Source of the DNA: Chloroflexota bacterium
GTDB taxonomy: Bacteria; Chloroflexota; Anaerolineae; Anaerolineales; Villigracilaceae
Direction of reading: 5' to 3'
NCBI GenBank assembly: GCA_019873655.1
Contig: JAIOAU010000004.1
Location: forward strand, 62,001 to 126,000
Length of the DNA stretch: 64,000 bases
Part shown: positions 1-64,000 of the stretch, piece by piece
Layout of the letters: every line of letters begins with the position of its first letter
Numbering within the stretch: position 1 is the first letter of the stretch
The notes under the pieces: generated by a model
Told to the model about the DNA's origin: nothing
Database searches by the model: none
The model's input: only the letters and a program-made list of their open reading frames with translations
Position numbers and translations under genes: made by a program

Positions 1-2
1 TC

Positions 3-95
3 GCCGCCGTTGAGGGGGACGATATTCAAGAGGCCATCGAAGCCGCGGATGGACAGATGTACCGGATGAAACAGTCCGCGGGGCGGGAGGGGTGA
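3..95 (+). CDS. C-terminal end of a GGDEF-type diguanylate cyclase (partial)
   Basis: This is the last 30 codons of a gene that begins left of the window; the stop is TGA at 93-95. The residues IEAADGQMYRMKQSAGR match the usual end of a GGDEF domain, where an 'ADqAMYrAK.aGRn' helix closes the fold. The role would be synthesis of c-di-GMP, or its binding if the active site is degenerate, but the catalytic GG(D/E)EF loop lies outside the window. The low-GC cassette block begins just downstream. The assignment rests on one short C-terminal motif, so it is moderate in strength. Confidence 0.6.
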   Translation, partial: AAVEGDDIQEAIEAADGQMYRMKQSAGREG

Positions 96-105
96 GGTAA
101 CGCCA

Positions 106-191
106 TTTTAACGGAACTGGCTTGAGCCAAGAAAACTGCCTGAAAACGCGGCACGTACCCGCCAGTCAAGTGCACGCTGTGTTGGGCTGCC
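106..191 (-). repeat. Degenerate attC-like site of cassette B
   Basis: Read on the minus strand the site starts with GGCAGCCCAAC (R'' core GCCCAAC, 187-181), has a short inner inverted repeat of ACTGGC with GCCAGT, and ends at GTTAAAA (112-106), one mismatch from the GTTRRRY core. The inner stem is only 6 bp, so this is a weak or decayed site. Its best support is that R'' is the perfect complement of the start of its own cassette at 770-780. Confidence 0.45.
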
Positions 192-215
192 TTGAGCCTA
201 AAGGACTCTGAATCC

Positions 216-749
216 TCATGGGTAATTTATTATCAATACAAGAATGAATTGTCCAACTCCATACGTTGCAACTCCTAGGGCTAGTAATGTAGCGTGTAGA
301 GTCACGGGTAACTTGAAGAACTTGCTCTCGCGATACTTCTTTCTTACGGCAAGAGCAGCATTAAGCTGTCTTTCCAATTCATTCAGCTTGACTTTCTCAG
401 AAGTTTCGTCATTTGTTCTGAAAACTGTTGCAAGTCGAAGATATGCACGATGGTGTAGTATTCTTTCGATATCCCATTCATTAGATGCTACATCTAGAAT
501 ATGTTTAATCCCAATGACTGCGAATAAAAGCGAAAATACAAGCAAGAGCAGTGCAAGAACTCCTGATATTTGCAACACCTGTGAAGATGAACTTAAAGTG
601 TTGGCGATCCATACAACCGCGGCCAAAGTGATTGTAGTAGTCCATTTCACAAAATCAGTCAGTGTAGTGAGATAAGTCTTTGAAGCTGTCTGTTCAGCTT
701 CGCCATACTTCTCCAAGACATCCAGAATTTTTTGCTCTAACTCTGTCAT
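216..749 (-). CDS. Cassette-borne membrane protein of unknown function
   Basis: A 177-residue protein that I do not recognise. It has a short N-terminal amphipathic region, hydrophobic segments at about residues 36-51 and 58-80, a charged cytosolic-looking middle (about 85-145, rich in Arg, Glu and Lys), and a third hydrophobic segment at about 148-174 close to the C-terminus. The most likely topology is three membrane helices with a soluble central domain. The gene is less GC-rich than the chromosome around it and sits in an integron-like cassette whose ends lie at 779 and about 112. That context suggests accessory or stress-related cargo, but nothing in the sequence shows a specific role. 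Confidence 0.7.
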   Translation of the reverse strand: MTELEQKILDVLEKYGEAEQTASKTYLTTLTDFVKWTTTITLAAVVWIANTLSSSSQVLQISGVLALLLLVFSLLFAVIGIKHILDVASNEWDIERILHHRAYLRLATVFRTNDETSEKVKLNELERQLNAALAVRKKYRESKFFKLPVTLHATLLALGVATYGVGQFILVLIINYP

Positions 750-773
750 GATTCTCTATCTTTCCTTAGGGCA

Positions 774-903
774 GCCCAACGGTAAAGCTGAGCCGCGCCC
801 ACCCGCCGCCGCGAGCAAGACCAACCTGACTGACCGCTGCCCCGCTGGTAGCGCGTCTTGGTTAAAGCGCAAGGGTGGGCGTCGGCTCCAGCGGGTGTTA
901 GCG
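774..903 (-). repeat. attC-like recombination site of cassette A
   Basis: This is a 130-bp imperfect inverted repeat with the order expected of attC. On the minus strand: R'' CGCTAAC (903-897), a 4-nt spacer, an L'' arm (892-873), a variable central part with its own small hairpin (CAAGAC with GTCTTG), an L' arm (804-787), a 6-nt spacer, and R' GTTGGGC (780-774), which fits GTTRRRY. The L arms pair over 18 positions, and the 5' arm carries exactly two extra bases (G and A). They would bulge out as the extrahelical bases typical of folded attC. The length is within the usual 57-141 range. Confidence 0.7.
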
Positions 904-938
904 CGCCATCCAAAAGAATAACCTCATCTGCAACAAGC

Positions 939-1361
939 TTACTCTGCTTCAGCGCCCATGATTACGTTGCGGATTCTCTTTTCCAGACCTTTGGAAACAA
1001 ACTCCGGGTGAATCCACAAATCCTCTGCAGCTACACCTCCCCCCATACCTCCTGTAATACCTTCTCCCAGCTTTCGCCGCTCGTAGTAAATGCCTGCGCC
1101 TTCACCACCATTGCACTCCCAAGCGATTTCATCTAGCTCTGAAAGGAGTTGGTCGAGTGCTTTTTCATCGCATTTGACAAGGTTCACCGGACAAACCAGG
1201 TAGATTTGACCTCCCCAATCTCCTTCCATAACAAGATACGCATCGCCTACAGTTCTTGCCTCTTCGAGACCCTGGAGCGGTTTGTATTCTGTGCCTTCGG
1301 CAGCAGCAACTATGTGGCGTATTGGGCTATGGTGCTCAGGTATGTCTTTGCATTCGAGCAT
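939..1361 (-). CDS. Cassette-borne soluble protein of unknown function
   Basis: A 140-residue protein without signal peptide or membrane helix and not recognised as a known family. Visible traits are an acidic composition, a Gly-rich stretch at about residues 85-110 (including GITGGMGGG) and five Cys residues. The start is supported by a purine-rich AGAGGA upstream of the ATG, about 40 nt inside the cassette start at 1403, which is the usual spacing for an integron cassette gene. The attC-like site begins about 35 bp after the stop codon. Base composition is lower in GC than the chromosomal genes, consistent with transfer. No function can be assigned. Confidence 0.65.
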   Translation of the reverse strand: MLECKDIPEHHSPIRHIVAAAEGTEYKPLQGLEEARTVGDAYLVMEGDWGGQIYLVCPVNLVKCDEKALDQLLSELDEIAWECNGGEGAGIYYERRKLGEGITGGMGGGVAAEDLWIHPEFVSKGLEKRIRNVIMGAEAE

Positions 1362-1431
1362 CTTGTGTTCCTCTGCTTCCTGACTCGTGGATTGGCGCGC
1401 TAACTATGGCTTTAACTGCAACCCAACTTCT

Positions 1432-1496
1432 TAATAGACAGCCAACCCACCATCCTGAGCGCTTGCACGCCAAGGCGCTGAAGGGTGGACTGTCTG
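1432..1496 (-). repeat. attC-like imperfect hairpin upstream of cassette A
   Basis: An imperfect inverted repeat pairs AGACAG with CTGTCT, then CCA/CCC segments and a GCGC stem, with single-base bulges. On the minus strand it is followed by GTTGGGT (1427-1421), which fits GTTRRRY, but no matching R'' box is seen on the far side. It may be a truncated attC left by an earlier cassette. Confidence 0.35.
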
Positions 1497-1499
1497 CTC

Positions 1500-1890
1500 A
1501 CTGAAACCTGAGATTCTTTTTCGATAGCGCGGCTTTCCACTGTCCACAGTATACATACGGATTCCCCTTTTTTCAACAGGGAATTGAGGCTTTCTCTCAG
1601 CAATCGCCATCTCCGGACACTATTACTTGGATGCGACGGATTTGTGGACTTCCAGATCGGCCTTTGCTTTATCCAAAGGAAGGTCGCCAATGCCCTTTCT
1701 GTGCCGCTTTGTTCCTGTCTATGAAATCAAAGGGTCAGCTGGCCAGTCTGGCATCGTGACTGCAGAAAATGTCGTCCATGGAATATTGGGGCATGTTTGA
1801 TATCCTTCTATGAGATAAGTCCACCCGCGCCAAAACTCTAGCATGACGAGCCATCTTTCCCCCGCCAACTTTCTACAGACAGGTCTCCAA
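1500..1890. other. Non-coding or decayed stretch, no gene recognised
   Basis: About 390 bases with no convincing gene on either strand. A minus-strand reading frame at 1412-1690 runs through the attC-like hairpin and has no recognisable domain, so it was not called. The stretch could hold a decayed cassette between the hairpin at 1432-1496 and the tandem repeat that begins at 1899. Confidence 0.4.
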
Positions 1891-1891
1891 A

Positions 1892-2000
1892 CCTGTTATA
1901 ACAGGATGGCAAACGAGTCTTAACAGGATTACAAACGAGTCTTAACAGGATTACAAACGAGTCTTAACAAGATTCCAAAGCAGTTAGAACAGGATTGCCA
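1892..2000. repeat. 22-bp tandem repeat led by a perfect palindrome
   Basis: Units of 22 bp (TAACAGGATTACAAACGAGT plus CT) run head to tail: 1899-1920, 1921-1942, 1943-1964, 1965-1986 and a partial copy at 1987-2000. Copies two and three are identical; the outer ones diverge. The array is preceded by the perfect 14-bp palindrome CCTGTTATAACAGG (1892-1905), whose right half TAACAGG recurs at the head of the following units. There are no unique spacers, so this is not a CRISPR array. Regularly spaced half-sites, two helical turns apart, could bind a protein. Confidence 0.85.
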
Positions 2001-2001
2001 G

Positions 2002-2032
2002 CCTCCCCCAAACGCTTCGCATTTGGGGGAGG
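2002..2032 (-). terminator. Strong hairpin downstream of the HU-like gene
   Basis: An 11-bp perfect stem (CCTCCCCCAAA with TTTGGGGGAGG) and a 9-nt loop lie 29 bp past the stop codon of the HU-like gene. On the minus strand no T-run follows, so it is either an atypical terminator or an mRNA 3'-end stabiliser. Confidence 0.5.
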
Positions 2033-2061
2033 CGTCCGCAGGATGGGAGGGCAGGCGGAGT

Positions 2062-2442
2062 CTACTCCTTCTCGAACTTGATCGTCGCCAGCGCCTTCTT
2101 GAACTCCTTGCCGGCGTTGAAGCGCGGCAGGACGTTCGTGATATTGCTGGCGCGCACCTCCTCGGCGGTGGCGGCGCCGTCGGCCTCGTTCTTCAGCCAG
2201 AAACTGCCGAAATCGCCCAACTCCACGACATTCCCCGCCGCCAGTTCCTGCGGGACGACGGTCAGCAGGGCCTCCAGCACGGCCATCGTGTCGGTGGTGG
2301 ATACGGTGGAGATTTGCGCAATGCGCTCCGCCATTTTCCGCAGGGTCGTGCGTCCGCTGGAGACGATGGATGGGTAATACTTTTTGGGCGCGGCCGGGTT
2401 CGCCGGATTGCCGCGCTCGATAACATTGAATTTCACAGTCAT
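2062..2442 (-). CDS. HU/IHF-family DNA-binding protein with N-terminal extension (HU-HIG type)
   Basis: A 126-residue nucleoid-associated protein, longer than the 90-95 residues of classical HU. The N-terminal ~35 residues (VIERGNPANP, KKYYPS) resemble the extension of the HU-HIG subfamily. The HU core follows: helices 1-2 (about 30-60, TLRKMAERIAQISTVSTTDT), the LGDFGSF turn before the DNA-binding arm, and a C-terminal FNAGKEFKKAL helix. It should bend or bind DNA as a dimer. An AGGAGG-like site precedes the ATG, a strong promoter lies at 2521-2549 on the minus strand, and a hairpin follows the stop, so this is a single-gene unit. Confidence 0.88.
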   Translation of the reverse strand: MTVKFNVIERGNPANPAAPKKYYPSIVSSGRTTLRKMAERIAQISTVSTTDTMAVLEALLTVVPQELAAGNVVELGDFGSFWLKNEADGAATAEEVRASNITNVLPRFNAGKEFKKALATIKFEKE

Positions 2443-2520
2443 CTTTGCCTCCTCACTATGAAACTATTTGGATTGGCAGGGAGAAATACGCTGGCTCAGA
2501 TTTCCCCCTGTCTGTACAAA

Positions 2521-2549
2521 AGTATAACGTAGAGCAGTGGAGAGGTCAA
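2521..2549 (-). promoter_or_regulatory. Sigma-A-type promoter of the HU-like gene
   Basis: On the minus strand TTGACC (2549-2544) is followed by a 17-bp spacer and TATACT (2526-2521). The start codon is about 80 nt downstream. Confidence 0.75.
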
Positions 2550-2571
2550 GACATCTCGACCTGCGCGGCCT

Positions 2572-3288
2572 TCATCCCCTCTCCCAGACGGCCAGGATGG
2601 AGCGCCCGAAGGTATAGCGCGTCAGCCAGTCGCTCAGACGGGTCAGCGGCGTCAGGCAACGGTCCCAGAACAGGATTTGCCGGCGGCTGGGCATGGATTG
2701 GCGCAGGAGACTGCGATTGGCCAGGGAGAGAAAGAAGCCGAGCGAATCGAGGTAACGCAGCAAGACCAGACGCGTGCGAGGCGGAGCGAGGGCCTGCAGG
2801 GTGGAACGCGTGTAGCGGCGGTAGTGGCCGATGGCGCGGTCGAAGGGACTGTAGAGGGCCGGGCAGGCGGGGGCCAGGACGATGAGATGGCCGCCGGGGA
2901 ACAGGCGGGCCGCCGCCCGCTCGAGTTCGGCGCGGTCGTCTTCAATGTGCTCGAGGACGTCCACGTAGAGGATGGCGTCGAAACGCGCCGAAGCGGGCAG
3001 GTCTTGCAACGCGCCGGGGACGGCGCGGCAGCAGGACGGCAGGCTCGAGGTCCGAATGCGCTCCTCGATGCGCGCCAGCAGGCGCGGGTCCGGTTCGAGA
3101 CACCACCATTCCTGCTCGCGCCCGGAGCAGAGGGCAGCGGTCGTCGCCCCCAGGCCGGCGCCGACCTCCAGCACGCGCCCGGCGAGGTAGGGACGCAGGA
3201 AACGGCCAAAGTAAGCCTTCCAGCGCACCGCTTCGGCAAAGATATCCAGTTCACCGCCGAGGTAGGATTGGGCGTTCAGGATTCCCAT
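2572..3288 (-). CDS. Class I SAM-dependent methyltransferase
   Basis: A 238-residue protein. The SAM-binding glycine loop VLEVGAGLGATT is at about residues 39-50, the acidic end of strand beta2 (CLEPD) at about 63-67, and the post-motif-I region (ILYVDVLEHIEDD) near 103-115. The last marks the type of methyltransferase found in sugar and lipid modification clusters. The ATG at 3286-3288 overlaps the end of the preceding glycosyltransferase gene by 13 bp, so the two are translationally coupled. A longer upstream reading frame exists but would run through that glycosyltransferase gene, so this internal ATG is preferred. The substrate is probably a glycolipid or polyprenyl-linked sugar, from context only. 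Confidence 0.82.
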   Translation of the reverse strand: MGILNAQSYLGGELDIFAEAVRWKAYFGRFLRPYLAGRVLEVGAGLGATTAALCSGREQEWWCLEPDPRLLARIEERIRTSSLPSCCRAVPGALQDLPASARFDAILYVDVLEHIEDDRAELERAAARLFPGGHLIVLAPACPALYSPFDRAIGHYRRYTRSTLQALAPPRTRLVLLRYLDSLGFFLSLANRSLLRQSMPSRRQILFWDRCLTPLTRLSDWLTRYTFGRSILAVWERG

Positions 3289-4226
3289 TTGTCCACCCGC
3301 AGCAGGTAGGCCGGGTAATCGGCGGCGGGGATGAACATGCGGGCGCTGCGGTAACTCAACAGCAAGAAGGTCAGCAACGCCAGGAAGAGGAAGGCCTGCG
3401 AGGCCAGCAGCGTCAGGCCGATGGCGACGGTCGTCGCCCAACCGGGGATGGCCAGCGGGGTCAGATAGCGGACGTAGAGTAGCGCCAGGAAACCGAGCAC
3501 GTCCGCGCCCAGGAGGGCCAGGGCGAAGAAGATGAGGCGGGCGTAGACGATTTCGACATAGACCGAAATGGCGCTCAGGCCGTGCAGGACGAGCGGCGTG
3601 AGGCTCATGTGCGAGCGGCCGGCATAGCGGCGTCCGCGGTCGGTGGGGATGCTCGTCCAGGGCAGGCCGGCGCGCAGGATGCCGGCGGCAAAGTGGTTCC
3701 AAATTTCCTGCAGGTAAACCACCCGCCCCAGGAGCGGAGGCGGAATCAGGCAAAAGTTGCCGAAGGCGATGCTGCGTCCCGTCAGGAGGCGGAAGATGGC
3801 CTTGAAGGCCAGGTAGAAGGAACGAAAGACCCAGTTCTCCGAGCGGCGGGCGCGGCGGGCAAAGACGATGATGCCGGGCGTCTGTTCGGCCGCGGCCAGC
3901 AAGCGGGGAATGTCCTGGGGGCGGTCTTCGCCGTCGCAGTCCATGACGATGAGCGGAGCCTGGACGCCCATTTCATGGGCATAGGCCAACCCGATGGCGA
4001 TGGCCCGCTGATGGCCGAGGTTGCGCGTCAGATGCAGCACCTGGACGGCGCGCAGACTGCCCTGCGGGCGGGGCAGCGCCTCGGGCAAGGACGAGGAGCC
4101 GTCGTTGACGACCAACAGGTGGAGGGCGAGGCCGTGTTCCTGGCCTACGGCTTGCAATTCCTCGACCAGGCGGGCCAGCGCCTGCCAGTCGTTGTAGAGG
4201 GGGGTCAAGATGAAGAGCGTTTTCAT
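3276..4226 (-). CDS. Family 2 glycosyltransferase with C-terminal membrane helices
   Basis: A 316-residue protein of the dolichyl-phosphate-mannose-synthase-like GT2 group. The N-terminal GT-A fold shows LTPLYND (residues 7-13), VVNDGSSS and the acidic metal-binding motif MDCDGEDRP. Two hydrophobic segments near residues 235-255 and 270-300 anchor the enzyme. It should transfer a sugar from a nucleotide-sugar to a lipid carrier at the inner face of the membrane. Its ATG overlaps the stop of the upstream gene in an ATGA junction, and its own 3' end overlaps the methyltransferase gene. The three genes form a tight operon for a lipid-linked or surface glycan. Confidence 0.85.
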   Translation of the reverse strand: MKTLFILTPLYNDWQALARLVEELQAVGQEHGLALHLLVVNDGSSSLPEALPRPQGSLRAVQVLHLTRNLGHQRAIAIGLAYAHEMGVQAPLIVMDCDGEDRPQDIPRLLAAAEQTPGIIVFARRARRSENWVFRSFYLAFKAIFRLLTGRSIAFGNFCLIPPPLLGRVVYLQEIWNHFAAGILRAGLPWTSIPTDRGRRYAGRSHMSLTPLVLHGLSAISVYVEIVYARLIFFALALLGADVLGFLALLYVRYLTPLAIPGWATTVAIGLTLLASQAFLFLALLTFLLLSYRSARMFIPAADYPAYLLRVDKWES

Positions 4227-6130
4227 GGCGGCACATAGCGGACGACGGCCAGCACCGCCCCGGCCTTTTGCACCTGAAAGAGAATCGGCAGGTCGGGATA
4301 AACGGTCAAATCGGCGTCGTAACGGGTGGAAATCAGGGCGTAGAAATCAGATGGAGGGCGTCCTTCTTCGAGGGCGTGATAGACCTGGAGGTCCGGCCGG
4401 GCGTAGCGCCAGAAGGTCGTCGGCGGGCCCCAGACAACGACGCGTGCGCCCGGCGGGGCGGAGCGGTTGAGGAAGTCGGCGGCGGCGCGGAAGGAGGTGC
4501 CCCAGTAGTCCATTTCGTAGCGGCGGAAAGCGCCGCCCACGCCGCCCGTCAGGCTGTTGTAGTAAATGTACTGATACGGGTGCAGCGAGAGGACGCCGGC
4601 CAGGCCGGGCAGGAGGCTCAGGGCGCACAGGGCCGCCCAGGCCGGGCGCGGCAGGCGTTCCCAGAGCGCTTCCAGCGCCCGCCCCGCCAGCAGAAAGAGC
4701 GGGGGCAGGAGGAAGAGGAACTGGCGGAAGTTGTCATACAGATAGGCGTTTCCGAACATCGCCGCCGCCAGCGGCAATCCAAACCACAGGAGGACGATCT
4801 GCCCCAATTCGGTCTGGGGCCTGCGGCGCGCCGCCTGCCAGAGAAGCAAAACCAGACCGGCCAGGGCCAGCAGGAGCGCCGGTTCGGTCGTCTGCAGGGC
4901 CATCAGGGTGGGCAAGTAGGAGGGAGGCGTCTCGTTTCCGGCGTAGTAGCGGCCGGCGAACAACACCTGGCCGGGCCAGGGAAAGGTCAACATGAGGCGG
5001 AGGGTGATCAAGAGGCGCAGGAGCGGTTCGCCCCACAGATAGGGCCAGGTCAGGTACATGACAGCAAAGGCGGCCAGGATATAGAGGGCCAGCGGCCAGA
5101 GGGCGCGCTGACGGTATTCCCGCCAGGCAAACCAGGCGATCAGCGCCCCGGCCATCCAGCCCAGGACGCGAATCCCGGCGGTCAGGCCGAGGGCGGCGGC
5201 CGCGGCCCAGAAGAGCGGCGAGCGCAGCAGGCGGGCCGTCAGTTGCAGGCGCGGCCGCAGGTCATGCGCCCAGAGGGCGGCGCGCAGACGCGGCAGGAAG
5301 GGCAGAGCGGTCAGCCCCAGCCAGAGCAGGCAGCCCGAGACGAAGAGCGCCGCCCCCCAGAACTTCGCCAGCCAGGGGCGCAGGTAGAGATCGAGGTCGT
5401 GCACGAAGGTCGGGTCGGCCAGGGCGGGGGCGCGCGCCTGCCAGCCTCGGACCACCTGCGCCGTCCCCCAGGCGAGCGCCAGGACTCCCAGCGCCCACAG
5501 CAGGGGCAACAGCAGACGCAAGGATGGATGCAAATCGCGCCAATCGGCGCGTCCATCGAGCGGACGCGGCGACGTCCCGGCGAAAGACAGCGCCGCGGCG
5601 AGCGAATCTCTCCAGCGCAGGCCGAAATACACCGTCAGAATGAAACCGGTCAAGGACGGGATGTCGCGTTCGTTGATGAACGCGTGTCCCCACAGCAAGG
5701 GCTGGAGGGCGAACAAGAGCGCCGCGCCGAAGGCCGGCCAGGGTTTCAGCCAGCGCCGCGCCAGGGCGTACATCCCCAGGACGCCGGCCTGAAAGGTCAG
5801 GAAGGTCAGGCCGTGCGCCACATCGGAAAGATACGCATGGGGAAACAGGCGGCCGAGCAGCAGGCACAGCATCCAGACCCAGGCGCCGTAGTGGCGCAGG
5901 GTCGGGTCGCTGTAGGGCAGGGGCGGTCGTCCAGAAAAGAGCGCCTGGTAGGCCGAGAGGGCCTCGCGCCCATACTGGAAGAAGTTGTATTCGTCCCAAC
6001 CCTCGCCGTAATCGGTCAGGACGAGCAAGCCGACGACGAGGCTCAGGAGAACGAACAGGCTCAACCAGAAAGGGGGCGCGTGCAGGAGAGCGCCCCCTCG
6101 CCGCGGCGACCGGTCAGCCGTTCCATCCAT
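4223..6130 (-). CDS. Polytopic GT39/PMT-like membrane glycosyltransferase
   Basis: A 635-residue membrane protein with about 10-13 hydrophobic segments. The first extracytoplasmic loop contains YGEGWDEYNFFQYG, with the Asp-Glu pair that GT-C fold enzymes (PMT, ArnT) use as catalytic base. RRW and RDIPSLTGF stretches follow, as in PMT-type proteins. It should use a lipid-phosphate-linked sugar as donor outside the membrane, which fits the adjacent DPM-like synthase that could make that donor. It is the first gene of the three-gene operon and overlaps the next gene by 4 bp (ATGA). The acceptor cannot be told from sequence. Confidence 0.8.
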   Translation of the reverse strand: MDGTADRSPRRGGALLHAPPFWLSLFVLLSLVVGLLVLTDYGEGWDEYNFFQYGREALSAYQALFSGRPPLPYSDPTLRHYGAWVWMLCLLLGRLFPHAYLSDVAHGLTFLTFQAGVLGMYALARRWLKPWPAFGAALLFALQPLLWGHAFINERDIPSLTGFILTVYFGLRWRDSLAAALSFAGTSPRPLDGRADWRDLHPSLRLLLPLLWALGVLALAWGTAQVVRGWQARAPALADPTFVHDLDLYLRPWLAKFWGAALFVSGCLLWLGLTALPFLPRLRAALWAHDLRPRLQLTARLLRSPLFWAAAAALGLTAGIRVLGWMAGALIAWFAWREYRQRALWPLALYILAAFAVMYLTWPYLWGEPLLRLLITLRLMLTFPWPGQVLFAGRYYAGNETPPSYLPTLMALQTTEPALLLALAGLVLLLWQAARRRPQTELGQIVLLWFGLPLAAAMFGNAYLYDNFRQFLFLLPPLFLLAGRALEALWERLPRPAWAALCALSLLPGLAGVLSLHPYQYIYYNSLTGGVGGAFRRYEMDYWGTSFRAAADFLNRSAPPGARVVVWGPPTTFWRYARPDLQVYHALEEGRPPSDFYALISTRYDADLTVYPDLPILFQVQKAGAVLAVVRYVPP

Positions 6131-6148
6131 AGAGACACAGAGGAGCGA

Positions 6149-6823
6149 TCAGGAGGCCGCTTTCTTTTTGCGCAGGTAGAGGAACAGGCCCACGCCGCCG
6201 GCGATGACGACCACGATCAGGCACAGGCAGAACAAGCCGCCGACCACCCACCAGACCCAGTCGTTGTTGCTGAGCGAACTCTCGGCCTGGATGCGATTCA
6301 TGCCGCCGACGTTGAGGTTCCAGGTCAGGGTCCGGCCGTCCACCGCGTGGGCGTTATGCGAGGTGATTCGGCCGGGCATCGTCACTTTCCAGATCATGCT
6401 GATGGACGAGCCCAATCCTCCACCGCCGCTCAGGTCGAGGGAAACGTCGTAATACAAGACGTTATTCACGACCTCCAAGCGGTTGACCGTGATTTCCTGA
6501 GCGGTGTAAATCGAGCGCAATTGCTGCAAATCGGTGAAGGGCATTTCGGCGATGCACCAGGTCTCGCTGCCGCGCTGTTCCTGGCGGATGACCGTGTTGG
6601 GCGGGAAGTCGCTGCTCGAATCGGCCCACATCTCCTGACAGAAGGCGTCGGGGTTCGAAACGCCGCTCGACATCATCTCCATTTCATCAGCCGTGAATCC
6701 AATCATCAGCGACACCGAGCCGTTCTGATTCGGTCGAATCGTGGTGTCGTATTCAATCGAACAACCGGCCAGGAGCAAAGCCAGCAGGACGACCGCGGCC
6801 GCGAGCAAGAATTTATTGCGCAT
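6149..6823 (-). CDS. Membrane-anchored lipoprotein with LppM-like domain
   Basis: A 224-residue lipoprotein. The start chosen is the ATG at 6821-6823, which has an AAAGGAGG site just upstream and is directly followed by a signal peptide ending in the lipobox LLLAGC; an upstream in-frame ATG lacks these. The soluble domain (about 20-180) begins with a beta pattern (TTIRPNQNGSVSLMIGFTAD) like that of LppM/DUF3153-type proteins. The C-terminus has one membrane helix and a basic RKKK tail, so the protein would be fixed to the membrane at both ends. A paralogue with the same layout lies immediately upstream (6890-7567). Its role is unknown. Confidence 0.78.
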   Translation of the reverse strand: MRNKFLLAAAVVLLALLLAGCSIEYDTTIRPNQNGSVSLMIGFTADEMEMMSSGVSNPDAFCQEMWADSSSDFPPNTVIRQEQRGSETWCIAEMPFTDLQQLRSIYTAQEITVNRLEVVNNVLYYDVSLDLSGGGGLGSSISMIWKVTMPGRITSHNAHAVDGRTLTWNLNVGGMNRIQAESSLSNNDWVWWVVGGLFCLCLIVVVIAGGVGLFLYLRKKKAAS

Positions 6824-6889
6824 TTTGAGCCTCCTTTTTCGGGAACCAATCACAACGAGACGGCCTGCCTGGCGGGCCATCTCGCTCCA

Positions 6890-7567
6890 TTAAGTTTTCT
6901 TGCGCAGATAGATCACCAGACCAACGACACCGGCCGTCAGCAGGACGCCCAGGCACAGACAACACAAGGCCCCGACCAGCCACCAAACCCATTCGGAGGG
7001 TTGAGTCGAACTGGTAGCCAGAATGATGTTCCGCCCGTTTTCGTCGAGGCGCCAGGTCAGGGTGCGGCCGGCGCGGGCGTCTGCATTCGTGACCGAGACC
7101 GCCCCCGGCGTGGTCAGGCGAAAGACCGCTTCGATAGGATAGGAACTCTGGTCTTGCAAGCCCTCCAGGTCCCAGGTCAGGTCGCAGTAGAAGGTCTCGT
7201 TGACGATCTCCAGCCGGTCAACGTCCATGCTGAGGACATCTTCATAAACATCCTTCAACTGTCTCAAATTGGAGAAAGGCACATCCACGAGACACCAGAT
7301 TTGGGCGCCGCGCCTTTCGACGCGAAGGGTTGCGCCGGGAGGCAAGTCTTCGGCGATGCGTTCTTCATACCAGATGTCTTCGCAGAAAGCCATCGCCGAG
7401 ACCGGTTCATCCCACCAGTCCTCCAATTCTTCGGCGGTGTAACCGATTTCGACGCGCAAATTCCCGCTGCCATTCGCCTGGACATTCGTGTTGAAGTTCA
7501 AATTGCAGGCGCTCAAGGCCAGAGCAAGAAGGAGACCGCCCACCCACCAGAGTTTTCGCTTGTGCAT
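6890..7567 (-). CDS. Paralogous membrane-anchored lipoprotein with LppM-like domain
   Basis: A 225-residue paralogue of the downstream gene, sharing order and motifs: lipobox LALSAC, NVQANGSGNLRVEIGYTAEE, a central Cys-containing LV/IAEMPFS-type strand, a TPGAVSVTNADARAGRTLTW segment matching the neighbour's TPGRITSHNAHAVDGRTLTW, and a C-terminal helix with RKK. The copies look like an old tandem duplication. Both would sit on the outer face of the membrane with lipid and helix anchors. An AAAGGAAA ribosome site precedes the ATG, and TATACAAT about 45 nt upstream may be a -10 box. Confidence 0.78.
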   Translation of the reverse strand: MHKRKLWWVGGLLLALALSACNLNFNTNVQANGSGNLRVEIGYTAEELEDWWDEPVSAMAFCEDIWYEERIAEDLPPGATLRVERRGAQIWCLVDVPFSNLRQLKDVYEDVLSMDVDRLEIVNETFYCDLTWDLEGLQDQSSYPIEAVFRLTTPGAVSVTNADARAGRTLTWRLDENGRNIILATSSTQPSEWVWWLVGALCCLCLGVLLTAGVVGLVIYLRKKT

Positions 7568-7646
7568 GGTCTTTTTCCTTTCGAATCCTTTTCTTGTATT
7601 GTATAGGCACTCGGCGCAGAAAACAACACCCCCAGGCGAGGATTTT

Positions 7647-8624
<978 letters not shown>

Positions 8625-8640
8625 AGTCGCTCCAAACAGT

Positions 8641-10140
8641 TCAATTTTGCGGCGCTCCGCCTTCCAGGCGAGGCGCCCGCCGGTGCCAGTCGGCGACTTG
8701 CTGATAGGCGTGCGCCGCGAGCAGAAGCAAGTCCTCGCGGAAGGGCGCGGCCATCAACTGCATGGACAGCGGCAGTCCCTGGTCATCGAAACCGACCGGG
8801 AAGGCCAGCCCCGGCACGCCGGCCAGGTTGGCAGGCAGGGTGTAGATATCTTCCAGGTACATGGAGAGCGGGTCGTCGCGGTGCGCGCCGAGGGGAAAAG
8901 CCGTGGTCGGGGCGACGGGGGCCGCGATCAGGTCGACGCGCTCGAAAGCGGCCTCGAAGTCGCGGCGGATGAGCGTGCGCACCTTCTGCGCCTGGGCGTA
9001 GTAGGCCTCGTAATAGCCGCGCGAGAGGGCATACGTCCCCAGCATGATGCGCCGCTCGACCTCGGCCCCGAACCGCTGGCCGCGCGTGCGGGCCATGACT
9101 TCCTGGGGCGAGGCGCCGGCCAGGCGCGGCCCGTAGCGGATGCCGTCGTAGCGGGCCAGGTTGGCGGAGGCCTCCGCCGGGGCCAGGATGTAATAGACCG
9201 GCAGGGCGTATTCGGTGTGCGGCAGGCGGATCGGGCAGACCTCCGCCCCCAGGCCGGCCAGCGCCTCGACGGCGGCGCGCACGCCCGCCTCGACCTCGGG
9301 CTGGATGCCGGCCACGAAGTATTCGTCCGGGACGCCGATTCGCAAGCCGCGCAGCGGCCGGGACGTGGAGGCCGCCTCGAGGTCGGGCAAGGTCAGCGGC
9401 AGGTCAGCGGAGGTCGAATCCAGCGGGTCGCGGCCGGCCAGGAGGGCGAAGAGCAGGGCGGCGTCTTCCGCAGTCCGGGCCAACGGGCCGACGCAGTCGA
9501 GAGACGAACCATAGGCGATCAGCCCGTAGCGCGAGACGCGCCCGTAGGTCGGCTTCAGGCCGGTCAGGCCGCAGAAGGCCGCCGGCTGGCGGACCGAGCC
9601 GCCGGTGTCGCTGCCCAGGGCGGCCGGGACGAGGCGGGCGGCGACGGCCGCGGCGCTGCCGCCCGAGGAGCCGCCCGGGACGCGGTCAAGCGCCCAGGGG
9701 TTGCGGGTCGGCCCGTAGGCCGAGTTTTCGGTCGAGGAGCCCATCGCGAACTCATCGGTGTTGGTCTTGCCAATCACGATCGCCCCGGCTTCCTGCAAAC
9801 GCCGCACCGCCGTGGCCGTGAACGGCGGGAGGAAACCCTCCAGGATTTTCGAACCGGCCGTGCAGGGCATGCCCTCCACGACCAGGACATCCTTGACGGC
9901 CATTGGAACGCCGAGCAGGGGGGGCAGGTCATCGGCCGAACGCCGCGCGGCGCGCAGACGCCGGTCGGCCCTTTCGGCTTCGGCCAGGGCGCGCTCGGCC
10001 GCTACGTAGAGGAAGGCGTGGAGCAGGGGATCGAGCCGCGCGATGCGTTCCAGGCAGGCGCGCGTCGCCTCGCCGGCGCTCAGGTCGCCGCGGCGCAGCG
10101 CCCGGCGCAGGTCGGCGAGGGTCAACTCGAATACTTCCAT
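8641..10140 (-). CDS. gatA: Glutamyl/aspartyl-tRNA amidotransferase subunit A
   Basis: A 499-residue amidase-signature enzyme. It releases ammonia from glutamine for the GatCAB complex, which converts Glu-tRNA(Gln) or Asp-tRNA(Asn) to the amide form. The Ser-cisSer-Lys triad is visible: Lys83 (AVKDVL), Ser158 (PGGSSGGS) and Ser182 (DTGGSVRQPA), each four residues later than in well-studied GatA proteins. The gene starts one base into the gatC stop (TAATG arrangement), so the two are coupled. gatB is not next to them and must lie elsewhere. The presence of GatCA implies indirect charging of tRNA-Gln and/or tRNA-Asn. Confidence 0.96.
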   Translation of the reverse strand: MEVFELTLADLRRALRRGDLSAGEATRACLERIARLDPLLHAFLYVAAERALAEAERADRRLRAARRSADDLPPLLGVPMAVKDVLVVEGMPCTAGSKILEGFLPPFTATAVRRLQEAGAIVIGKTNTDEFAMGSSTENSAYGPTRNPWALDRVPGGSSGGSAAAVAARLVPAALGSDTGGSVRQPAAFCGLTGLKPTYGRVSRYGLIAYGSSLDCVGPLARTAEDAALLFALLAGRDPLDSTSADLPLTLPDLEAASTSRPLRGLRIGVPDEYFVAGIQPEVEAGVRAAVEALAGLGAEVCPIRLPHTEYALPVYYILAPAEASANLARYDGIRYGPRLAGASPQEVMARTRGQRFGAEVERRIMLGTYALSRGYYEAYYAQAQKVRTLIRRDFEAAFERVDLIAAPVAPTTAFPLGAHRDDPLSMYLEDIYTLPANLAGVPGLAFPVGFDDQGLPLSMQLMAAPFREDLLLLAAHAYQQVADWHRRAPRLEGGAPQN

Positions 10141-10430
10141 TATTCCCCCTCGAAGACCGGCGGAATGCGGAACTGTCCGGCTTCGACCTCTGGAGCGTTC
10201 TTCAACAACGCCTCCGACGACAGGCCGGGGCGGGCCTCGTCGGGGCGCAGCGGAGCGGCGGTCAGCGGGCCGAGGGCGGGCAGAACGCCGCTCGTATCCA
10301 CCTCGCGCAGGCGGGCCATGTGGTCGAGGATGGAAGACAGTTGCCGGCTGTAGCGCTCGAGCGCTTCCTCGTCCAGTTCGAGGCGGGCCAGAAGGGCGAT
10401 GTGACGGACTTCTTCGATCGAAAGAGGCAT
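10140..10430 (-). CDS. gatC: Glutamyl/aspartyl-tRNA amidotransferase subunit C
   Basis: A 96-residue GatC, the small belt-like subunit that holds GatA and GatB together. Typical features are the N-terminal VRHIALLARLELDEEALERY helix, the LSSILDHMARLREVDT segment, and the C-terminal LLKNAPEVEAGQFRIPPVFE that wraps GatA. The ATG at 10428-10430 gives the exact family start. There is no ribosome site; instead a TATAAT ends 6 nt before the ATG, so the mRNA is probably leaderless. Confidence 0.95.
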   Translation of the reverse strand: MPLSIEEVRHIALLARLELDEEALERYSRQLSSILDHMARLREVDTSGVLPALGPLTAAPLRPDEARPGLSSEALLKNAPEVEAGQFRIPPVFEGE

Positions 10431-10436
10431 AATCCG

Positions 10437-10442
10437 ATTATA
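10437..10442 (-). promoter_or_regulatory. -10 box of gatC (leaderless)
   Basis: TATAAT on the minus strand, 6 nt before the gatC ATG. Transcription starting the usual 6-7 nt after the box would begin at or next to the start codon. No good -35 box is visible. Confidence 0.6.
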
Positions 10443-10458
10443 CGTGAAAACAGCGCGC

Positions 10459-11379
10459 TCAGCGCCAGGCGGCGGCGTACCAGCGCAAATACTCTTCCAG
10501 GTGGGCGCTCCAGTAGGCTTCGTCGTGAGCGCCCTGGTTGAGACGCCACTCGTGCGGCAGGTCGGCGGCGTCCAGCAATTCTTCCAGCCAGAGGGCCTGC
10601 GGCAGACCGGCGTCGTTCTGACCGATGTCCACGTAGAGGCGCAGGGGCAGGTCGGCGGGCAGAGCGGCCAACCGCTCGGCGACATGGTTGGCGTCGCGGC
10701 CGAAGATGATCGGCGAGTGGGCGCCAATGGCAGCGAACAGGTCGGGGCGGGTCAGGCCGAGGTGCAGCGCCCAGCCCGCGCCGCGCGACAGGCCGCCGAC
10801 GGCGCGCGCCTCCCGCCCGGGCAGGACGCGGTAGGTCGCCTCGACAGCCGGCAACAGGTCGGCGATCAGCGCCTGGCCGAAGCCGCTCTCGGGCGGCTCG
10901 GTCCAGGTCGGATCGTAGGGCAGGACGATCAGCAGGGGAGGAATCTCGCCGTCTGCAATCAGGCGGTCGGCCGTAGAGGCGACGCCGAGGCGCGCCCACT
11001 GAGTCTCATCGTAATACAGGCCGTGCAGCAAAAAGAGGACCGGATAGCGGGCGGACCTCTGACTGGCATAACAGGGCGGCAGATAGACCTGATAGCGCAT
11101 CTCGCGGCCCAGCGCCGGCGACTCCAGACGGCCGCTCACGAGGCGGCCGGGCAGGCGGCAAGGAGCCGGCGCGGTGGACGAGGGCGCGGGGGCGAGCGTC
11201 GGCGAAGGGGAGGGGACTGCCGAAGGCGTGGAGGAAGGGCGGGGAACGGGCGAAGGCGAAGGGGTCGGAGAGACGGCCGGGGCGCAGGCGACCATGCCGG
11301 CGATGAGAAGCAGCAGGAGCGCGGCCGGACGAAGAGGCGGCTTGCGGCGTTCAGAGAGCCGTGCTTGACGAAGGCGCAT
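10459..11379 (-). CDS. Esterase lipoprotein (enterochelin-esterase/esterase-D-like)
   Basis: A 306-residue alpha/beta hydrolase exported as a lipoprotein. The signal peptide ends in the lipobox GMVAC, followed by a Ser-Pro-Thr linker of about 50 residues. The catalytic domain (about 75-300) has VLFLLHGLYYDETQW, the nucleophile elbow GGLSRGAGWAL with Ser in G-L-S-R-G, and a C-terminal His in NQGAHDEAYW. It resembles the Fes/YbbA-type esterase family, which acts on acyl or siderophore esters; the substrate is unknown. ATG 11377-11379 is preferred because a TATAAT ends 7 nt before it. ATG 11386-11388 is an alternative but would overlap that box. Confidence 0.82.
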   Translation of the reverse strand: MRLRQARLSERRKPPLRPAALLLLLIAGMVACAPAVSPTPSPSPVPRPSSTPSAVPSPSPTLAPAPSSTAPAPCRLPGRLVSGRLESPALGREMRYQVYLPPCYASQRSARYPVLFLLHGLYYDETQWARLGVASTADRLIADGEIPPLLIVLPYDPTWTEPPESGFGQALIADLLPAVEATYRVLPGREARAVGGLSRGAGWALHLGLTRPDLFAAIGAHSPIIFGRDANHVAERLAALPADLPLRLYVDIGQNDAGLPQALWLEELLDAADLPHEWRLNQGAHDEAYWSAHLEEYLRWYAAAWR

Positions 11380-11394
11380 ACTTCGCATTATACT
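11365..11394 (+). promoter_or_regulatory. Promoter of tRNA-Pro, overlapping a divergent -10 box
   Basis: TTGACG (11365-11370), an 18-bp spacer and TATACT (11389-11394) lie 12 bp before tRNA-Pro. The minus strand carries TATAAT at 11392-11387, ending 7 nt before the esterase ATG, so two divergent -10 boxes overlap by four bases. The tRNA -35 box lies inside the 5' end of the esterase gene. Confidence 0.7.
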
Positions 11395-11405
11395 CACCTG
11401 GCGCC

Positions 11406-11479
11406 CGGGGTGTAGCGCAGATGGCCAGCGCGCCACGTTTGGGACGTGGAGGTCGGCGGTTCGACCCCGCCCACCCCGA
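11406..11479 (+). tRNA. tRNA-Pro (anticodon TGG)
   Basis: A full cloverleaf can be drawn. The acceptor stem is CGGGGTG (11406-11412) with CACCCCG (11472-11478), discriminator A at 11479. The D stem is GCGC/GCGC. The anticodon stem is CCACG/CGTGG with loop TTTGGGA, giving anticodon TGG (11440-11442). The variable loop has five bases, and the T arm is GGCGG-TTCGACC-CCGCC. No CCA is encoded. It reads the CCN proline codons. Confidence 0.96.
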
Positions 11480-11572
11480 CTCCGCCGCCGAGGTCGCCGC
11501 GCCTCGGCGGTTGGCTTGCCAGGCGATTCGCAGGCCAGCAAAAACGCAGTAAAATATTTACGGAGGAAGTCT

Positions 11573-11884
11573 ATGCCGAAACCCAAAGCCGATGGCGTCG
11601 TAGAAGCCGTCCGTTACGACAACGAGGGAAAGATTGCGCTGGCGCGCCTGTACGAGCGGCATGGGGCGACCTGGTCGGATGTGGTTTTGATTGCGCGCCC
11701 CGAACTCATCCGCCGCCTCCAGCAAGGCCAGCGCATCTTCGCCGGCCGGCGCAAGCCCTACCTGGGCGGCATGTTCGAAATCGGGAAGCGCCTGGTCTGC
11801 CTGGAACAGAACGGCCGCCAGGCCGTGGTCACCGAGGGCCAGACGGGCGAGCGCGACGAACTGCCCGACGTGCCGGTGTTCTGA
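11573..11884 (+). CDS. Small conserved-looking protein of unknown function
   Basis: A 103-residue soluble protein, mixed alpha/beta in appearance, basic in the middle (RRKPYLGGMFEIGKR). It has no signal peptide, membrane helix or recognised domain. The start at 11573 is set by a CGGAGGAAG ribosome site 4-5 nt upstream. It follows tRNA-Pro and precedes the NERD-like gene by 39 bp, so the two proteins may be co-expressed. Codon use and GC match the chromosome, which supports a resident gene. Confidence 0.72.
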   Translation: MPKPKADGVVEAVRYDNEGKIALARLYERHGATWSDVVLIARPELIRRLQQGQRIFAGRRKPYLGGMFEIGKRLVCLEQNGRQAVVTEGQTGERDELPDVPVF

Positions 11885-11923
11885 CCCCCGCCGCCGCGCC
11901 GAGCGAGGGGCAGGAGGAGTGCG

Positions 11924-12886
11924 ATGAAAATCATTGATAAGACCCCGTTCATCTCCGAGAACGGCGAAATCAGCCTGGTAGACCGGGCCAAAGCCACCTT
12001 GAAATATGGCCCGGACTGGTATTCCGAAGTCCAGGCGCAACAACAACTCCTGCCCGTCCTCAGCCAAACGCTGGAACGCAATTACACCCTGCTGCGCAAC
12101 GTCATCCCGCCGGGGTTGGGGGCGATGATTCCCTTCATCCTGGTGGGGCCGCCCGGCGTCTTCGTCATGTATGTGACCCATTTGCGGGGCGTTTTCCGCG
12201 CTAAGGGCGATCAATGGGGCACGATTTCGGGCAACACCTTCAAGCCCGTCACCCCCAACCTGTTGAATGTCACCGCCCGTATGGCGCGCGCCGTGCAGGT
12301 CTATCTCAAACGGCAGGGATACGAGGAACAGAATGTAGAAGCGGTGCTGCTGTGCGCCGACCCCGGCATGCATGTGGACAGTCAGCGCCCGATCGTGCGC
12401 GTTGTCATGCGCGACGCCCTGGAACGTTTTCTGATCTCCCTCGGCCAGGGACGGGTGGTCCTGACCCCCGAGCGCGCCAGCCGGCTGGTCGAGCACCTGC
12501 TCAAGCCGCGCCCGGCGCAGACCGCCGAGACGCCCACCCCGGCCCAGGCCGCGGCCGAAGACCCGTACGTGCCGGCCTTTGCCCTGCCCGAAACCGAAAC
12601 CCAGAACGAAGCCGCCCCCGAAACGACTGCCGACTGGTTGAAACGCCTCTCGGCGGACGAGGCGCGCCGGGAGACGCCGCCGGTCAGCAGTCTGCTGCAA
12701 GAAGCCGCGCCCCAGCCGCCGAGCGTCCGTCCGCCAGCAGCCCAACCCCGGCCCCGGCCGCGCCCCGCCCCGGCCCGCAAACGCGGCCTGACGCCGGTCC
12801 AGTGGGCCATCCTGGCCGCCATTGGACTGATCGAAGTCTGCGCGCTGATGGGGTTTGCGTATATTCTCTTCTCCATGTCCCGCTGA
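11924..12886 (+). CDS. NERD-like domain protein with C-terminal membrane anchor
   Basis: A 320-residue protein. Residues about 40-175 follow a NERD-type (nuclease-related) pattern: a Gly-rich strand (VGPPGVFVMYVTHLRGVFRA), a Trp-Gly turn, a conserved Asn-Pro-like segment and an Arg/Lys helix (ARAVQVYLKRQGY). Instead of the catalytic D-(E/Q)xK signature I see only partial matches, so nuclease activity is uncertain. A Pro/Ala-rich linker (about 200-285) leads to a single hydrophobic helix at about 292-316 (PVQWAILAAIGLIEVCALM), giving an N-in tail anchor. The neighbouring small protein may be a partner. Confidence is good for topology and moderate for the domain. Confidence 0.65.
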   Translation: MKIIDKTPFISENGEISLVDRAKATLKYGPDWYSEVQAQQQLLPVLSQTLERNYTLLRNVIPPGLGAMIPFILVGPPGVFVMYVTHLRGVFRAKGDQWGTISGNTFKPVTPNLLNVTARMARAVQVYLKRQGYEEQNVEAVLLCADPGMHVDSQRPIVRVVMRDALERFLISLGQGRVVLTPERASRLVEHLLKPRPAQTAETPTPAQAAAEDPYVPAFALPETETQNEAAPETTADWLKRLSADEARRETPPVSSLLQEAAPQPPSVRPPAAQPRPRPRPAPARKRGLTPVQWAILAAIGLIEVCALMGFAYILFSMSR

Positions 12887-12896
12887 GCGGGCAATC

Positions 12897-13625
12897 ATGA
12901 AACCGCCCTTCCTCTCGATCATCATCCCAGCGCACAACGAAGAGACGCGCCTGCCCCGCGCCCTGGGGCAGGTCTTTGCCTTCCTGGAAACGCAGCCCTA
13001 TGCCAGCGAGGTGCTCGTGGTCGAGAACGCCAGCCGCGACCGGACGCTGGTCATCGCCCAGCGTTTCGCCGCCGCTTTTCCGACGCTGCGCGTCCTGCAC
13101 GAGGATCTGGCGGGCAAAGGACGGGCCGTGCGGCGCGGCATGCTGGAGGCGCGCGGCGAATACCGCTTCTTCTGCGACACCGACTTTTCCATGCCGGTCG
13201 AACAAATCAGCCGCTTCCTGCCGCCCGCCGTCCAGGCCGACATCGTCATCGCCTCGCGCGAGGCCCCCGGCGCCGTCCGCTACGGCGAGCCGCATTACCG
13301 CCACCTGACCGGCCGGGTCTTCAACGCCCTGATTCGCTGGCTGGCCCTGCCCGGCCTGCAGGATACGCAATGCGGCTTCAAATGTTTCCGGGCGGCCGTC
13401 GCCGAGGACGTGTTTCGTTTCCAGACCATCATGGGCTGGTCGTTCGACGTAGAAATCCTGTACATCGCCCGCCGGCGCGGCTACACCATCCGCGAATTGG
13501 GCATCCCCTGGCACTTCAACGCCGACAGCCGCGTCAGCGTGCTGCGCGATTCCTGGCGCATGTTCCTCGACATCCTCTCGATCCGCCAGAAGGCCCGGCG
13601 AGGCGTCTATGACCCCCCTGCATGA
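12897..13625 (+). CDS. Family 2 glycosyltransferase, dolichyl-phosphate glucosyltransferase-like
   Basis: A 242-residue GT2 enzyme similar in layout to ALG5-type polyprenyl-phosphate glucosyltransferases. It shows SIIIPAHNEETRLP at residues 7-20, a VVENASRDRT donor-site strand, KGRAVRRGM, the metal-binding FFCDTDFSMP, DTQCGFKCFR and a late WHFNADSRV. It would transfer glucose or a related sugar to a polyprenyl phosphate at the cytosolic membrane face. The start at 12897 gives the family-typical N-terminus; longer forms add an unrelated leader. It ends 17 bp inside rnhB, so the two are coupled. No membrane helix is seen. Confidence 0.85.
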   Translation: MKPPFLSIIIPAHNEETRLPRALGQVFAFLETQPYASEVLVVENASRDRTLVIAQRFAAAFPTLRVLHEDLAGKGRAVRRGMLEARGEYRFFCDTDFSMPVEQISRFLPPAVQADIVIASREAPGAVRYGEPHYRHLTGRVFNALIRWLALPGLQDTQCGFKCFRAAVAEDVFRFQTIMGWSFDVEILYIARRRGYTIRELGIPWHFNADSRVSVLRDSWRMFLDILSIRQKARRGVYDPPA

Positions 13626-14241
13626 CGGCTGGCCCGAATTCCCTGACCTGACCTTCGAGGAGGAATTCTGGCGAAACGGGCTGCGGCGCGTGGCCGGGAT
13701 TGACGAGGCCGGGCGCGGCGCCCTGGCCGGACCGGTCTGCGCCGCGGCGGTCATCCTGCCGCCCGATTCCGCCGCCGCGCAGGCGCTCTCCGGCGTGCGC
13801 GATTCCAAGCAGATGACTCCCGCCGAGCGGGAGGCGTGGGCGCCGCGCATCCGGGAGACGGCCCTGGCCTGGGGCGTGGGATTCGCTTCGGCGGAGGAGA
13901 TCGACGCCCTGGGCATCCTCGCCGCCACCCGCCTGGCCGCCGCCCGGGCGCTGGAGGGACTCGCCGCCGAAGCCCTGCTGACCGACTACCTGCTCCTGCC
14001 CGAAATCGCCCTGCCGCAGACCGCCCTGGTCAAAGGCGACCGGCGCAGCCTGAGCGTGGCGGCGGCGTCGGTGCTGGCCAAGACCGCCCGCGACGACCGG
14101 ATGCGCGAACTCGACGGGCGGTACCCCGTCTACGGGTTTGCCCGCCACAAGGGGTACGGCACGCCCGCCCACCGGTCCGCTCTGGCGCGGTGGGGGAGGT
14201 GCGAGATTCACCGGAAGACGTTCACCATCCCCCCGCCGTGA
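13609..14241 (+). CDS. rnhB: Ribonuclease HII
   Basis: A 210-residue RNase HII, which removes RNA primers and misincorporated ribonucleotides from DNA. Signature residues are Asp32-Glu33 (GIDEAGRGALAGPV), the DSKQMTP loop, Asp126 (LLTDYLLL), and the late acidic residue in KTARDDRM after VAAASVLAK, which together form the four-carboxylate metal site. Length is normal. The gene overlaps the preceding glycosyltransferase by 17 bp and is closed by a hairpin at 14245-14274. Confidence 0.94.
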   Translation: MTPLHDGWPEFPDLTFEEEFWRNGLRRVAGIDEAGRGALAGPVCAAAVILPPDSAAAQALSGVRDSKQMTPAEREAWAPRIRETALAWGVGFASAEEIDALGILAATRLAAARALEGLAAEALLTDYLLLPEIALPQTALVKGDRRSLSVAAASVLAKTARDDRMRELDGRYPVYGFARHKGYGTPAHRSALARWGRCEIHRKTFTIPPP

Positions 14242-14244
14242 ATC

Positions 14245-14274
14245 CACTGCTCCAGGAAACTTCCCGGAGCAGTG
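14245..14274 (+). terminator. Terminator between rnhB and the convergent Gly-rich gene
   Basis: CACTGCTCC pairs with GGAGCAGTG around a 12-nt loop, followed by TTTGT. The hairpin sits between convergent genes and may serve both. Confidence 0.65.
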
Positions 14275-14278
14275 TTTG

Positions 14279-14710
14279 TCATGGGCCGGAAGAGAGTTTG
14301 TCCACTTCGGCCTGCAAGGCTTCCTTGACCGCTTCGAAATCGCGGTTGTGCGCGTTGCAATACGCATTGATGTGCATGGACGGGTCGGGCATGGGACCGC
14401 CGATGACCCGTTCGATGGTCGCCTGCGGCAGACCTAAGTTCAGCAGGTCTTGAAAGGTGGTTCGGCCGCGGATGACTGCTGCTCCGCCCCCGCCGCCAGA
14501 TTGGCCGTGTCCTCTCCCACTCCCGCCCCCGCCAGCAAATTCGTCGCTTTGTCTCCCATTTCCGCCCCCGTCGGCAGTTTCGCTGCTTCCCCTCCCATGT
14601 CCGCCCCCGCCGCCCTCCGTGTTCCAGTAACCCAGGGCGGAGGAGAGCGCAATCCCCCCGAATATGACCACCAGGATAATGACGCCCAAGATTTTGGAGT
14701 TCAGTTTCAT
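14279..14710 (-). CDS. Gly-rich membrane-anchored protein linked to a polyferredoxin
   Basis: A 143-residue protein. An N-terminal hydrophobic helix (about 7-28) anchors it. A low-complexity Gly/Arg/His/Ser linker covers about 31-80. The C-terminal ~60 residues form a small helical domain (FQDLLNLGLPQATIERVIGG, then a Cys in NAYCNAHNRDFEAV). Its ATG overlaps the stop of the polyferredoxin gene (ATGA), which argues for a shared function, perhaps as an accessory or anchor subunit. I do not recognise the domain with certainty. Confidence 0.7.
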   Translation of the reverse strand: MKLNSKILGVIILVVIFGGIALSSALGYWNTEGGGGGHGRGSSETADGGGNGRQSDEFAGGGGSGRGHGQSGGGGGAAVIRGRTTFQDLLNLGLPQATIERVIGGPMPDPSMHINAYCNAHNRDFEAVKEALQAEVDKLSSGP

Positions 14711-15555
14711 TTGACGCCTCCCGCAGAAAAGATGACGGTCTCTTTGACCGGGCAGCAGGCTTCAGAGGTGCATTCCAGGCAGGAAATGCACTGGTGGTCG
14801 CGGACGACGCTCTTCTCACTGACCGGGATGTTCATCGGACAGCGGATGTCGCACGCGCCGTCGGCGCGGCAGGCGGCGGCCACGCGGCGAATCTTGAAGA
14901 CGCGGAACAGGTTGGTCAGCCCCAGCACCGCCCCATAGGGACAGGCATACTTGCACCAGGGACGTTCCACGAACAGGCTCAACAGGAGGGTGAGTCCCAG
15001 GATGACCAGGGCGGTGACGGTCACCTCGCCGGTCCAGAAATTGAAGAGGGCATAGTAGGGGTCGTAATTCTGGAAGAGCAGTTTTCCGCTGTTGATGGTG
15101 ATATACAGAACCCAGGCCAGCACGCCATAGCGGGCATAACGCAGCACTTGATCCAGGCCGGCGGGGATGAAATGATTGTAGCGCTTGCTCTTGAACAGCC
15201 TGCGCCCCAGTTTTCCCACCCATTCCTGAACCGTCCCCAACGGGCAAACCCAGCCGCAGAAGACCGGTCCGAACAGAACGGCCAGGACGAAAACGAGGGT
15301 CATCAGGACGAAAGACGATTCCCGGACTTTCTGGATGAAGGTTCCCTGCGTGATGAATTTATAGAGCGTCTCCACCCCGCCGAAAGGACAGACGGCGTGC
15401 AGGGTGACGTTGGGCAGGAAGGAGAGACCCGCGCCGCTTTCGCTCAACGTATGATTGATTGCAAGGAGCGCAATCAGAGCGAAGAAAAAGAATTGCAGGA
15501 GGGCGCGCGGCCAGATACTGCGCTTGCGGAAGAGTCGGATTCGAGGGAGTTTCAT
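14707..15555 (-). CDS. Membrane-bound 4Fe-4S polyferredoxin (NapH/YccM-like)
   Basis: A 282-residue integral membrane iron-sulfur protein with about five or six helices. The membrane part holds the CPFGG, CGWVCPLG and CKYACPYG motifs characteristic of NapH/NosR/CcoG-type proteins. The cytosolic tail has two ferredoxin-like clusters (CRADGACDIRCPMNIP and CISCLECTSEACCPV). It should carry electrons between the quinone pool and an extracytoplasmic or soluble reductase. No terminal reductase is encoded next to it. A long palindrome (15580-15618) lies just upstream of its start and the ferritin-like DUF2202 gene is next, hinting at redox-linked control. Confidence 0.88.
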   Translation of the reverse strand: MKLPRIRLFRKRSIWPRALLQFFFFALIALLAINHTLSESGAGLSFLPNVTLHAVCPFGGVETLYKFITQGTFIQKVRESSFVLMTLVFVLAVLFGPVFCGWVCPLGTVQEWVGKLGRRLFKSKRYNHFIPAGLDQVLRYARYGVLAWVLYITINSGKLLFQNYDPYYALFNFWTGEVTVTALVILGLTLLLSLFVERPWCKYACPYGAVLGLTNLFRVFKIRRVAAACRADGACDIRCPMNIPVSEKSVVRDHQCISCLECTSEACCPVKETVIFSAGGVK

Positions 15556-15579
15556 GGTTATACCGCCTCAAGAGAAGGT

Positions 15580-15618
15580 ATTCTGTGACGGTCACTTTTC
15601 AAGTGACCGTCACAGAAT
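15580..15618. promoter_or_regulatory. Perfect 18-bp inverted repeat with nested dyads
   Basis: Two 18-bp arms are separated by three bases (TTC). Each arm contains GTGAC-N-GTCAC, itself a dyad, so the element holds two palindromic half-operators in tandem as well as the large hairpin. It lies between the DUF2202 stop (15628) and the polyferredoxin ATG (15555), both on the minus strand. There is no T-run, so an operator or mRNA structure is more likely than a terminator. Confidence 0.6.
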
Positions 15619-15627
15619 CGAACATGA

Positions 15628-16323
15628 TTACGGTCGGCCGCCGTGATAGCCATTCCCGCCGGCAGACGCCTGGTTGAGGGCGTCCGCGTAGGCCTCGGGG
15701 GTCAGGTATTGCGGCTGATAGATTTCGCCCGTCTGTCTTTCGAGCGTGGAGGTAAAGGCCGCCAGGTGGTTGAAAGAACCGGAGAGCAGGTTCTCGAAAA
15801 CGAAGCGGACATCGTCCGGCAGGTCGCTCTGCAGACGGGCTTGCAGGTCGAGGATGTCTATCTCTTCGATGGCCGCGCCGACTTTGAGCGCCTCAGCCAA
15901 ACTCTGACTGCCCTGGGCGGTCAACCGATCATAGAGCGCCTGCAGGTCGGGGTTGACAAACTGACCGGCTCCGAGGTTCGCCGCCGGGTCTGCAAGCCCA
16001 TAAGTTTCGAGCAGGGATTTGACCATGTCGGCGTGGGTCTGTTCGCTTTCGGCAATGTTCTGAAAGATCTGCACGCCCCACCGGTCATACAGAAAAACGT
16101 AGACATCATGCGCCAGTTTTTCTTCTTCCCGCATATAGGTCAGGCTTGCTTCCAGAGTCGACGCGCCAGCGGAGGCTTCGACGACAGTCGTCCCGGAGAT
16201 TGCGCTGACTTCGGCGACCGGGGCGACCTGATCGGCGTCGACGGCAACAGGCTGGGGTTGAGCGCTGCACGCGGCCAGCCCAAGGAGGGTCAACAACAAG
16301 GGGAATATCGAGAGTTTCTTCAT
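15628..16323 (-). CDS. DUF2202 ferritin-like lipoprotein
   Basis: A 231-residue exported protein. The signal peptide ends in the lipobox LGLAAC, followed by a linker of about 40 residues. The helical DUF2202 domain (about 58-215) shows YMREEEKLAHDVY, ESEQTHADMV, EEIDILDL and a NHLAAF helix. These carry the Glu and His residues of a ferritin-like four-helix bundle with a possible di-iron centre. Family members often occur beside metal or redox genes; here the neighbours are a polyferredoxin and a P-type ATPase. The C-terminus ends in a Gly-His-rich tail. The biochemical role is not established. Confidence 0.88.
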   Translation of the reverse strand: MKKLSIFPLLLTLLGLAACSAQPQPVAVDADQVAPVAEVSAISGTTVVEASAGASTLEASLTYMREEEKLAHDVYVFLYDRWGVQIFQNIAESEQTHADMVKSLLETYGLADPAANLGAGQFVNPDLQALYDRLTAQGSQSLAEALKVGAAIEEIDILDLQARLQSDLPDDVRFVFENLLSGSFNHLAAFTSTLERQTGEIYQPQYLTPEAYADALNQASAGGNGYHGGRP

Positions 16324-16412
16324 GGTTCGTTCCTTTCATCACTAAAAGTTGCGTTAAATATAACCACTGAACTTAAAGCATGGCTTGAGAAAATATGAAG
16401 ATTGGGTAAAGA

Positions 16413-16440
16413 AAAAGGCTGTCTGAAGCGACAGCCTTTT
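16413..16440 (-). terminator. Terminator of the P-type ATPase gene
   Basis: An 11-bp perfect stem, AAAAGGCTGTC with GACAGCCTTTT, has a six-base loop. On the minus strand a T-rich run follows the stem. It lies 20 bp past the ATPase stop codon. Confidence 0.85.
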
Positions 16441-16459
16441 ACACATAGAACAGCCTCTA

Positions 16460-19417
16460 TCAACGCGCTGCCGCCCGCCGGTCGGCCAGGCGCAGGAAGA
16501 ATTTGTAGATTTCCTCCGAGACGGCCGGAATGAGCGCCAGGCCGATCACGATCAGCCACTCGCGTCCATTCATGAAGTGGGTATTGAAGATCGGCTGCAA
16601 GAACGGCACGGCGCAGACAGCGATGAGCAGGACAATCGAAAGCCCCACCGCGTACTGCATCCACTTGTTCGAGAAGACGCCAATGCGGAAGAGCGACGCC
16701 TTTTCGGAGCGGACGGTGTAGGCGCGGAAGAGTTCGCACAGCGAGAGGGTGACGAAGGCCATCGTCTCGGCGGTCTGCACGTCCACGCCGCGCCAGTCGT
16801 GCTGGATGAGGCCGAGGATGGGGTTGACGCCCGCCGGCAGGGACTGGTCGATGTGCCAGTAGAGGCCCAGACCGAAGGCAAACAGCACGGCAAAGGTCTG
16901 CGTGACCGTCTGGAGGAGGATGCCGACGCGCATCGGCCCGTGGATGACCGGTTCGTTCTTGGGGCGCGGCGGTTGTTCCATGATGTCGGGGTCGCCTTTC
17001 TCCATCGCCAGGGCCAGGGCCGGCGCGCCGTCGGTGACCAGGTTGAGCCACAGCAGTTGAATGGCCGTCAGGGGGGCGGGCAGGCCGGCCAGGGTCGCCA
17101 GGAAGATGATCATGATCTCGGCGACGTTGCTGGAGAGCAGGAAATAGACGAATTTGCGGATGTTCGAGTAGATGATGCGCCCCTGCTCGACGGCGGCCAC
17201 GATGCTGGCATAGTTGTCGTCGGTCAGCACCATGTCGGCGGTTTCTTTGGCGACGTCGGTGCCGGTGATGCCCATCGCCACGCCGATGTCGGCGCGCTTG
17301 ATGGCCGGGGCGTCGTTGACGCCGTCGCCGGTCATCGCCACGACCTCATCATTGGCCTGCAGGGCGTCCACGATGCGCATCTTGTGTTCGGGCGAGACGC
17401 GGGCGAAGACGTCGGTCTCTTCGATGACCTGTTTGAGGTCGTCATCCGAGAGGCGGTCCACCTCGGCGCCGGTGAGCACCTTGCTGGTCGGGCGCAGCAG
17501 GCCGATCGATTCGGCGATCGCCCGCGCCGTGTTCGGGTAGTCGCCGGTGATCATCACGGTGCGAATGCCGGCGCGTTTGGCCTTCTCCAGCGCCGGGCGC
17601 ACTTCGGTGCGCGCCGGGTCGATCATCCCGATCAGGCCGACGAAGACCAGGTCGCGTTCCAACTCGTCCACCTTCAAATCGGTTTCGGGGACGTCGCGCT
17701 CCACCCGTCCGGCCATCGCCAGGACGCGCAGGGCGTCGCGGGTCATGGCGTCGTTGGCGGCCAGGATGCGCTGGCGGGTCGCCTCGTCGAGGGGGCGGGG
17801 CTGGTCGTCCATGCCCAGGTACTGGGTGCACAAGTCCAGAATCAGGTCGGGCGCGCCCTTGACGGCGATCACATCCCAGCCTTTGTACTGGTCGTTGTAG
17901 AACGGCGAGATGTCTTCCGGCTGGGGATTTTCGACACTGTGGACAGTGATCATGCGCTTGCGTTCGGAATCGAACGGCACCTCGCTTTCGCGCGGGTACG
18001 CCTCGACGATCTCGCCCGACCAGGCGCCTGCTTTGGCCGCCGCGACGATCAACGCGCCCTCGGTCGGGTCGCCGACGACGCGGTAGGTTTTTTCGGTCTC
18101 CTTCTCGCCGGTGATTTCCAACTGGGCGTCGTTGTTGAGGACGCCCACCCAAAGCGTCGTCAGGATGGCGGGATAGTCCTTCAAGTCCACCACTTTGCCG
18201 TCCACGCGGAAGTCGCCGATCGGCGCGTAGCCCGTGCCGGTGACGTCAACGAACTGCCCGTCGGCCCAGATACGGGTGACGGTCATCTCGTTCTGGGTCA
18301 GGGTGCCGGTCTTATCGGAGCAGATGACGGTGGCCGAGCCGAGCGTCTCGACCGAGGACAGTTTGCGGATGAGGGCGTGGCGTTTGACCATCTCGGCCAT
18401 GCCGAGCGCCAGGCTGATGGTCACCACCGCCGGCAGGCCCTCCGGCACGGCGGCAATCGCCAGGCTGATGGCGATGATGAAGACGTTGGTGATGTCTTTG
18501 GCGAAGGTCTTGAAGTAGTCCAGCGGGGCGCTGAAGAGGAGGCGGATGTCGGTGTAGTTGATGAGCGCCACCACGAAGACGACCGCCACCAGGATGAGGG
18601 CGGCGATGGAAAGCAGGCGGCCGAGTTGGTCGAGACGGCGCTGAAGCGGCGTCTCCTCTTCTTCGACCGATTGCAGCATGTCGGCGATCAGACCGAGTTG
18701 GGTGCGCATGCCGGTCGCCACCACCACGCCGCGGCCGCGCCCGTAGGAGACGGTCGTCCCCATGAAGGCGGTGTTCTTGCGGTCGCCGAGGGGCACGTTC
18801 TTGTCGAGCACGGTGGCGGCGTTCTTCTGGACGGGGAGCGATTCGCCGGTCAGCGAGGCCTCTTCGATGCGCAGGTTGACCGCCTCGAGCAGGCGCACGT
18901 CGGCGGGGACGAAGTTGCCGGCCTCGAGGAAGACGATGTCGCCCGGGACGAGTTCGCGGGCCGGGATAGTGACGCGGCGGCCGTCCCGCAGGACCTGCGC
19001 TTCGGGGGCGGCCAATTTCTTGAGCGCCTGCAGCGCCTGGGCGGCGCGCCGTTCCTGGATGATGCCCAGGGCAGCATTCAAGACCACGATCGCAAGGATC
19101 GCGCCGGCTTCGATGAATTCCGCCGTCTCGCCGGTGTGGCGGTATTCATTCCAGCCGATCAGGGCAGAGATGATCGAGGCCACGATCAACAGCCAGACGA
19201 CGAAACTGTTGATCTGATCCCACAGCATGGACAGGAAACCCGCCTGCGGCTTTTCGGTCAACTGGTTGGGACCGTATTGCGCCAAGCGGACTTTGGCCTC
19301 GGCGCTGCTCAGACCATCTTCCTGCACGTGCAGGTGTTCGAGCACTTCTTCGGCAGAGAGACTGTGCCAGTCCTCTTGAGCAGGAGAGGGCTGGTTTTGG
19401 ACAGGTTTGTTCATCAA
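16460..19417 (-). CDS. Calcium-type P-type ATPase (SERCA/PMR1-like cation pump)
   Basis: A 985-residue P2A-type ATPase that moves a cation, most likely Ca2+, across the membrane with ATP. Domains in order: N-terminal cation-ATPase segment (about 15-85), actuator domain with LTGES at 189-193, M4 ion site PEGLPA at 325-330, phosphorylated Asp368 in [11 protein letters not shown], nucleotide domain, hinge [10 protein letters not shown], and M5-M10. The M6 motif [18 protein letters not shown] carries the Asn and Asp expected for a Ca2+ site. Length fits the family. It stands alone between two terminator-like or intergenic gaps. Mn2+ is the main alternative substrate. Confidence 0.92.
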
Positions 19418-19480
19418 TGGTTACTCCAAAGGGCAAGAGGATACACACAAAGGCGGCGGCGCGTCCTTTGTGCAACAGAC

Positions 19481-20734
19481 TCAGTCGGGTTCGATGCGCG
19501 TCCCGTCGGCCAGGACGCCGTTCTTGGGGATGACGACAATGCCGTCCTGAACGAACCAGTTTTCGCGGGCGATTTCCGTCCCCGGCGGGAAGGGGCGGAT
19601 GACCACATTCGCCCCGATGCGGGCGTTCTTGTCGATGATGGCGCCCTCGATGTGACAGTTCGGCCCGATGCCAATCGGCGGCTCGCCGGGCATTTCGGAG
19701 GGATAGTAATCGGCCCCCATCAGGATGCTGTCGCGGATGACCGTCCCGGAGGCGATGACCGAGCGGATGCCGACCACCGAGCGGCGAATCTCGGCCTTCC
19801 GAATCAGGCAACCCTCGGCCAACAGCACATCTTTGAGCAGGCTGTCTTCGACCGTCGAGCCGGGCAGGAAGCGGGCGTGACTGTAGATGGGATGCTGCGG
19901 ATCGTAGAAATTGAACGGCGGGTCGGCAAGGGTCAGGGCCAGGTTGGTCTCGTAGAAGGAGCGAATCGTCCCGATGTCGGCCCAGTAGCCATCGAAGGCA
20001 TACCCAAACACTTTGTGGGTGTGGATGGCGTGCGGGATGATGTCCGAACCGAAATCGTCGAAGGTGGGATTGGCCGTCAGCAAATCGATGAGCACGTCGG
20101 TGTTGAACAAGTAGATGCCCATCGAGCCGAGGAACGGACGGGCCTCATCCGCCCGGCTGACGAAGCGCGCCTGGACGGCCGGGTCCTTGGGCTTCTCGAC
20201 GAAATCCACAATCTGCCCGTCCTGGCCGCATTTCAGAATGCCGAAGCGGGGCGCGTCTTCACGTTTGACCGGCTGGACGGCGACGGTGATGTCGGCCCCT
20301 TTCTCCCAGTGATACTCGGCCATCGGAGCGTAATCCATGCGATACAGATGGTCGCCGGCCAGGATGAGGACATACTTGGCCCGCGCCGAGCGAATCTGGA
20401 ACAACTGCTTGCGGACGGCGTCGGCCGTGCCCTGGTACCAGTCGGCCGATTCGGGCGTCTGCTCGGCCGCCAGGATTTCGACGAAGCCGGTGTGGAAGGC
20501 GTCGAAATGATAGGTCTGGGTGATGTGGCGGTGGAGGGAGTGCGAGTTGAACTGCGTCAGGATATCGATCCGATAAATGCCGGAATTGATGCAATTGCTG
20601 ATCGGAATATCGATCAAACGATACTTGCCGGCCATCGGGACGGCCGGTTTGGAGCGCAATTTGGTCAACGGATAGAGCCGCTGGCCGCGGCCGCCGCCGA
20701 GGATGACCGCCAGGATGTCATTCATGCTGGGCAT
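19481..20734 (-). CDS. glgC: Glucose-1-phosphate adenylyltransferase (ADP-glucose pyrophosphorylase)
   Basis: A 417-residue enzyme that makes ADP-glucose for glycogen synthesis. The nucleotide-binding loop GGGRGQRLYPLT is at residues 13-24 and is followed by SKPAVPMAGKYRLID. YQGTADAVRKQ, the catalytic-site GDHLYRMDY, the sugar-binding FVEKPKDP and GYWADIGTI all match GlgC. The C-terminal third is a left-handed beta-helix with hexapeptide repeats. A second Met three codons later (MND) is an equally good start. No glgA or glgB is in the window, so glycogen genes are dispersed. Confidence 0.94.
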   Translation of the reverse strand: MPSMNDILAVILGGGRGQRLYPLTKLRSKPAVPMAGKYRLIDIPISNCINSGIYRIDILTQFNSHSLHRHITQTYHFDAFHTGFVEILAAEQTPESADWYQGTADAVRKQLFQIRSARAKYVLILAGDHLYRMDYAPMAEYHWEKGADITVAVQPVKREDAPRFGILKCGQDGQIVDFVEKPKDPAVQARFVSRADEARPFLGSMGIYLFNTDVLIDLLTANPTFDDFGSDIIPHAIHTHKVFGYAFDGYWADIGTIRSFYETNLALTLADPPFNFYDPQHPIYSHARFLPGSTVEDSLLKDVLLAEGCLIRKAEIRRSVVGIRSVIASGTVIRDSILMGADYYPSEMPGEPPIGIGPNCHIEGAIIDKNARIGANVVIRPFPPGTEIARENWFVQDGIVVIPKNGVLADGTRIEPD

Positions 20735-20806
20735 GGTTCATCTCCATATCGCCGAATCCGGAACATGGCCTTATTTTATCCCATGCCGCCCGAAACAGGC
20801 AGACGT

Positions 20807-20926
20807 TTACGATTTTGTACGGCGGCTGAAAATGCGCCGCACGGCGCGCAGGAAGACGGCCAGCCCATACCCCAGGAACAGAAGGATGTCCAGCGCCACC
20901 AAGATCGCATAGAGTTTGAACGTCAT
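20807..20926 (-). CDS. 39-residue single-helix membrane protein
   Basis: A very short gene. The peptide starts MTFKLYAIL, has one hydrophobic helix (about residues 4-26) and ends in a strongly basic tail (RAVRRIFSRRTKS). The AAGGAGAG ribosome site about 9 nt before the ATG is one of the best in the region, which argues that it is translated. It lies between a terminator that closes tRNA-Leu and glgC. No family is recognised; such peptides are often regulators or subunits of membrane complexes. Confidence 0.6.
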   Translation of the reverse strand: MTFKLYAILVALDILLFLGYGLAVFLRAVRRIFSRRTKS

Positions 20927-20955
20927 GCTCTTTCTCTCCTTCCACAAGAAAAACA

Positions 20956-20976
20956 AGACCGCCGATAAGGCGGTCT
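20956..20976 (-). terminator. Terminator after tRNA-Leu
   Basis: AGACCGCC and GGCGGTCT pair around GATAA. On the minus strand TGTTTTTCTT follows. It lies about 135 bp downstream of tRNA-Leu and just upstream of the 39-residue gene. Confidence 0.8.
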
Positions 20977-21102
20977 CGCAGACGCTCAATCGCGCGCCGG
21001 CCACCGGGAGATTGCCTCAAGCCCCAGAATCGAAGGGCGCTCCGTCCTGACGATAGCCGGACCCGCCCGCAGGCGGCTGCTACTCCCCGTCGAAGGGAAT
21101 TT

Positions 21103-21111
21103 TGATATAAT
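21103..21111 (+). promoter_or_regulatory. Extended -10 box reading antisense through tRNA-Leu toward ychF
   Basis: TGATATAAT (TG-N-TATAAT) ends exactly at the 3' edge of the tRNA-Leu gene but on the opposite strand. Transcription from it would cross tRNA-Leu in antisense and enter ychF at 21247. The same TTTGATATAAT string occurs before two other genes in the window (39313-39321 and 61064-61072), which supports it as a real promoter type. No -35 box is clear. Confidence 0.4.
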
Positions 21112-21195
21112 GCCGAAGGTGGGAGTCGAACCCACACGGGCGCTAGGCCCTCGCGATTTTGAGTCGCGCGCGTCTGCCAGTTCCGCCACTCCGGC
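21111..21195 (-). tRNA. tRNA-Leu (anticodon CAA)
   Basis: An 85-nt class II tRNA. The acceptor stem is GCCGGAG/CTTCGGC with one G-T pair, discriminator A. The anticodon stem CGCGA/TCGCG encloses the loop CTCAAAA, anticodon CAA. A long variable arm (GGGC...GCCC) and a T arm TGGGTTCGACTCCCA complete it. CCA is not encoded. It reads the TTG leucine codon. Confidence 0.95.
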
Positions 21196-21246
21196 TTGTA
21201 GGCCAAGTCCTACGGCGCGCAAATTTTACCACAAACTCAGGTCTCC

Positions 21247-22329
21247 ATGAAACTCGGCATCATCGGTTTCCCCCAATCCGGCAAGACCACCATCTTCAAC
21301 GCCCTGACGCGCGGCCACGCGCCGACCACCGCCTCGGCCGGCCGAATCGAAGTCCACACCGCCGTGGTGGACGTCCCCGACCCGCGCGTCGACGCCCTGG
21401 CGGCCATCTTCAAGCCGCGCAAGACCATCTACGCCAAAGTCACCTACGCCGACATCGCCGGCCTGGAGGGCGGCGCGGCCAAGAGCGGCATCGCCGGCCC
21501 CCTGCTCAACCAGTTGACGCAGATGGACGGCCTCATCCACGTGGTGCGCTGTTTCCCGGACGAAAACGTCCCCCATCCCTTCGGCAGCGTGGACCCCCAG
21601 CGCGACATCGACTCGATGAACGCCGAACTGATGCTCAACGACCTGATCGCCGTGGAGCGCAAACTGGAGCGTCTCGCCGAGGAGCGCAAGAAGGGCGGCA
21701 CGGACAAGGTTCTCAACGAACGCCAGACGGCGCTCTTCACCCGCCTGCACGAGACGCTGGCCGCCGAGAAACCCCTGCGCGGGGTAGAAATCTCGGCCGA
21801 GGAAGAGAAATTCCTCTCCGGCTTCGGCCTGCTGACGCGCAAACCGCTGCTCGTGCTGTTGAACCTCGGCGAGGGGCAGTCCGCCCCCGATCTCGCCCCG
21901 AGCGCAGCCGAGGGGGGCCGCGCCGAGACGCCCGTCGTCGCCCTGCAGGGCAAACTGGAGATGGAAATCGCCCAACTCCCGCCGGAGGACGCCGCCGTCT
22001 TCATGCAGGAATACGGCATCACCGAACTCTCGCTCGACCGGATGATTAAGATTTCCTACGACCTGCTCAATCAGCAGTCCTTCTTCACCGTTGGCGAAGA
22101 CGAGGTCCGCGCCTGGACGGTGCGCCGCGGAGCGACCGCCCTGGAGGCCGCTGGCGCCATCCACACCGACCTGGCGCAGGGATTCGTCCGCGCCGAGGTG
22201 GTCGCCTGCGCCGACCTGCTCGAACTGGGCAGCCTGGCTGAGGCCAAAGCCAAAGGCAAACTGCGCCTGGAAGGCAAAGAGTACATCGTCAAGGATGGGG
22301 ACGTCGTCCACATCCGGTTCAATGTTTGA
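21247..22329 (+). CDS. ychF: Redox-regulated ribosome-binding ATPase YchF
   Basis: A 360-residue Obg-family P-loop protein that hydrolyses ATP rather than GTP and binds ribosomes. G1 is GFPQSGKTT (residues 7-15) and G3 is DIAGLEGGAAKSG. The G4 position reads LLNLGEG, i.e. NxxE instead of NKxD, the change that gives YchF its ATP preference. The C-terminal TGS domain ends in KDGDVVHIRFNV. Length is normal. It starts 51 bp past tRNA-Leu, which lies on the other strand. Confidence 0.93.
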   Translation: MKLGIIGFPQSGKTTIFNALTRGHAPTTASAGRIEVHTAVVDVPDPRVDALAAIFKPRKTIYAKVTYADIAGLEGGAAKSGIAGPLLNQLTQMDGLIHVVRCFPDENVPHPFGSVDPQRDIDSMNAELMLNDLIAVERKLERLAEERKKGGTDKVLNERQTALFTRLHETLAAEKPLRGVEISAEEEKFLSGFGLLTRKPLLVLLNLGEGQSAPDLAPSAAEGGRAETPVVALQGKLEMEIAQLPPEDAAVFMQEYGITELSLDRMIKISYDLLNQQSFFTVGEDEVRAWTVRRGATALEAAGAIHTDLAQGFVRAEVVACADLLELGSLAEAKAKGKLRLEGKEYIVKDGDVVHIRFNV

Positions 22330-22492
22330 TTATTGTTGAGATGCAAACGAAATCACTGTGTCACTGTGACATGGAGATTCTGCCAGAACAGTTTCCAGAC
22401 GATAAATCTGCTTGACTATCGCTAGCGGCTTATCCTATTGGATGCGCGATAGTGTCAGCCAAGAGCATATTTACCTTGGAGGATATGCTATT

Positions 22493-24346
22493 ATGACCAC
22501 GTCAAACCACGAACAACGAGAAATTCACGGCATTTCCAGATCGGTACGCGAATTGCTCCAAGGCATGAAATACTCGATTGACTACTACCAACGCGAGTAC
22601 AAGTGGCAGACCAAGCAGGTTGAAGAACTGCTCGACGATCTGACAGGCCGCTTTTTGGAAGACCACGATGATTCCAACCCGCGCGAAGCGGTGGCTGGGT
22701 ATGGCCATTACTTCCTTGGTTCCATTGTTGTTAGCAACAAGAGCGGGCAAAAATTCCTAATTGATGGCCAACAACGCTTGACCACTCTCACGTTGCTTCT
22801 AATTTACCTGTACAACCTCCAACGCGAACGTGAAGACCGCGTGGATGTGTCTGATATGATTTTCTCGGTTAAGTTCGGCAAAAAGTCGTTCAACTTGGAT
22901 GTACCGGAACGACAGGCAGTAATGGAAGCCCTCTTCAGCAACTTGGACTTCGATCCTCATGGTCAGCCCGAATCGGTGCGCAATATCTATGCCCGCTACC
23001 GTGACATTGAGGCTCGCTTTCCTGAAGACATCAAGGATGAAACTCTGCCCTATTTTGTAGATTGGCTCATCGAAAACGTCCATCTAGTCGAAATTACTGC
23101 CTACAATGATGAAGATGCCTACACCATCTTCGAAACGATGAACGACCGCGGCCTTTCGCTCTCGCCGACCGATATGCTTAAAGGTTACCTGCTGGCTAAC
23201 ATCACCGACGAAACCAAACGTACTGCTGCCGCCCAGACCTGGAAACAGATTCAGCAAGAACTGGCCGAATCCAGCGCCGATGAAATGGCCGATTTCTTCA
23301 AAGCCTGGCTACGTAGCCAGTATGCTCAATCTATCCGCGAGCGCAAGAAACACGCCAAACCGCAGGACTTCGACCGACTCGGCACCGAGTTCCACCGTTG
23401 GGTGCGCGAGCGCCGCGAAGACATGGGGCTGAAGAAGAGCGAGGACTTCTACCAGTTCATCGAACGCAACATGCGCTTCTACGCTCGCTGGTATAAACGC
23501 TTGCGGCAGGCGGCGGAAAATTACACCCCCGGCCTGGAGGACCTGTTCCATCTGGCGCAACTTGGCTTCACCTTGCAATATCCTGTTCTACTGGCTGCTC
23601 TTCGGCCGCAGGACGACGAAGAGACGGCTTTCAAGAAAATCTGCATTGTTGCTGCCTTTATTGAGAACTTGCTGGCGCGCCGCATCTGGAACTGGCGCAG
23701 TATCTCCTACAACACAATGCAATATGCCATGTTCCTGGTGATGAAAGATGTTCGTGACAAAATGCCGCATGAACTGGCGGAAACGCTGGCCGAACGTCTG
23801 CGTGAAGAGGAAAGTTTCAGCGACAATGAACGCTTCAGCATGCACAAGATGAACCACTACATGATTCACCGTCTGCTAGCGCGCATGACGGATTTTGTTG
23901 AGCGAGAGTCGGGACTGCCATCGCGTTATACCGAGTATGTAGGCAATGGAAAAGTCCGCTACGAAGTAGAACATATTTGGGCAGACCATTTCGAGCAACA
24001 CCAAGATGAATTCAATCATCCCGCAGATTTTGCCGAATACCGCAACCGAATCGGCGGCTTGTTGCTCCTACCTAAATCTTTCAATGCCAGTTATGGCGAT
24101 TTGCCCTACGAAGAGAAGCGCGAACACTACCTCAAACAGAACCTACTTGCACAATCGCTTCACCCCAAGTGTTACGAGCGCAATCCTGGCTTTCTTAAGT
24201 TCATTGATCGAAGTGGTCTGCCCTTCCAACCCTGCGACCACTTCAAGAAAGCCGACCTAGATAAACGCCAGCAACTTTACATACAAATAGCAGAGCAAAC
24301 ATGGAGCATCAAGCGGTTGTTTGCCATTGTTCAACAAGCGAATTAA
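22493..24346 (+). CDS. GmrSD-type DUF262/DUF1524 endonuclease (type IV restriction-like)
   Basis: A 617-residue single-chain protein. The N-terminal DUF262 (GmrS-like) domain has YQREYKW at 32-38 and the nucleotide-handling DGQQRLTTL at 91-99. Helical middle regions follow. The C-terminal DUF1524 HNH nuclease carries VEHIW (His494) and NRIGGLLLLP (Asn518). Such fused proteins cut modified DNA (GmrSD, BrxU, SspE types) and protect against phage. The start at 22493 follows GGAGG; an upstream ATG lacks a site. Codon use is clearly less GC-rich than ychF and pepF on both sides, pointing to recent acquisition. No companion defence gene is adjacent. Confidence 0.88.
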   Translation: MTTSNHEQREIHGISRSVRELLQGMKYSIDYYQREYKWQTKQVEELLDDLTGRFLEDHDDSNPREAVAGYGHYFLGSIVVSNKSGQKFLIDGQQRLTTLTLLLIYLYNLQREREDRVDVSDMIFSVKFGKKSFNLDVPERQAVMEALFSNLDFDPHGQPESVRNIYARYRDIEARFPEDIKDETLPYFVDWLIENVHLVEITAYNDEDAYTIFETMNDRGLSLSPTDMLKGYLLANITDETKRTAAAQTWKQIQQELAESSADEMADFFKAWLRSQYAQSIRERKKHAKPQDFDRLGTEFHRWVRERREDMGLKKSEDFYQFIERNMRFYARWYKRLRQAAENYTPGLEDLFHLAQLGFTLQYPVLLAALRPQDDEETAFKKICIVAAFIENLLARRIWNWRSISYNTMQYAMFLVMKDVRDKMPHELAETLAERLREEESFSDNERFSMHKMNHYMIHRLLARMTDFVERESGLPSRYTEYVGNGKVRYEVEHIWADHFEQHQDEFNHPADFAEYRNRIGGLLLLPKSFNASYGDLPYEEKREHYLKQNLLAQSLHPKCYERNPGFLKFIDRSGLPFQPCDHFKKADLDKRQQLYIQIAEQTWSIKRLFAIVQQAN

Positions 24347-24408
24347 TCACTCGTTGAACTCAAGTACAATGTGGTCAGAAACCCAAAACAGTTTTTTCAA
24401 GGAGTCCC

Positions 24409-26172
24409 ATGTCCTACCAACTCTCGCCCTGGTCGCTCGCCGACCTCTTCCCCGCCCCCGACAGCCCCGAACTGGAAGCCGCCTTCAAGCAACTGGATGA
24501 GCAGGTCGCCGCTTTCGAGAAACTGCGCCCGCAGTTGAAGCCCGACATGCCCGTCAGCAGTTTCCTCGAAGTCCTGCACGACCTCGAAGAGGCCACCAAA
24601 CTGGCGAACAAGATGTATTCCTACGCCGGACTGGCCTTCGCGGCCAACACCCAGGACCAGCGCATCCAGGCCCTGCTGGGACGCATCCAGCAGTTCATGG
24701 CCGAGATGGAAAACCGCACCCTCTTCTTCAGCCTGTGGTGGAAAGACCTCGACGAGGCCAATGCCGCCCGCCTGATGGACGCCTCCGGCGACTACCGCTA
24801 CTTCCTCGAGGTGATGCGCAAGTTCAAGCCGCACACCCTCACCGAGCCGGAGGAGAAGGTCGTCAACCTGAAGAACGTCACCGGCCGGGAAGCGCTCATC
24901 ACCCTCTACGACGCCGTCACCAACCGCTACGTCTTCAAGGTGGAAGTGGACGGCCAGATGAAGGAGATGACGCGCGGCGAACTGATGTCCCTCGTCCGCC
25001 GCGACGACCCCGACCTGCGCGCCCGCGCCTATCAGGAGTTGTACCGCGTCTACGGCGAGGACGGCAGCATCCTCGGCCAGATGTACCAGACCCTCGTCCG
25101 CGACTGGCGCAACGAAAACCTGACCCTGCGCCGCTTCGCCAGTCCCATCGCAGCGCGCAACCTCGGCAACGACGTCCCGGACGAGGCGGTGGAAGCCCTG
25201 CTCAAGGTGGCGAAGAAGAACGCCGTCCTCTTCCAGCGTTTCTTCCGTCTCAAGGCGCGCCTCCTGGGCATGGACAAACTGCGCCGCTACGACATTTACG
25301 CCCCGGTGGTCAAGTCGGACAAGCAGTACGAGTTCGGCAAAGCCGCCGAGATGGTGCTGGAATCCTTCTCCGCCTTCCATCCCCGCTTCGGCGAACTGGC
25401 GCGGCGCGTCTTCGACGAGAATCACTTCGACAGCGAGGTGCGCAAGGGCAAGCAGAGCGGCGCGTTCTGCGCCTCGGTCGTGCCGGGCATGACGCCCTGG
25501 GTCAAACTCAATTACCAGGGCCGCGCCGACGATGTGGCGACGATGGCGCACGAACTCGGCCACGCCATCCACGCCATGATGGCCGAACATCACAGCGTCT
25601 TCACCTTCCACTCCTCCCTGCCCATGGCCGAGACCGCCTCCACCTTCGGCGAGATGATGCTCATTGACCGTCTGCTCGCCTCCGAGAGCGACGAAGCCGT
25701 GCGCCGCGACCTCCTCTTCCGCCAGATGGACGACTCCTACGCCACCATCATGCGCCAGTCCTTCTTTGCCCTCTTCGAGAAACAGGCGCACGAGATGATT
25801 CAGAACAACGCCTCGGTGGACGACCTCGCCGCCGCCTACCTCGAAAATCTCAAGGAGCAATTCGGCGACGCCGTGGAAGTGAGCGAGGAATTCAAATGGG
25901 AGTGGGTCTCCATCCCGCACATCTACCACACTCCCTTCTACGTCTATGCCTACGCCTTTGGGCAGTTGCTCGTCCTGGCGCTCTACCAGCAATTCAAGGC
26001 CGAGGGCGAGACCTTCAAGCCGCGTTACATGGACATCCTCGCCGCCGGCGGCTCGAAATCCCCGGCCGAAATTTGCGCCGCCGCCGGAATCGATATCCGC
26101 TCCGAGGCCTTCTGGCAGGGCGGCTTTGATGTGCTGTCCAAACTGGTGGATGAATTGGAAGCCTTGAAGTAA
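24409..26172 (+). CDS. pepF: M3-family oligoendopeptidase (PepF type)
   Basis: A 587-residue zinc peptidase that degrades short peptides in the cytosol. The zinc motif is His381-Glu382-Leu-Gly-His385 in MAHELGHAIHAMM, with Glu408 (MAETASTFGE) as the likely third ligand. The helical N-terminal half and the late HIYHTPFYVYAYAFGQL motif match PepF/PepB oligoendopeptidases of about 600 residues. An AAGGAG site precedes the ATG. It is a single-gene unit with a hairpin at 26301-26332 before the convergent gene. Confidence 0.93.
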   Translation: MSYQLSPWSLADLFPAPDSPELEAAFKQLDEQVAAFEKLRPQLKPDMPVSSFLEVLHDLEEATKLANKMYSYAGLAFAANTQDQRIQALLGRIQQFMAEMENRTLFFSLWWKDLDEANAARLMDASGDYRYFLEVMRKFKPHTLTEPEEKVVNLKNVTGREALITLYDAVTNRYVFKVEVDGQMKEMTRGELMSLVRRDDPDLRARAYQELYRVYGEDGSILGQMYQTLVRDWRNENLTLRRFASPIAARNLGNDVPDEAVEALLKVAKKNAVLFQRFFRLKARLLGMDKLRRYDIYAPVVKSDKQYEFGKAAEMVLESFSAFHPRFGELARRVFDENHFDSEVRKGKQSGAFCASVVPGMTPWVKLNYQGRADDVATMAHELGHAIHAMMAEHHSVFTFHSSLPMAETASTFGEMMLIDRLLASESDEAVRRDLLFRQMDDSYATIMRQSFFALFEKQAHEMIQNNASVDDLAAAYLENLKEQFGDAVEVSEEFKWEWVSIPHIYHTPFYVYAYAFGQLLVLALYQQFKAEGETFKPRYMDILAAGGSKSPAEICAAAGIDIRSEAFWQGGFDVLSKLVDELEALK

Positions 26173-26300
26173 ACCACGCTTGGAGGACCGGGCTTCAGGA
26201 AATTCCACCTACGAGGCCTGGAGAAAATCAAAAACGAGTGGGACTCGATGTGTGTTGCCCACAATCTAGGCAAAGGGGCTGTCTCAAAGCCTTTCAAAAA

Positions 26301-26332
26301 CATAATGGCCGCCAGATTTGGCGGCCATTATG
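26301..26332 (+). terminator. Symmetric hairpin between convergent genes
   Basis: A 13-bp perfect stem (CATAATGGCCGCC with GGCGGCCATTATG) has a six-base loop. It lacks a T-run on both strands, so it probably acts as a shared 3'-end structure for pepF and the convergent gene at 26366. Confidence 0.55.
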
Positions 26333-26365
26333 ATCAATTCAGGATGGCCTTTTCTGAGCATAGTA

Positions 26366-27205
26366 CTATTTCCTTTCTTCAATGAGAGTAAGAACGTCTC
26401 TGGGAGGTTCACTCCCCGTTTCGATTTTTAGCATAATGTGGAAATAGGTGCGCTCGGAGCCATCTCCAAATCTCATTATCCGTTTTAAGTCTGTCAGAAA
26501 ACCAGTTGCGTTCTCAAAGGTTGCAACAGTACGAACTGCATAAACGGGCGCTGTGTAATCAACGGTCAACAATGGGGGGTTGAGTTCTTCTTCGATAGTA
26601 AAGATACTAATTCCTGATCTTAAGTAGTCCTCCGAATTTACAAATTCTGGATATATAGACGACCTGGCTAAAATCTCTTGGACATCAGCAGCAAAGTGAT
26701 AGTCTAATGAGCCTAGATAATACGGTCCCTGTGCGGTCTCTTGGCCTGTAGATGAATTCCATAATGAATTGTTCGCAAAAACGCTCGTCTGAAGCGCTTC
26801 TCCCTCATAAGACACCATAATACTAACGCTTTGGTCTACTAACCCATCGTCGTTGACGTGATACCAGCTATCGACAATGTAGGATAATGGCACTACTGTT
26901 CCGTCAGGTAAGATGCCGTTATTTTCGCGGTCGATATCGTAAACTGTAGTTTCTTGAACATGAACCCATCCAGGCTGATTTAGTGTCTTTGCCGCTCTGT
27001 TTATAAACTCCGCTATTACATCGATCGGCGATGCTTGTTGAAATGCTTCAAGGTCTAAACCTGTGACCGTGCGATGCGATTCTAACGGCAGCAGAACGCC
27101 TTCACTTGCCCTTGCGTTGGAATACTTCACATAGGCCATCGCGACAACCAATACGATTGTCAAAGTCGTTGCAATGCTGAAAATGATGTTTTTATTGAAT
27201 CTCAT
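26366..27205 (-). CDS. Exported or membrane-anchored protein of unknown function
   Basis: A 279-residue protein. An N-terminal hydrophobic segment (about 8-25, followed by KYSNARASEG) acts as an anchor or signal peptide without a lipobox. The rest is a beta-rich extracytoplasmic domain with an even spread of Tyr, Thr and Ser; no family is recognised, although the layout recalls lipid-binding RseB/LolA-like folds. Base composition is clearly AT-richer than the chromosome. Together with the lone LuxR gene upstream it forms a low-GC island between pepF and ssb. Probably acquired. Confidence 0.65.
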   Translation of the reverse strand: MRFNKNIIFSIATTLTIVLVVAMAYVKYSNARASEGVLLPLESHRTVTGLDLEAFQQASPIDVIAEFINRAAKTLNQPGWVHVQETTVYDIDRENNGILPDGTVVPLSYIVDSWYHVNDDGLVDQSVSIMVSYEGEALQTSVFANNSLWNSSTGQETAQGPYYLGSLDYHFAADVQEILARSSIYPEFVNSEDYLRSGISIFTIEEELNPPLLTVDYTAPVYAVRTVATFENATGFLTDLKRIMRFGDGSERTYFHIMLKIETGSEPPRDVLTLIEERK

Positions 27206-27313
27206 TATTTTATACCCCGTTCATACGACTTGAATTGGTCATTGCACATTGAGTACAACAATGAATGATTGGATTCTATTTGCGCCTGCGCTTTATGCAA
27301 GGTGGGGATTTCC

Positions 27314-27529
27314 CTACCCCTTTGCTTTGTTTTTTAATATCCAAGCAACCAATTCTGCTCTGCATTGCGTATTTGTTTTGCGATACATTTTTGTCAATAG
27401 TTTTTCGACCATCTTGTCAGAAACCCCTATTTCCTTTGCAATTTGACAATTTTTCAAGCCATGTATCAACAGATTGATAATTTGCTTTTCACGAGGGCTG
27501 AACAAGATTGGCGGGGCTTTCTTTTTCAT
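27314..27529 (-). CDS. Stand-alone LuxR-type helix-turn-helix protein
   Basis: A 71-residue protein that is only a LuxR/GerE DNA-binding domain. It reads FSPREKQIINLLIHGLKNCQ, then IAKEIGVSDKMVEKLLTKMYRKT, with the usual scissors-like recognition helix. There is no receiver or ligand domain. Single-domain LuxR proteins such as GerE are real regulators, so truncation need not be assumed. It lies upstream of the low-GC exported-protein gene on the same strand with about 110 bp between, and may regulate it. Confidence 0.8.
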   Translation of the reverse strand: MKKKAPPILFSPREKQIINLLIHGLKNCQIAKEIGVSDKMVEKLLTKMYRKTNTQCRAELVAWILKNKAKG

Positions 27530-27546
27530 TCTGTCCTCCTAAAAAT

Positions 27547-27579
27547 AGGAACCCGTTCCCTTCGAGGGAACGGGTTCCT
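27547..27579 (-). terminator. Terminator of ssb
   Basis: A 15-bp perfect stem (AGGAACCCGTTCCCT with its complement) has a three-base loop. On the minus strand it is followed by ATTTTT. It is 4 bp past the ssb stop codon. Confidence 0.9.
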
Positions 27580-27582
27580 GAA

Positions 27583-27969
27583 CTACGCCTCGTACTCCGC
27601 CTGCTCCTCCTCCACCGTCGCCACCGGCTCCTCCTCCGGTTTCTTGTCCAGCATCTGCATCGTCAGCGCGACCACCTTGGTGAAGTACTTGGTCTCGCCG
27701 TCCTTATCTTCATAGCGGTCGGTCTTCAGGCGGCCTTCCACATACACCAGGCTGCCCTTGTGCAGATACTGCTGGCAAATTTCCCCCAGCCGGCCCCAAG
27801 CCTCGATATTGAACCATTCGGTGTACTCCCTGGCCTCGCCTTCCTTCGTCTTCCAGCGATGGCTGACGGCCAGGCTGAAATGCGCCACCTTCTTGCCGGT
27901 CGGCGTGAAGCGCGTCTCCGGGTCCTTGCCCAGGCGGCCAATCAATTGAACGCGGTTGAGTGCTGGCAT
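27583..27969 (-). CDS. ssb: Single-stranded DNA-binding protein
   Basis: A 128-residue SSB with the OB-fold in residues 1-105: LNRVQLIGRLGKDPETRFTP, FSLAVSHRW, EWFNIEAWGRLGEICQQYL and GSLVYVEGRLKTDRYEDKDG. It coats single-stranded DNA in replication and repair. The tail is acidic (VEEEQAEYEA) but lacks the usual terminal D-D-I-P-F contact tip for partner proteins. It is transcribed alone, with an AAGGAGG site in front and a strong terminator behind. A second SSB elsewhere could carry the normal tip. Confidence 0.92.
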   Translation of the reverse strand: MPALNRVQLIGRLGKDPETRFTPTGKKVAHFSLAVSHRWKTKEGEAREYTEWFNIEAWGRLGEICQQYLHKGSLVYVEGRLKTDRYEDKDGETKYFTKVVALTMQMLDKKPEEEPVATVEEEQAEYEA

Positions 27970-28123
27970 GCAGTTTTCCTCCTTTTTGCCAACGGGAATG
28001 AGAGTATACTTTCTGGGAAAATGGCTATTGAGTTTGTCAGTGAGCCGATTGCCCCTCCTTTCCCCAATTGACTAAACCAGTAGCCATAGTGTAGCACAAA
28101 TTTTCTAGAAGTCAAGGAAAACC

Positions 28124-29158
28124 GTGCTGTTCGGACAACTCTTTTGCCCGATGACCCCAAAGCGCCTCCCGACCCTCCTCCTGCTGACCGTTCTCCTGCT
28201 GACCGCCTGCCAGCCCGTCGCCTCCCCGACCCCGCGCCTGCCGACGGCCTCCCCGCCTCCGGCCGCGACCTCGACCCGTCCGTCGCCGACCGAGACTCCC
28301 ACCCCCGCCCCCTCGCCGACCGAGGCGCGGCCCGCCGTCCGGCGCGTCCTCATCCTGAGCATCGACGCCCTGCGCCCCGACGCCATCGCCGCCGCCCCCA
28401 TGCCCGTCCTGACCGGCCTGATGCAGACGGGCGCGTTCACCCTCGCCGCCCAGACCACCTACCCGGCCGCCACCCTGCCCTCCCACGCCTCCATGCTGAC
28501 CGGCCTCTGCCCTGCCGACCACGGCGTGGACTGGAACGACGACCTCCCCGCCCGCGGCTACGCCCTCGGCGTTGACCTGTTCGACCTGGCCCACGCCGCC
28601 GGCCTGCGCACCGTCATGGTCGTCGGCAAGCAAAAACTCCGGCAAATCACCGAACCCTCCAGCCTGGACGAATTCACCTTCATCAACGACCGCGACCTGG
28701 TCATCGCCGCCTACGCCGCCCAGGAGGTCATCCCGCAGGACTTCGGCGTCCTGTTCGTCCACTTCCCCACCGCCGACGACATGGGCGACGCCTACGGCTG
28801 GATGTCGCCGGAATACCTGAGCGTCCTGCGCCGGGCCGACGAAGCCCTCGCCAATCTGCTGGCCGCTCTCGATTCCGCCGGCCTGCGCGCCGACACGCTT
28901 CTCATCGTCACCGCCGACCACGGCGGCCACGAGTTCGGCCACTACACCCGCCTGCCCGTGGACATGACCATCCCCTGGATCGTCCACGGCCCCGGCGTCC
29001 GGCCGGGCGAATTGAGCGAACCGGTCAGCGTCGTCGACACCGCCGCCACCGCCGCCTGGGCGCTCGGCCTGCCCCTGCCGCCCGAATGGGACGGCCTGCC
29101 CGTCTACGAGGCCTTCGGCCTGGACTCGCCGCCCCGCCCCGACCCGCGCTGTCCCTGA
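28124..29158 (+). CDS. Alkaline-phosphatase-superfamily lipoprotein (phosphodiesterase-like)
   Basis: A 344-residue exported hydrolase. After a signal peptide with lipobox LLLTAC comes a Pro-Thr-Ser linker, then the catalytic domain from about residue 70. It shows ILSIDALRPDA (metal-binding Asp), TTYPAATLPSHASMLTG (nucleophile Thr/Ser region), DHGVDWND, and the second metal site VTADHGGHEFGH. This is the layout of type I phosphodiesterase/nucleotide pyrophosphatases. The GTG at 28124 follows an AAGGAAA site; the ATG at 28151 gives a more typical signal peptide but has no site. The substrate is unknown. panC follows 42 bp later. Confidence 0.83.
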   Translation: MLFGQLFCPMTPKRLPTLLLLTVLLLTACQPVASPTPRLPTASPPPAATSTRPSPTETPTPAPSPTEARPAVRRVLILSIDALRPDAIAAAPMPVLTGLMQTGAFTLAAQTTYPAATLPSHASMLTGLCPADHGVDWNDDLPARGYALGVDLFDLAHAAGLRTVMVVGKQKLRQITEPSSLDEFTFINDRDLVIAAYAAQEVIPQDFGVLFVHFPTADDMGDAYGWMSPEYLSVLRRADEALANLLAALDSAGLRADTLLIVTADHGGHEFGHYTRLPVDMTIPWIVHGPGVRPGELSEPVSVVDTAATAAWALGLPLPPEWDGLPVYEAFGLDSPPRPDPRCP

Positions 29159-29200
29159 GCGCCGCCCCTTTCCCGAATTTCCGCTTCTACGGAGGATTGT

Positions 29201-30037
29201 ATGATTGTCGTTGTCACCCTCGAAGAACTGCGCCGCGAAACCGCCCGCCTTGCCCGCCCGCTCGGCTTCGTCCCGACCATGGGCTACCTGCACGCCGGAC
29301 ACATTTCCCTCGTCGAGCGCGCCCGCCGCGAATGCGCCAGCGTGGCCGTCAGCATCTTCGTCAACCCGACCCAGTTCGGCCCCAACGAAGACCTGGACAA
29401 GTACCCGCGCGACCTGCCGCGCGACCTGGCCCTGCTCGAAGCGGCCGGCGCCGACCTGGTCTGGACGCCCACGCCCGAGGTCATGTACCCGCCCGGATTC
29501 CAGACCTGGGTCACGGTCGAGAAGTTGACCGCCCCGCTGGAGGGCGCGCAGCGCCCCGGCCACTTCCGCGGCGTGACCACCGTCGTCGCCAAATTGTTCA
29601 ACGCCGTCGGGCCGCAGAAAGCCTACTTCGGGCAGAAAGACGCCCAACAGGCGGCCGTCATCCGGCGCATGACCAAGGATTTGGACTTCCCCATCGAGAT
29701 CGTCGTCTGCCCGACCGTGCGCGAACCGGACGGGCTGGCGATGTCCAGCCGCAACACGTACCTGAACGCCGAGGAACGCAAAGCCGCCACGGTGCTGTTC
29801 CGCGCCCTGAGCGCCGCCAAAGAGGCCTACGAACGCGGCGAGCGCGACGCCGAGGCCCTGCGCGGCGTCATGCGCGCCGTCATCCAGGCCGAGCCGCTGG
29901 CGCGCCTGCAATACGTCTCCTGCGCCGATTACGACACCCTGGAGGAATTGGACCGCGTGGAAGGGAAAGCCCTGCTCTCGATGGCCGTCTTCATCGGCAA
30001 GACTCGGCTGATTGACAACTTCGTCCTGGGCGCGTGA
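29201..30037 (+). CDS. panC: Pantoate-beta-alanine ligase
   Basis: A 278-residue cytosolic enzyme that joins pantoate and beta-alanine with ATP, the last step of pantothenate synthesis. The HIGH-like nucleotide motif is in PTMGYLHAGHISLVE. FVNPTQFGPNEDLDKYPR, the GQKDAQQ loop, the KMSKS-like MSSRNTYL and CPTVREPDGLA all match PanC. An AGGAGG-like site precedes the ATG. No other pantothenate genes are adjacent, and the upstream neighbour is an unrelated lipoprotein. Confidence 0.95.
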   Translation: MIVVVTLEELRRETARLARPLGFVPTMGYLHAGHISLVERARRECASVAVSIFVNPTQFGPNEDLDKYPRDLPRDLALLEAAGADLVWTPTPEVMYPPGFQTWVTVEKLTAPLEGAQRPGHFRGVTTVVAKLFNAVGPQKAYFGQKDAQQAAVIRRMTKDLDFPIEIVVCPTVREPDGLAMSSRNTYLNAEERKAATVLFRALSAAKEAYERGERDAEALRGVMRAVIQAEPLARLQYVSCADYDTLEELDRVEGKALLSMAVFIGKTRLIDNFVLGA

Positions 30038-30043
30038 GATCGC

Positions 30044-30454
30044 CTAAAATTTCCCCACGTACCTCGCGCCTTCCACATTTGGATACACGATCTGCGCGTC
30101 TTCTCGATCGATCTTGACCGAAATTTCTTTCCCCGGCTGGAGACTGTCCAGCAGCGGCCGTTCGACCAGCCAGACCGCCGAGGCCGGGTAGGGCGCGCCG
30201 TCCGGCGGCGCGACTTGCAGCCGCAGCGTGACGCTGGCCGTTGCGCCCGGCGTCGCCGTGCGGATGGCGAGGAGGGTAGCGGTCGCTGGAATGGCCTGCT
30301 CCGCCCGGCGCAATAACTCCGCCCGACGCGCCCGGGCGCGTTCCATTTCGACGCGCTGCTGGCGCACAACCGCAAAAACGATCAGGCCGACCAGCGCCAG
30401 GAACAAAACGACTCCGGCAGCGATGAGGGCAATTTCGAACAAGCCGCCGTTCAT
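30044..30454 (-). CDS. Small membrane-anchored protein at the end of the DarA-like operon
   Basis: A 136-residue protein. One N-terminal membrane helix (about 8-30) is followed by a charged coiled-coil-like segment (QQRVEMERARARRAELLRRA) and a beta-rich C-terminal domain (about 55-136) predicted to be cytosolic by the positive-inside rule. The family is not recognised. The start lies 3 bp after the stop of the shorter DarA-like gene, so it belongs to the same operon and could be a membrane partner of the receptor-like proteins. Confidence 0.68.
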   Translation of the reverse strand: MNGGLFEIALIAAGVVLFLALVGLIVFAVVRQQRVEMERARARRAELLRRAEQAIPATATLLAIRTATPGATASVTLRLQVAPPDGAPYPASAVWLVERPLLDSLQPGKEISVKIDREDAQIVYPNVEGARYVGKF

Positions 30455-30457
30455 GCG

Positions 30458-30721
30458 CTAGACCTGCGTGAATTGCTCGACCGGGACGACGAAAATGGTG
30501 GCGCGTTTCTCTCCCGCCTGGGCGGGAGCGAGCGCCTGGCGAATGACCTGCAACGCGGCCTCGACGCGCTCGTCCTCGACGCCCGCCAGCAGGGTCGCCA
30601 CGCCGCGCCGCAGCAGGCCGCCCGTCGAGGCGATGCGCGTGACGCGGAAATCGGCCGAGGTCAGCGCCTGGCTCACCGATTCGAGATCGGTATCCCGCAC
30701 AATGGCAATAATCATCTTCAT
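30458..30721 (-). CDS. Short DarA/PstA-like (cyclic-di-AMP receptor, PII-like) protein
   Basis: An 87-residue protein of the DUF970/CdaR family. MIIAIVRDTDLESVSQALT, TRIASTGGLLRRGVATLLAGVED and the late TIFVVPVEQF correspond to the core strands of B. subtilis DarA (YaaQ). The family is known to bind cyclic-di-AMP at trimer interfaces. Compared with the usual ~109 residues, the loop before the last strand is about 20 residues shorter and the 'P-V-x-V-x-V-GGATVF' segment is lost, so ligand binding may differ. It has an AGGAGG site and lies 1 bp from the longer paralogue. Confidence 0.8.
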   Translation of the reverse strand: MKMIIAIVRDTDLESVSQALTSADFRVTRIASTGGLLRRGVATLLAGVEDERVEAALQVIRQALAPAQAGEKRATIFVVPVEQFTQV

Positions 30722-30722
30722 C

Positions 30723-31061
30723 TCACACCTCCTCGTAGCGCTCGACCGGCAGGGTGAAGACCGTCGCCCCGCCGACCGTCACCGGCACGGGGGTGGGCAG
30801 CGGCAGCGGCGCTCCCTCCAGCGGGATGGAGAGGTACTCGACCCGCTGACGGCAGGACTTGTGCAGCGCCGTCAGCGCCTGCTCCAGCATGTCTTCGGGC
30901 AGACCCACCAGCAGGGTGGCATTTCGCCGTCCCAGGAAGCCGCCGCTGCTGGAAAGATGGAACACCGGTAAGCCAAGCACGGTCAAGGCGCGGCCGGCGA
31001 CATCGACATCCTGTTCCTGGACGACCGCCGCCATCAGAAAACGTATCGGGGCATGGGCCAT
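30723..31061 (-). CDS. Full-length DarA/PstA-like (cyclic-di-AMP receptor) protein
   Basis: A 112-residue paralogue of the next gene. It has FLMAAVVQEQDVDVAGRALT, LSSSGGFLGRRNATLLVGL and the full C-terminal PVPVTVGGATVFTLPVERY that in DarA/PstA forms the second half of the ligand site. It is therefore the better candidate for real cyclic-di-AMP binding. AAGGAGG precedes the ATG. It lies 10 bp downstream of the glycosidase gene. Two paralogues side by side could form mixed trimers. Confidence 0.82.
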   Translation of the reverse strand: MAHAPIRFLMAAVVQEQDVDVAGRALTVLGLPVFHLSSSGGFLGRRNATLLVGLPEDMLEQALTALHKSCRQRVEYLSIPLEGAPLPLPTPVPVTVGGATVFTLPVERYEEV

Positions 31062-31071
31062 ACAGACCTCC

Positions 31072-33447
31072 TTATTCCGCTGTAACGATCGCGTCGGTCG
31101 GGTCGTTCAGGGTCGCCACCCGTCCATCTGGGAACACGACCACGGTGCGATCGCTTTGGCGGCTCACGCTCAAGCCTCTATATTTTACCGTAACCGGCCA
31201 GGGAAACGGGTTTTTTCCGCTCAAACGCACCCGACCGGCGGTCAGGAATTCCACCCCCAGGGTCTGGAGGAACAAGCCGAGCGGGGCCAGACCGGTCAGA
31301 GCGTTGCGTTCGCCCATCCCGTTCCCGCTTTCGGCGTGATAGAACTGATAGAAGGCGCGCTGTTTTTTGAGATTCTCGATGACCGCCGCCATCAGGTGAA
31401 CCATCAACTGGGCGGCCTCCTGGCGCAGGCCGTAGGCCAGCAACCCCTCGCCGATCAATTGATTCCAGGGCAAATGCACCGCCAGGCAGACGGCTTGCGC
31501 CTCCGGTTCGGCGGCCGAGATGCAGGCCGGCGCGCCGAATGGCCTCCCAAACCGCCCGGCGTCGAACAGGGTGCGGTGCACCAGCGCCTGGGCGCGGTGC
31601 GGGGTGGGAATCCCGGCCCACAGGGGCAGGAATTGGGTGTGATCCTCGAAGGTGTAATCCACGCTGCGCACCAGCACCTGATCGCGCTTCTGCAGCCCTT
31701 TGACCTCGACCCGCGTCAGCGCCGTGTACAGTTTGCTGCTGGTGGCCGCGGCGACGCCCGGCCCCCATTGACACTGACCCGCCTCGATCTGTTCGCGCTG
31801 CGCCCGCCGCCCGTTCCGGCCGCGAAGGACGATCTGCGGACGGCGGGTGGCCTCGCCCCGGAAGCGAATCTGCACCAGCACGCGGGTCGGTTGAGGGAAG
31901 GTCTGGGCGCAGTCGATCGCCGTCTCGCCGCGTCCTTTCCCCAACAGCCGACCCGGCAGGCTGAGGTGGGTGTCCCGGTCGCGGGCGTGGTACAAGGCCG
32001 CGTCGGCGTTCCAGCACTCTTCGACCAGGGCGCGCTGGGCGGCGGCCATCATCTCCAGCGTCTGGCGCTCGACCGTGAAGCCGATCAAGCCGGCCGCCTT
32101 CGCCAGCAAATGCAATTCGCGGTGCAGCATCGCCGCCAGCGACGGCGTTTCCACGGCCGAGATCTCGGCCCCCTGTCCCCATCCATGCCAGACGGTAAAC
32201 GCCGGATGGTCCTCATAGCCCGTCTGGAGAGGATGATCCCATTCGGGGAAGCCGTCGCCGTCGCGGTCGTGGGCCGGCGAAAACCATTGGCGCAAAAAAG
32301 CCTGGAGGCGGGGGAACGTCTCTTTGAGCAGGCCCACGTCGCCGGTGCGCTGATAGGCCTGCCAGGCCAGGCTGACCAGCAGCGGCGCGGCCAGCCAGCG
32401 GCTGCGTTGACCGGCCAGCCCGGGTCGGTTGTCCACGAAACCATCCTCCGCCTGCACGGCAAGGAAATTGCGCAGCAGATGACCGGCCAGTTCAGGCAAG
32501 CCGGGCAGCAAGGTGGTCAGGTAATAGGCGTGCAGCGGCGACTGGCCGCTCCACAAAGAAGGATGGTCGCTGCCGTCGCCGCGCAGCGAATAGCCCTGAT
32601 CGGGCTGACGGGCCAGGACGAACGACCAATGCGGCAAATGGGGGGCGCGCCGGAACAGCAGACTGGCGGCGACCTTCTGGCTGAAGGCAAACGCCGCGTC
32701 CCAGTCGGGGTCGCCGGTGCGGACCTCGACGCTGTGGGCGGTGTTAAGCAATTCGAGACGGGCGCGTTCGGCGTCCCAGGGGCGCGCCGCCGTGCGGCGG
32801 GCCAAATCGAACGACGCCTCGGCGCTCCCCAGCGCCGCCTGCACCCAGGTGAACTGCCGCGAGCCGCCCGCCGCCAGCGCCAGGTCGAGCGCGAGCGAAG
32901 GGTAAGGGCCGGGGCCGGGCTGAGGCCCGCCGGTCATGAAGACCACCGGGGCCAGGTCCGCCGTCCGGCCGCTCAACACGCTGACCGATTGCATCGAGGC
33001 GCAGGCCAGGCTTTGTCCCTCCAGTGGGACCAACTGACCGCACAATTCGAACAGCAGCGAGAGCGGCTCGCCGTTGCGGTTGGTCACCGTCAGGCGGCCG
33101 GCGACCAGTTGCGAGGCGGGCGCCCAATACTCGGCGACGACCTCGATTCCGGCGAAAGGCGAGAAAGTCAGCGAGAGATAATTCGGATAGAATCGCGTCA
33201 GGCGCGGCGAGACGGCAAAACCGAGCGGATCGGTCACGACCTGCCCGCCCAGCGTAAAACGCGGGAACAAGCGCATCAGACGCGCCCGCAGCCCATAGGT
33301 GGTGCGCAAGGCCAGCGCGGGCGGGTCGCCGCCGCCCAGTTCGAGTTCCCAGATGTGATCGTTGGTGTAGTCGGTTTCACCCAGACGGCAATCCGCCGCC
33401 AGCGTCAGCGAGAGCGGATCGCCCAGGCCAAGGGACCAGTCGCGCAT
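31072..33447 (-). CDS. GH63-like (alpha/alpha)6 glycoside hydrolase
   Basis: A 791-residue protein without signal peptide. The N-terminal ~230 residues form a beta-sandwich-like domain. The remainder is helical with motifs of the MGH1/GH63-type alpha-toroid: SDHPSLWSGQSPLHAYYL, DRDGDGFPEWDHPLQTGY, WHGWGQGAEISAVETPSL and AESGNGMGERNALTGLAPL, which hold candidate catalytic acids. It would hydrolyse or remodel an intracellular alpha-glucoside or related compatible-solute glycoside. It leads a four-gene operon with two DarA-like receptors. The promoter at 33454-33482 ends 6 nt before the ATG, so the mRNA is probably leaderless. Confidence 0.75.
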   Translation of the reverse strand: MRDWSLGLGDPLSLTLAADCRLGETDYTNDHIWELELGGGDPPALALRTTYGLRARLMRLFPRFTLGGQVVTDPLGFAVSPRLTRFYPNYLSLTFSPFAGIEVVAEYWAPASQLVAGRLTVTNRNGEPLSLLFELCGQLVPLEGQSLACASMQSVSVLSGRTADLAPVVFMTGGPQPGPGPYPSLALDLALAAGGSRQFTWVQAALGSAEASFDLARRTAARPWDAERARLELLNTAHSVEVRTGDPDWDAAFAFSQKVAASLLFRRAPHLPHWSFVLARQPDQGYSLRGDGSDHPSLWSGQSPLHAYYLTTLLPGLPELAGHLLRNFLAVQAEDGFVDNRPGLAGQRSRWLAAPLLVSLAWQAYQRTGDVGLLKETFPRLQAFLRQWFSPAHDRDGDGFPEWDHPLQTGYEDHPAFTVWHGWGQGAEISAVETPSLAAMLHRELHLLAKAAGLIGFTVERQTLEMMAAAQRALVEECWNADAALYHARDRDTHLSLPGRLLGKGRGETAIDCAQTFPQPTRVLVQIRFRGEATRRPQIVLRGRNGRRAQREQIEAGQCQWGPGVAAATSSKLYTALTRVEVKGLQKRDQVLVRSVDYTFEDHTQFLPLWAGIPTPHRAQALVHRTLFDAGRFGRPFGAPACISAAEPEAQAVCLAVHLPWNQLIGEGLLAYGLRQEAAQLMVHLMAAVIENLKKQRAFYQFYHAESGNGMGERNALTGLAPLGLFLQTLGVEFLTAGRVRLSGKNPFPWPVTVKYRGLSVSRQSDRTVVVFPDGRVATLNDPTDAIVTAE

Positions 33448-33453
33448 ACGTAC

Positions 33454-33482
33454 AGTATACGAGCAGTTGGAACATAGGTCAA
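33454..33482 (-). promoter_or_regulatory. Promoter of the glycosidase/DarA operon (leaderless)
   Basis: On the minus strand TTGACC (33482-33477), a 17-bp spacer and TATACT (33459-33454) are followed by six bases and the ATG at 33447. Both boxes are near consensus. Confidence 0.8.
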
Positions 33483-33533
33483 AGGGTTTGAGCCACTTTT
33501 TGCGCTCAAAAAATTCAGTTCACGAGGAGAAAT

Positions 33534-33989
33534 ATGTCTTCACACGGCATGTACTTCGAACAATTCCAGCCCGGCTTCCGCCTGGTCACCGCCGGCCGCA
33601 CCGTGACGGAAGCCGATGTGGTCGCCTTCGCCGGCCTCTCGGGCGACTACAACCAACTCCACACCGACGCCGAATTCAGCAAGGCGACCCCCTTCGGGCA
33701 GCGCGTCGCCCACGGTCTGCTGGGCCTGTCCATCGCCTCCGGCCTGCTGATGCAAACCGGCATCTTGAGCGGCACGGTGCTGGCCTTCCGCGAAATCCGC
33801 GAGTGGAAATTCATCAAACCGATTTTCTTCGGCGACACCATCCACGTCGAGATGGAGGTCGGCGAAGTCAAAGCCCTGCCGCGCCTGCAGGCCGGAGCCG
33901 TCGTCATCCACCTGCAAGTCAAGAACCAGACCGGCGAGACCGTGATGAAAGGCGTCTGGAATGCGCTGGTGATGAGTCGGCCGGCATAG
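33534..33989 (+). CDS. MaoC-like (R)-enoyl-CoA hydratase
   Basis: A 151-residue hot-dog-fold protein. The hydratase motif FAGLSGDYNQLHTDAEFSKA carries the Asp and His of the MaoC/PhaJ active site, followed by the central helix VAHGLLGLSIASGLL. It should hydrate a trans-enoyl-CoA or a related CoA ester. An AGGAG site is 5-6 nt before the ATG. No other acyl-CoA genes are nearby, so the pathway is open. Confidence 0.88.
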   Translation: MSSHGMYFEQFQPGFRLVTAGRTVTEADVVAFAGLSGDYNQLHTDAEFSKATPFGQRVAHGLLGLSIASGLLMQTGILSGTVLAFREIREWKFIKPIFFGDTIHVEMEVGEVKALPRLQAGAVVIHLQVKNQTGETVMKGVWNALVMSRPA

Positions 33990-34024
33990 AGAAAGCAGCC
34001 GCCCTTTTCCTTTCGAACGGTCTA

Positions 34025-34053
34025 TTGACTCGGCAATAAAAGACTGAGAAAAT
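34025..34053 (+). promoter_or_regulatory. Promoter of the PBP1A gene (leaderless)
   Basis: TTGACT (34025-34030), a 17-bp spacer and GAAAAT (34048-34053) are followed by six bases and the ATG. The -10 box is weak but the spacing matches the other leaderless genes here. Confidence 0.5.
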
Positions 34054-34059
34054 ATCATT

Positions 34060-37000
34060 ATGGAAAACCAAGACCCCGAAGAAGAGGCCCGCCAGCGCGC
34101 CCGCCGCCTGCGAGCCGAAGCCGAGACCCAGGATGTGACCCCGCCCATCCCGCCTCCGCCCGACGCGCCGACCTACGCCCTGCAGCGTCCGGCCCTGGAC
34201 GAGAACGGCATGCCGCTGCCCAAACGCGTCGAAGAGATCGACATGGACGCCACGCGGGTCACGCCGGCGGCCTATCAGCCGTCCGCCCCCACCGCGCGCC
34301 GCCCTTCCCGCCCAGGGTCCACAAAACGCAGCCGCGTCCACCGGCGCGCCCCCTCCCGCCGGTTCAATTGGGGATGCCTGTTGCGCGGCGCCATCATCAG
34401 CCTGTTCATCCTGGTCGCCGTCTTCATCCTCCTGCTGGCCTTCGTCCTGATCCAGTATTACCGCATCGCCGCCACGCTGCCCTCCGTGGAAGACCTGCGC
34501 GCCCGCGCCTCGCAGTTCGAGACCACCCGCATCCTCGACCGCGACGGCAACGTCATCTACGAAATCAACGACCCCTCGGCCGGGCGGCGCACCTTCGTCC
34601 CGCTCGAAGACATTTCTCCTTACATGGTGGCCGCCATCATCGCCACCGAGGACAAGGGCTTCTACACCCATCCGGGCTTCGATCCGCTTGCCATCGTGCG
34701 CGCCTTCTGGCAAAACCTGACCAGCGACGAGATCGTCTCCGGCGCCTCGACCATCACCCAGCAGTTGGCCCGCGCCCTCCTGTTCACGCCGGAGGAACGC
34801 AGCGAACTCTCCTACTGGCGCAAAGTGCGCGAAGCCATCCTGGCCGCCGAAATCACCCGCCGCTACAGCAAGGACGAAATCCTCGAACTGTACCTGAACG
34901 AAATCTACTTCGGCAACCTGTCCTACGGCGTGGAAGCCGCCGCCCAGACCTACTTCGGCAAACACGCCTCCGAACTGAACCTGGCCGAGGCGACCTTCCT
35001 GGCCGGCCTGCCGCAGTCCCCGGCCGTCTACGACATCTACACCAACCGCGAGGCCACGCTGGCCCGCCACCGCGACGTGGTCATGCTCGCCTACCGCCTG
35101 AGCGCGACCGAAGGCTGCATCTACGTCAGCAACAGCCCGCAGCGGGTGTGCATCCAGCCCGCCGAGGCGGCCATGGCCATCAGCCAAATCGCCGAGTATC
35201 CCTTCCAGCCCCCCGTCCTCGACGTTCCCTACCCGCACTGGGCCGTCTTCATCCGCGCCGAACTGGAAGCCCGCTACGACCCGCAGACCATCTACCGCTC
35301 CGGTTTCACCGTCACCACCACCCTCGACCCTCAACTCCAGCAAGCCGCCCAGCAAATCGTCAGCGCCCAGGTGGCCGCCCTGGCCGACCGCAACGTCAGC
35401 AACGGCGCGCTGGTCGCCATCCGCCCGGCGACGGGAGAAATCCTGGCCATGGTCGGCTCGGCCGACTTCAACAACGCCGCCATCTCCGGGCAGGTCAACA
35501 TGGCCACCAGCCCCACCCGCCAGCCCGGCTCGTCCATCAAACCGCTGACCTACGTGGCCGCCTTCGAAATGGGCTGGACTCCCGCCACCCTCCTGTGGGA
35601 CGTGCCGTCCGAGTTCCCGCCCTCCGGCCTGCCCACCGACCCGCGCCCGCCCTACGTCCCCAACAACTACGACGGCCGCTTTCACGGCCCGGTGACCGTC
35701 CGCTCGGCGCTGGCCAACTCCTACAACATCCCGGCCGTCAAGGCGCTCCAATTCGTCGGCGTCTACGACAACCCCGAAACGCCCCAGCCCGACGGCCTGA
35801 TTCCGATGGCCGAACGCCTGGGCATCACCAGCCTGACCCGCGACGACTACGGCCTCTCGCTGACCCTCGGCGGCGGCGAAGTCAGCCTCCTGGAACTGAC
35901 CGGCGCCTACGCCGTCTTCGCCAACGGCGGCGTGCGCGTCCCGCCGGTCGCCATCCTGCGCATCACCGACTTCGAGGGCAACCTGGTCTACGAGTACCAG
36001 CCGCCGGCCGGCGAACAGGTCATCCGCCGCGAACACGCCTTTCTCATCTCCTCCATCCTGTCCGACAACGCCGCCCGCGCCCCCATGTTCGGCTCCAACT
36101 CGGTGCTCAACCTGCCCTTCCCGGCCGCCGTCAAGACCGGCACCTCCGGCGTCTCCGGCGTGGTCTTCGACAACTGGACCCTCGGCTACACCCCCGACCT
36201 GACCGTCGGCGTCTGGGTGGGCAACGCCGATTACACCCCGCTGCAAAGCACCAGCGGCCTGACCGGCGCCGCGCCCATCTGGAGCCAGTTCATGATGACC
36301 GCCATCCAGGAAGTGACCGGCGGCAACCCGACCCCCTTCCTGCCCCCGCCGGGCATCGTCCAGTATGACATCTGCGCTGTCTCCGGCGCCCTGCCCTCCG
36401 AGTGGTGTCCGTCCACCCGCCGCGAATACTTCGCCTTCGACCAGCCGCCCCTGCCCGCCGAACAAGACCTCTGGCGTCAGGCCATGCTGGACACCTGGAC
36501 CGGCCTGGAAGCCTCCCCCGACTGCGACGAATTCCTTGACGAGACCCTGGTCATCAACATCCAGGACCCCTTCGCCCGCCTGTGGATCACCCAGGACGCC
36601 GAAGGCCGCGACTGGGCGCGCGCCATGGGCTTCCCCGACAGTTTGGTATTCGCCCCCGAACGCGCCTGCCGGGCCGACGACCCTCACCCGACGCTGGAAT
36701 TCGTCAACCCGGACGACGGCCAGCAAATCACCCAGCCGCAACTCGACATCACCGTCATCGCTGACGCCCCCGATTTTGCCTTCTTCAACCTCTCCTACGG
36801 AATCGGCCCGCAACCCTCCAACTGGGTCATGCTGGTCGGCGACACTCCCACGCCTATCTCTTCGGCAACCACCATCTACACCCTCGACCTGACCCAGATC
36901 AACAGCCCGATGCTCTCGCTGCGGCTGTTCATGCGCAGCCGCACCGGCGGCTACGCTATCCGCACCATCGAGGTGACCCTCAACCTGCCTACCCCCACCC

Positions 37001-37095
37001 CCAACCCGACCCCGACCCCCACGCCGACCGAAACCCCCACGCCCACGGCTGTCCCGCCGCCGACCGAGACGCCAACGCCGACCGCCACCCCGTGA
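34060..37095 (+). CDS. Class A penicillin-binding protein (PBP1A-type)
   Basis: A 1011-residue bifunctional peptidoglycan synthase. A Pro-rich cytosolic N-terminus leads to one membrane helix (about 110-135). The GT51 glycosyltransferase domain has catalytic Glu197 in ATEDKGFYTHPGFD and GASTITQQLARALL. The transpeptidase has Ser491-x-x-Lys494 (SSIKPLTY), Ser554-Tyr-Asn556 and KTGT at 692-695. A C-terminal beta-rich region and a Thr-Pro tail (about 980-1011) extend outside the membrane. All catalytic motifs are intact, showing the cell makes peptidoglycan. There is no ribosome site, and a -10 box ends 6 nt before the ATG. Confidence 0.94.
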   Translation: MENQDPEEEARQRARRLRAEAETQDVTPPIPPPPDAPTYALQRPALDENGMPLPKRVEEIDMDATRVTPAAYQPSAPTARRPSRPGSTKRSRVHRRAPSRRFNWGCLLRGAIISLFILVAVFILLLAFVLIQYYRIAATLPSVEDLRARASQFETTRILDRDGNVIYEINDPSAGRRTFVPLEDISPYMVAAIIATEDKGFYTHPGFDPLAIVRAFWQNLTSDEIVSGASTITQQLARALLFTPEERSELSYWRKVREAILAAEITRRYSKDEILELYLNEIYFGNLSYGVEAAAQTYFGKHASELNLAEATFLAGLPQSPAVYDIYTNREATLARHRDVVMLAYRLSATEGCIYVSNSPQRVCIQPAEAAMAISQIAEYPFQPPVLDVPYPHWAVFIRAELEARYDPQTIYRSGFTVTTTLDPQLQQAAQQIVSAQVAALADRNVSNGALVAIRPATGEILAMVGSADFNNAAISGQVNMATSPTRQPGSSIKPLTYVAAFEMGWTPATLLWDVPSEFPPSGLPTDPRPPYVPNNYDGRFHGPVTVRSALANSYNIPAVKALQFVGVYDNPETPQPDGLIPMAERLGITSLTRDDYGLSLTLGGGEVSLLELTGAYAVFANGGVRVPPVAILRITDFEGNLVYEYQPPAGEQVIRREHAFLISSILSDNAARAPMFGSNSVLNLPFPAAVKTGTSGVSGVVFDNWTLGYTPDLTVGVWVGNADYTPLQSTSGLTGAAPIWSQFMMTAIQEVTGGNPTPFLPPPGIVQYDICAVSGALPSEWCPSTRREYFAFDQPPLPAEQDLWRQAMLDTWTGLEASPDCDEFLDETLVINIQDPFARLWITQDAEGRDWARAMGFPDSLVFAPERACRADDPHPTLEFVNPDDGQQITQPQLDITVIADAPDFAFFNLSYGIGPQPSNWVMLVGDTPTPISSATTIYTLDLTQINSPMLSLRLFMRSRTGGYAIRTIEVTLNLPTPTPNPTPTPTPTETPTPTAVPPPTETPTPTATP

Positions 37096-37111
37096 TTGGT
37101 TTGGCAAATGT

Positions 37112-37146
37112 AAAGCGCGAAGCCTCCTGAAAAGGCTTCGCGCTTT
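37112..37146 (+). terminator. Terminator of the PBP1A gene
   Basis: A 14-bp stem (AAAGCGCGAAGCCT with AGGCTTCGCGCTTT) has a seven-base loop, followed by TCTTTTC. It lies 17 bp after the stop. Confidence 0.88.
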
Positions 37147-37166
37147 TCTTTTCGCCTTTAATTTCT

Positions 37167-39275
37167 TCAAGGCATCGGCCGCCAGGCCGGGCCGAAATCG
37201 AGGCCGGGGTCGTTGGTCAGCCGCGCATAATTGCTGCCCGTCACCCGCATGCGGTAAATGTCCACATTCCCGCGGTCATCCAACGCCTCGAAGAACAGCC
37301 ATTCCCCATCCGAGGAGATGGTCGCGTTGACGGCCATATCCCGGTTGCGCAGCGGACGGCCTTCCGTGTTGCGGTTTTCGTATCGAATGGACATCATCCA
37401 GCCGCGCGTCAGGATGCTGCGTTGATACTGCGTATAGAAAATCGTTTGACCATCGGGCGACCAGAGCGGCGCGGTATCCCAGTAATCGGTGCCGCTACGC
37501 GCCAATTGTTGAGCCGCCGTCCCCGATATGTGAATCGCCCAGATTTGAGAAGCATTGTAACGAATCGTGGCATAGGCGACCTGATCCCCTTGCGGCGACC
37601 AGGCTGGCTGAGAAGCCGTCACATTCTCCGGCGTGAGCGGGGTGACGGTATTGTCGCGCAGATCGAGCAAATAGATCCTCGGATACCCATCCCGCTGCGA
37701 GGTGAACGCGATGCGCGTTCCATCCGGCGACCAGGCCGGGTCGAAATCCCCTGGTTCGGAATTCAGGACCGGCGTCACGTTGCTGCCGTTGGCATTCATT
37801 ATGTACAAGCGGCTGTCGCTGTAGACGCTGTTAGGCGCTTGCCGATCGCGGCATGGTGAGATGAAAACGATCTGCGTTCCATCCGGCGACCAGGCGGGCT
37901 GACAGGCGCCATCGATCATATTGGTAATCTGAACCTGCCCGCTGCCATCGCTATTCATCAGGAAGATTTGCGGCAGGCCGTTGCGCGCCGAAGCGAAGGC
38001 CAGTTGTCCATAGGCGCCGCCCAGAGGCGTGGCGCTCGGTTCGAGCGTTTCGGTGGGCGTCAGGGTCGCCGTTGGGTACGGCGTACGCGTCGGCGTGAGC
38101 GTTGGGGTAGGAGTGGCCTCGTCGGTAACAACCGGCAAGGGGGTCGGCGTAGGCGGTTCGACGACTTGGGTGGGAACCGGGGTCGGCGGCGGGAAGAGGA
38201 GCGCCCGCACCGGGTTGGCCTCGCCCGGCCAGAAAATCGCCAGCAACAAGCCCGTTGCCAGGAGGAGCAACCCCAACGCGATCATCACCCAGCAGCCGAT
38301 TCCCATCCGCTTGCGGCGGCGCGGACGAGAAGCCGGCCGGGAAAGCGGAATCAACTGGGCCGTGATGGGCTTATCGGGCGGCGGGACGTCCACCGCGCCG
38401 CTTTCGGGGGGCAGGCCGCCCGGCGGAGGCGGGGTGACGACAATCTCGCCCTCGACGCGCTGCGTCTTGACGTTGGAGGAGAGCAGCGCCTCCTTGAACT
38501 CCGCCGCCGACTGGAAACGGTCCTCCGGACGGACGGCCATCGCCTTTTCGATGGCCGCCGCCAGGCGGCGCGAGACGCGCGGATTGCGCTTGCGGAGCGG
38601 GGTCAGTTCGACGTTGTCCATCGCCCGCGCCAGCCCGTCTTCGGGGATGACGCCGGTCAGGGCGGCGTAGAGGGTCGCCCCGAGCGAGTAGATGTCGGTG
38701 CGGGCGTCGGTGCGGGCCGTTCCGTATTGCTCCGGCGGCGAATAGCCCGGGGTCATCGCCCGCGCCCCGGTCGTCGTCGCCTGGCTGCCCTTGACGATTT
38801 TCGCCAGGCCAAAATCCACCAGGTAGATGCGCCCGTCCGGCGTGATCTTGACGTTGCCGGGTTTGACGTCGCGGTGGATGATCGAGGGCTTGCGGGTATG
38901 CAAGTATTCGAGGGCGTCGCACATCGCCGCGCCGATCAGAATCGCCTCTTCCTCGCTGATGACCCCCTGGCGCTCCATGCGCTGGCGCAGGTCTTCGCCC
39001 TCGATGTAATCCATGATGAGATACTGGCCTTGCTCGCCGATGACGAAGTGATCGGTCACGCGCGGCAGGTTGGGGTGACGCAGATTGGCCAGGATGACCG
39101 CCTCCAGGCGGAACTGGCGGGCGTATTCATCGGTCGTGAAGAGATTTTCCTTGACCGCTACTTCGACGCCCAGATTCTCGTCCAGGGCGCGATACACCGA
39201 ACCCATCCCCCCCTGACCGAGGATTTCGACGATGCGATATCGCTTGTGAAGAAGCGTACCCCGTTCAAGAGTCAT
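37167..39275 (-). CDS. Transmembrane Ser/Thr protein kinase with PD40/TolB-like propeller sensor
   Basis: A 702-residue PknB-type kinase. The catalytic domain (about 13-270) has GQGGMGSVYRA at 20-30, Lys42, HRDVKPGN with Asp136, and DFG with Asp154, so it should be active. A single helix at about 325-348 crosses the membrane. Outside, a Thr-Pro linker (about 360-415) leads to repeated PAWSPDGT-type PD40 blades (about 420-700), which form a beta-propeller sensor. It faces the PBP1A gene tail to tail. In Gram-positive bacteria such kinases commonly control wall growth; that link here is inference. Confidence 0.92.
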   Translation of the reverse strand: MTLERGTLLHKRYRIVEILGQGGMGSVYRALDENLGVEVAVKENLFTTDEYARQFRLEAVILANLRHPNLPRVTDHFVIGEQGQYLIMDYIEGEDLRQRMERQGVISEEEAILIGAAMCDALEYLHTRKPSIIHRDVKPGNVKITPDGRIYLVDFGLAKIVKGSQATTTGARAMTPGYSPPEQYGTARTDARTDIYSLGATLYAALTGVIPEDGLARAMDNVELTPLRKRNPRVSRRLAAAIEKAMAVRPEDRFQSAAEFKEALLSSNVKTQRVEGEIVVTPPPPGGLPPESGAVDVPPPDKPITAQLIPLSRPASRPRRRKRMGIGCWVMIALGLLLLATGLLLAIFWPGEANPVRALLFPPPTPVPTQVVEPPTPTPLPVVTDEATPTPTLTPTRTPYPTATLTPTETLEPSATPLGGAYGQLAFASARNGLPQIFLMNSDGSGQVQITNMIDGACQPAWSPDGTQIVFISPCRDRQAPNSVYSDSRLYIMNANGSNVTPVLNSEPGDFDPAWSPDGTRIAFTSQRDGYPRIYLLDLRDNTVTPLTPENVTASQPAWSPQGDQVAYATIRYNASQIWAIHISGTAAQQLARSGTDYWDTAPLWSPDGQTIFYTQYQRSILTRGWMMSIRYENRNTEGRPLRNRDMAVNATISSDGEWLFFEALDDRGNVDIYRMRVTGSNYARLTNDPGLDFGPAWRPMP

Positions 39276-39312
39276 TGCAGCCGATCACCCACATACACTC
39301 CAAGATAGCCCC

Positions 39313-39321
39313 ATTATATCA
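39313..39321 (-). promoter_or_regulatory. Extended -10 box of the kinase gene
   Basis: On the minus strand TTTGATATAAT contains TG-N-TATAAT, about 38 nt before the ATG. The same string occurs at 21101-21111 and 61062-61072. Confidence 0.6.
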
Positions 39322-39364
39322 AAGCCTCTCCAAACAGGCACACCGTTGTTAAGGGATCGTAGAG

Positions 39365-40351
39365 TCATCGCGCCGCCAGTTTCAGGCGCAGGAACGTCCA
39401 CGGCGCGCCGCCGCTCACCCACAGGCCGATCGCCGCGTAGCGCAGATAGCGGAACAGATACGCGATGAGCGTCTCTCCTTCGGGGAAGACCGCTTTGAGG
39501 CCGTAGCGAATGACCAGCACGCCGACCACCCCGACCAGATAACGCAAGACGAGTTTCCACCAGGGCGCTTTCATCTCGAACCCGCCCATCTGCTTCAGCC
39601 AGACCAGGCCGACCGCCAGCCCGAAGAGGGTGCCGGCGTTCGAGATCGCCCCCTCCAGGGAGTAGGGAGAGGGGAGCGCGTCGCCCGGCCGCGCCGCGGC
39701 AGCGTTTTCCAGCCAGGCCTGCGGCAAAACGTAGTCCGAAGCGCTCCCGAGGAAGATCAGGATGTTCGGCAGAATCAAAATCAGCGAGGCGAGAAGACCG
39801 ACTACAATTTGTCCTCCGGGAGTCAGTTTCTTCAACCAGGCCGCCGCCGGATTCCACAAGCGCAGCATCAACCACAACAGCAACGCGCCGATCAGCCAGC
39901 CCAGCAAGACATCATGGGGAAAATGCACACCCAGGTAAATGCGCGAGAGACCGACGAGCAGAATCAACAGCCCGGCGGCGATCCAGGCCCAGGCGCGCTT
40001 CAGCCCGGCGGCGACCATGCCCCACACGCTGGCCGCCGTCTGAGCGTGGCCGGAGGGGACGCCAAAGGAGGTCTCGGCGGCGTAGGCCGTCACCGCCCGG
40101 CTGTACCAGTAGGGGCGCGGCCCCTGGAAGGCCATCTTGAAGGCGTTGTTGGTCGTGGCGCTGATCAAGAGAATGAAGCCGACTTGAATGCCGAGGCGGA
40201 CGTCCACGCACCAGAACAAGACCGGCAAGACCAGCATGAAGAAATCCTCCGTCCCCAGGAACGAGAAGAATTTCATCGGCGCTTCCAGCCAGCCGCCCCA
40301 GCCCTGCACGGCAGAGATGACGCTCAGACCCCAGTTCAAAATCGATTCCAT
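39365..40351 (-). CDS. PAP2-family membrane phosphatase
   Basis: A 328-residue protein with about eight or nine membrane helices. The three phosphatase motifs are intact: KMAFQGPRP, PSGH (FGVPSGHAQT) and SRIYLGVHFPHD. It should dephosphorylate a lipid phosphate or pyrophosphate, such as undecaprenyl pyrophosphate or phosphatidate, at the outer membrane face. The C-terminal half carries extra helices beyond the core phosphatase domain. An AGGAGAGG site precedes the ATG. It is divergent from the transglutaminase gene, with only about 50 bp between their starts. Confidence 0.88.
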   Translation of the reverse strand: MESILNWGLSVISAVQGWGGWLEAPMKFFSFLGTEDFFMLVLPVLFWCVDVRLGIQVGFILLISATTNNAFKMAFQGPRPYWYSRAVTAYAAETSFGVPSGHAQTAASVWGMVAAGLKRAWAWIAAGLLILLVGLSRIYLGVHFPHDVLLGWLIGALLLWLMLRLWNPAAAWLKKLTPGGQIVVGLLASLILILPNILIFLGSASDYVLPQAWLENAAAARPGDALPSPYSLEGAISNAGTLFGLAVGLVWLKQMGGFEMKAPWWKLVLRYLVGVVGVLVIRYGLKAVFPEGETLIAYLFRYLRYAAIGLWVSGGAPWTFLRLKLAAR

Positions 40352-40369
40352 AACTACCTCTCCTGTACG

Positions 40370-40398
40370 TTGCAGTTTCGTTTTTTTTATTGTACACT
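40370..40398 (+). promoter_or_regulatory. Promoter of the transglutaminase gene (leaderless)
   Basis: TTGCAG (40370-40375), a 17-bp T-rich spacer and TACACT (40393-40398) are followed by six bases and the ATG at 40405. Confidence 0.7.
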
Positions 40399-40404
40399 CA
40401 AAGC

Positions 40405-42777
40405 ATGAATCGCGCCGCTGGACGCTGGTGGGATTTCCCTTCCGCGTTCATCCTGCTCCTGGCTCTCCTCGTCTCTTCTCAGCGGTTGGCAGCCACCGGC
40501 TGGACGTCGGGCCTGGGGTTTGCCTCCCTGCTGGTCTTGCTGGGCGCTCTGCTTGGCCTGCCGCTCGGGTACAGCCGCTTTGGGCGGCGGGGGATCCTCG
40601 GGCTGGCCGCGGCCTACAGTTTGGTCCTGCTACCCATGCTGGCCGGGGCGGTTTTCTATCCCGGAATCGCCTGGCTCGAACGCCTAGCCTCCCTTGCCGG
40701 CCGCCTGGGACATCTGTTGCGTCTCTTCGCCGCCGGCCAGGAGTTAGAGGACGCTTTCCTCTTCGTCATGTTTATCTCGCTGGTGTACTGGCTCATCGGC
40801 CTGACGGCCGGCCTGGCCCTGACCCGCTCGGCCGCCTTCGGCTGGATGATCGTCCCCGCCGGTCTGTTGCTGACGATGGTCGAAATCTACGACCGCAGCC
40901 CCCAAAGCCGCAGCGGTTTCCTGGCTGTTTACCTGCTCCTCGCCCTGCTCCTGCTTGGCCGAATCACCTACGTCAACCGCCGCAATCTATGGAACCGCGT
41001 CCGCCTGCGTTACACGGCCCAGACGGACGCCAGCATGAATCTGCTCTTCCTGGCGGCGGCCGCGGCGCTGATCGGCCTTGCCTGGCTCGCGCCGATCGTC
41101 AACCGTTCGACCGCCTTGCGCAGCCTGTGGGAAGAGAAGACCGACAGTCTGTGGGAGCGCGCCAACGAAGATATCGACCGGGCCATCGCCGGCCTGGAGC
41201 GAGAAGAACCCCTGTACGTCAGCACTTTCTACGGCGAGTCGCTCGTCCTCGGCCAACAGGCCGAGACCGGCGACGCCATCCTGTTCCGCGTCCAGATTCC
41301 GGTGCGCGGCAATCCAGAGCGCTATTACTGGCGGGCGCGCATCTACGATGAATATCAGAACGACGGCTGGCGCGCCGGCCTGCGCTTTGTCCGCTCCTTC
41401 GTTCCATCGGAGCGCGCCCTGCTGCTGCCCGAAGGCGGCGGCCTGATCGCTGAATTCTCTTTCAAAGTGATGGACGTCAACCTCGGTCTGCTGGTCACGC
41501 CGGCCAATCCGGTATGGGTCAGCCGGCCGGCGCGCCTGACCTACTTCCAGGCCGGCGACGAAGCCCTCGACCCGCTCCTGCTCGAATCGCAGACGGTCGT
41601 CATGGCCGGCGAGGAATACCTGGTCCACGCCGTCGTCATCAACCCAACCGTCGAGGAATTGCGCTCGGCCGGCGCAGATTACCCCGACTGGGTGCGCGAA
41701 CGCTACCTGCAACTGCCGCCCGACCTGCCGCCAGCCATCGTCGAACTGGCGCGTCAAGTCACCGCCGGGGCCGCTACTCCCTACGACAAGGCCGCCGCCA
41801 TCACCGATTACCTGCGCCGCGAAATCACCTACAGTCCGCGCGTCCCTCCGACCCCCGCCGGGCGCAACACCCTGGCCTGGTTCCTCTTCGACCACAAGGC
41901 CGGCTTCTGCAACTACTACGCCACCGCCGAGGTGGTCATGCTGCGCGCTGTCGGCGTCCCCGCCCGCCTGGCGGTCGGATTCAGCGAGGGCCAGGCCACC
42001 TCGCCGGGCTGGCGCACCGTCCGCCAGCGCAACGCCCACGCCTGGCCCGAAGCGTACTTCCCCGGCATCGGCTGGGTGGAATTCGAACCCACCGCTTCCG
42101 AACCGCCGCTTTCCCGTCCCAGCAGCGACGCCCAGACGCAGGCAGAGCCGATTCCCTTCACGCCGCCGCCAGGGGCGCTGCCTCAAGAAGAGACCGAACC
42201 GGCCGTCCTCCCCGGCGCGGCCGCCGACCAGAACGCGGACTCCGGCCTGCGCCCCGTCAACTCCTGGGCCAACATCTTCCTCACCTTCGGCGTCTTCGTC
42301 CTGCTCATCGTTGGCCTTTCGATTGCCTACACCCTGGGCGCCTTCGACCGCCTGATTCGCAGCGGGCAGGAATTCTTCAGCCAGCCTCTGCCGGTCTCCG
42401 TGCGCGATTTCCTGGTCCGCCGCGACTTGCCGATCCCCTCCTGGCTCGACCGCTGGGCGCGGCGGGCCTCCCTTTCGCCCATCGAGCGCCTCTTCCAGGT
42501 CGTCTACCGCAGCCTGAAAAGCCTCGGCGCAGACCCCGCCCCCGCCCGCACCCCCGCCGAGGCCGCCGCCCTGCTGGAAGAACGCCTGCCGCAGGCCGCT
42601 CCGGCCATCCGGCGCTTGCTGCTCGAATACCAGGCCAGCGCCTACGGTCGCCGCCCCGCCGCCCTTGACCTCGCCCGCCAGGACGCGGCGCGCCTCCGTC
42701 GGGCCGTCCGCCGGGCGCGCTGGCGCCGCCTGCTCGTTCATCTCCATCTCCAAAAAGAGAAACCGTATGGACTCTGA
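40405..42777 (+). CDS. Membrane transglutaminase-like protein (TgpA family)
   Basis: A 790-residue protein. Five to six N-terminal helices (about 10-230) precede an extracytoplasmic region with a transglutaminase core (about 460-575). The catalytic Cys is in GFCNYYATAEVVMLRAVG and the His in NAHAWPEAYFPG. The position of the usual Asp (F-D-P-T) reads FEPT, i.e. Glu. Another helix near 635-655 and a cytosolic DUF4129-like C-terminus follow. It overlaps the cyclase gene by 11 bp. TgpA proteins are wall-associated, but their substrates are poorly known. Confidence 0.87.
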   Translation: MNRAAGRWWDFPSAFILLLALLVSSQRLAATGWTSGLGFASLLVLLGALLGLPLGYSRFGRRGILGLAAAYSLVLLPMLAGAVFYPGIAWLERLASLAGRLGHLLRLFAAGQELEDAFLFVMFISLVYWLIGLTAGLALTRSAAFGWMIVPAGLLLTMVEIYDRSPQSRSGFLAVYLLLALLLLGRITYVNRRNLWNRVRLRYTAQTDASMNLLFLAAAAALIGLAWLAPIVNRSTALRSLWEEKTDSLWERANEDIDRAIAGLEREEPLYVSTFYGESLVLGQQAETGDAILFRVQIPVRGNPERYYWRARIYDEYQNDGWRAGLRFVRSFVPSERALLLPEGGGLIAEFSFKVMDVNLGLLVTPANPVWVSRPARLTYFQAGDEALDPLLLESQTVVMAGEEYLVHAVVINPTVEELRSAGADYPDWVRERYLQLPPDLPPAIVELARQVTAGAATPYDKAAAITDYLRREITYSPRVPPTPAGRNTLAWFLFDHKAGFCNYYATAEVVMLRAVGVPARLAVGFSEGQATSPGWRTVRQRNAHAWPEAYFPGIGWVEFEPTASEPPLSRPSSDAQTQAEPIPFTPPPGALPQEETEPAVLPGAAADQNADSGLRPVNSWANIFLTFGVFVLLIVGLSIAYTLGAFDRLIRSGQEFFSQPLPVSVRDFLVRRDLPIPSWLDRWARRASLSPIERLFQVVYRSLKSLGADPAPARTPAEAAALLEERLPQAAPAIRRLLLEYQASAYGRRPAALDLARQDAARLRRAVRRARWRRLLVHLHLQKEKPYGL

Positions 42778-44482
42778 CGCCTCCTCCGTCCTTCCGCTCC
42801 ACGAACAAATCCAAGCGTTGAGCCGACAAGCCGGTCAGATTCGCGCCGCCCTCCAGCCGGCGCGCGCCGCCCTGCCCCCTCAAACCCTTCAGGACCTCTC
42901 CCGCCTCGAAAACGCGCTCGCCGAACTCAGCCGCCAGGCCACCGACTTCGAGGAACAGCGCGCCAACTTGCTGGCCCTGGCCGAAGTGACTCAGGCCGTC
43001 AACTCCAGCCTCGAACTGGACGAGGTGCTGCGCCTGGTGATGGACACCCTCGTCCAACTGACCGGCGCCGAACGCGGCTTCCTGATGCTGCGCGACGCCC
43101 AGGGCGAGATGATCACCCGCGTCGCCCGCAACTGGGAACAGGAATCGCTCGCCCCGCACGAATTCGCCATCAGCCGCACGGTAGTGGGGCGCGTCGTCAG
43201 CAGCGGCGAAGCCGTCCTGACCACCAACGCCCAGGAAGACCCGCGCTTCGGCGGCACCGAGTCGATCATCGCCTACAGCCTGCGCTCGATCGTCTGCGTG
43301 CCGCTCAAAGTCAAGTCCGACCTGATCGGCGTCATCTACGTGGACAACCGCATCCGCGCCGGCCTGTTCAGCCAGGCCGAACTCGACCTGTTGACCGTCT
43401 TCGCCAACCAGGCCGCCATCGCCATCGAAAACGCCCGCCTGTTCGAGTCCGTCCGCCGCACCCTGGCCGAAGTGACCGCCCTGAAGAACTTGATGGACAA
43501 TGTCTTCGCCTCCATCCCCAGCGGCGTCATCACCGCCGACGTGCAGGAACAGATCACCCTCTGCAACCGCGCCGCCGAGGCCATCCTCGGCCAGACCGCC
43601 TCTACGATCATCGGCCGCCGCCTGGACGACATCCTGCCCTCCTGCGCCGAAGACCTGCGCCCCTACCTGCAAACCGTCCGCCAGACCGACCGGCCGGTGA
43701 TGGACCTCGAAATCGCCCACTGCCACCCCCTGCGCGGCGAGGTGGACTGGCGTCTCAACCTCTCCCCTCTCAAAGACGCCGACCAGACCACCCAGGGCAT
43801 CGCCATCGTCCTGGACGACATGACCGAGCGCAAACGCCTGGAAGCCCAGCGCCGCCTGCTCGAGCGGATGGTCTCCCCGGCCGTCATCGCCCAGATCGAC
43901 CCCGACAGCCTGCAAATCGGCGGCCAGCAGGTCGAACTGACCGTCCTCTTCGCCGACATCCGCGGCTTCACCGCCTACAGCGAGCGTCACTCGCCCGAAG
44001 AACTGGTCGCCGTCCTGAACCGTTACCTGGCCGCCGGGGCGGAGGCCGTCCTGGGCCAGGAGGGGACGGTGGACAAATTCCTGGGCGACGCCGTCATGGC
44101 CTGGTTCAACGCCCCCCTGCCCCAGCCCGACCATCCCTTACGGGCGGTGCGCGCCGCCCTGGACCTCAAGGCGGCTGTCGAGCGCCTGCACGCCGAACTG
44201 CCGCCCGAGGCGCATCTCTCCTTCGGGGTCGGCATCCACACCGGCCCGGCCGTCCTGGGCTGGATCGGCGCCGAAAAGCGCCTCGACTTCACCGCCATCG
44301 GCGACTCGGTCAACACCGCCAAGCGCATCCAGGAAAACGCCGCCCAAAACCAAATTTTGATCAGCCGCGAGGTCTTCGAGCAAGTGCAGGACGCGGTCGA
44401 GGCCCGCCCCTACGCCCCGCTGCGCGTCAAAGGCAAAAGCGAGGCGGTCGAAGTGTACGAGGTGCTCGGCCTGAGAAACTAG
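42767..44482 (+). CDS. GAF-PAS class III adenylate cyclase
   Basis: A 571-residue soluble protein. A short coiled coil (about 1-65) leads to a GAF domain (about 75-225), a PAS domain (about 240-355) and a class III cyclase domain (about 375-565). The metal-binding Asp residues are in LFADIRGFT and KFLGDAVMAWF. The purine-selecting pair is Lys (VDKFLGD) and Thr (FTAIGDSVN), common in bacterial adenylate cyclases; the transition-state Asn and Arg are in SVNTAKRIQ. It should make cAMP in response to a GAF/PAS ligand. The ATG lies inside the end of the transglutaminase gene, so the two are coupled. Confidence 0.9.
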   Translation: MDSDASSVLPLHEQIQALSRQAGQIRAALQPARAALPPQTLQDLSRLENALAELSRQATDFEEQRANLLALAEVTQAVNSSLELDEVLRLVMDTLVQLTGAERGFLMLRDAQGEMITRVARNWEQESLAPHEFAISRTVVGRVVSSGEAVLTTNAQEDPRFGGTESIIAYSLRSIVCVPLKVKSDLIGVIYVDNRIRAGLFSQAELDLLTVFANQAAIAIENARLFESVRRTLAEVTALKNLMDNVFASIPSGVITADVQEQITLCNRAAEAILGQTASTIIGRRLDDILPSCAEDLRPYLQTVRQTDRPVMDLEIAHCHPLRGEVDWRLNLSPLKDADQTTQGIAIVLDDMTERKRLEAQRRLLERMVSPAVIAQIDPDSLQIGGQQVELTVLFADIRGFTAYSERHSPEELVAVLNRYLAAGAEAVLGQEGTVDKFLGDAVMAWFNAPLPQPDHPLRAVRAALDLKAAVERLHAELPPEAHLSFGVGIHTGPAVLGWIGAEKRLDFTAIGDSVNTAKRIQENAAQNQILISREVFEQVQDAVEARPYAPLRVKGKSEAVEVYEVLGLRN

Positions 44483-44604
44483 AGACTCGGCCCGTTCGCA
44501 ACACCCCTCCCGGAAATTTCGCGCCGTTCGAGGCAAAAACAAGACCTGACATCCGCCTCCTGTGGACGTGACGGCCATCAGTTTCAGAGGACGACCGGCA
44601 AAGG

Positions 44605-44610
44605 TATAAT
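44605..44610 (+). promoter_or_regulatory. -10 box of ilvE
   Basis: TATAAT lies 49 nt before the GTG start. TTTCAG 17 bp upstream is a poor -35 box. Confidence 0.5.
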
Positions 44611-44659
44611 ACTTTTGCAGCGGGGGCTGCGCTCATCCAAATTCGAGAGGAGGTGTTGA

Positions 44660-45583
44660 GTGTCCAATCCTTTACCCCGGCATGCCTACTTTCAGGGAAA
44701 AATCGTCCCCTATTCGGAGGCGCGGGTCGGCGTCGCCACCCACGCCCTGAACTATGGCACGGCCGTCTTCGGCGGCATCCGCGCCTACTGGAACGCGGAA
44801 AAGAAACGCCTGTTTATCTTCCGCCCGCAGGATCACTACCGCCGCTTCCTGAATTCCTGCCGCATCATGCGCATGGAATTCGATCACACCCCCGAAAGCC
44901 TGACCGACCTGACCATCGAACTGTTACGCGCCGACGGCTATCAGGAGGACATCTACATCCGTCCGCTGGCCTACAAAGCCGACGAACAAATCGGCGTGCG
45001 CCTGCACAACCTGACCGACGAACTGACCATCTTCGCCCTGCCCTTCGGCCTGTACATCAAGAACGACACTGCCGCCCACGCCACCATCTCCTCCTGGCGG
45101 CGGCTGGACGACAACGCCATCCCGGCGCGCGGCAAAATCAGCGGCGCGTACGCCAGTTCGGCGCTGATCAAGACCGACGCCGCCCTGGCCGGATTCGATG
45201 AGGCCCTCGTCCTGACGCAGGAGGGTCACCTCTCGGAGGGCAGCGCCATGAACGTCTTCATCGTGCGCGACGGCGCGCTCATCACCCCTCCCATCACCGA
45301 GAACATCCTGGAGGGAATCACCCGCCGCAGCGTGATCGAACTAGCCCGGGCCGAGTTGAACCTGCCCGTCATCGAGCGGCCGATCGACCGCAGCGAAATC
45401 TATCTATGCGAGGAACTGTTCCTAACCGGCACCGCCGCCCAGGTGACGGCTGTCACGCGGGTGGATCACCGCCCCGTCGGCAACGGCGAGATGGGGCCGA
45501 TCACCGCCCAACTGCGCCGGTTATTCGAACAGGTGGTGCGCGCCGAACATCCCAAGTACACCCACTGGAACGTGGCCGTCTGA
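44660..45583 (+). CDS. ilvE: Branched-chain amino acid aminotransferase
   Basis: A 307-residue fold-type IV PLP enzyme that performs the last step of leucine, isoleucine and valine synthesis. It begins with AYFQGKIVPYSEARVGVATH and GTAVFGGIRAYW. The PLP Lys is in RGKISGAYASSALIK, followed by EGSAMNVFIV and the phosphate-binding ILEGITRRSVIELA. The C-terminal ELFLTGTAAQVTAV segment is typical of IlvE. The start is GTG, chosen because GAGGAGGT lies 5-6 nt upstream and it gives the family N-terminus. Confidence 0.94.
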   Translation: MSNPLPRHAYFQGKIVPYSEARVGVATHALNYGTAVFGGIRAYWNAEKKRLFIFRPQDHYRRFLNSCRIMRMEFDHTPESLTDLTIELLRADGYQEDIYIRPLAYKADEQIGVRLHNLTDELTIFALPFGLYIKNDTAAHATISSWRRLDDNAIPARGKISGAYASSALIKTDAALAGFDEALVLTQEGHLSEGSAMNVFIVRDGALITPPITENILEGITRRSVIELARAELNLPVIERPIDRSEIYLCEELFLTGTAAQVTAVTRVDHRPVGNGEMGPITAQLRRLFEQVVRAEHPKYTHWNVAV

Positions 45584-45600
45584 ACCGGTCAAGAAAACCA

Positions 45601-45631
45601 GAGACCCGCTCTCTCGGCGAGGGCGGGTCTC
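45601..45631 (+). terminator. Terminator between ilvE and a convergent gene
   Basis: GAGACCCGC pairs with GCGGGTCTC around a loop with an inner CTC/GAG pair, followed by TTCAT. It lies between two convergent stop codons and may serve both. Confidence 0.65.
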
Positions 45632-45638
45632 TTCATCA

Positions 45639-46385
45639 TCAGCGCACCTGGCGGAAACGCACCAGAATCAGGTTGCGGCTGCAATCCCCATACGTATTGA
45701 TGAATACCCGTTCGCTGAGCGGCTGGCCGCTCTGATCCTGCAACTGAATCCAGAGCGCATTATTGGATGCAATCGGCCGGTTGGCCAGCACGAACTCGAA
45801 GCCCGAAGCGCCATAGTTCGGAGCCGTGCCGGTCAGCCCCATCCGCTCCACCGGGACGCCGTCCAGCGTGCCTTTGAGATACACGATCAGCCCAACAATC
45901 GGATTGTTGTTCTTGTCCACCGCCTGGCCGGCGATGCCCATCCAGTTGCAGCCGGCTTCGGGATGATAGACGCTGCTATCCATGTAGGTGACATTCACCA
46001 CCACCGGCATACCGGTCGCCGTCGGGGTCGGCGCGCCAGGGGTGGCCGGGAAAATCGAGGTCGGGGTAAAAATGTAGAAGGGGGTATTGGTCGGGATGGG
46101 AGTCCAGGTAGGGGCCAGGGTGCGCGTCGGTGAGGGTTCGATGGTCGGCGTGGGCGTCCAGGTCGGTTCCAGTTGGATGGGAGTCCAGGTCGGCGTGGGG
46201 AATTGAATCAGGGTCGGCAGCGGCGGCGGCGGAAACGGGTTCAGCGCCGACTCGGGGTTGATGAACAGAATCAGAAAATAAATGACCAAACAGGCCATCG
46301 TGATCAAGACCGCCAGGGTCAAGGCATTCCACAAGGCGCTGCTCGAGCGCTTCTTGCTTACGGGGCGAAGGTCGAAATGGTCCAT
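45639..46385 (-). CDS. Membrane-anchored surface protein with Thr-Pro stalk
   Basis: A 248-residue protein. A short cytosolic N-terminus and one helix (about 22-43) are followed by a Thr-Pro-Trp-rich stalk (about 50-125) and a C-terminal domain (about 130-248). That domain has two Cys (AGCNWMGIAGQ and YGDCSRN), perhaps disulfide-linked, and looks like a small beta-sandwich similar to carboxypeptidase-regulatory folds. A GAGGAG site precedes the ATG. The foldase gene lies 15 bp upstream on the same strand, so the two are probably co-transcribed. Confidence 0.72.
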   Translation of the reverse strand: MDHFDLRPVSKKRSSSALWNALTLAVLITMACLVIYFLILFINPESALNPFPPPPLPTLIQFPTPTWTPIQLEPTWTPTPTIEPSPTRTLAPTWTPIPTNTPFYIFTPTSIFPATPGAPTPTATGMPVVVNVTYMDSSVYHPEAGCNWMGIAGQAVDKNNNPIVGLIVYLKGTLDGVPVERMGLTGTAPNYGASGFEFVLANRPIASNNALWIQLQDQSGQPLSERVFINTYGDCSRNLILVRFRQVR

Positions 46386-46400
46386 GACGGCTTCTCCTCA

Positions 46401-47276
46401 TCAGGGAGCCAGGGTGATGACGCTCTGCTGACGCTGACGGGCCAGCCATTCCTCGAGGGCGCGGTATTGCAAAGTCAGCAGGGCATCCGGCGAAAGCGGG
46501 TGATTGGCGTCCCGTTCCACGACCATGATGATGTGGTAACCGGCTTCGGTCTGGATGATGCCGCTCACCTGACCGGGCGGAAGAGAGAAAGCGGCCTCCT
46601 CGAAGGCCGGTTCGGGCAGGTAGCCGCGCGGGAACCAGCCGAGTTCGCCGCGCGTGAGCGGGTCGTAGGCGGCCGCCAGTTGATAGAAATCCGCGCCCGC
46701 CTGCAGACGAGCCAGAACCGCCCGCGCATCCTCTTCATTATAGAGCAAAATCTGCTGGACGTGTACCTGTTCGGCGGTCAGGGGGACCGAGGCGGCGATC
46801 TGATCGCGCATCCAGGCCGCCTCGACCTGACGCCGCAGCGCCTGGCGGAACGAATCGGCTGTGTAGCCGTGAGCGGCCTGCCAGGCGGCCAGCGCCTCGG
46901 CCCCTCCGGCCTGCGCCTCCAGGCTGGCGATTCGGGCGTTCAGGTCTTCCTCGCTCAGAGCGTACCCGGCGGCCCTCGCCCCCTGGGCGAGCAGCAACTC
47001 GTTGACGAAATAGTCGAGGACTGCCGTGGTCGCCTGGTCGAGGCTGGCCTCCGGATGAGCCGCCCGGTAACGGGTCAGTTCGGCCTCGAACTCGCCGACC
47101 GGAATCCCCTCGCCGTTGACCATCACGGCCATGGGGGTCGAGGCGACCGTCGCGGTGGGCGATTCGGACGGGGGCGGGAGGGTCGGCGCAGGTCCGGTTG
47201 CAGAGGCGCGGCAGGCTGCCAGAAACAGGCTCAGGACCAGGACGATGGAAAAACGCCGCAGCAGAGTAGCAATCAT
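46401..47276 (-). CDS. PrsA/SurA-like foldase lipoprotein (parvulin domain)
   Basis: A 291-residue lipoprotein. The signal peptide ends in the lipobox LFLAAC. The N-terminal SurA-type helical region covers about 45-165. The parvulin peptidyl-prolyl isomerase domain (about 170-270) has VHVQQILLYNEEDARAVLARL, GELGWFPRGYLPEPAFEEAAF and GYHIIMVVERD. It should help exported proteins fold outside the membrane. The start at 47276 is chosen over a longer frame because it opens the signal peptide and has TATAAT ending 7 nt before it. Confidence 0.86.
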   Translation of the reverse strand: MIATLLRRFSIVLVLSLFLAACRASATGPAPTLPPPSESPTATVASTPMAVMVNGEGIPVGEFEAELTRYRAAHPEASLDQATTAVLDYFVNELLLAQGARAAGYALSEEDLNARIASLEAQAGGAEALAAWQAAHGYTADSFRQALRRQVEAAWMRDQIAASVPLTAEQVHVQQILLYNEEDARAVLARLQAGADFYQLAAAYDPLTRGELGWFPRGYLPEPAFEEAAFSLPPGQVSGIIQTEAGYHIIMVVERDANHPLSPDALLTLQYRALEEWLARQRQQSVITLAP

Positions 47277-47283
47277 TGCACCG

Positions 47284-47289
47284 ATTATA
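47284..47289 (-). promoter_or_regulatory. -10 box of the foldase gene (leaderless)
   Basis: TATAAT on the minus strand, seven bases before the ATG, directly after the groEL terminator. A -35 box would have to lie inside the terminator hairpin; none is clear. Confidence 0.55.
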
Positions 47290-47296
47290 CCGAAAA

Positions 47297-47327
47297 AAGA
47301 GGGGCGCAGTCTGCCTGCGCCCCTCTT
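47297..47327 (-). terminator. Terminator of groES-groEL
   Basis: A 12-bp perfect stem (AAGAGGGGCGCA with TGCGCCCCTCTT) is followed on the minus strand by a run of six T. It is 16 bp past the groEL stop. Confidence 0.92.
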
Positions 47328-47343
47328 GGCGAAATTGCTCGCT

Positions 47344-48984
47344 TTAGTAATCCATTCCACCGCCAGGAGGCATCGGGGCGGCTTTCTCTTTCTCAGGGAC
47401 GTCGGTAATCAGGCACTCGGTCGTCAGAATCATCGCCGCGATGGAGGCCGCGTTCTCGAGGGCGCCGCGCACCACCTTGAGCGGGTCGATGATGCCGGCC
47501 TTGAGCATGTCCACGTATTCGCCGGTGATCACGTTGTAGCCGATGTTCTTGTTGTTCTGCTCCTTGGCCAGCCGGCGGACGTTCTCGATGATGACCGCGC
47601 CGTCCTGACCGGCGTTCTCGGCCAGTTTGCGGATCGGGGCCTCGAGCGCCTTGCGGACGATGGAGACGCCGATGCTCTCGTCCTCGCCGTCCATCTTCAC
47701 CTTGTCGAGGGCCGAGATGGCGTTGATGAAGACAATTTCACCGCCGGGGACGATGCCCTCTTCGATGGCCGCGCGCGTCGCCGACAGGGCGTCTTCGACG
47801 CGATGTTTCTTTTCCTTCAACTCGGTCTCGGTCGCCGCGCCGACGCGGATGATGGCCACGCCGCCGGAGAGTTTGGCCAGGCGTTCCTGCAGTTTTTCTT
47901 TGTCGTAGTCGCTGGTGGACTTTTCGATCTCGACGCGAATCTGCTCGATGCGGCCCTTGATCTGCGCCGGGTCGCCCTTGCCGCCGACGATGGTGGTGTT
48001 GTCCTTATCGGCCACGACCTTCTCGCAGCGGCCCAGGTCCTGGATGGTGGCGGTTTCGAGTTTGCGGCCGGTCTCCTCGGAGATGACCTGCCCGCCGGTC
48101 AGGATGGCGATGTCCTGGAGCATGGCCTTGCGGCGGTCGCCGAAGCCCGGGGCCTTGACGGCCAGGACGTTGAGCATGCCGCGCAGTTTGTTCAGCACCA
48201 GGGTGGCGAGGGCCTCGCCGTCCACATCCTCGGCGATGACGACCAGTTCGCGCTTGCCGATTTGCACCAGTTTCTCCAGGAGCGGGACGATGTCGGCCGC
48301 GGCGGAGATTTTCTTGTCATAGACCAGGATGTAAGGCTCCTGGATGACGGCTTCCATGTGCTCGGGATCGGTGATGAAGTAGGGCGAAATGTAGCCGCGG
48401 TCGAACTGCATACCCTCGACGTATTCGGTCTCGAATTGCAGCGACTTGGACTCCTCGACGGTGATGACGCCGTCCTTGCCGACTTTGTCCATGACATCGG
48501 CGATCAGGTTGCCGATTTCGGGGTCGGCGGCCGAGTTGGTCGCGACCGAGGCGATTTCCTCTTTGGTCTCGATCTTCTGTGCCATCTTGCGCAGGGCCTT
48601 GACGACCTCTTCGGTGGCCTGCTCGATGCCGAGTTTGAGGCGCATCGGGTTGGCGCCGGCGGCCAGGGTCTTCAGGCCTTCAGTCACGATGGCATGGGCC
48701 AGGACGGTCGAGGTGGTGGTGCCGTCGCCGGCGATGTCATTGGTTTTGGTGGCGGCTTCCTTGAGCAACTGAGCGCCCATGTTCTCGAACGGGTCCTGCA
48801 GTTCGATCTCTTTGGCCACGGTCACGCCGTCGTGGGTGATGGTGGGGGAGCCGAATTTGCGATCGAGCGCTACATTGCGGCCCTTGGGGCCCAGAGTCGT
48901 GGCGACCGCATTCGCCACCACGTCAATGCCGTTCTTCAAGCGCCGACGCGCATCTTCAGAGAAGACGAGTTGTTTAGCAGCCAT
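47344..48984 (-). CDS. groEL: Chaperonin GroEL (Hsp60)
   Basis: A 546-residue chaperonin that folds proteins in a double ring with GroES. Signature segments are [19 protein letters not shown], the ATP-site [32 protein letters not shown] and the [12 protein letters not shown] motif. The C-terminus is short (PPGGGMDY), with a single Gly-Gly-Met-like end. It follows groES by 33 bp in the usual order and is closed by a strong terminator. Confidence 0.98.
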
Positions 48985-49017
48985 AGGTTATTCCTCCATG
49001 AGTTCACAAGATTGGGA

Positions 49018-49317
49018 TTACTTGCCCTCGATGATGGCCAGGATATCATCCTCGCGCAGGATGAGCAATTTCTTGCCCTCCACTTTGACCTCGGTGCCCG
49101 AGTATTTGGCATACAGCACCTTATCGCCCACGGCGACATCCATGGCGATGCGATCGCCGTCTTCGTCGCGCGCGCCAGGGCCAACGGCCAGAATCACGCC
49201 CTGCTGGGGCTTTTCCTTGGCCGTTTCGGGAAGGACGATGCCGCCGGCGGTCACCTCTTCCTGTTCGATCGGTTCGACCACCACGCGGTTGCCGAGAGGT
49301 TTGAGATTAAGAGCCAT
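49018..49317 (-). CDS. groES: Co-chaperonin GroES (Hsp10)
   Basis: A 99-residue co-chaperonin. It starts [20 protein letters not shown], with the mobile loop ([18 protein letters not shown]) that docks to GroEL, and the [15 protein letters not shown] strand region. The ATG at 49317 has an AGGAGG site; longer frames run back through the CIRCE operator and are excluded. It is transcribed with groEL from the promoter at 49382-49410 under HrcA control. Confidence 0.97.
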
Positions 49318-49349
49318 ATTTCGCCTCCTGAAATGGATTTCACAGCAAA

Positions 49350-49376
49350 TTAGCACTCTTGGTCTTCGAGTGCTAA
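49350..49376 (-). promoter_or_regulatory. CIRCE operator (HrcA-binding site)
   Basis: TTAGCACTC, nine bases, GAGTGCTAA: a perfect match to the CIRCE inverted repeat. It covers the start of transcription just after the -10 box, so HrcA would block groES-groEL until heat or folding stress. Confidence 0.97.
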
Positions 49377-49381
49377 ACGCT

Positions 49382-49410
49382 ATGATACTTGCCTTTACAA
49401 AGAGCGTCAA
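49382..49410 (-). promoter_or_regulatory. Vegetative promoter of groES-groEL
   Basis: On the minus strand TTGACG (49410-49405), a 17-bp spacer and TATCAT (49387-49382), five bases before CIRCE. Confidence 0.85.
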
Positions 49411-49470
49411 GAGGCGGACGAAAAAATTAACGAAATTCTGATATTTGGCTTTCCCCCCTCCTATCGGCCG

Positions 49471-50895
49471 TCAGGGACCGCGCGTGGGGAGCGGAGTCGG
49501 CAGCGGCGTGGGAGTCGGCACGGGCGTGGACTGGCGCAGCGATTGTTGCAAGGAGGCGCAAATCTGCAAGCCATCGTTCACAATGGCGGCGATAATCGGG
49601 TCGCTGCCGAAGGCGGCGCGCACCTCGTTCAGGATGGGCACCGCCTCGGGGCAATAATTCTGTTGAGGGCGGCTGAGGGCAGCCAGCACAGAACCATAGG
49701 TGTAATAATAGACCACCGTGTTGGGCGAAAGCGGCAGGCCTTCGACCGTCACCCCCTCATCGCCTTCGCACGGCTGTCCAAAGCGAGCCAGGCAACTGGT
49801 CTCCGGGTCGCAACCGCGCACCGCGCACTGCAAAGCCGGGATGGAGCCTTCGTAATTGCGCGCCTTGAAATAGATGACTCCCAGTTGCCCGTAGAGGTCG
49901 GGGTTGGTCGTATCGAACGAAATGGCCACCAGGATGTTGCGCGAGGCGGCAAAGAACTCCCCTTGCTGAGAATAGGTCTTGGCGATGGCCACATACGGCA
50001 GGGGGTCCTGGATGCCGAGTTGTTCGTTCAGGCGGGCGGCGCGGTCGAAATACTCCAGCGCCTGACCGTACAGTTGGTCGCGCTGCTCCTGGATGGGGCT
50101 TTCGAAAGCCAGGCGGCGATAGTTGAGGCCGGCCGAAATATAGAGGAAGGTCAGATTGGGGTTGATGGCGATGGCGCGGTCATACTCTTCGATGGCCTGA
50201 CGGTAGCGGGCGGTCGACTCGAGCACATAGGCATAGACGCGGTGGACATCCATGAGAGTCGGGTCGCGCGCCAGGGCCTGCAAGATGACCTGCTCGGCCT
50301 GAGACCATTTTTGCTGATCCACCAGCACCTCGGCATAGAAGGCCAGCGCCAGGACGTTCTGATTGTCCAGTTGGAGCGCCCGCGTCGCCGCCTGCTCGGC
50401 CTGGATGAGCAACGCCTGGCGGTCTTCTTCGTTCAGGGCCGCGCTGGCGCTCCAGTCCAGCACCAGAGCGCGGATGGCATGGACGGTGCTATTGTCGGGG
50501 GCCAGGGCGACCGCCTGTTCGATGGAGAAACGGGCTTCTTCGAGGCGGGCGCGGCGCTGCCGCTCGGTCGTCTCGAGGCTGGAAGAATAGGTCTGGATGC
50601 GCGCCAGTTCGGCCCACAAATCGGCTGCCGTAGGATCGACCAGCGTCGCCTGCTGGTAAGCGGCAATGGCTGCGTCCAGGTAACCGGCCTCGAAGAAGGC
50701 CTCGCCTTCCAGCGCGTACGATTGCGCCGTGCGCGTCGGCGTGGGAGAGGGCTCGAAGGGATGATGAACGACCCCGCTATCGAGGGCGCGCACGAACCAG
50801 GCCGCAGCCAGAATCGCCGCCGCCAGGACGAAAACCCGATACAGGTTCGAGCGCTTTTGTTCGTGGAACAAAGCGCGCCGACGGACGACTTTCAT
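49471..50895 (-). CDS. Membrane-anchored TPR protein (second of a pair)
   Basis: A 474-residue protein. One N-terminal helix (about 20-40) and a short Pro-Thr linker (EPSPTPTRTA) lead to a series of tetratricopeptide repeats (about 55-400), with blocks such as AFFEAGYLDAAIAAYQQATL and AIEEYDRAIAINPNLTFLY. A Cys-containing loop follows, and a Thr-Pro tail at the end. TPR arrays serve protein-protein contacts, here outside the membrane. The start at 50895 overlaps the stop of the upstream paralogue (ATGA), so both are made from one mRNA. The binding partner is unknown. Confidence 0.82.
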   Translation of the reverse strand: MKVVRRRALFHEQKRSNLYRVFVLAAAILAAAWFVRALDSGVVHHPFEPSPTPTRTAQSYALEGEAFFEAGYLDAAIAAYQQATLVDPTAADLWAELARIQTYSSSLETTERQRRARLEEARFSIEQAVALAPDNSTVHAIRALVLDWSASAALNEEDRQALLIQAEQAATRALQLDNQNVLALAFYAEVLVDQQKWSQAEQVILQALARDPTLMDVHRVYAYVLESTARYRQAIEEYDRAIAINPNLTFLYISAGLNYRRLAFESPIQEQRDQLYGQALEYFDRAARLNEQLGIQDPLPYVAIAKTYSQQGEFFAASRNILVAISFDTTNPDLYGQLGVIYFKARNYEGSIPALQCAVRGCDPETSCLARFGQPCEGDEGVTVEGLPLSPNTVVYYYTYGSVLAALSRPQQNYCPEAVPILNEVRAAFGSDPIIAAIVNDGLQICASLQQSLRQSTPVPTPTPLPTPLPTRGP

Positions 50896-52157
50896 GGGGA
50901 AGTTCCAGAAGTAGGAGACGGCTGATTCCCGGACGATTGCAGGCTTTGCTCGCACAGGCTGAGAGCAAATTGGGCGTTGTAAACGGCGATGTCATCGGTC
51001 GGGACCGCCGTCAGAATCAACTGCGCCACAGGCAGGGCCTCGCTGCAACGATTGAGGCGCGCCAGCACCAGCGCATAGGTGAAAAAGTATTCGGTCACCC
51101 GCCCGTCCGAGCCGTCCAGGACGAGGGGGACAATCGTCCGCCCGTCCTCGGTCGTCCCGCCGTTGACCGCCAGTCCGAGTTGCGTGACGGCATTCGGCCA
51201 CTGCAAATTGTGATAGAGAATCACACCCCAGTTGCCGCGCAGATAGGCGTCGGTCGGGTCATCATTGACCGCCTGCTCGGCGTACTGGGCGGCTTTGCCG
51301 TAATCGCCGGTGTAGAAATAGACCCGCGAGGTGTACAAATCGGGCCGAGGGTCCGAGGGGTTGAGCGTATTGGCCAGCGTGTACTCTTCGACCGCTTTAT
51401 CCAGCACTCCCGTGACCCGATAGGTGCGTCCCAGCGCCAGATGAAGTTCCGGGATGTTCGAATTAATGGCGATCGCTTGTTGATATTCCTGAATCGCCAC
51501 TTCGTAATTGGCGGTCAACTCCAGAATAAATCCGCGCGCCCGGTGCGCCTCGATCGACGAGGGCGCGAGTTGCACCCCCAGCCGCGATTGCTCGATCGCC
51601 AGATCGAGCACATTGAACGGCCCGCTGTTGTTGAGATACATATTGCCGAGCAATTCGGCGTACAGGGCATGGGCGATGCCGTTGTTGGGTTCGAGTTCCA
51701 GAGCGCGCTGCAGGGCATTCTCGGCCATTAGGTAATCTCCCAACTGGGTCAGCGCCGCTCCCCGCAGGGCGTGCGCCATCGAATTATCGCGCTCGAGCAG
51801 CAGGGCGCGCTCGGCGTTTTGCAGCGCCTCCGCCGGCTGGCCGGCGAACAATTGGACGCGCGCCAGCGCCACATACAGCCCGGCGTCGTTGGGAGTCAAA
51901 CGGATGACCTCCTCGTAGACGGCAATCGCCTGCAACAGTTTTCCCTGGTCGAACAGCGTCTGCGCCTCGGTGAGATAAGACTCGGGATTGCGCGTGGGCG
52001 TGGGAGAAGGCGTAAAAGGCTGGGGAATGGTCGGAACAACCACCGCGCTGAGGTAGGTGGAAAAAGCGATCAATATCAGCAGCACCGTCACCATAAACCA
52101 GTTGACCGGCCGCCGCCGTCGCTGACGCATACTCCACTTAGAACCGCGTAAATACAT
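50892..52157 (-). CDS. Membrane-anchored TPR protein (first of a pair)
   Basis: A 421-residue paralogue of the next gene with the same plan: basic N-terminus (RQRRRRPVNW), one helix (about 21-43), a TPSPTPTRNPES linker, then repeated TPR units (about 60-400) such as LLQAIAVYEEVIRLTPNDAG and AIQEYQQAIAINSNIPELH. It ends in a Ser-Pro tail. The -10 box TAAGAT ends six bases before the ATG, so the mRNA is probably leaderless. The pair looks like a tandem duplication, though the overall sequences have diverged. Confidence 0.82.
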   Translation of the reverse strand: MYLRGSKWSMRQRRRRPVNWFMVTVLLILIAFSTYLSAVVVPTIPQPFTPSPTPTRNPESYLTEAQTLFDQGKLLQAIAVYEEVIRLTPNDAGLYVALARVQLFAGQPAEALQNAERALLLERDNSMAHALRGAALTQLGDYLMAENALQRALELEPNNGIAHALYAELLGNMYLNNSGPFNVLDLAIEQSRLGVQLAPSSIEAHRARGFILELTANYEVAIQEYQQAIAINSNIPELHLALGRTYRVTGVLDKAVEEYTLANTLNPSDPRPDLYTSRVYFYTGDYGKAAQYAEQAVNDDPTDAYLRGNWGVILYHNLQWPNAVTQLGLAVNGGTTEDGRTIVPLVLDGSDGRVTEYFFTYALVLARLNRCSEALPVAQLILTAVPTDDIAVYNAQFALSLCEQSLQSSGNQPSPTSGTSP

Positions 52158-52163
52158 GCAATC

Positions 52164-52193
52164 ATCTTACCATTCCACCTGAACCGGCGTCAA
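52164..52193 (-). promoter_or_regulatory. Promoter of the TPR gene pair (leaderless)
   Basis: On the minus strand TTGACG (52193-52188), an 18-bp spacer and TAAGAT (52169-52164), then six bases and the ATG. Confidence 0.65.
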
Positions 52194-52209
52194 TCCCTGC
52201 GATTCCCTC

Positions 52210-52238
52210 TTGTCAGACAATCAACTTGCGGCTAGAAT
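52210..52238 (+). promoter_or_regulatory. Promoter of trmD (leaderless)
   Basis: TTGTCA (52210-52215), a 17-bp spacer and TAGAAT (52233-52238), then seven bases and the ATG at 52246. It is divergent from the TPR promoter, 17 bp away. Confidence 0.65.
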
Positions 52239-52245
52239 GGGTAGT

Positions 52246-52992
52246 ATGGAGTTTGATGTTTTCACGCTCCTGCCCGAGGTCTTTTCCCCCTATCTCGAAA
52301 GCAGCATTCTTCAGCGCGCCCGCCAGCGCGGTCTGATCCAGGTGCGCGTCCACAACATCCGCGACTGGGCGACCGACAAGCACCACGTCACCGACGACGA
52401 ACCCTACGGCGGCGGCGGCGGCATGGTCATGAAAGTCGAACCGGTCTTCGCCGCCGTCGAAAGCGTGCTCGGACCCGCGCCTGCCTGCCCGGTCATCCTG
52501 CTCACCCCTCAGGGACGGCTGTTCACCCAAAAGGTGGCCGCCGAACTGGCCACCCACCCCCGCCTGGCCCTCCTCTGCGGCCGCTACGAGGGCGTGGACG
52601 AACGCATCCGCGAACACCTGGCGACCGACGAAATCTCGATCGGCGATTACGTCCTGACCGGCGGCGAACTGCCAGCCCTCGTCCTCATCGACGCCGTGAC
52701 GCGCCTCCTGCCGGGCGTCCTCGGCGACCCCGACGGCGCCGCCGACGACTCGCACGCCTCGGGCCTGCTCGAATACCCCCACTACACCCGCCCGCCCGAA
52801 TTCCGCGGCTGGACCGTGCCCGAGGTCCTCCTCTCCGGCGACCACGCCCGCATCGCCCGCTGGCGGCGCGAACAATCCCTGCGCCGCACCCTGGCGCGCC
52901 GCCCCGACCTGCTCCAAACCGCTGACCTCAGCGAAGCAGACCGCCAATTCCTCGAACGTCTGCGCCGCGAGGACGAAACCCCCAACTCATAA
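52246..52992 (+). CDS. trmD: tRNA (guanine-37-N1) methyltransferase
   Basis: A 248-residue SPOUT-class enzyme that methylates G37 of tRNAs reading CNN codons and so prevents frameshifting. It begins [13 protein letters not shown] and has the [18 protein letters not shown] loop, [13 protein letters not shown], and the SAM-binding trefoil-knot motif [20 protein letters not shown] followed by RLLPGVLG. The ATG at 52246 gives the family start and sits exactly where a leaderless transcript would begin; the in-frame ATG at 52237 overlaps the -10 box. rpsP and rimM, its usual neighbours, are absent. Confidence 0.95.
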
Positions 52993-53004
52993 AAGGAGAC
53001 TGTC

Positions 53005-54303
53005 ATGGAGAAAAAACGCTTCCCCTGGGGCAAGACCTTTTTGCTCGGCTTCGGTTTCCTGGGCATCAGCATCATCTGGCCGATTTTCAATCAATACATC
53101 CCGCTCTTCCTGCAGGCCGGCAACCCCGAATTCGAGCGCCAACTGCTCGAGGAGGGCCGCGAACTGCCCACCATCGTCGGCTTTGGCCTGGCGCCCAGCC
53201 TGGCCATGTTCATCATGACCTGGGACAACCTCATCAACATGTTCGTCGCCCCCTGGGCCGGCAACGCCAGCGACCGCACCTGGAACCGCCTCGGTCGCCG
53301 CAAGATGTGGATCCTCATCGGCGCGCCGATCGCCCTGATCGCCTTCGTCTGCATTCCGCTGGCCCCCACCGTCATCGCCATCCTGACCTTTATCCTCATC
53401 ACGAACTTCGGCATGGCCCTCTTCCGCTCGCCGACCGTCGCCTGGCTGGGCGACCTGTTCGAGCGGGATGACCGCAGCAAGGCCAACGGCGTCATCAACC
53501 TGATGGGCGGCGTGGGCGGCCTGCTGGCCTACTTCGGCAGCGGCATGCTCTTCAACGCCCTGGAAGGCTCCTCGCCCCAACTGGCGCGCCTGATGCCCTT
53601 CCTGGCCGGGGCCATCGCCGCCGCCATCGCCCTGACGACCGCCCTGCTCTTCGTCAAAGAGCCGCGCACCCTGCCCGGCGGCGAGGATACCGAGAAGCCC
53701 CACGTCCTCAAGAACGTCGCCGAACTGTTCGCCAACCCCGATAAGAGCGGCCTCTTCGTCCTGGTCAGCATCCTGTTCTGGTTCATGGCCTTCAACGCCC
53801 TGGAGACCGGCCTCTCGTCTTTCGCGGTCTTCTCGCTGGGTATGCGCCCCGGCACGGCCTCCATCTACGCCGGTCTGGTGACGATTTCCTTCATCATCTT
53901 CTCGCTCCCGGCCGGTTTCCTGGGGACGCGCTTCGGGCGCGGCCCCACCATCCGCGCCGGGCTGATCGGCCTGGTGGCGCTCACCCTGTTCGGCTTCTTC
54001 TTCATCAAAGGCACGCTCGTCTTCGCGGTCGTCCTCGTCCTGGCCGGGGCGTTCTGGGCGATGGTCAACGTCAACAGCCTGCCGCTGGTCTATGACCACG
54101 GCGACGAGCGCCGCATCGGCGCCTTCACCGGCCTGTACTACTTCTCCTCCCAACTGGCGGCCGTCCTCGGCCCGACTCTGGGCGGCCTGCTGGTGGACGC
54201 CCTCGGCAGCGAGTACCGCTGGCTGTGGATCTTCAGTTTCGCTTTCATGAGCCTGGCCTTCCTGTCCATGCTCGGCGTCCGGCGCGTCAAGAAGGCCGCC
54301 TGA
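53005..54303 (+). CDS. MFS transporter, SLC45/GPH-like
   Basis: A 432-residue transporter with 12 membrane helices. The loop 2-3 motif AGNASDRTWNRLGRRKMWI is the D-R-T-x-x-R-x-G-R-R-R/K form found in sugar:cation symporters of the SLC45/GPH group. A similar DLFERDDRSKANGV lies before helix 5. It probably carries a sugar or glycoside with a cation. An AAAGGAG site is close to the ATG, and trmD ends 12 bp upstream. It is followed by a BMP-type lipoprotein gene with which it may be co-transcribed. Confidence 0.82.
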   Translation: MEKKRFPWGKTFLLGFGFLGISIIWPIFNQYIPLFLQAGNPEFERQLLEEGRELPTIVGFGLAPSLAMFIMTWDNLINMFVAPWAGNASDRTWNRLGRRKMWILIGAPIALIAFVCIPLAPTVIAILTFILITNFGMALFRSPTVAWLGDLFERDDRSKANGVINLMGGVGGLLAYFGSGMLFNALEGSSPQLARLMPFLAGAIAAAIALTTALLFVKEPRTLPGGEDTEKPHVLKNVAELFANPDKSGLFVLVSILFWFMAFNALETGLSSFAVFSLGMRPGTASIYAGLVTISFIIFSLPAGFLGTRFGRGPTIRAGLIGLVALTLFGFFFIKGTLVFAVVLVLAGAFWAMVNVNSLPLVYDHGDERRIGAFTGLYYFSSQLAAVLGPTLGGLLVDALGSEYRWLWIFSFAFMSLAFLSMLGVRRVKKAA

Positions 54304-54333
54304 GACGACTTTTCGTGAGGTTCGACCGTCTCG

Positions 54334-55374
54334 ATGGGCAACGCGCGGCGTCTCTGGCTTCTGCTCCTGACCCTGGGCCTGTTCCTGCCCGGCTGCGCCG
54401 CCGCGCCCCCCGACTGCGCCCGCGCCGAGGTCTTCTGCGTCGGCCTGGTGACCGCCTCCGGCCCCGTGGACGACCAGGCCCTCAACCAGGCCGCCTGGGA
54501 AGGCCTCCAGCAGGCCCGCGTCCTCGGCATGGCCGACTGGACGGCCTATATCCAAAGCGCCGAGCGCCGCGACTACGGCGAAAACATCCGCTTCTTCGCC
54601 GCTCATGACTACGACGCTATCGTCACGGTCGGCGGCCCGCTGGCCGAGGCGACCTACGCCGCTGCCGAACGCTACCCGCACGTTTACTTCATCGGCGTTG
54701 ACCAAAGCCTGCCTGCCGAAGCCGATCCGCTCCCCAACCTGGCCAGCCTGGCCTTTCCCGAGGACCAACTCGGCTTCCTGGCCGGGGCGCTGGCCGCCCG
54801 CATGACCACCACCGGCAAAGTCGGCGCGGTTCTGGCCAGCGACGCCTGGGCATCCATGCGGCGCTACGGCGAGGGCTTCCGCGCCGGCGTCGCCTACGCC
54901 GACTCTGCCGTGGAAGCCGTCGTCCTCTACCACAACGAGGTCGAGGCCAGCCGCTCGCTGGAGGATTTCGAATGGGGCGCGCTGACGGCCGATCTGCTGG
55001 TGGATAGCCAGGCCGATGTCCTCTTCGCGGCCGGCGGGCAGACCGCCGCCGGGGCGCTGTTGAGCGGCGCGGCGCGCGGCGTCTACGTCATCGGCGCCGA
55101 AGCAGACCAGTATCCGCTCCAGCCGGCCGCCCGTCCCCGCCTGCTGACCAGCGCCGTCAAAGAGATCGCGCCGGGCGTGATTCTGCTGGTCAGCGCGGCG
55201 CACGAGGCTCAGGCTGGCAAGGGCGGTTTCCCTTCCGGCGTCCTCCCCGGCGGCGTGGGCCTGGCGCCCTATCACGAGACTGCCGCGCTGGTGCCAGCGG
55301 AGGTTCAGCAGGAAATGCTCGCCCTGCTGGACGGCCTGCGGACCGGCGTCATCCAGACCGGAGTCTGGCCATGA
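54334..55374 (+). CDS. BMP-family substrate-binding lipoprotein (solo copy)
   Basis: A 346-residue lipoprotein with the lipobox FLPGC. The BMP/PnrA fold is shown by FCVGLVTASGPVDDQALNQA, DYDAIVTVGGPLAEATYAAA, FPEDQLGFLAGALAARMTTT and the GKVGAVLASD strand. BMP proteins deliver purine nucleosides to ABC transporters. It shares a two-Cys motif (DC...FCVG) with the second BMP gene but is otherwise quite divergent. It is followed by a separate promoter for the main transporter operon, so it may be a sensor or an alternative binding protein. Confidence 0.85.
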   Translation: MGNARRLWLLLLTLGLFLPGCAAAPPDCARAEVFCVGLVTASGPVDDQALNQAAWEGLQQARVLGMADWTAYIQSAERRDYGENIRFFAAHDYDAIVTVGGPLAEATYAAAERYPHVYFIGVDQSLPAEADPLPNLASLAFPEDQLGFLAGALAARMTTTGKVGAVLASDAWASMRRYGEGFRAGVAYADSAVEAVVLYHNEVEASRSLEDFEWGALTADLLVDSQADVLFAAGGQTAAGALLSGAARGVYVIGAEADQYPLQPAARPRLLTSAVKEIAPGVILLVSAAHEAQAGKGGFPSGVLPGGVGLAPYHETAALVPAEVQQEMLALLDGLRTGVIQTGVWP

Positions 55375-55396
55375 AACCCTCGTCTGGACGTTTCAC

Positions 55397-55425
55397 TTGC
55401 ACGGCGCGCCGAGACGTTGTATACT
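55397..55425 (+). promoter_or_regulatory. Promoter of the BMP/ABC transporter operon
   Basis: TTGCAC (55397-55402), a 17-bp spacer and TATACT (55420-55425), about 120 nt before the ATG of the second BMP gene. Confidence 0.75.
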
Positions 55426-55546
55426 GGTCTTGGTATGCTACCCGAATTCCGATGTCAGACAAGGAGGTGATGCGCGCGTAGAAAATACTCTTGATTCTTG
55501 CTGTTTCCCCCGCTCATACTAACTATACTAACTGAGGAGAAGGAAA

Positions 55547-56647
55547 ATGAAGAAACTGTATTCCATCATGGCGGTCCTGCTGGCAGCCGTTCTCTTGCTC
55601 TCTGCCTGCGGACCCCGCGCCGTCGATTGCTCGGCGGACGACGTTTACTGCGTCGGCCAGGTCACCGACCTGGGCGGCATCGACGACAAGTCGTTCAATG
55701 CCAGCGCCTGGCGAGGCGTTCAGAACGCCCTGGATGACGACCTGATTGCGTCGGGCAAGTATCTGGAATCCCAGGGCCAGTCCGACTACGCCCGCAACAT
55801 CCAGCAATTCCTGGATGAAAATACCGACCTGATCGTCACCGTCGGCTTCCTCCTGGGCGTGGACACGGCCAAGGCCGCGACGGCCAATCCGAATACCTAC
55901 TTCGCCATCGTGGACTACTCGTATCCTGACTGCTGGCCGGGCGCCGTGGTCGGCACCGACTGCGGTTCGGATGTCGAGATTCCCAATGTGCGCGGCCTGA
56001 CGTTCCAGACCGACCAGGCCGCCTTCCTGGCCGGCTATCTGGCCGCGGGCATGACCCAGACCGGCAAGGTCGGCACCTACGGCGGCATCCAGATCCCGCC
56101 CGTGACCATCTTCATGGATGGCTTCCAGGCAGGCGTGATGTACTACAACCAGCAGCACGGCGCCAACGTTCAACTGGTCGGCTGGGATGCGGCCACGGGC
56201 CAGGGTCTGTTCACCGGCAACTTCGAGTCGACCGATGACGGCCGCGCCTTTGCCGAGTCCCTCATGCAGGAAGGCGTCGACATCATCATGCCGGTCGCCG
56301 GCCCGGTGGGCCTTGGCTCGGCGGCCGTCTGCCAGGAGACCGGCGGCTGCCTGATCATCGGCGTGGACGCCGACTGGTACGACACCGCCCCCGAGTACCG
56401 CAGCGTACTGCTGACCTCCGTCCTGAAGAAGATCGATGTGGCCGTCTATGACACCATTCAGGATATGGTCAACGGGCAGTTCACCGGCGGCACCGCCGTT
56501 TACACCATTGCCGATGGCGGCGTGGATATCGCCCCCTACCACGACTTCGACAACCAGGTGCCGGCCAGCCTGAAAGCCGAGATCGAACAACTGCGCCAGC
56601 AACTGATCGACGGCACCCTGACCGTCAACGGCGTCCTTGGCCGCTAA
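55547..56647 (+). CDS. BMP-family substrate-binding lipoprotein of the nucleoside ABC transporter
   Basis: A 366-residue lipoprotein with the lipobox LLLSAC. It has YCVGQVTDLGGIDDKSFNAS, the classical BMP/PnrA start, then DLIVTVGFLLGVDTAKAA, FQTDQAAFLAGYLAAGMTQT, FMDGFQAGVMYYNQ and GVDADWYDTAPEY. It should bind a nucleoside outside the membrane and pass it to the permeases encoded downstream. A GAGGAGAAGG site precedes the ATG. A hairpin at 56668-56690 separates it from the ATPase gene and may allow higher expression of the binding protein. Confidence 0.92.
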   Translation: MKKLYSIMAVLLAAVLLLSACGPRAVDCSADDVYCVGQVTDLGGIDDKSFNASAWRGVQNALDDDLIASGKYLESQGQSDYARNIQQFLDENTDLIVTVGFLLGVDTAKAATANPNTYFAIVDYSYPDCWPGAVVGTDCGSDVEIPNVRGLTFQTDQAAFLAGYLAAGMTQTGKVGTYGGIQIPPVTIFMDGFQAGVMYYNQQHGANVQLVGWDAATGQGLFTGNFESTDDGRAFAESLMQEGVDIIMPVAGPVGLGSAAVCQETGGCLIIGVDADWYDTAPEYRSVLLTSVLKKIDVAVYDTIQDMVNGQFTGGTAVYTIADGGVDIAPYHDFDNQVPASLKAEIEQLRQQLIDGTLTVNGVLGR

Positions 56648-56667
56648 TTCTTGTCTTTTGCACGCCA

Positions 56668-56690
56668 GGGCCGGGGGCTCTCCCCGGCCC
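56668..56690 (+). terminator. Partial terminator after the binding-protein gene
   Basis: GGGCCGGGG pairs with CCCCGGCCC around five bases, followed by TTCTTTC. Within a transporter operon it probably lowers read-through rather than ending it. Confidence 0.7.
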
Positions 56691-56810
56691 TTCTTTCGCA
56701 CTCATTCGGGAATTATTCCGCTTCCATATTTACTCTCATGGCAATTGTGAATTGCAGCGCAACTTTATGGTAACATCTTGCACAACTTGGACGAGTCAGG
56801 AGTGAAGCGC

Positions 56811-58376
56811 ATGTCCACCGTTCTAGAATTGCAGGGGATCACGAAATCCTTCCCAGGGGTGCTGGCCAATGACCACATCGACCTGACGCTCGAACAGGGC
56901 GAGGTCCACGCCCTGCTCGGCGAAAACGGGGCCGGCAAGACCACCCTGATGAATATCCTCTACGGCCTCTACAAGCCAGACGAGGGCAAAATCAAAATCA
57001 AGGGCAACGAGGTCGAAATTCACAGCCCCAACGACGCCATCCGTCAGGGGATCGGCATGGTCCACCAGCACTTCATGCTGGTGCCGGTCATGACCGTCAC
57101 CGAGAACGTCATGCTCGGCGTCGAGACGACCCGCGCCGGCGTCTTCCTCGACCGGGCGGCAGTAGCCAGGAAAATTCGGGAAATCTCCGAACGCTACGGC
57201 CTGGAAGTGGACCCCGACGCCTACATCAAAGACCTGCCCGTCGGCGCTCAGCAGCGGGTGGAAATTATCAAGGTTCTCTACCGCGAGGCCGACATCCTGA
57301 TCCTCGACGAGCCGACGGCGGTCTTGACGCCCCAGGAAGTCGAAGGCTTGTTCAAAATCATCAAGACGCTGGTTGAGAAGGGTAAATCGCTCATTTTCAT
57401 CACCCACAAGTTGAAAGAAGTCCTGGCCATTGCCGACCGGATTACCGTCCTGCGCGGCGGGCGGGTGGTCGGGACGGTCAAGCCGCAGGAGGTGACGCAG
57501 GAAAAACTGGCCTCGATGATGGTCGGGCGTGAGGTCTCTCTGGTGGTCAAGAAACAGCCCGCCAACCCCGGCGAGGTGGTGCTGGAAGTGAAAGACCTGC
57601 ACGTGCGCGACGAGCGCCACAACCTGACCGTGCGCGGCGTCTCCTTCGAAGTGCGGGCCGGCGAAGTGCTGGGCATCGCCGGAGTCCAGGGCAACGGCCA
57701 GACCGAACTGGTCTACGCCCTGACCGGCCTGACGCCCATCGTCAGCGGCGAGATCAAGATCGCCGGGCAGACGATTCACAATACCGCCCCGCGCCAGATT
57801 CTCGAGCGCGGCGTGGCGCACATCCCCGAAGACCGCCAGAGACACGGCCTGGTGCTGCCGTTCCCGATTCACGACAACATGGTGCTGTGCACCTACTATC
57901 TGCCGCCGTTTGCCAACGGCATGGTTTTGCAGGAAAAAGTCATCGCCGAGAACGCCGCCAGGCTGGCGGAAGAATTCGATGTGCGCACGCCCAGCGTCTT
58001 CGTCCCGGCCTCCTCGCTTTCGGGCGGGAATCAGCAAAAGGTGATCGTGGCGCGCGAATTTTCGCGGCCGATCAAACTGCTGATCGCCTCGCAACCAACC
58101 CGCGGCCTGGACGTCGGTTCGATCGAATACATCCACAGCCGCATCATCCAGAAACGCTCCGAAGGGACGGGCGTCCTGCTGGTCTCCTCCGAATTGGACG
58201 AGATCATGGCCCTCTCCGATCGGATCGCGGTGATGTACAAAGGTCAAATCGTAGCCATCGTCCCGGCCAGCAAGGCCAGCAAGGAATATCTGGGGCTGCT
58301 GATGGCCGGCATCCATCCCGACGAAGCGGCCGAGAAGGCCGTCGAGGCAACCGAAGAAGTCGAACGCGTCTTTTAG
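56811..58376 (+). CDS. Nucleoside-type ABC transporter ATPase (two fused domains)
   Basis: A 521-residue ATPase of the RbsA/NupO type. The first domain has Walker A LLGENGAGKTT, the Q-loop HQHFMLVPVMTV, a variant signature LPVGAQQRVEI and Walker B ILILDEPTAVL. The second domain has the degenerate GVQGNGQTEL, without the Walker Lys, and the normal signature SSLSGGNQQKV. This asymmetry is usual for the family. The start at 56811 follows AGGAG. The permease gene begins 11 bp after the stop. It powers nucleoside import. Confidence 0.93.
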   Translation: MSTVLELQGITKSFPGVLANDHIDLTLEQGEVHALLGENGAGKTTLMNILYGLYKPDEGKIKIKGNEVEIHSPNDAIRQGIGMVHQHFMLVPVMTVTENVMLGVETTRAGVFLDRAAVARKIREISERYGLEVDPDAYIKDLPVGAQQRVEIIKVLYREADILILDEPTAVLTPQEVEGLFKIIKTLVEKGKSLIFITHKLKEVLAIADRITVLRGGRVVGTVKPQEVTQEKLASMMVGREVSLVVKKQPANPGEVVLEVKDLHVRDERHNLTVRGVSFEVRAGEVLGIAGVQGNGQTELVYALTGLTPIVSGEIKIAGQTIHNTAPRQILERGVAHIPEDRQRHGLVLPFPIHDNMVLCTYYLPPFANGMVLQEKVIAENAARLAEEFDVRTPSVFVPASSLSGGNQQKVIVAREFSRPIKLLIASQPTRGLDVGSIEYIHSRIIQKRSEGTGVLLVSSELDEIMALSDRIAVMYKGQIVAIVPASKASKEYLGLLMAGIHPDEAAEKAVEATEEVERVF

Positions 58377-58387
58377 GAAGGTTGACC

Positions 58388-59656
58388 ATGAGCGCCAAAG
58401 AAACCAAGACATCCAAGGCCAAACCCCGCAAAGAGAAAGACCTTCAGGACAAAAAGCGTCCTGGCGCCTGGCAAGTGATTGCCATGCCGCTGCTGGCTGT
58501 TTTGACCGGCCTGTTGGTGGGAGCCATCGTCATCGTCGTCACCGACGCCCGCGTCATCGCCGCCTATCGCAATTTCTTCCAGGACCCGCTGGGCGCCATC
58601 GGCCTGACCTTCCAGACCATCCTGGTCGCTTATGGGGCGCTCTTCAGCGGCGCGCTGGGGAGCCCGGAGCGCATCTTCCTGGCTTTCGAGCGCCTTTTCA
58701 CCACCGGCGAGACCGATGGGCTGGTGCGGGCCTTCTGGCCGTTGAGCGAAAGTCTGGTCGCTGCCACGCCCTACATGCTGGCCGGCCTGGCAGTCGCCAT
58801 CGGCTTCAAGGCGGGCCTGTTCAACATCGGGGCGGAAGGGCAATTCCTGATGGGCGCGCTGGGGTCGGCCTGGATTGGCTACACCTTCCACCTGCCCTGG
58901 TATCTGCACCTGCCGCTGGCCCTGCTGGGCGGCGCGGTCGCCGGGGCGTTGTGGGCGGCCGTCCCCGGCTACCTCAAAGCCACCACCGGCGCTCATGAGG
59001 TGGTCAACACGATCATGATGAACTGGATTTCCTTCCGCCTCAGCGACTGGCTGCTGAACGGCCCGATGAAAGCGACCGGCTACCGGCCGATCACGCCGGT
59101 CGTCGACAGCACCGCCACCCTGCCGCGCTTCTTCCCCGACCCAATCCGCCTCAACCTGGGGTTCATCGTCGCCCTGGCGGCCGCCGCGCTGGTCTATTGG
59201 CTGTTGTTCAAGACCACCTTCGGCTTCGAGGTGCGCGCCGTCGGCACCAACCCCGACGCCTCCAAGTACGCCGGCATCAACGTACCGCGCAACATCGTCC
59301 TGGTCATGATGTTGAGCGGCGCGCTGGCCGGCCTGGGCGGGGCGACCCAGGTGCTGGGCGTGGATCACTGGGTCGGGCAGGGTTTCTCGGCCGGCTACGG
59401 CTTCGACTCGATCGCCATCGCCCTGCTGGGCAAGAGTCACCCGGTCGGCGTCATCCTTTCGGCGCTCCTGTGGGGGGCGCTGCGCAACGGCGCGACCCGC
59501 ATGCAGTCGATGGCCGGCATCCCCATTGATATCATTTCGATCATCCAGGGCCTGGTCATCGTCTTCATCGCCGCGCCCGTCATCATCCGCTGGCTGTACC
59601 GCATCCGCACCCTGGAAACCGAAAAGGTCGTTCTGACCCGCGGCTGGGGCAAGTGA
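58388..59656 (+). CDS. Nucleoside-type ABC transporter permease 1
   Basis: A 422-residue permease with a basic cytosolic start (MSAKETKTSKAKPRKEKD) and about ten membrane helices. The GFKAGLFNIGAEGQFLMGAL stretch and the later FEVRAVGTNPDASKYAGIN loop are typical of YufP/NupP-type permeases of the BPD_transp_2 family. It pairs with the next gene product to form the channel. An AAGG site precedes the ATG. It lies 13 bp before the second permease gene. Confidence 0.92.
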   Translation: MSAKETKTSKAKPRKEKDLQDKKRPGAWQVIAMPLLAVLTGLLVGAIVIVVTDARVIAAYRNFFQDPLGAIGLTFQTILVAYGALFSGALGSPERIFLAFERLFTTGETDGLVRAFWPLSESLVAATPYMLAGLAVAIGFKAGLFNIGAEGQFLMGALGSAWIGYTFHLPWYLHLPLALLGGAVAGALWAAVPGYLKATTGAHEVVNTIMMNWISFRLSDWLLNGPMKATGYRPITPVVDSTATLPRFFPDPIRLNLGFIVALAAAALVYWLLFKTTFGFEVRAVGTNPDASKYAGINVPRNIVLVMMLSGALAGLGGATQVLGVDHWVGQGFSAGYGFDSIAIALLGKSHPVGVILSALLWGALRNGATRMQSMAGIPIDIISIIQGLVIVFIAAPVIIRWLYRIRTLETEKVVLTRGWGK

Positions 59657-59669
59657 GTGGAGAATCGCT

Positions 59670-60926
59670 ATGGCTATGACTTCTGCTCGACCATTCATCA
59701 AATCCCGACTTTTGCCCGGCCTGCTGTTATTCCTGGCCGGAGCGGTCATCTACCTGCTCTTCGGCAGCGGCGTGGACTGGTCGCAACAGGCCACCTTCGG
59801 CCTGAACCCCACCGGCCGGACAGAGGCGCTCGTCATCCCCGACCTGACCCTGCCGGTCAAGGCCAGCGTGGTGGTCCTCTCGCTGGTGGCGGTCTTCCTG
59901 GGCGCCTGGCAGATGGCGCGCGGCATCCGCTCGAGCGGACTGGCCGTCGGCCTGGTGGCGTTCGCTTTCGTAGCAGCCTTCCTCCTGTGGGCCACCAAGG
60001 ATAACTCCTTCAGCCTGGTCGGCATGTTGAGCAGTTCGCTGGTGCGCGCCACCCCCATCGCCCTGGCCGCCCTGTGCGGCGTCATCAGCGAGCGCGCCGC
60101 GGTGGTCAACATCGGCATCGAGGGCATCCTGCTCATCTCGGCCCAGACCGCCGTCATCGTCGGCACCAAGAGCGGCAACCTGTACGTGGCCCTGATCGCC
60201 GCCATCCTGGTCGGAGGGCTGGTGGGCGCTTTCCACGCCCTGATGGCCGTCAAATTCAAAGTGGACCAAATCGTCAGCGGCGTGGCCATCAACATCTTCG
60301 CCGTCGGCGCGACCAGTTTCGTCTCTTCTCGCTTCCTCGAAAAAGACATCAACGGCCTGAATAACTCCGGCACCTTCCCCACCATCTCCGTTCCCTTGCT
60401 ATCTAAAATCCCCGTGCTGGGCCCCGTCCTTTTCGAGAACAACATCATCGTCTTTTTGATGATGATTCTGGTCGTCGTCCTGCATGTCGTGCTCTTCTAC
60501 ACCCCCTGGGGCTTGCGGACGCGGGCAGTCGGCGAACACCCCAAGGCGGCCGACACGCTGGGCGTCAACGTCTTCCTGACGCGCTACGTCAACGTCATCC
60601 TCGGCGGGATGATCGCCGGCCTGGGCGGGGCCTACTTCACCATCGGGGCGGTCGGCCGCTTCGACGAGGTGATGACCGCCGGCAAAGGCTTCATCGGCCT
60701 GGCCGCCATGATCTTCGGCAAGTGGACGCCGTTCGGGGCCTTCGCCGCTTCCCTGCTCTTCGGCTTCGCCGACTCCCTGCAGGTCAAACTGCAAATCCTG
60801 GGCATTCCCATCCCGTCTGAATTCCTGCTCATGGCGCCCTACATCGTCACCATGGTCGTGCTGGCCGGCGTGGTCGGCAGCGCCATGGCCCCCGCCGCCG
60901 ACGGCGTCCCCTACGAGAAGAATTAA
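59670..60926 (+). CDS. Nucleoside-type ABC transporter permease 2
   Basis: A 418-residue permease with about ten helices, of the YufQ/NupQ type. RAAVVNIGIEGILLISAQTA, KVDQIVSGVAINIFAVGATS and LRTRAVGEHPKAADTLGVNV are its family segments, parallel to those in permease 1. The first ~115 residues hold extra helices and an extracytoplasmic loop before the core. With permease 1, the fused ATPase and the BMP lipoprotein it makes a complete importer. A terminator at 60966-60995 closes the operon. Confidence 0.92.
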   Translation: MAMTSARPFIKSRLLPGLLLFLAGAVIYLLFGSGVDWSQQATFGLNPTGRTEALVIPDLTLPVKASVVVLSLVAVFLGAWQMARGIRSSGLAVGLVAFAFVAAFLLWATKDNSFSLVGMLSSSLVRATPIALAALCGVISERAAVVNIGIEGILLISAQTAVIVGTKSGNLYVALIAAILVGGLVGAFHALMAVKFKVDQIVSGVAINIFAVGATSFVSSRFLEKDINGLNNSGTFPTISVPLLSKIPVLGPVLFENNIIVFLMMILVVVLHVVLFYTPWGLRTRAVGEHPKAADTLGVNVFLTRYVNVILGGMIAGLGGAYFTIGAVGRFDEVMTAGKGFIGLAAMIFGKWTPFGAFAASLLFGFADSLQVKLQILGIPIPSEFLLMAPYIVTMVVLAGVVGSAMAPAADGVPYEKN

Positions 60927-60965
60927 ATCGCTCGCCTGTAGAGCGAACTCTACCGCAGTGCGCAG

Positions 60966-60995
60966 GAGGCCTCTGGCCGAGATTGCCAGGGCCTC
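60966..60995 (+). terminator. Terminator of the ABC transporter operon
   Basis: GAGGCC-T-CTGGC pairs with GCCAGGGCCTC with one bulged base, followed by a T-rich stretch (TTGCTTCTTTCTC). Confidence 0.8.
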
Positions 60996-61063
60996 TTGCT
61001 TCTTTCTCTGCCGAAGATTCCTTCCGGGAGATCGCCCCCAACAACGCATAGCCGAAAGTGATT

Positions 61064-61072
61064 TGATATAAT
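61064..61072 (+). promoter_or_regulatory. Extended -10 box of the NBR1-domain lipoprotein gene
   Basis: TTTGATATAAT contains TG-N-TATAAT, about 31 nt before the ATG. The -35 region is poor, as expected for an extended -10 promoter. Confidence 0.65.
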
Positions 61073-61103
61073 GAGCAAGGTTGTTATGAAAACGGAGGTT
61101 TCC

Positions 61104-61778
61104 ATGAAACATTTTCAGAAAACACTCGCCCTCCTGGCAGCCGGCGTCCTGCTCCTGCTCGCCGCCTGCGGCGGCCGAGCCGACCAGGCGGCCCCCACCA
61201 CCGACCCGGCGGCCTTCGCCACCCAGGCGGTCGAGACCGCCTACGCCCAGTTGACTCAGACGGCCATGGCCATCCCCACCCAAACGCCGACCCCGACCAT
61301 CACTCCCACCCTGGACCCCGCCCTCCAGACCCCCACGGCGACCGCCACCCTGCTGGCCGGTCAGCCCAGCCCGACTCCGCTGCCCACCCGCATGGTCGGC
61401 ACCGCTGGCCAGCCCACCCAGCAAACCTGCGACAACTTCCTCCTGCTGCGCGACGTCAGCATACCTGACGGCACCATCATCGGTCCCGGGGAAACCTTCG
61501 AGAAAACCTGGGAACTCCAAAACCTCGGCCCCTGCACCTGGACGGGAGAATACCGCCTGGTGTGGGCCTACGGCGACTGGTACGGCACCGAACCGGTGTA
61601 CATGTACTACACCGTCCCGCCGGGCGACACCATCCAGTTGACCGTCACCTTGACTGCCCCCACCACGCCGGGCAACTACTTCGCGGCCTTCATCATGCAG
61701 AACGACCGCGGCGTCAACTTCGGCATCCCCAACTACCTGACGGTTTACATCGTCGTCCCCGCCACCCCCACGCCCTAG
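61104..61778 (+). CDS. Lipoprotein with NBR1-like Ig domain
   Basis: A 224-residue lipoprotein. The lipobox LLAAC is followed by a Thr-Pro stalk (about 50-105). The C-terminal domain (about 110-220) matches the NBR1-type Ig-like (four-Trp) fold: DGTIIGPGETFEKTWELQNL, GPCTWTGEYRLVW, YTVPPGDTIQLTVTLTAP and FAAFIMQNDRGVNFG. In bacteria this domain occurs on surface proteins, most often in Chloroflexota and Actinomycetota, with unknown ligand. ATG 61104 is preferred because ACGGAGG is just upstream. queG begins 2 bp after the stop. Confidence 0.88.
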   Translation: MKHFQKTLALLAAGVLLLLAACGGRADQAAPTTDPAAFATQAVETAYAQLTQTAMAIPTQTPTPTITPTLDPALQTPTATATLLAGQPSPTPLPTRMVGTAGQPTQQTCDNFLLLRDVSIPDGTIIGPGETFEKTWELQNLGPCTWTGEYRLVWAYGDWYGTEPVYMYYTVPPGDTIQLTVTLTAPTTPGNYFAAFIMQNDRGVNFGIPNYLTVYIVVPATPTP

Positions 61779-61780
61779 AG

Positions 61781-62845
61781 GTGTCTGCCGAACTAACGCG
61801 AACCATCAAAGAAGAAGCCCGCCGGCTGGGATTCCCGCTGGCGGGCGTCACTACGCCCGATCCGCCGCCCCATTGGCCGGTCTATGAACGCTGGCTGGCG
61901 ATGGGACGGCACGCTTCTATGAACTACTTGGCGGGCGAACGCGCCCGCGCCTGCCGCCGCGACCCGCGCCAGATACTCCCCGAATGCCGCTCCATCCTCG
62001 TCCTGGGCATTCCCTACCCGCCGCCGTCGGTCGCCCCGCCCGCCGAAGAAGACGGGCCTCCGCGCGGCCGGGTCGCCTCCTATGCCTGGGGCCAGGACTA
62101 CCACCTCGTCCTGCCGGAGCGGCTGCGCGCCCTGGTCGCCTTCATCGAGGCGCAGGCCGGAGGTCCGCTGCCGCACCGCATCTACACCGATACCGTCCCG
62201 CTCCTCGAGCGCGACCTAGCCCAGCGCGCCGGCCTGGGCTGGATCGGCAAGAACACCTGCCTCATCAACCCGCGCTTCGGCTCGACCTTCTTCCTGGCCG
62301 AAATCCTGCTCGGCCTCGACCTGGAACCCGACCCGCCCTTCGAGGCCGACCGCTGCGGAACCTGTCGGCGCTGCATCGAAGCCTGCCCCACCGGCTGCAT
62401 CCTGCCCGACCGCACCCTCGATGCCCGCGCCTGCATCTCTTACCTGACCATCGAAAACAAAGGCGAGATTCCGGAACGCCTGCGGCCGGCGCTTGGCGAG
62501 TGGGTCTTCGGCTGCGACATCTGTCAGGCCGTCTGCCCCTGGAACCGCTTCGCCCCGCCCGAGGTGGACCCGGCCTTCGCCCCCCTCCCCGGCCTGCCGC
62601 GCCCCGACCTGATCGCCGCCCTGAACCTCGACCCGCAGACCTTCAACCGCCAGTTCAAGACCAGCCCGATTCAGCGCGCCCGCCGGCGCGGCTACCGGCG
62701 CAACGCCGCCGTGGCGCTGGGCAACCTCGGCCGCGCCGAGGCCATCCCGGCGCTCGCCCAGGCCTGTCAGGACGAGGACGCCCTCGTCCGCGCCCACGCC
62801 GCCTGGAGCCTCGAACGAATCCACACAACCCAGAGCGATCCATGA
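61781..62845 (+). CDS. queG: Epoxyqueuosine reductase
   Basis: A 354-residue cobalamin- and iron-sulfur-dependent enzyme that makes queuosine from epoxyqueuosine in tRNA. The N-terminal DUF1730 half includes YTDTVPLLERDLAQRAGLGW and GKNTCLINP. Two 4Fe-4S clusters are carried by CGTCRRCIEACPTGCI and CDICQAVCPWN. The C-terminal HEAT-like helices (LGNLGRAEAIPALAQACQDE) bind tRNA. The start is GTG at 61781, 2 bp after the preceding stop, with no separate ribosome site; translation is probably coupled. Its stop overlaps the rdgB ATG. Confidence 0.94.
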   Translation: MSAELTRTIKEEARRLGFPLAGVTTPDPPPHWPVYERWLAMGRHASMNYLAGERARACRRDPRQILPECRSILVLGIPYPPPSVAPPAEEDGPPRGRVASYAWGQDYHLVLPERLRALVAFIEAQAGGPLPHRIYTDTVPLLERDLAQRAGLGWIGKNTCLINPRFGSTFFLAEILLGLDLEPDPPFEADRCGTCRRCIEACPTGCILPDRTLDARACISYLTIENKGEIPERLRPALGEWVFGCDICQAVCPWNRFAPPEVDPAFAPLPGLPRPDLIAALNLDPQTFNRQFKTSPIQRARRRGYRRNAAVALGNLGRAEAIPALAQACQDEDALVRAHAAWSLERIHTTQSDP

Positions 62846-63441
62846 AAAAACGACTGCTGATTGCCACCAACAACCGCGGCAAAGTGAAAGAAATCCAGGC
62901 CTTGCTGGCCGACCTCGACCTGGAACTGGTCACCCCCGAGCAGATCGGCCTGCGGCTGGACGTCGTCGAAGACGGCCAGACCTACGCCGAGAACGCCCGC
63001 CTCAAGGCGCTGGCCTTTGCCCAGGCCAGCGGCCTGGTCGCCCTGGCCGACGACTCGGGCCTGGAGGTGGACGCCCTGGGCGGCCGGCCCGGCCTGCATT
63101 CGAACCGCTTCGGGCCGCAGCCCTCCAGCGAAGCGAGTCGACGCGCCTTCCTGCTGACCCAACTGGCCGGTCTCCCCCGCCCCTGGACGGCGCGTTTCCG
63201 CGCCACCGTCGTCATCGCCCGCCCCGATGGTCAACTCTGGCTGACAGAGGGAATCTGCGAAGGAGAGATCATCCCCGAAGAGCGCGGCTCACACGGCTTC
63301 GGCTACGACCCGCTGTTCCTGATCCCGGAGATGGGCCGGACGATGGCCGAACTGGGCCTGGAAGAGAAGAACCGCCTGAGCCACCGCGCCCGGGCGGTCC
63401 GGCAGGCCATCCCCTTTCTGTTCGCCGCCCTGGAAATGTAA
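62842..63441 (+). CDS. rdgB: Non-canonical purine NTP pyrophosphatase (RdgB/HAM1)
   Basis: A 199-residue enzyme that hydrolyses ITP, dITP and XTP to keep them out of nucleic acids. It begins with LLIATNNRGKVKEIQALL (substrate loop with Lys), has ADDSGLEVDALGGRPGLHSN with the catalytic Asp pair, and SHGFGYDPLFLIPE near the C-terminus. Length is typical. Its ATG overlaps the queG stop (ATGA). Confidence 0.95.
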   Translation: MKKRLLIATNNRGKVKEIQALLADLDLELVTPEQIGLRLDVVEDGQTYAENARLKALAFAQASGLVALADDSGLEVDALGGRPGLHSNRFGPQPSSEASRRAFLLTQLAGLPRPWTARFRATVVIARPDGQLWLTEGICEGEIIPEERGSHGFGYDPLFLIPEMGRTMAELGLEEKNRLSHRARAVRQAIPFLFAALEM

Positions 63442-63450
63442 GATTGGCGG

Positions 63451-64000
63451 TCAAACCGGCCAGCGAATCGTCTGCAAGAAGAGGCTGAGTAGAGCCGCCA
63501 CGCGCCGCGGTTGTTCGAGCATCAGCATGTGGCCGGCGCCGTCGAGCGTCTGCAGGGCCGCGCCGGGAATGCCGCTGGCCAGGGCTTCCGAAAAAGACAA
63601 GGGGGTGAGACGATCCTCGGTGCCGCACAGGACCAGGGTCGGGACGTGCACTTTGGAGAGGCGCTTCGAGAGATCGAGGCGGTCGCAGGCCAGCAAGTCG
63701 CCATAATAAACGGTCGGGCGCGTCTCGGTCATGACCCGCCGCAGCAAGGTCTTCGCCTGTTCGGGGGCATGGGGGCCAAAAGCGCCTCGCTGCGCCTCTG
63801 CAAGGATGGTCGAATACAGGGAGGGATTGGCCGCCGCCTCCAGGCGGGCCGAGGCGACCGGCAGACGGGCGCCGCTGGCCAGCAGGGCGATTCCAGCCAC
63901 CCATTTGGGGCGCTCGATCGCCATATCCAGAGCGATGGCCCCGCCCAGGTCGTGGCCGGCGATGACCGCCTGGTGCAAGCCGACGGCTTTCATGAAGGCC
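63451..64000 (-). CDS. Alpha/beta hydrolase with Asp nucleophile (5' part outside the window)
   Basis: The last 183 residues of a hydrolase whose gene starts beyond the right edge; the reading frame stays open to position 64000, so the first ATG in view is probably internal. The nucleophile elbow reads AGHDLGGAIAL, with Asp in place of the usual Ser, as in epoxide hydrolases and haloalkane/haloacetate dehalogenases. The acid is in LVLCGTEDRLTP and the His in LDGAGHMLMLEQP. Whether the oxyanion hole and cap residues fit either group cannot be told. It converges on rdgB with 9 bp between the stops. Confidence 0.8.
   Translation of the reverse strand, partial: AFMKAVGLHQAVIAGHDLGGAIALDMAIERPKWVAGIALLASGARLPVASARLEAAANPSLYSTILAEAQRGAFGPHAPEQAKTLLRRVMTETRPTVYYGDLLACDRLDLSKRLSKVHVPTLVLCGTEDRLTPLSFSEALASGIPGAALQTLDGAGHMLMLEQPRRVAALLSLFLQTIRWPV

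Follow-up and report, generated by a model that had tools for sequence, protein, structure and literature searches.

The window analysed here is a stretch of 64,000 nucleotides (positions 62,001 to 126,000) of a 206-kb contig, C4, belonging to a genome (G000) of 3.04 Mb in 45 contigs. It contains a short array of two genes, hereafter A and B, which are found, like the attC sites, on the minus strand, so that the array begins at 1404, runs leftwards and finishes near 106. One complete attC, one truncated attC and one remnant of attI make up its recombination sites. From the head of the array to its end, and starting upstream of it, the features are as follows.

1649-1747, plus strand: end remnant of a multi-copy, mobile-element-like repeat (82% identity to a terminus of about 111 bp)
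1548-1576, minus strand: promoter-like TTGAAA-17-TATACT, a candidate remnant of the cassette promoter Pc by consensus match only, pointing into the array
1402-1457, minus strand: cassette-side part of attI by nhmmer profiles, with the recombination point between G and TT at 1404/1403
780-1403, minus strand: cassette A in its linear form, from the attI cut point to the attC_A cut point (12-bp own-end complementarity and complete attC)
939-1361, minus strand: cassette gene A, an open reading frame of 140 aa with no family assigned
774-903, minus strand: attC_A, complete (R'' 903-897, extrahelical G 888/889 and A 882, R' 780-774)
106-779, minus strand: cassette B in its present state, its distal end lost (11-bp own-end complementarity and truncated attC)
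216-749, minus strand: cassette gene B, an open reading frame of 177 aa with no family assigned
106-187, minus strand: attC_B, truncated, with R'' and L'' kept and L' and R' absent (alignment with six complete attC of relatives)

The array is adjoined by a gene for an HU-HIG type DNA-binding protein (2062-2442; PF18291, E = 1.5e-27), with relatives in eight of 41 genomes, its own included, and a 22-bp tandem repeat of 3.7 copies occupies positions 1886-1996, with similar stretches on contigs C3, C5, C18 and C30. Scanning the window at the Rfam gathering thresholds returned two tRNAs and nothing else. Two further genes beside the array encode a GGDEF protein and a glycosyltransferase, and both were found in their own genome only (41 genomes searched at E <= 1e-60 for the former, three genomes at E <= 1e-30 for the latter), so that there is no empty or ancestral site with which the locus can be compared.

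Candidate attC sites were collected by a simple stem scan beside intI, the integrase gene, in 80 named loci and in other relatives. As a control, the two sides of intI were compared: the attI side yielded 39 sites in 180.6 kb, the opposite side four in 385.4 kb. Of these 39 sites of relatives, 24 were used to train a covariance model (R1), which contains no sequence from the window; in its training sites 95 cells were changed on both sides, versus a mean of 34.7 after shuffling and with none of 500 shuffles reaching 95, a covariation to be read with the caveat that the 24 sites had been picked by stem score. R1 matched the middle site of the array (904-774, minus strand) with 40.1 bits and an E-value of 9.2e-10 in the window, the second-best score in the whole genome after a site on contig C43 (51.6 bits). 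The two extrahelical bases that had been noticed on one arm of this site were recovered on the minus strand in the L'' arm, in the same places as in the family alignment (A2). Its R' box, GTTGGGC, fits GTTRRRY, and its R'' box, CGCTAAC, departs from RYYYAAC but pairs with the start of its own cassette; because of this departure, the site escaped an initial stem scan that required strict R boxes. A stem scan independent of R1 placed attC_A best in the 64 kb, with a score of 17.6, ahead of 13.8 for the runner-up and of 14.4, the highest value in the reversed sequence. The relaxed version of the scan, which gave 22 rows scoring at least 11 in the forward and 24 in the reversed sequence, was no better than chance by count and was therefore used for choosing candidates only. 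Folding energy relative to shuffled sequences did not separate the sites either (z on the two strands of -1.60 and -0.54 for the middle site, and of +1.08 and -0.20 for the left one), so that the attC call is based on the covariance model, by which the middle site is a genuine attC. A preliminary description of this DNA had taken the two genes for gene cassettes with attC architecture, a claim open to refutation by covariance scores below threshold at all three sites; the middle site passes R1, a model built here, and the claim stands.

The left site presents a different picture. Positions 187-106 (minus strand) align with the attC of six relatives, each of about 130 bp, over the R''/L'' half to about column 80, where the alignment ends. 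R1 gave 16 bits and an E-value of 0.009 solely as a match cut by the window edge; the site was absent from the genome-wide R1 hits at E <= 10, and no full R1 match was obtained with filters off. Judged from this alignment, the left attC has lost its 3' half.

In both cassettes the start pairs with the cassette's own R'' box, a rule that the preliminary description had invoked. The ends of cassette A, GTTAGCGCGCCA (897-908) and TGGCGCGCTAAC (1393-1404), are complementary at 12 of 12 positions, where 11 bp had been reported, and those of cassette B, GTTGGGCTGCC (181-191) and GGCAGCCCAAC (770-780), at 11 of 11, extending to 16 nt at 88%. Among 16 reference pairs, each formed by two scan sites next to each other in an integron locus of a relative and some of them involving sites suspected to be false, own ends paired over 7-12 bp in ten and over 3-5 bp in six, and thus the 12 and 11 bp seen here are normal for cassettes.

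Neither cassette gene could be placed in a known family. For gene A no relative was found in Pfam, NCBIfam, PADLOC, PHROGs, plasmids, IMG/VR or PDB sequences, and a single-sequence structure prediction reached a mean pLDDT of 53.5. The product of gene B has hydrophobic stretches resembling, by eye, about three membrane helices, and searches of Pfam, NCBIfam, PADLOC, PHROGs, plasmids and IMG/VR gave weak or sub-threshold matches at most, the best of them to one PHROG of unknown function (E = 0.0032; 0.1 in Pfam and 0.078 in NCBIfam). A search of the other 149 relatives at E <= 1e-5 recovered neither of the two. Conservation of both genes in place without the inverted repeats, which would speak against cassettes, was consequently not seen, nor could it have been.

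Three attC sites had been proposed, of which the middle one stands as complete, the left one as truncated, and the right-hand one proves to be a remnant of attI. As a third attC the right-hand site was rejected, for R1 matched nothing at that place, even when run without filters. Profiles of relatives' attI gave window positions 1402-1457 as the top nhmmer hit of the 64 kb, with an E-value of 0.00057 when the attI of contig C34, which adjoins the genome's own integrase gene, was included, and of 0.004 (four sequences) and 0.0014 (six sequences) without it, the site still being the top hit; scaled to the 3.04-Mb genome these E-values are modest, at about 0.03 to 0.2. Between 51 and 63 profile positions match, all of them in the cassette-side half. 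A 22-nt core taken from relatives' attI fits the predicted cut point with two mismatches, and no other place in the window lies within five. The end of C34 carries a near-identical terminal sequence in the same orientation, with one mismatch in the last 18 nt and more beyond, and an 18-nt pattern made from the window site and the C34 attI occurs, free of mismatches, at those two places of the genome alone, which shows the absence of a third copy and no more. A broad attI model (R2), built from 11 sequences, left the window site unreported even at E = 10, and the R' box at 1404, GTTAGCG, departs from GTTRRRY. Taken on sequence, the right-hand site is the cassette-side part of an attI resembling the one beside the genome's own integrase. 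The promoter-like TTGAAA-17-TATACT (1576-1548, minus strand), found once in 381 bp where 0.2 were expected in shuffles, lies 146 bp from the cut point; the same distance measures 105-144 bp at seven similar sites, 80 at one with a partial attI, and 179 at another. We regard it as a candidate remnant of the cassette promoter Pc.

The array had also been described as lacking an integrase. Beside it none is recognisable: the best match of the genome's own IntI to window positions 1-3000 by tblastn had an E-value of 0.88, and a panel of 14 IntI gave no match at E <= 0.05 to the 1600 bp on the integrase side of attI. The same genome, however, does encode a full IntI on C34 (163-1305; TIGR02249, 439.6 bits versus a cut-off of 265), the nearest named relatives of which come from Anaerolineales MAGs, and this bears out the origin in Chloroflexota that had been proposed. 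The match of the IntI profile breaks off near position 228-230 in the C34 protein and in those of four relatives (G001, G007, G013 and G015); in C34 the gap corresponds to a proline-rich repeat (QTPQPANV...) ahead of the C-terminal part. The C34 integron shares its attI core with the window, and presumably its integrase specificity, and differs in having an intact intI and cassettes that lie beyond the contig end; C34 stops right at the junction of attI and cassettes.

Two further arrays are indicated in this genome, partly by weak hits that were counted because they cluster in one orientation. Three R1 hits fall within the first 2000 positions of C43 (E-values of 2.1e-11, 0.073 and 0.67), and four on C1 at about 67.5-72.0 kb (E-values from 0.0021 to 6.7), with a fifth when the local stretch was searched. 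The boxes of the C1 array (about 67.5-72.7 kb) are degenerate; by eye, it begins without attI, and an mraZ-like gene lies close to where it stops. On C43 the start of the array adjoins the end of the multi-copy repeat. The terminus of this repeat, to which window positions 1649-1747 are similar, occurs at the ends of five contigs, each differing beyond it; in its distribution it behaves as a mobile element would, and we call it mobile-element-like.

Integrons are widespread among the relatives. An intI above the family cut-off was found in 33 of 61 genomes, the present one included (34 of 61 at E <= 1e-60), and R1 attC hits at E <= 0.001 in 50 of 61, namely in 32 of the 34 genomes with intI and in 18 of the 27 without it. 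One of the assemblies, G010, consists of a single contig, in which six attC hits were obtained and intI had no match at E <= 1e-60. Numerous attC hits at E <= 0.001, with up to 54 candidates scored per genome, were obtained in G035 (at least 40), G029 and G053 (at least 32 each) and G004 (at least 27), the last of which likewise lacks an intI match at E <= 1e-60.

With R2, 25 attI hits at E <= 0.01 were obtained in the 61 genomes. Ten lie beside intI, five of these being training sequences of the model, and 13 have no intI on that side; the remaining two are on contig C38 of G004, with a broken IntI, and on contig C64 of G022 (locus L163), which was left uncounted because the contig starts inside attI. 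As R2 finds attI beside ten of 44 intI matches, and thus sees only part of all attI sites, and as all its training sites adjoin intI, 13 of 25 is not a rate. Although most of these genomes are in many fragments, an intact locus has the start of intI close to its attI, and each of the 13 orphan sites retains 514 bp or more of sequence on the integrase side. Eight of them match most of R2 and five only part (L162, L167, L170, L172 and L174). The boundary motif GTTRRRY is exact in L166, L167, L168 and L170, nearly so in L172 and L174, beyond the contig end in L159-L161, and absent from L162, L164, L165 and L169. Run on 16 of 17 stretches, R1 placed attC beyond L166, L168, L170 and L172 (one each), L174 (three) and the uncounted L163 (four); the attC of L168 is more than 5 kb away with a 41-residue IntI fragment in between, and the first one of L174 is 3 kb away. 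A single genome, G022, holds four copies of a promoter plus attI without intI (L159-L162, on contigs C96, C259, C255 and C217), the last of them partial, which are pairwise 79-90% identical over 65-144 bp and whose flanks do not align. These data point to Anaerolineales as an order rich in integrons, in which attI without an adjoining intI is found repeatedly.

We consider that the locus is probably, at a rough probability of 0.7, what is left of a second integron platform, from which intI has gone while the attI core and two cassettes of no assigned family stayed. The attI core is joined directly to cassette A at the normal recombination point. Under this reading, cassettes A and B would have been captured at the window attI by IntI, and intI would have been deleted later together with the integrase-side part of attI, possibly through a rearrangement with the mobile-element-like repeat, whose end would survive at 1649-1747; the distal end of the array, next to the GGDEF gene, would have been lost as well. 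Having both the attI core and a complete attC, cassette A could still be open to excision, and perhaps to replacement, by the C34 IntI acting in trans, whereas cassette B would no longer be excisable by the normal route. The broken IntI of G004 (C38, L171, about 7277-7480) looks like a snapshot, perhaps, of such a loss under way: some 40 residues from the C-terminus of IntI, detected by tblastn, follow a stretch of about 20 residues resembling the N-terminus by eye, the sequence contains a stop, and a promoter and attI adjoin it. Against loss of intI count the four G022 copies, which have unrelated flanks and no remnant of intI, and an intI may never have been present at the window spot.

The last point leads to the strongest competing account, in which the locus would be a platform in current use that needs no intI of its own, the C34 IntI inserting and removing its cassettes in trans. 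The 13 R2 hits without adjoining intI and the repeated promoter-plus-attI copies of G022 favour it, as do the attC beyond five of those 13 sites and beyond the uncounted G022 contig (where the integrase side is not seen), and promoters matching at least 10 of 12 positions in ten of 15 sites (the 13, the G004 site and the window) versus 2.7% of random pieces. What makes it unlikely in our view is that the integrase-side attI has gone or can no longer be recognised and that the distal attC is truncated, both of which look like decay, and that the array was assembled unbroken inside a 206-kb contig and hence gives no sign of cassette turnover. Capture of both cassettes at a chance secondary site, with an accidental resemblance to attI, is among three origins proposed in the review PMC8618304 for CALINs (clusters of attC sites without an integron integrase), and the modest attI E-values, the failure of R2 to report the site and the C1 array starting, by eye, without attI would agree with it; we hold it improbable, since the 22-nt attI core has a single match in the window, which falls right on the predicted cut point and within a longer match.

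Two readings would deny the array an existence of its own at this place. Were it the cassette part of the C34 integron, joined wrongly in assembly or binning, the abrupt end of C34 at the attI/cassette junction would be accounted for, and such breaks are frequent in MAG contigs (on the attI side, 39 of 80 integrase loci reach the contig end within 700 bp of intI, versus 3 of 80 on the other). The window locus nevertheless lies inside its 206-kb contig with its own attI, the sequence of which differs from that of C34, so that no exact long repeat explains a wrong join, and we think an artefact very improbable. It is not unusual to meet inverted repeats of 10-12 bp in 3 kb of sequence, and they might by chance surround two unrelated genes, yet the covariance score, the extrahelical bases and the attI core all coincide with the repeat ends; this leaves coincidence with a negligible share of our belief, and for the middle site it stands refuted.

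Loss of intI from a real platform, the reading we prefer, is like off-target capture one of the three CALIN origins proposed in PMC8618304, and the retained attI speaks for the former. The two are hard to tell apart in general because IntegronFinder 2 is described as detecting attI only for class 1 integrons (PMC9024848). Draft genomes are said to inflate CALIN counts (PMC9024848), which does not explain the window locus given its place inside a 206-kb contig. Like a CALIN, the locus has cassettes with attC, no adjoining intI, and an intI elsewhere in the genome; unlike one, it has one complete and one truncated attC, where the IntegronFinder 2 default is two attC sites (PMC9024848), and keeps an attI core. 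From a complete integron it differs in lacking an adjacent intI behind the partial attI at the head of the array. The closest parallel is the CALIN of the Shewanella prophage M16-3 (PMC9892861), where attI also heads an array without intI and a complete integron is present in the same genome; there, the prophage carries both, while the window belongs to a chromosomal contig of an Anaerolineales member, with a partial attI and a truncated last attC. The dispersed CALINs of Xanthomonas (PMC12444791) likewise lie away from the intI locus of one genome, in a different phylum. CALINs have been said to be usable in trans (PMC9668308, PMC12444791).

The earlier remark that few such arrays are described from this phylum is half true, in that the review PMC8618304 lists Chloroflexota among integron phyla, and the frequencies of intI and attC given above point the same way. 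Judged from its sites, the locus is a known kind of element, in which the retention of attI bears on how an array without integrase arose, and any novelty may lie in the recurrence of integrase-free attI in Anaerolineales; neither this recurrence nor multi-copy orphan attI was found in print among open-licence PMC papers searched with exact terms. The related genomes hint that docking sites without their enzyme are not rare in this order. Going further, and tentatively, promoter-plus-attI modules without intI might be regular and in places multi-copy docks of Anaerolineales, spread as a unit of about 110-145 bp or left behind by loss of intI, with a single distant IntI acting on them in trans; the window locus would then be one of them, partly decayed. 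In G022, two contigs end exactly at the end of attI and a third inside it, as if a repeat had broken the assembly.
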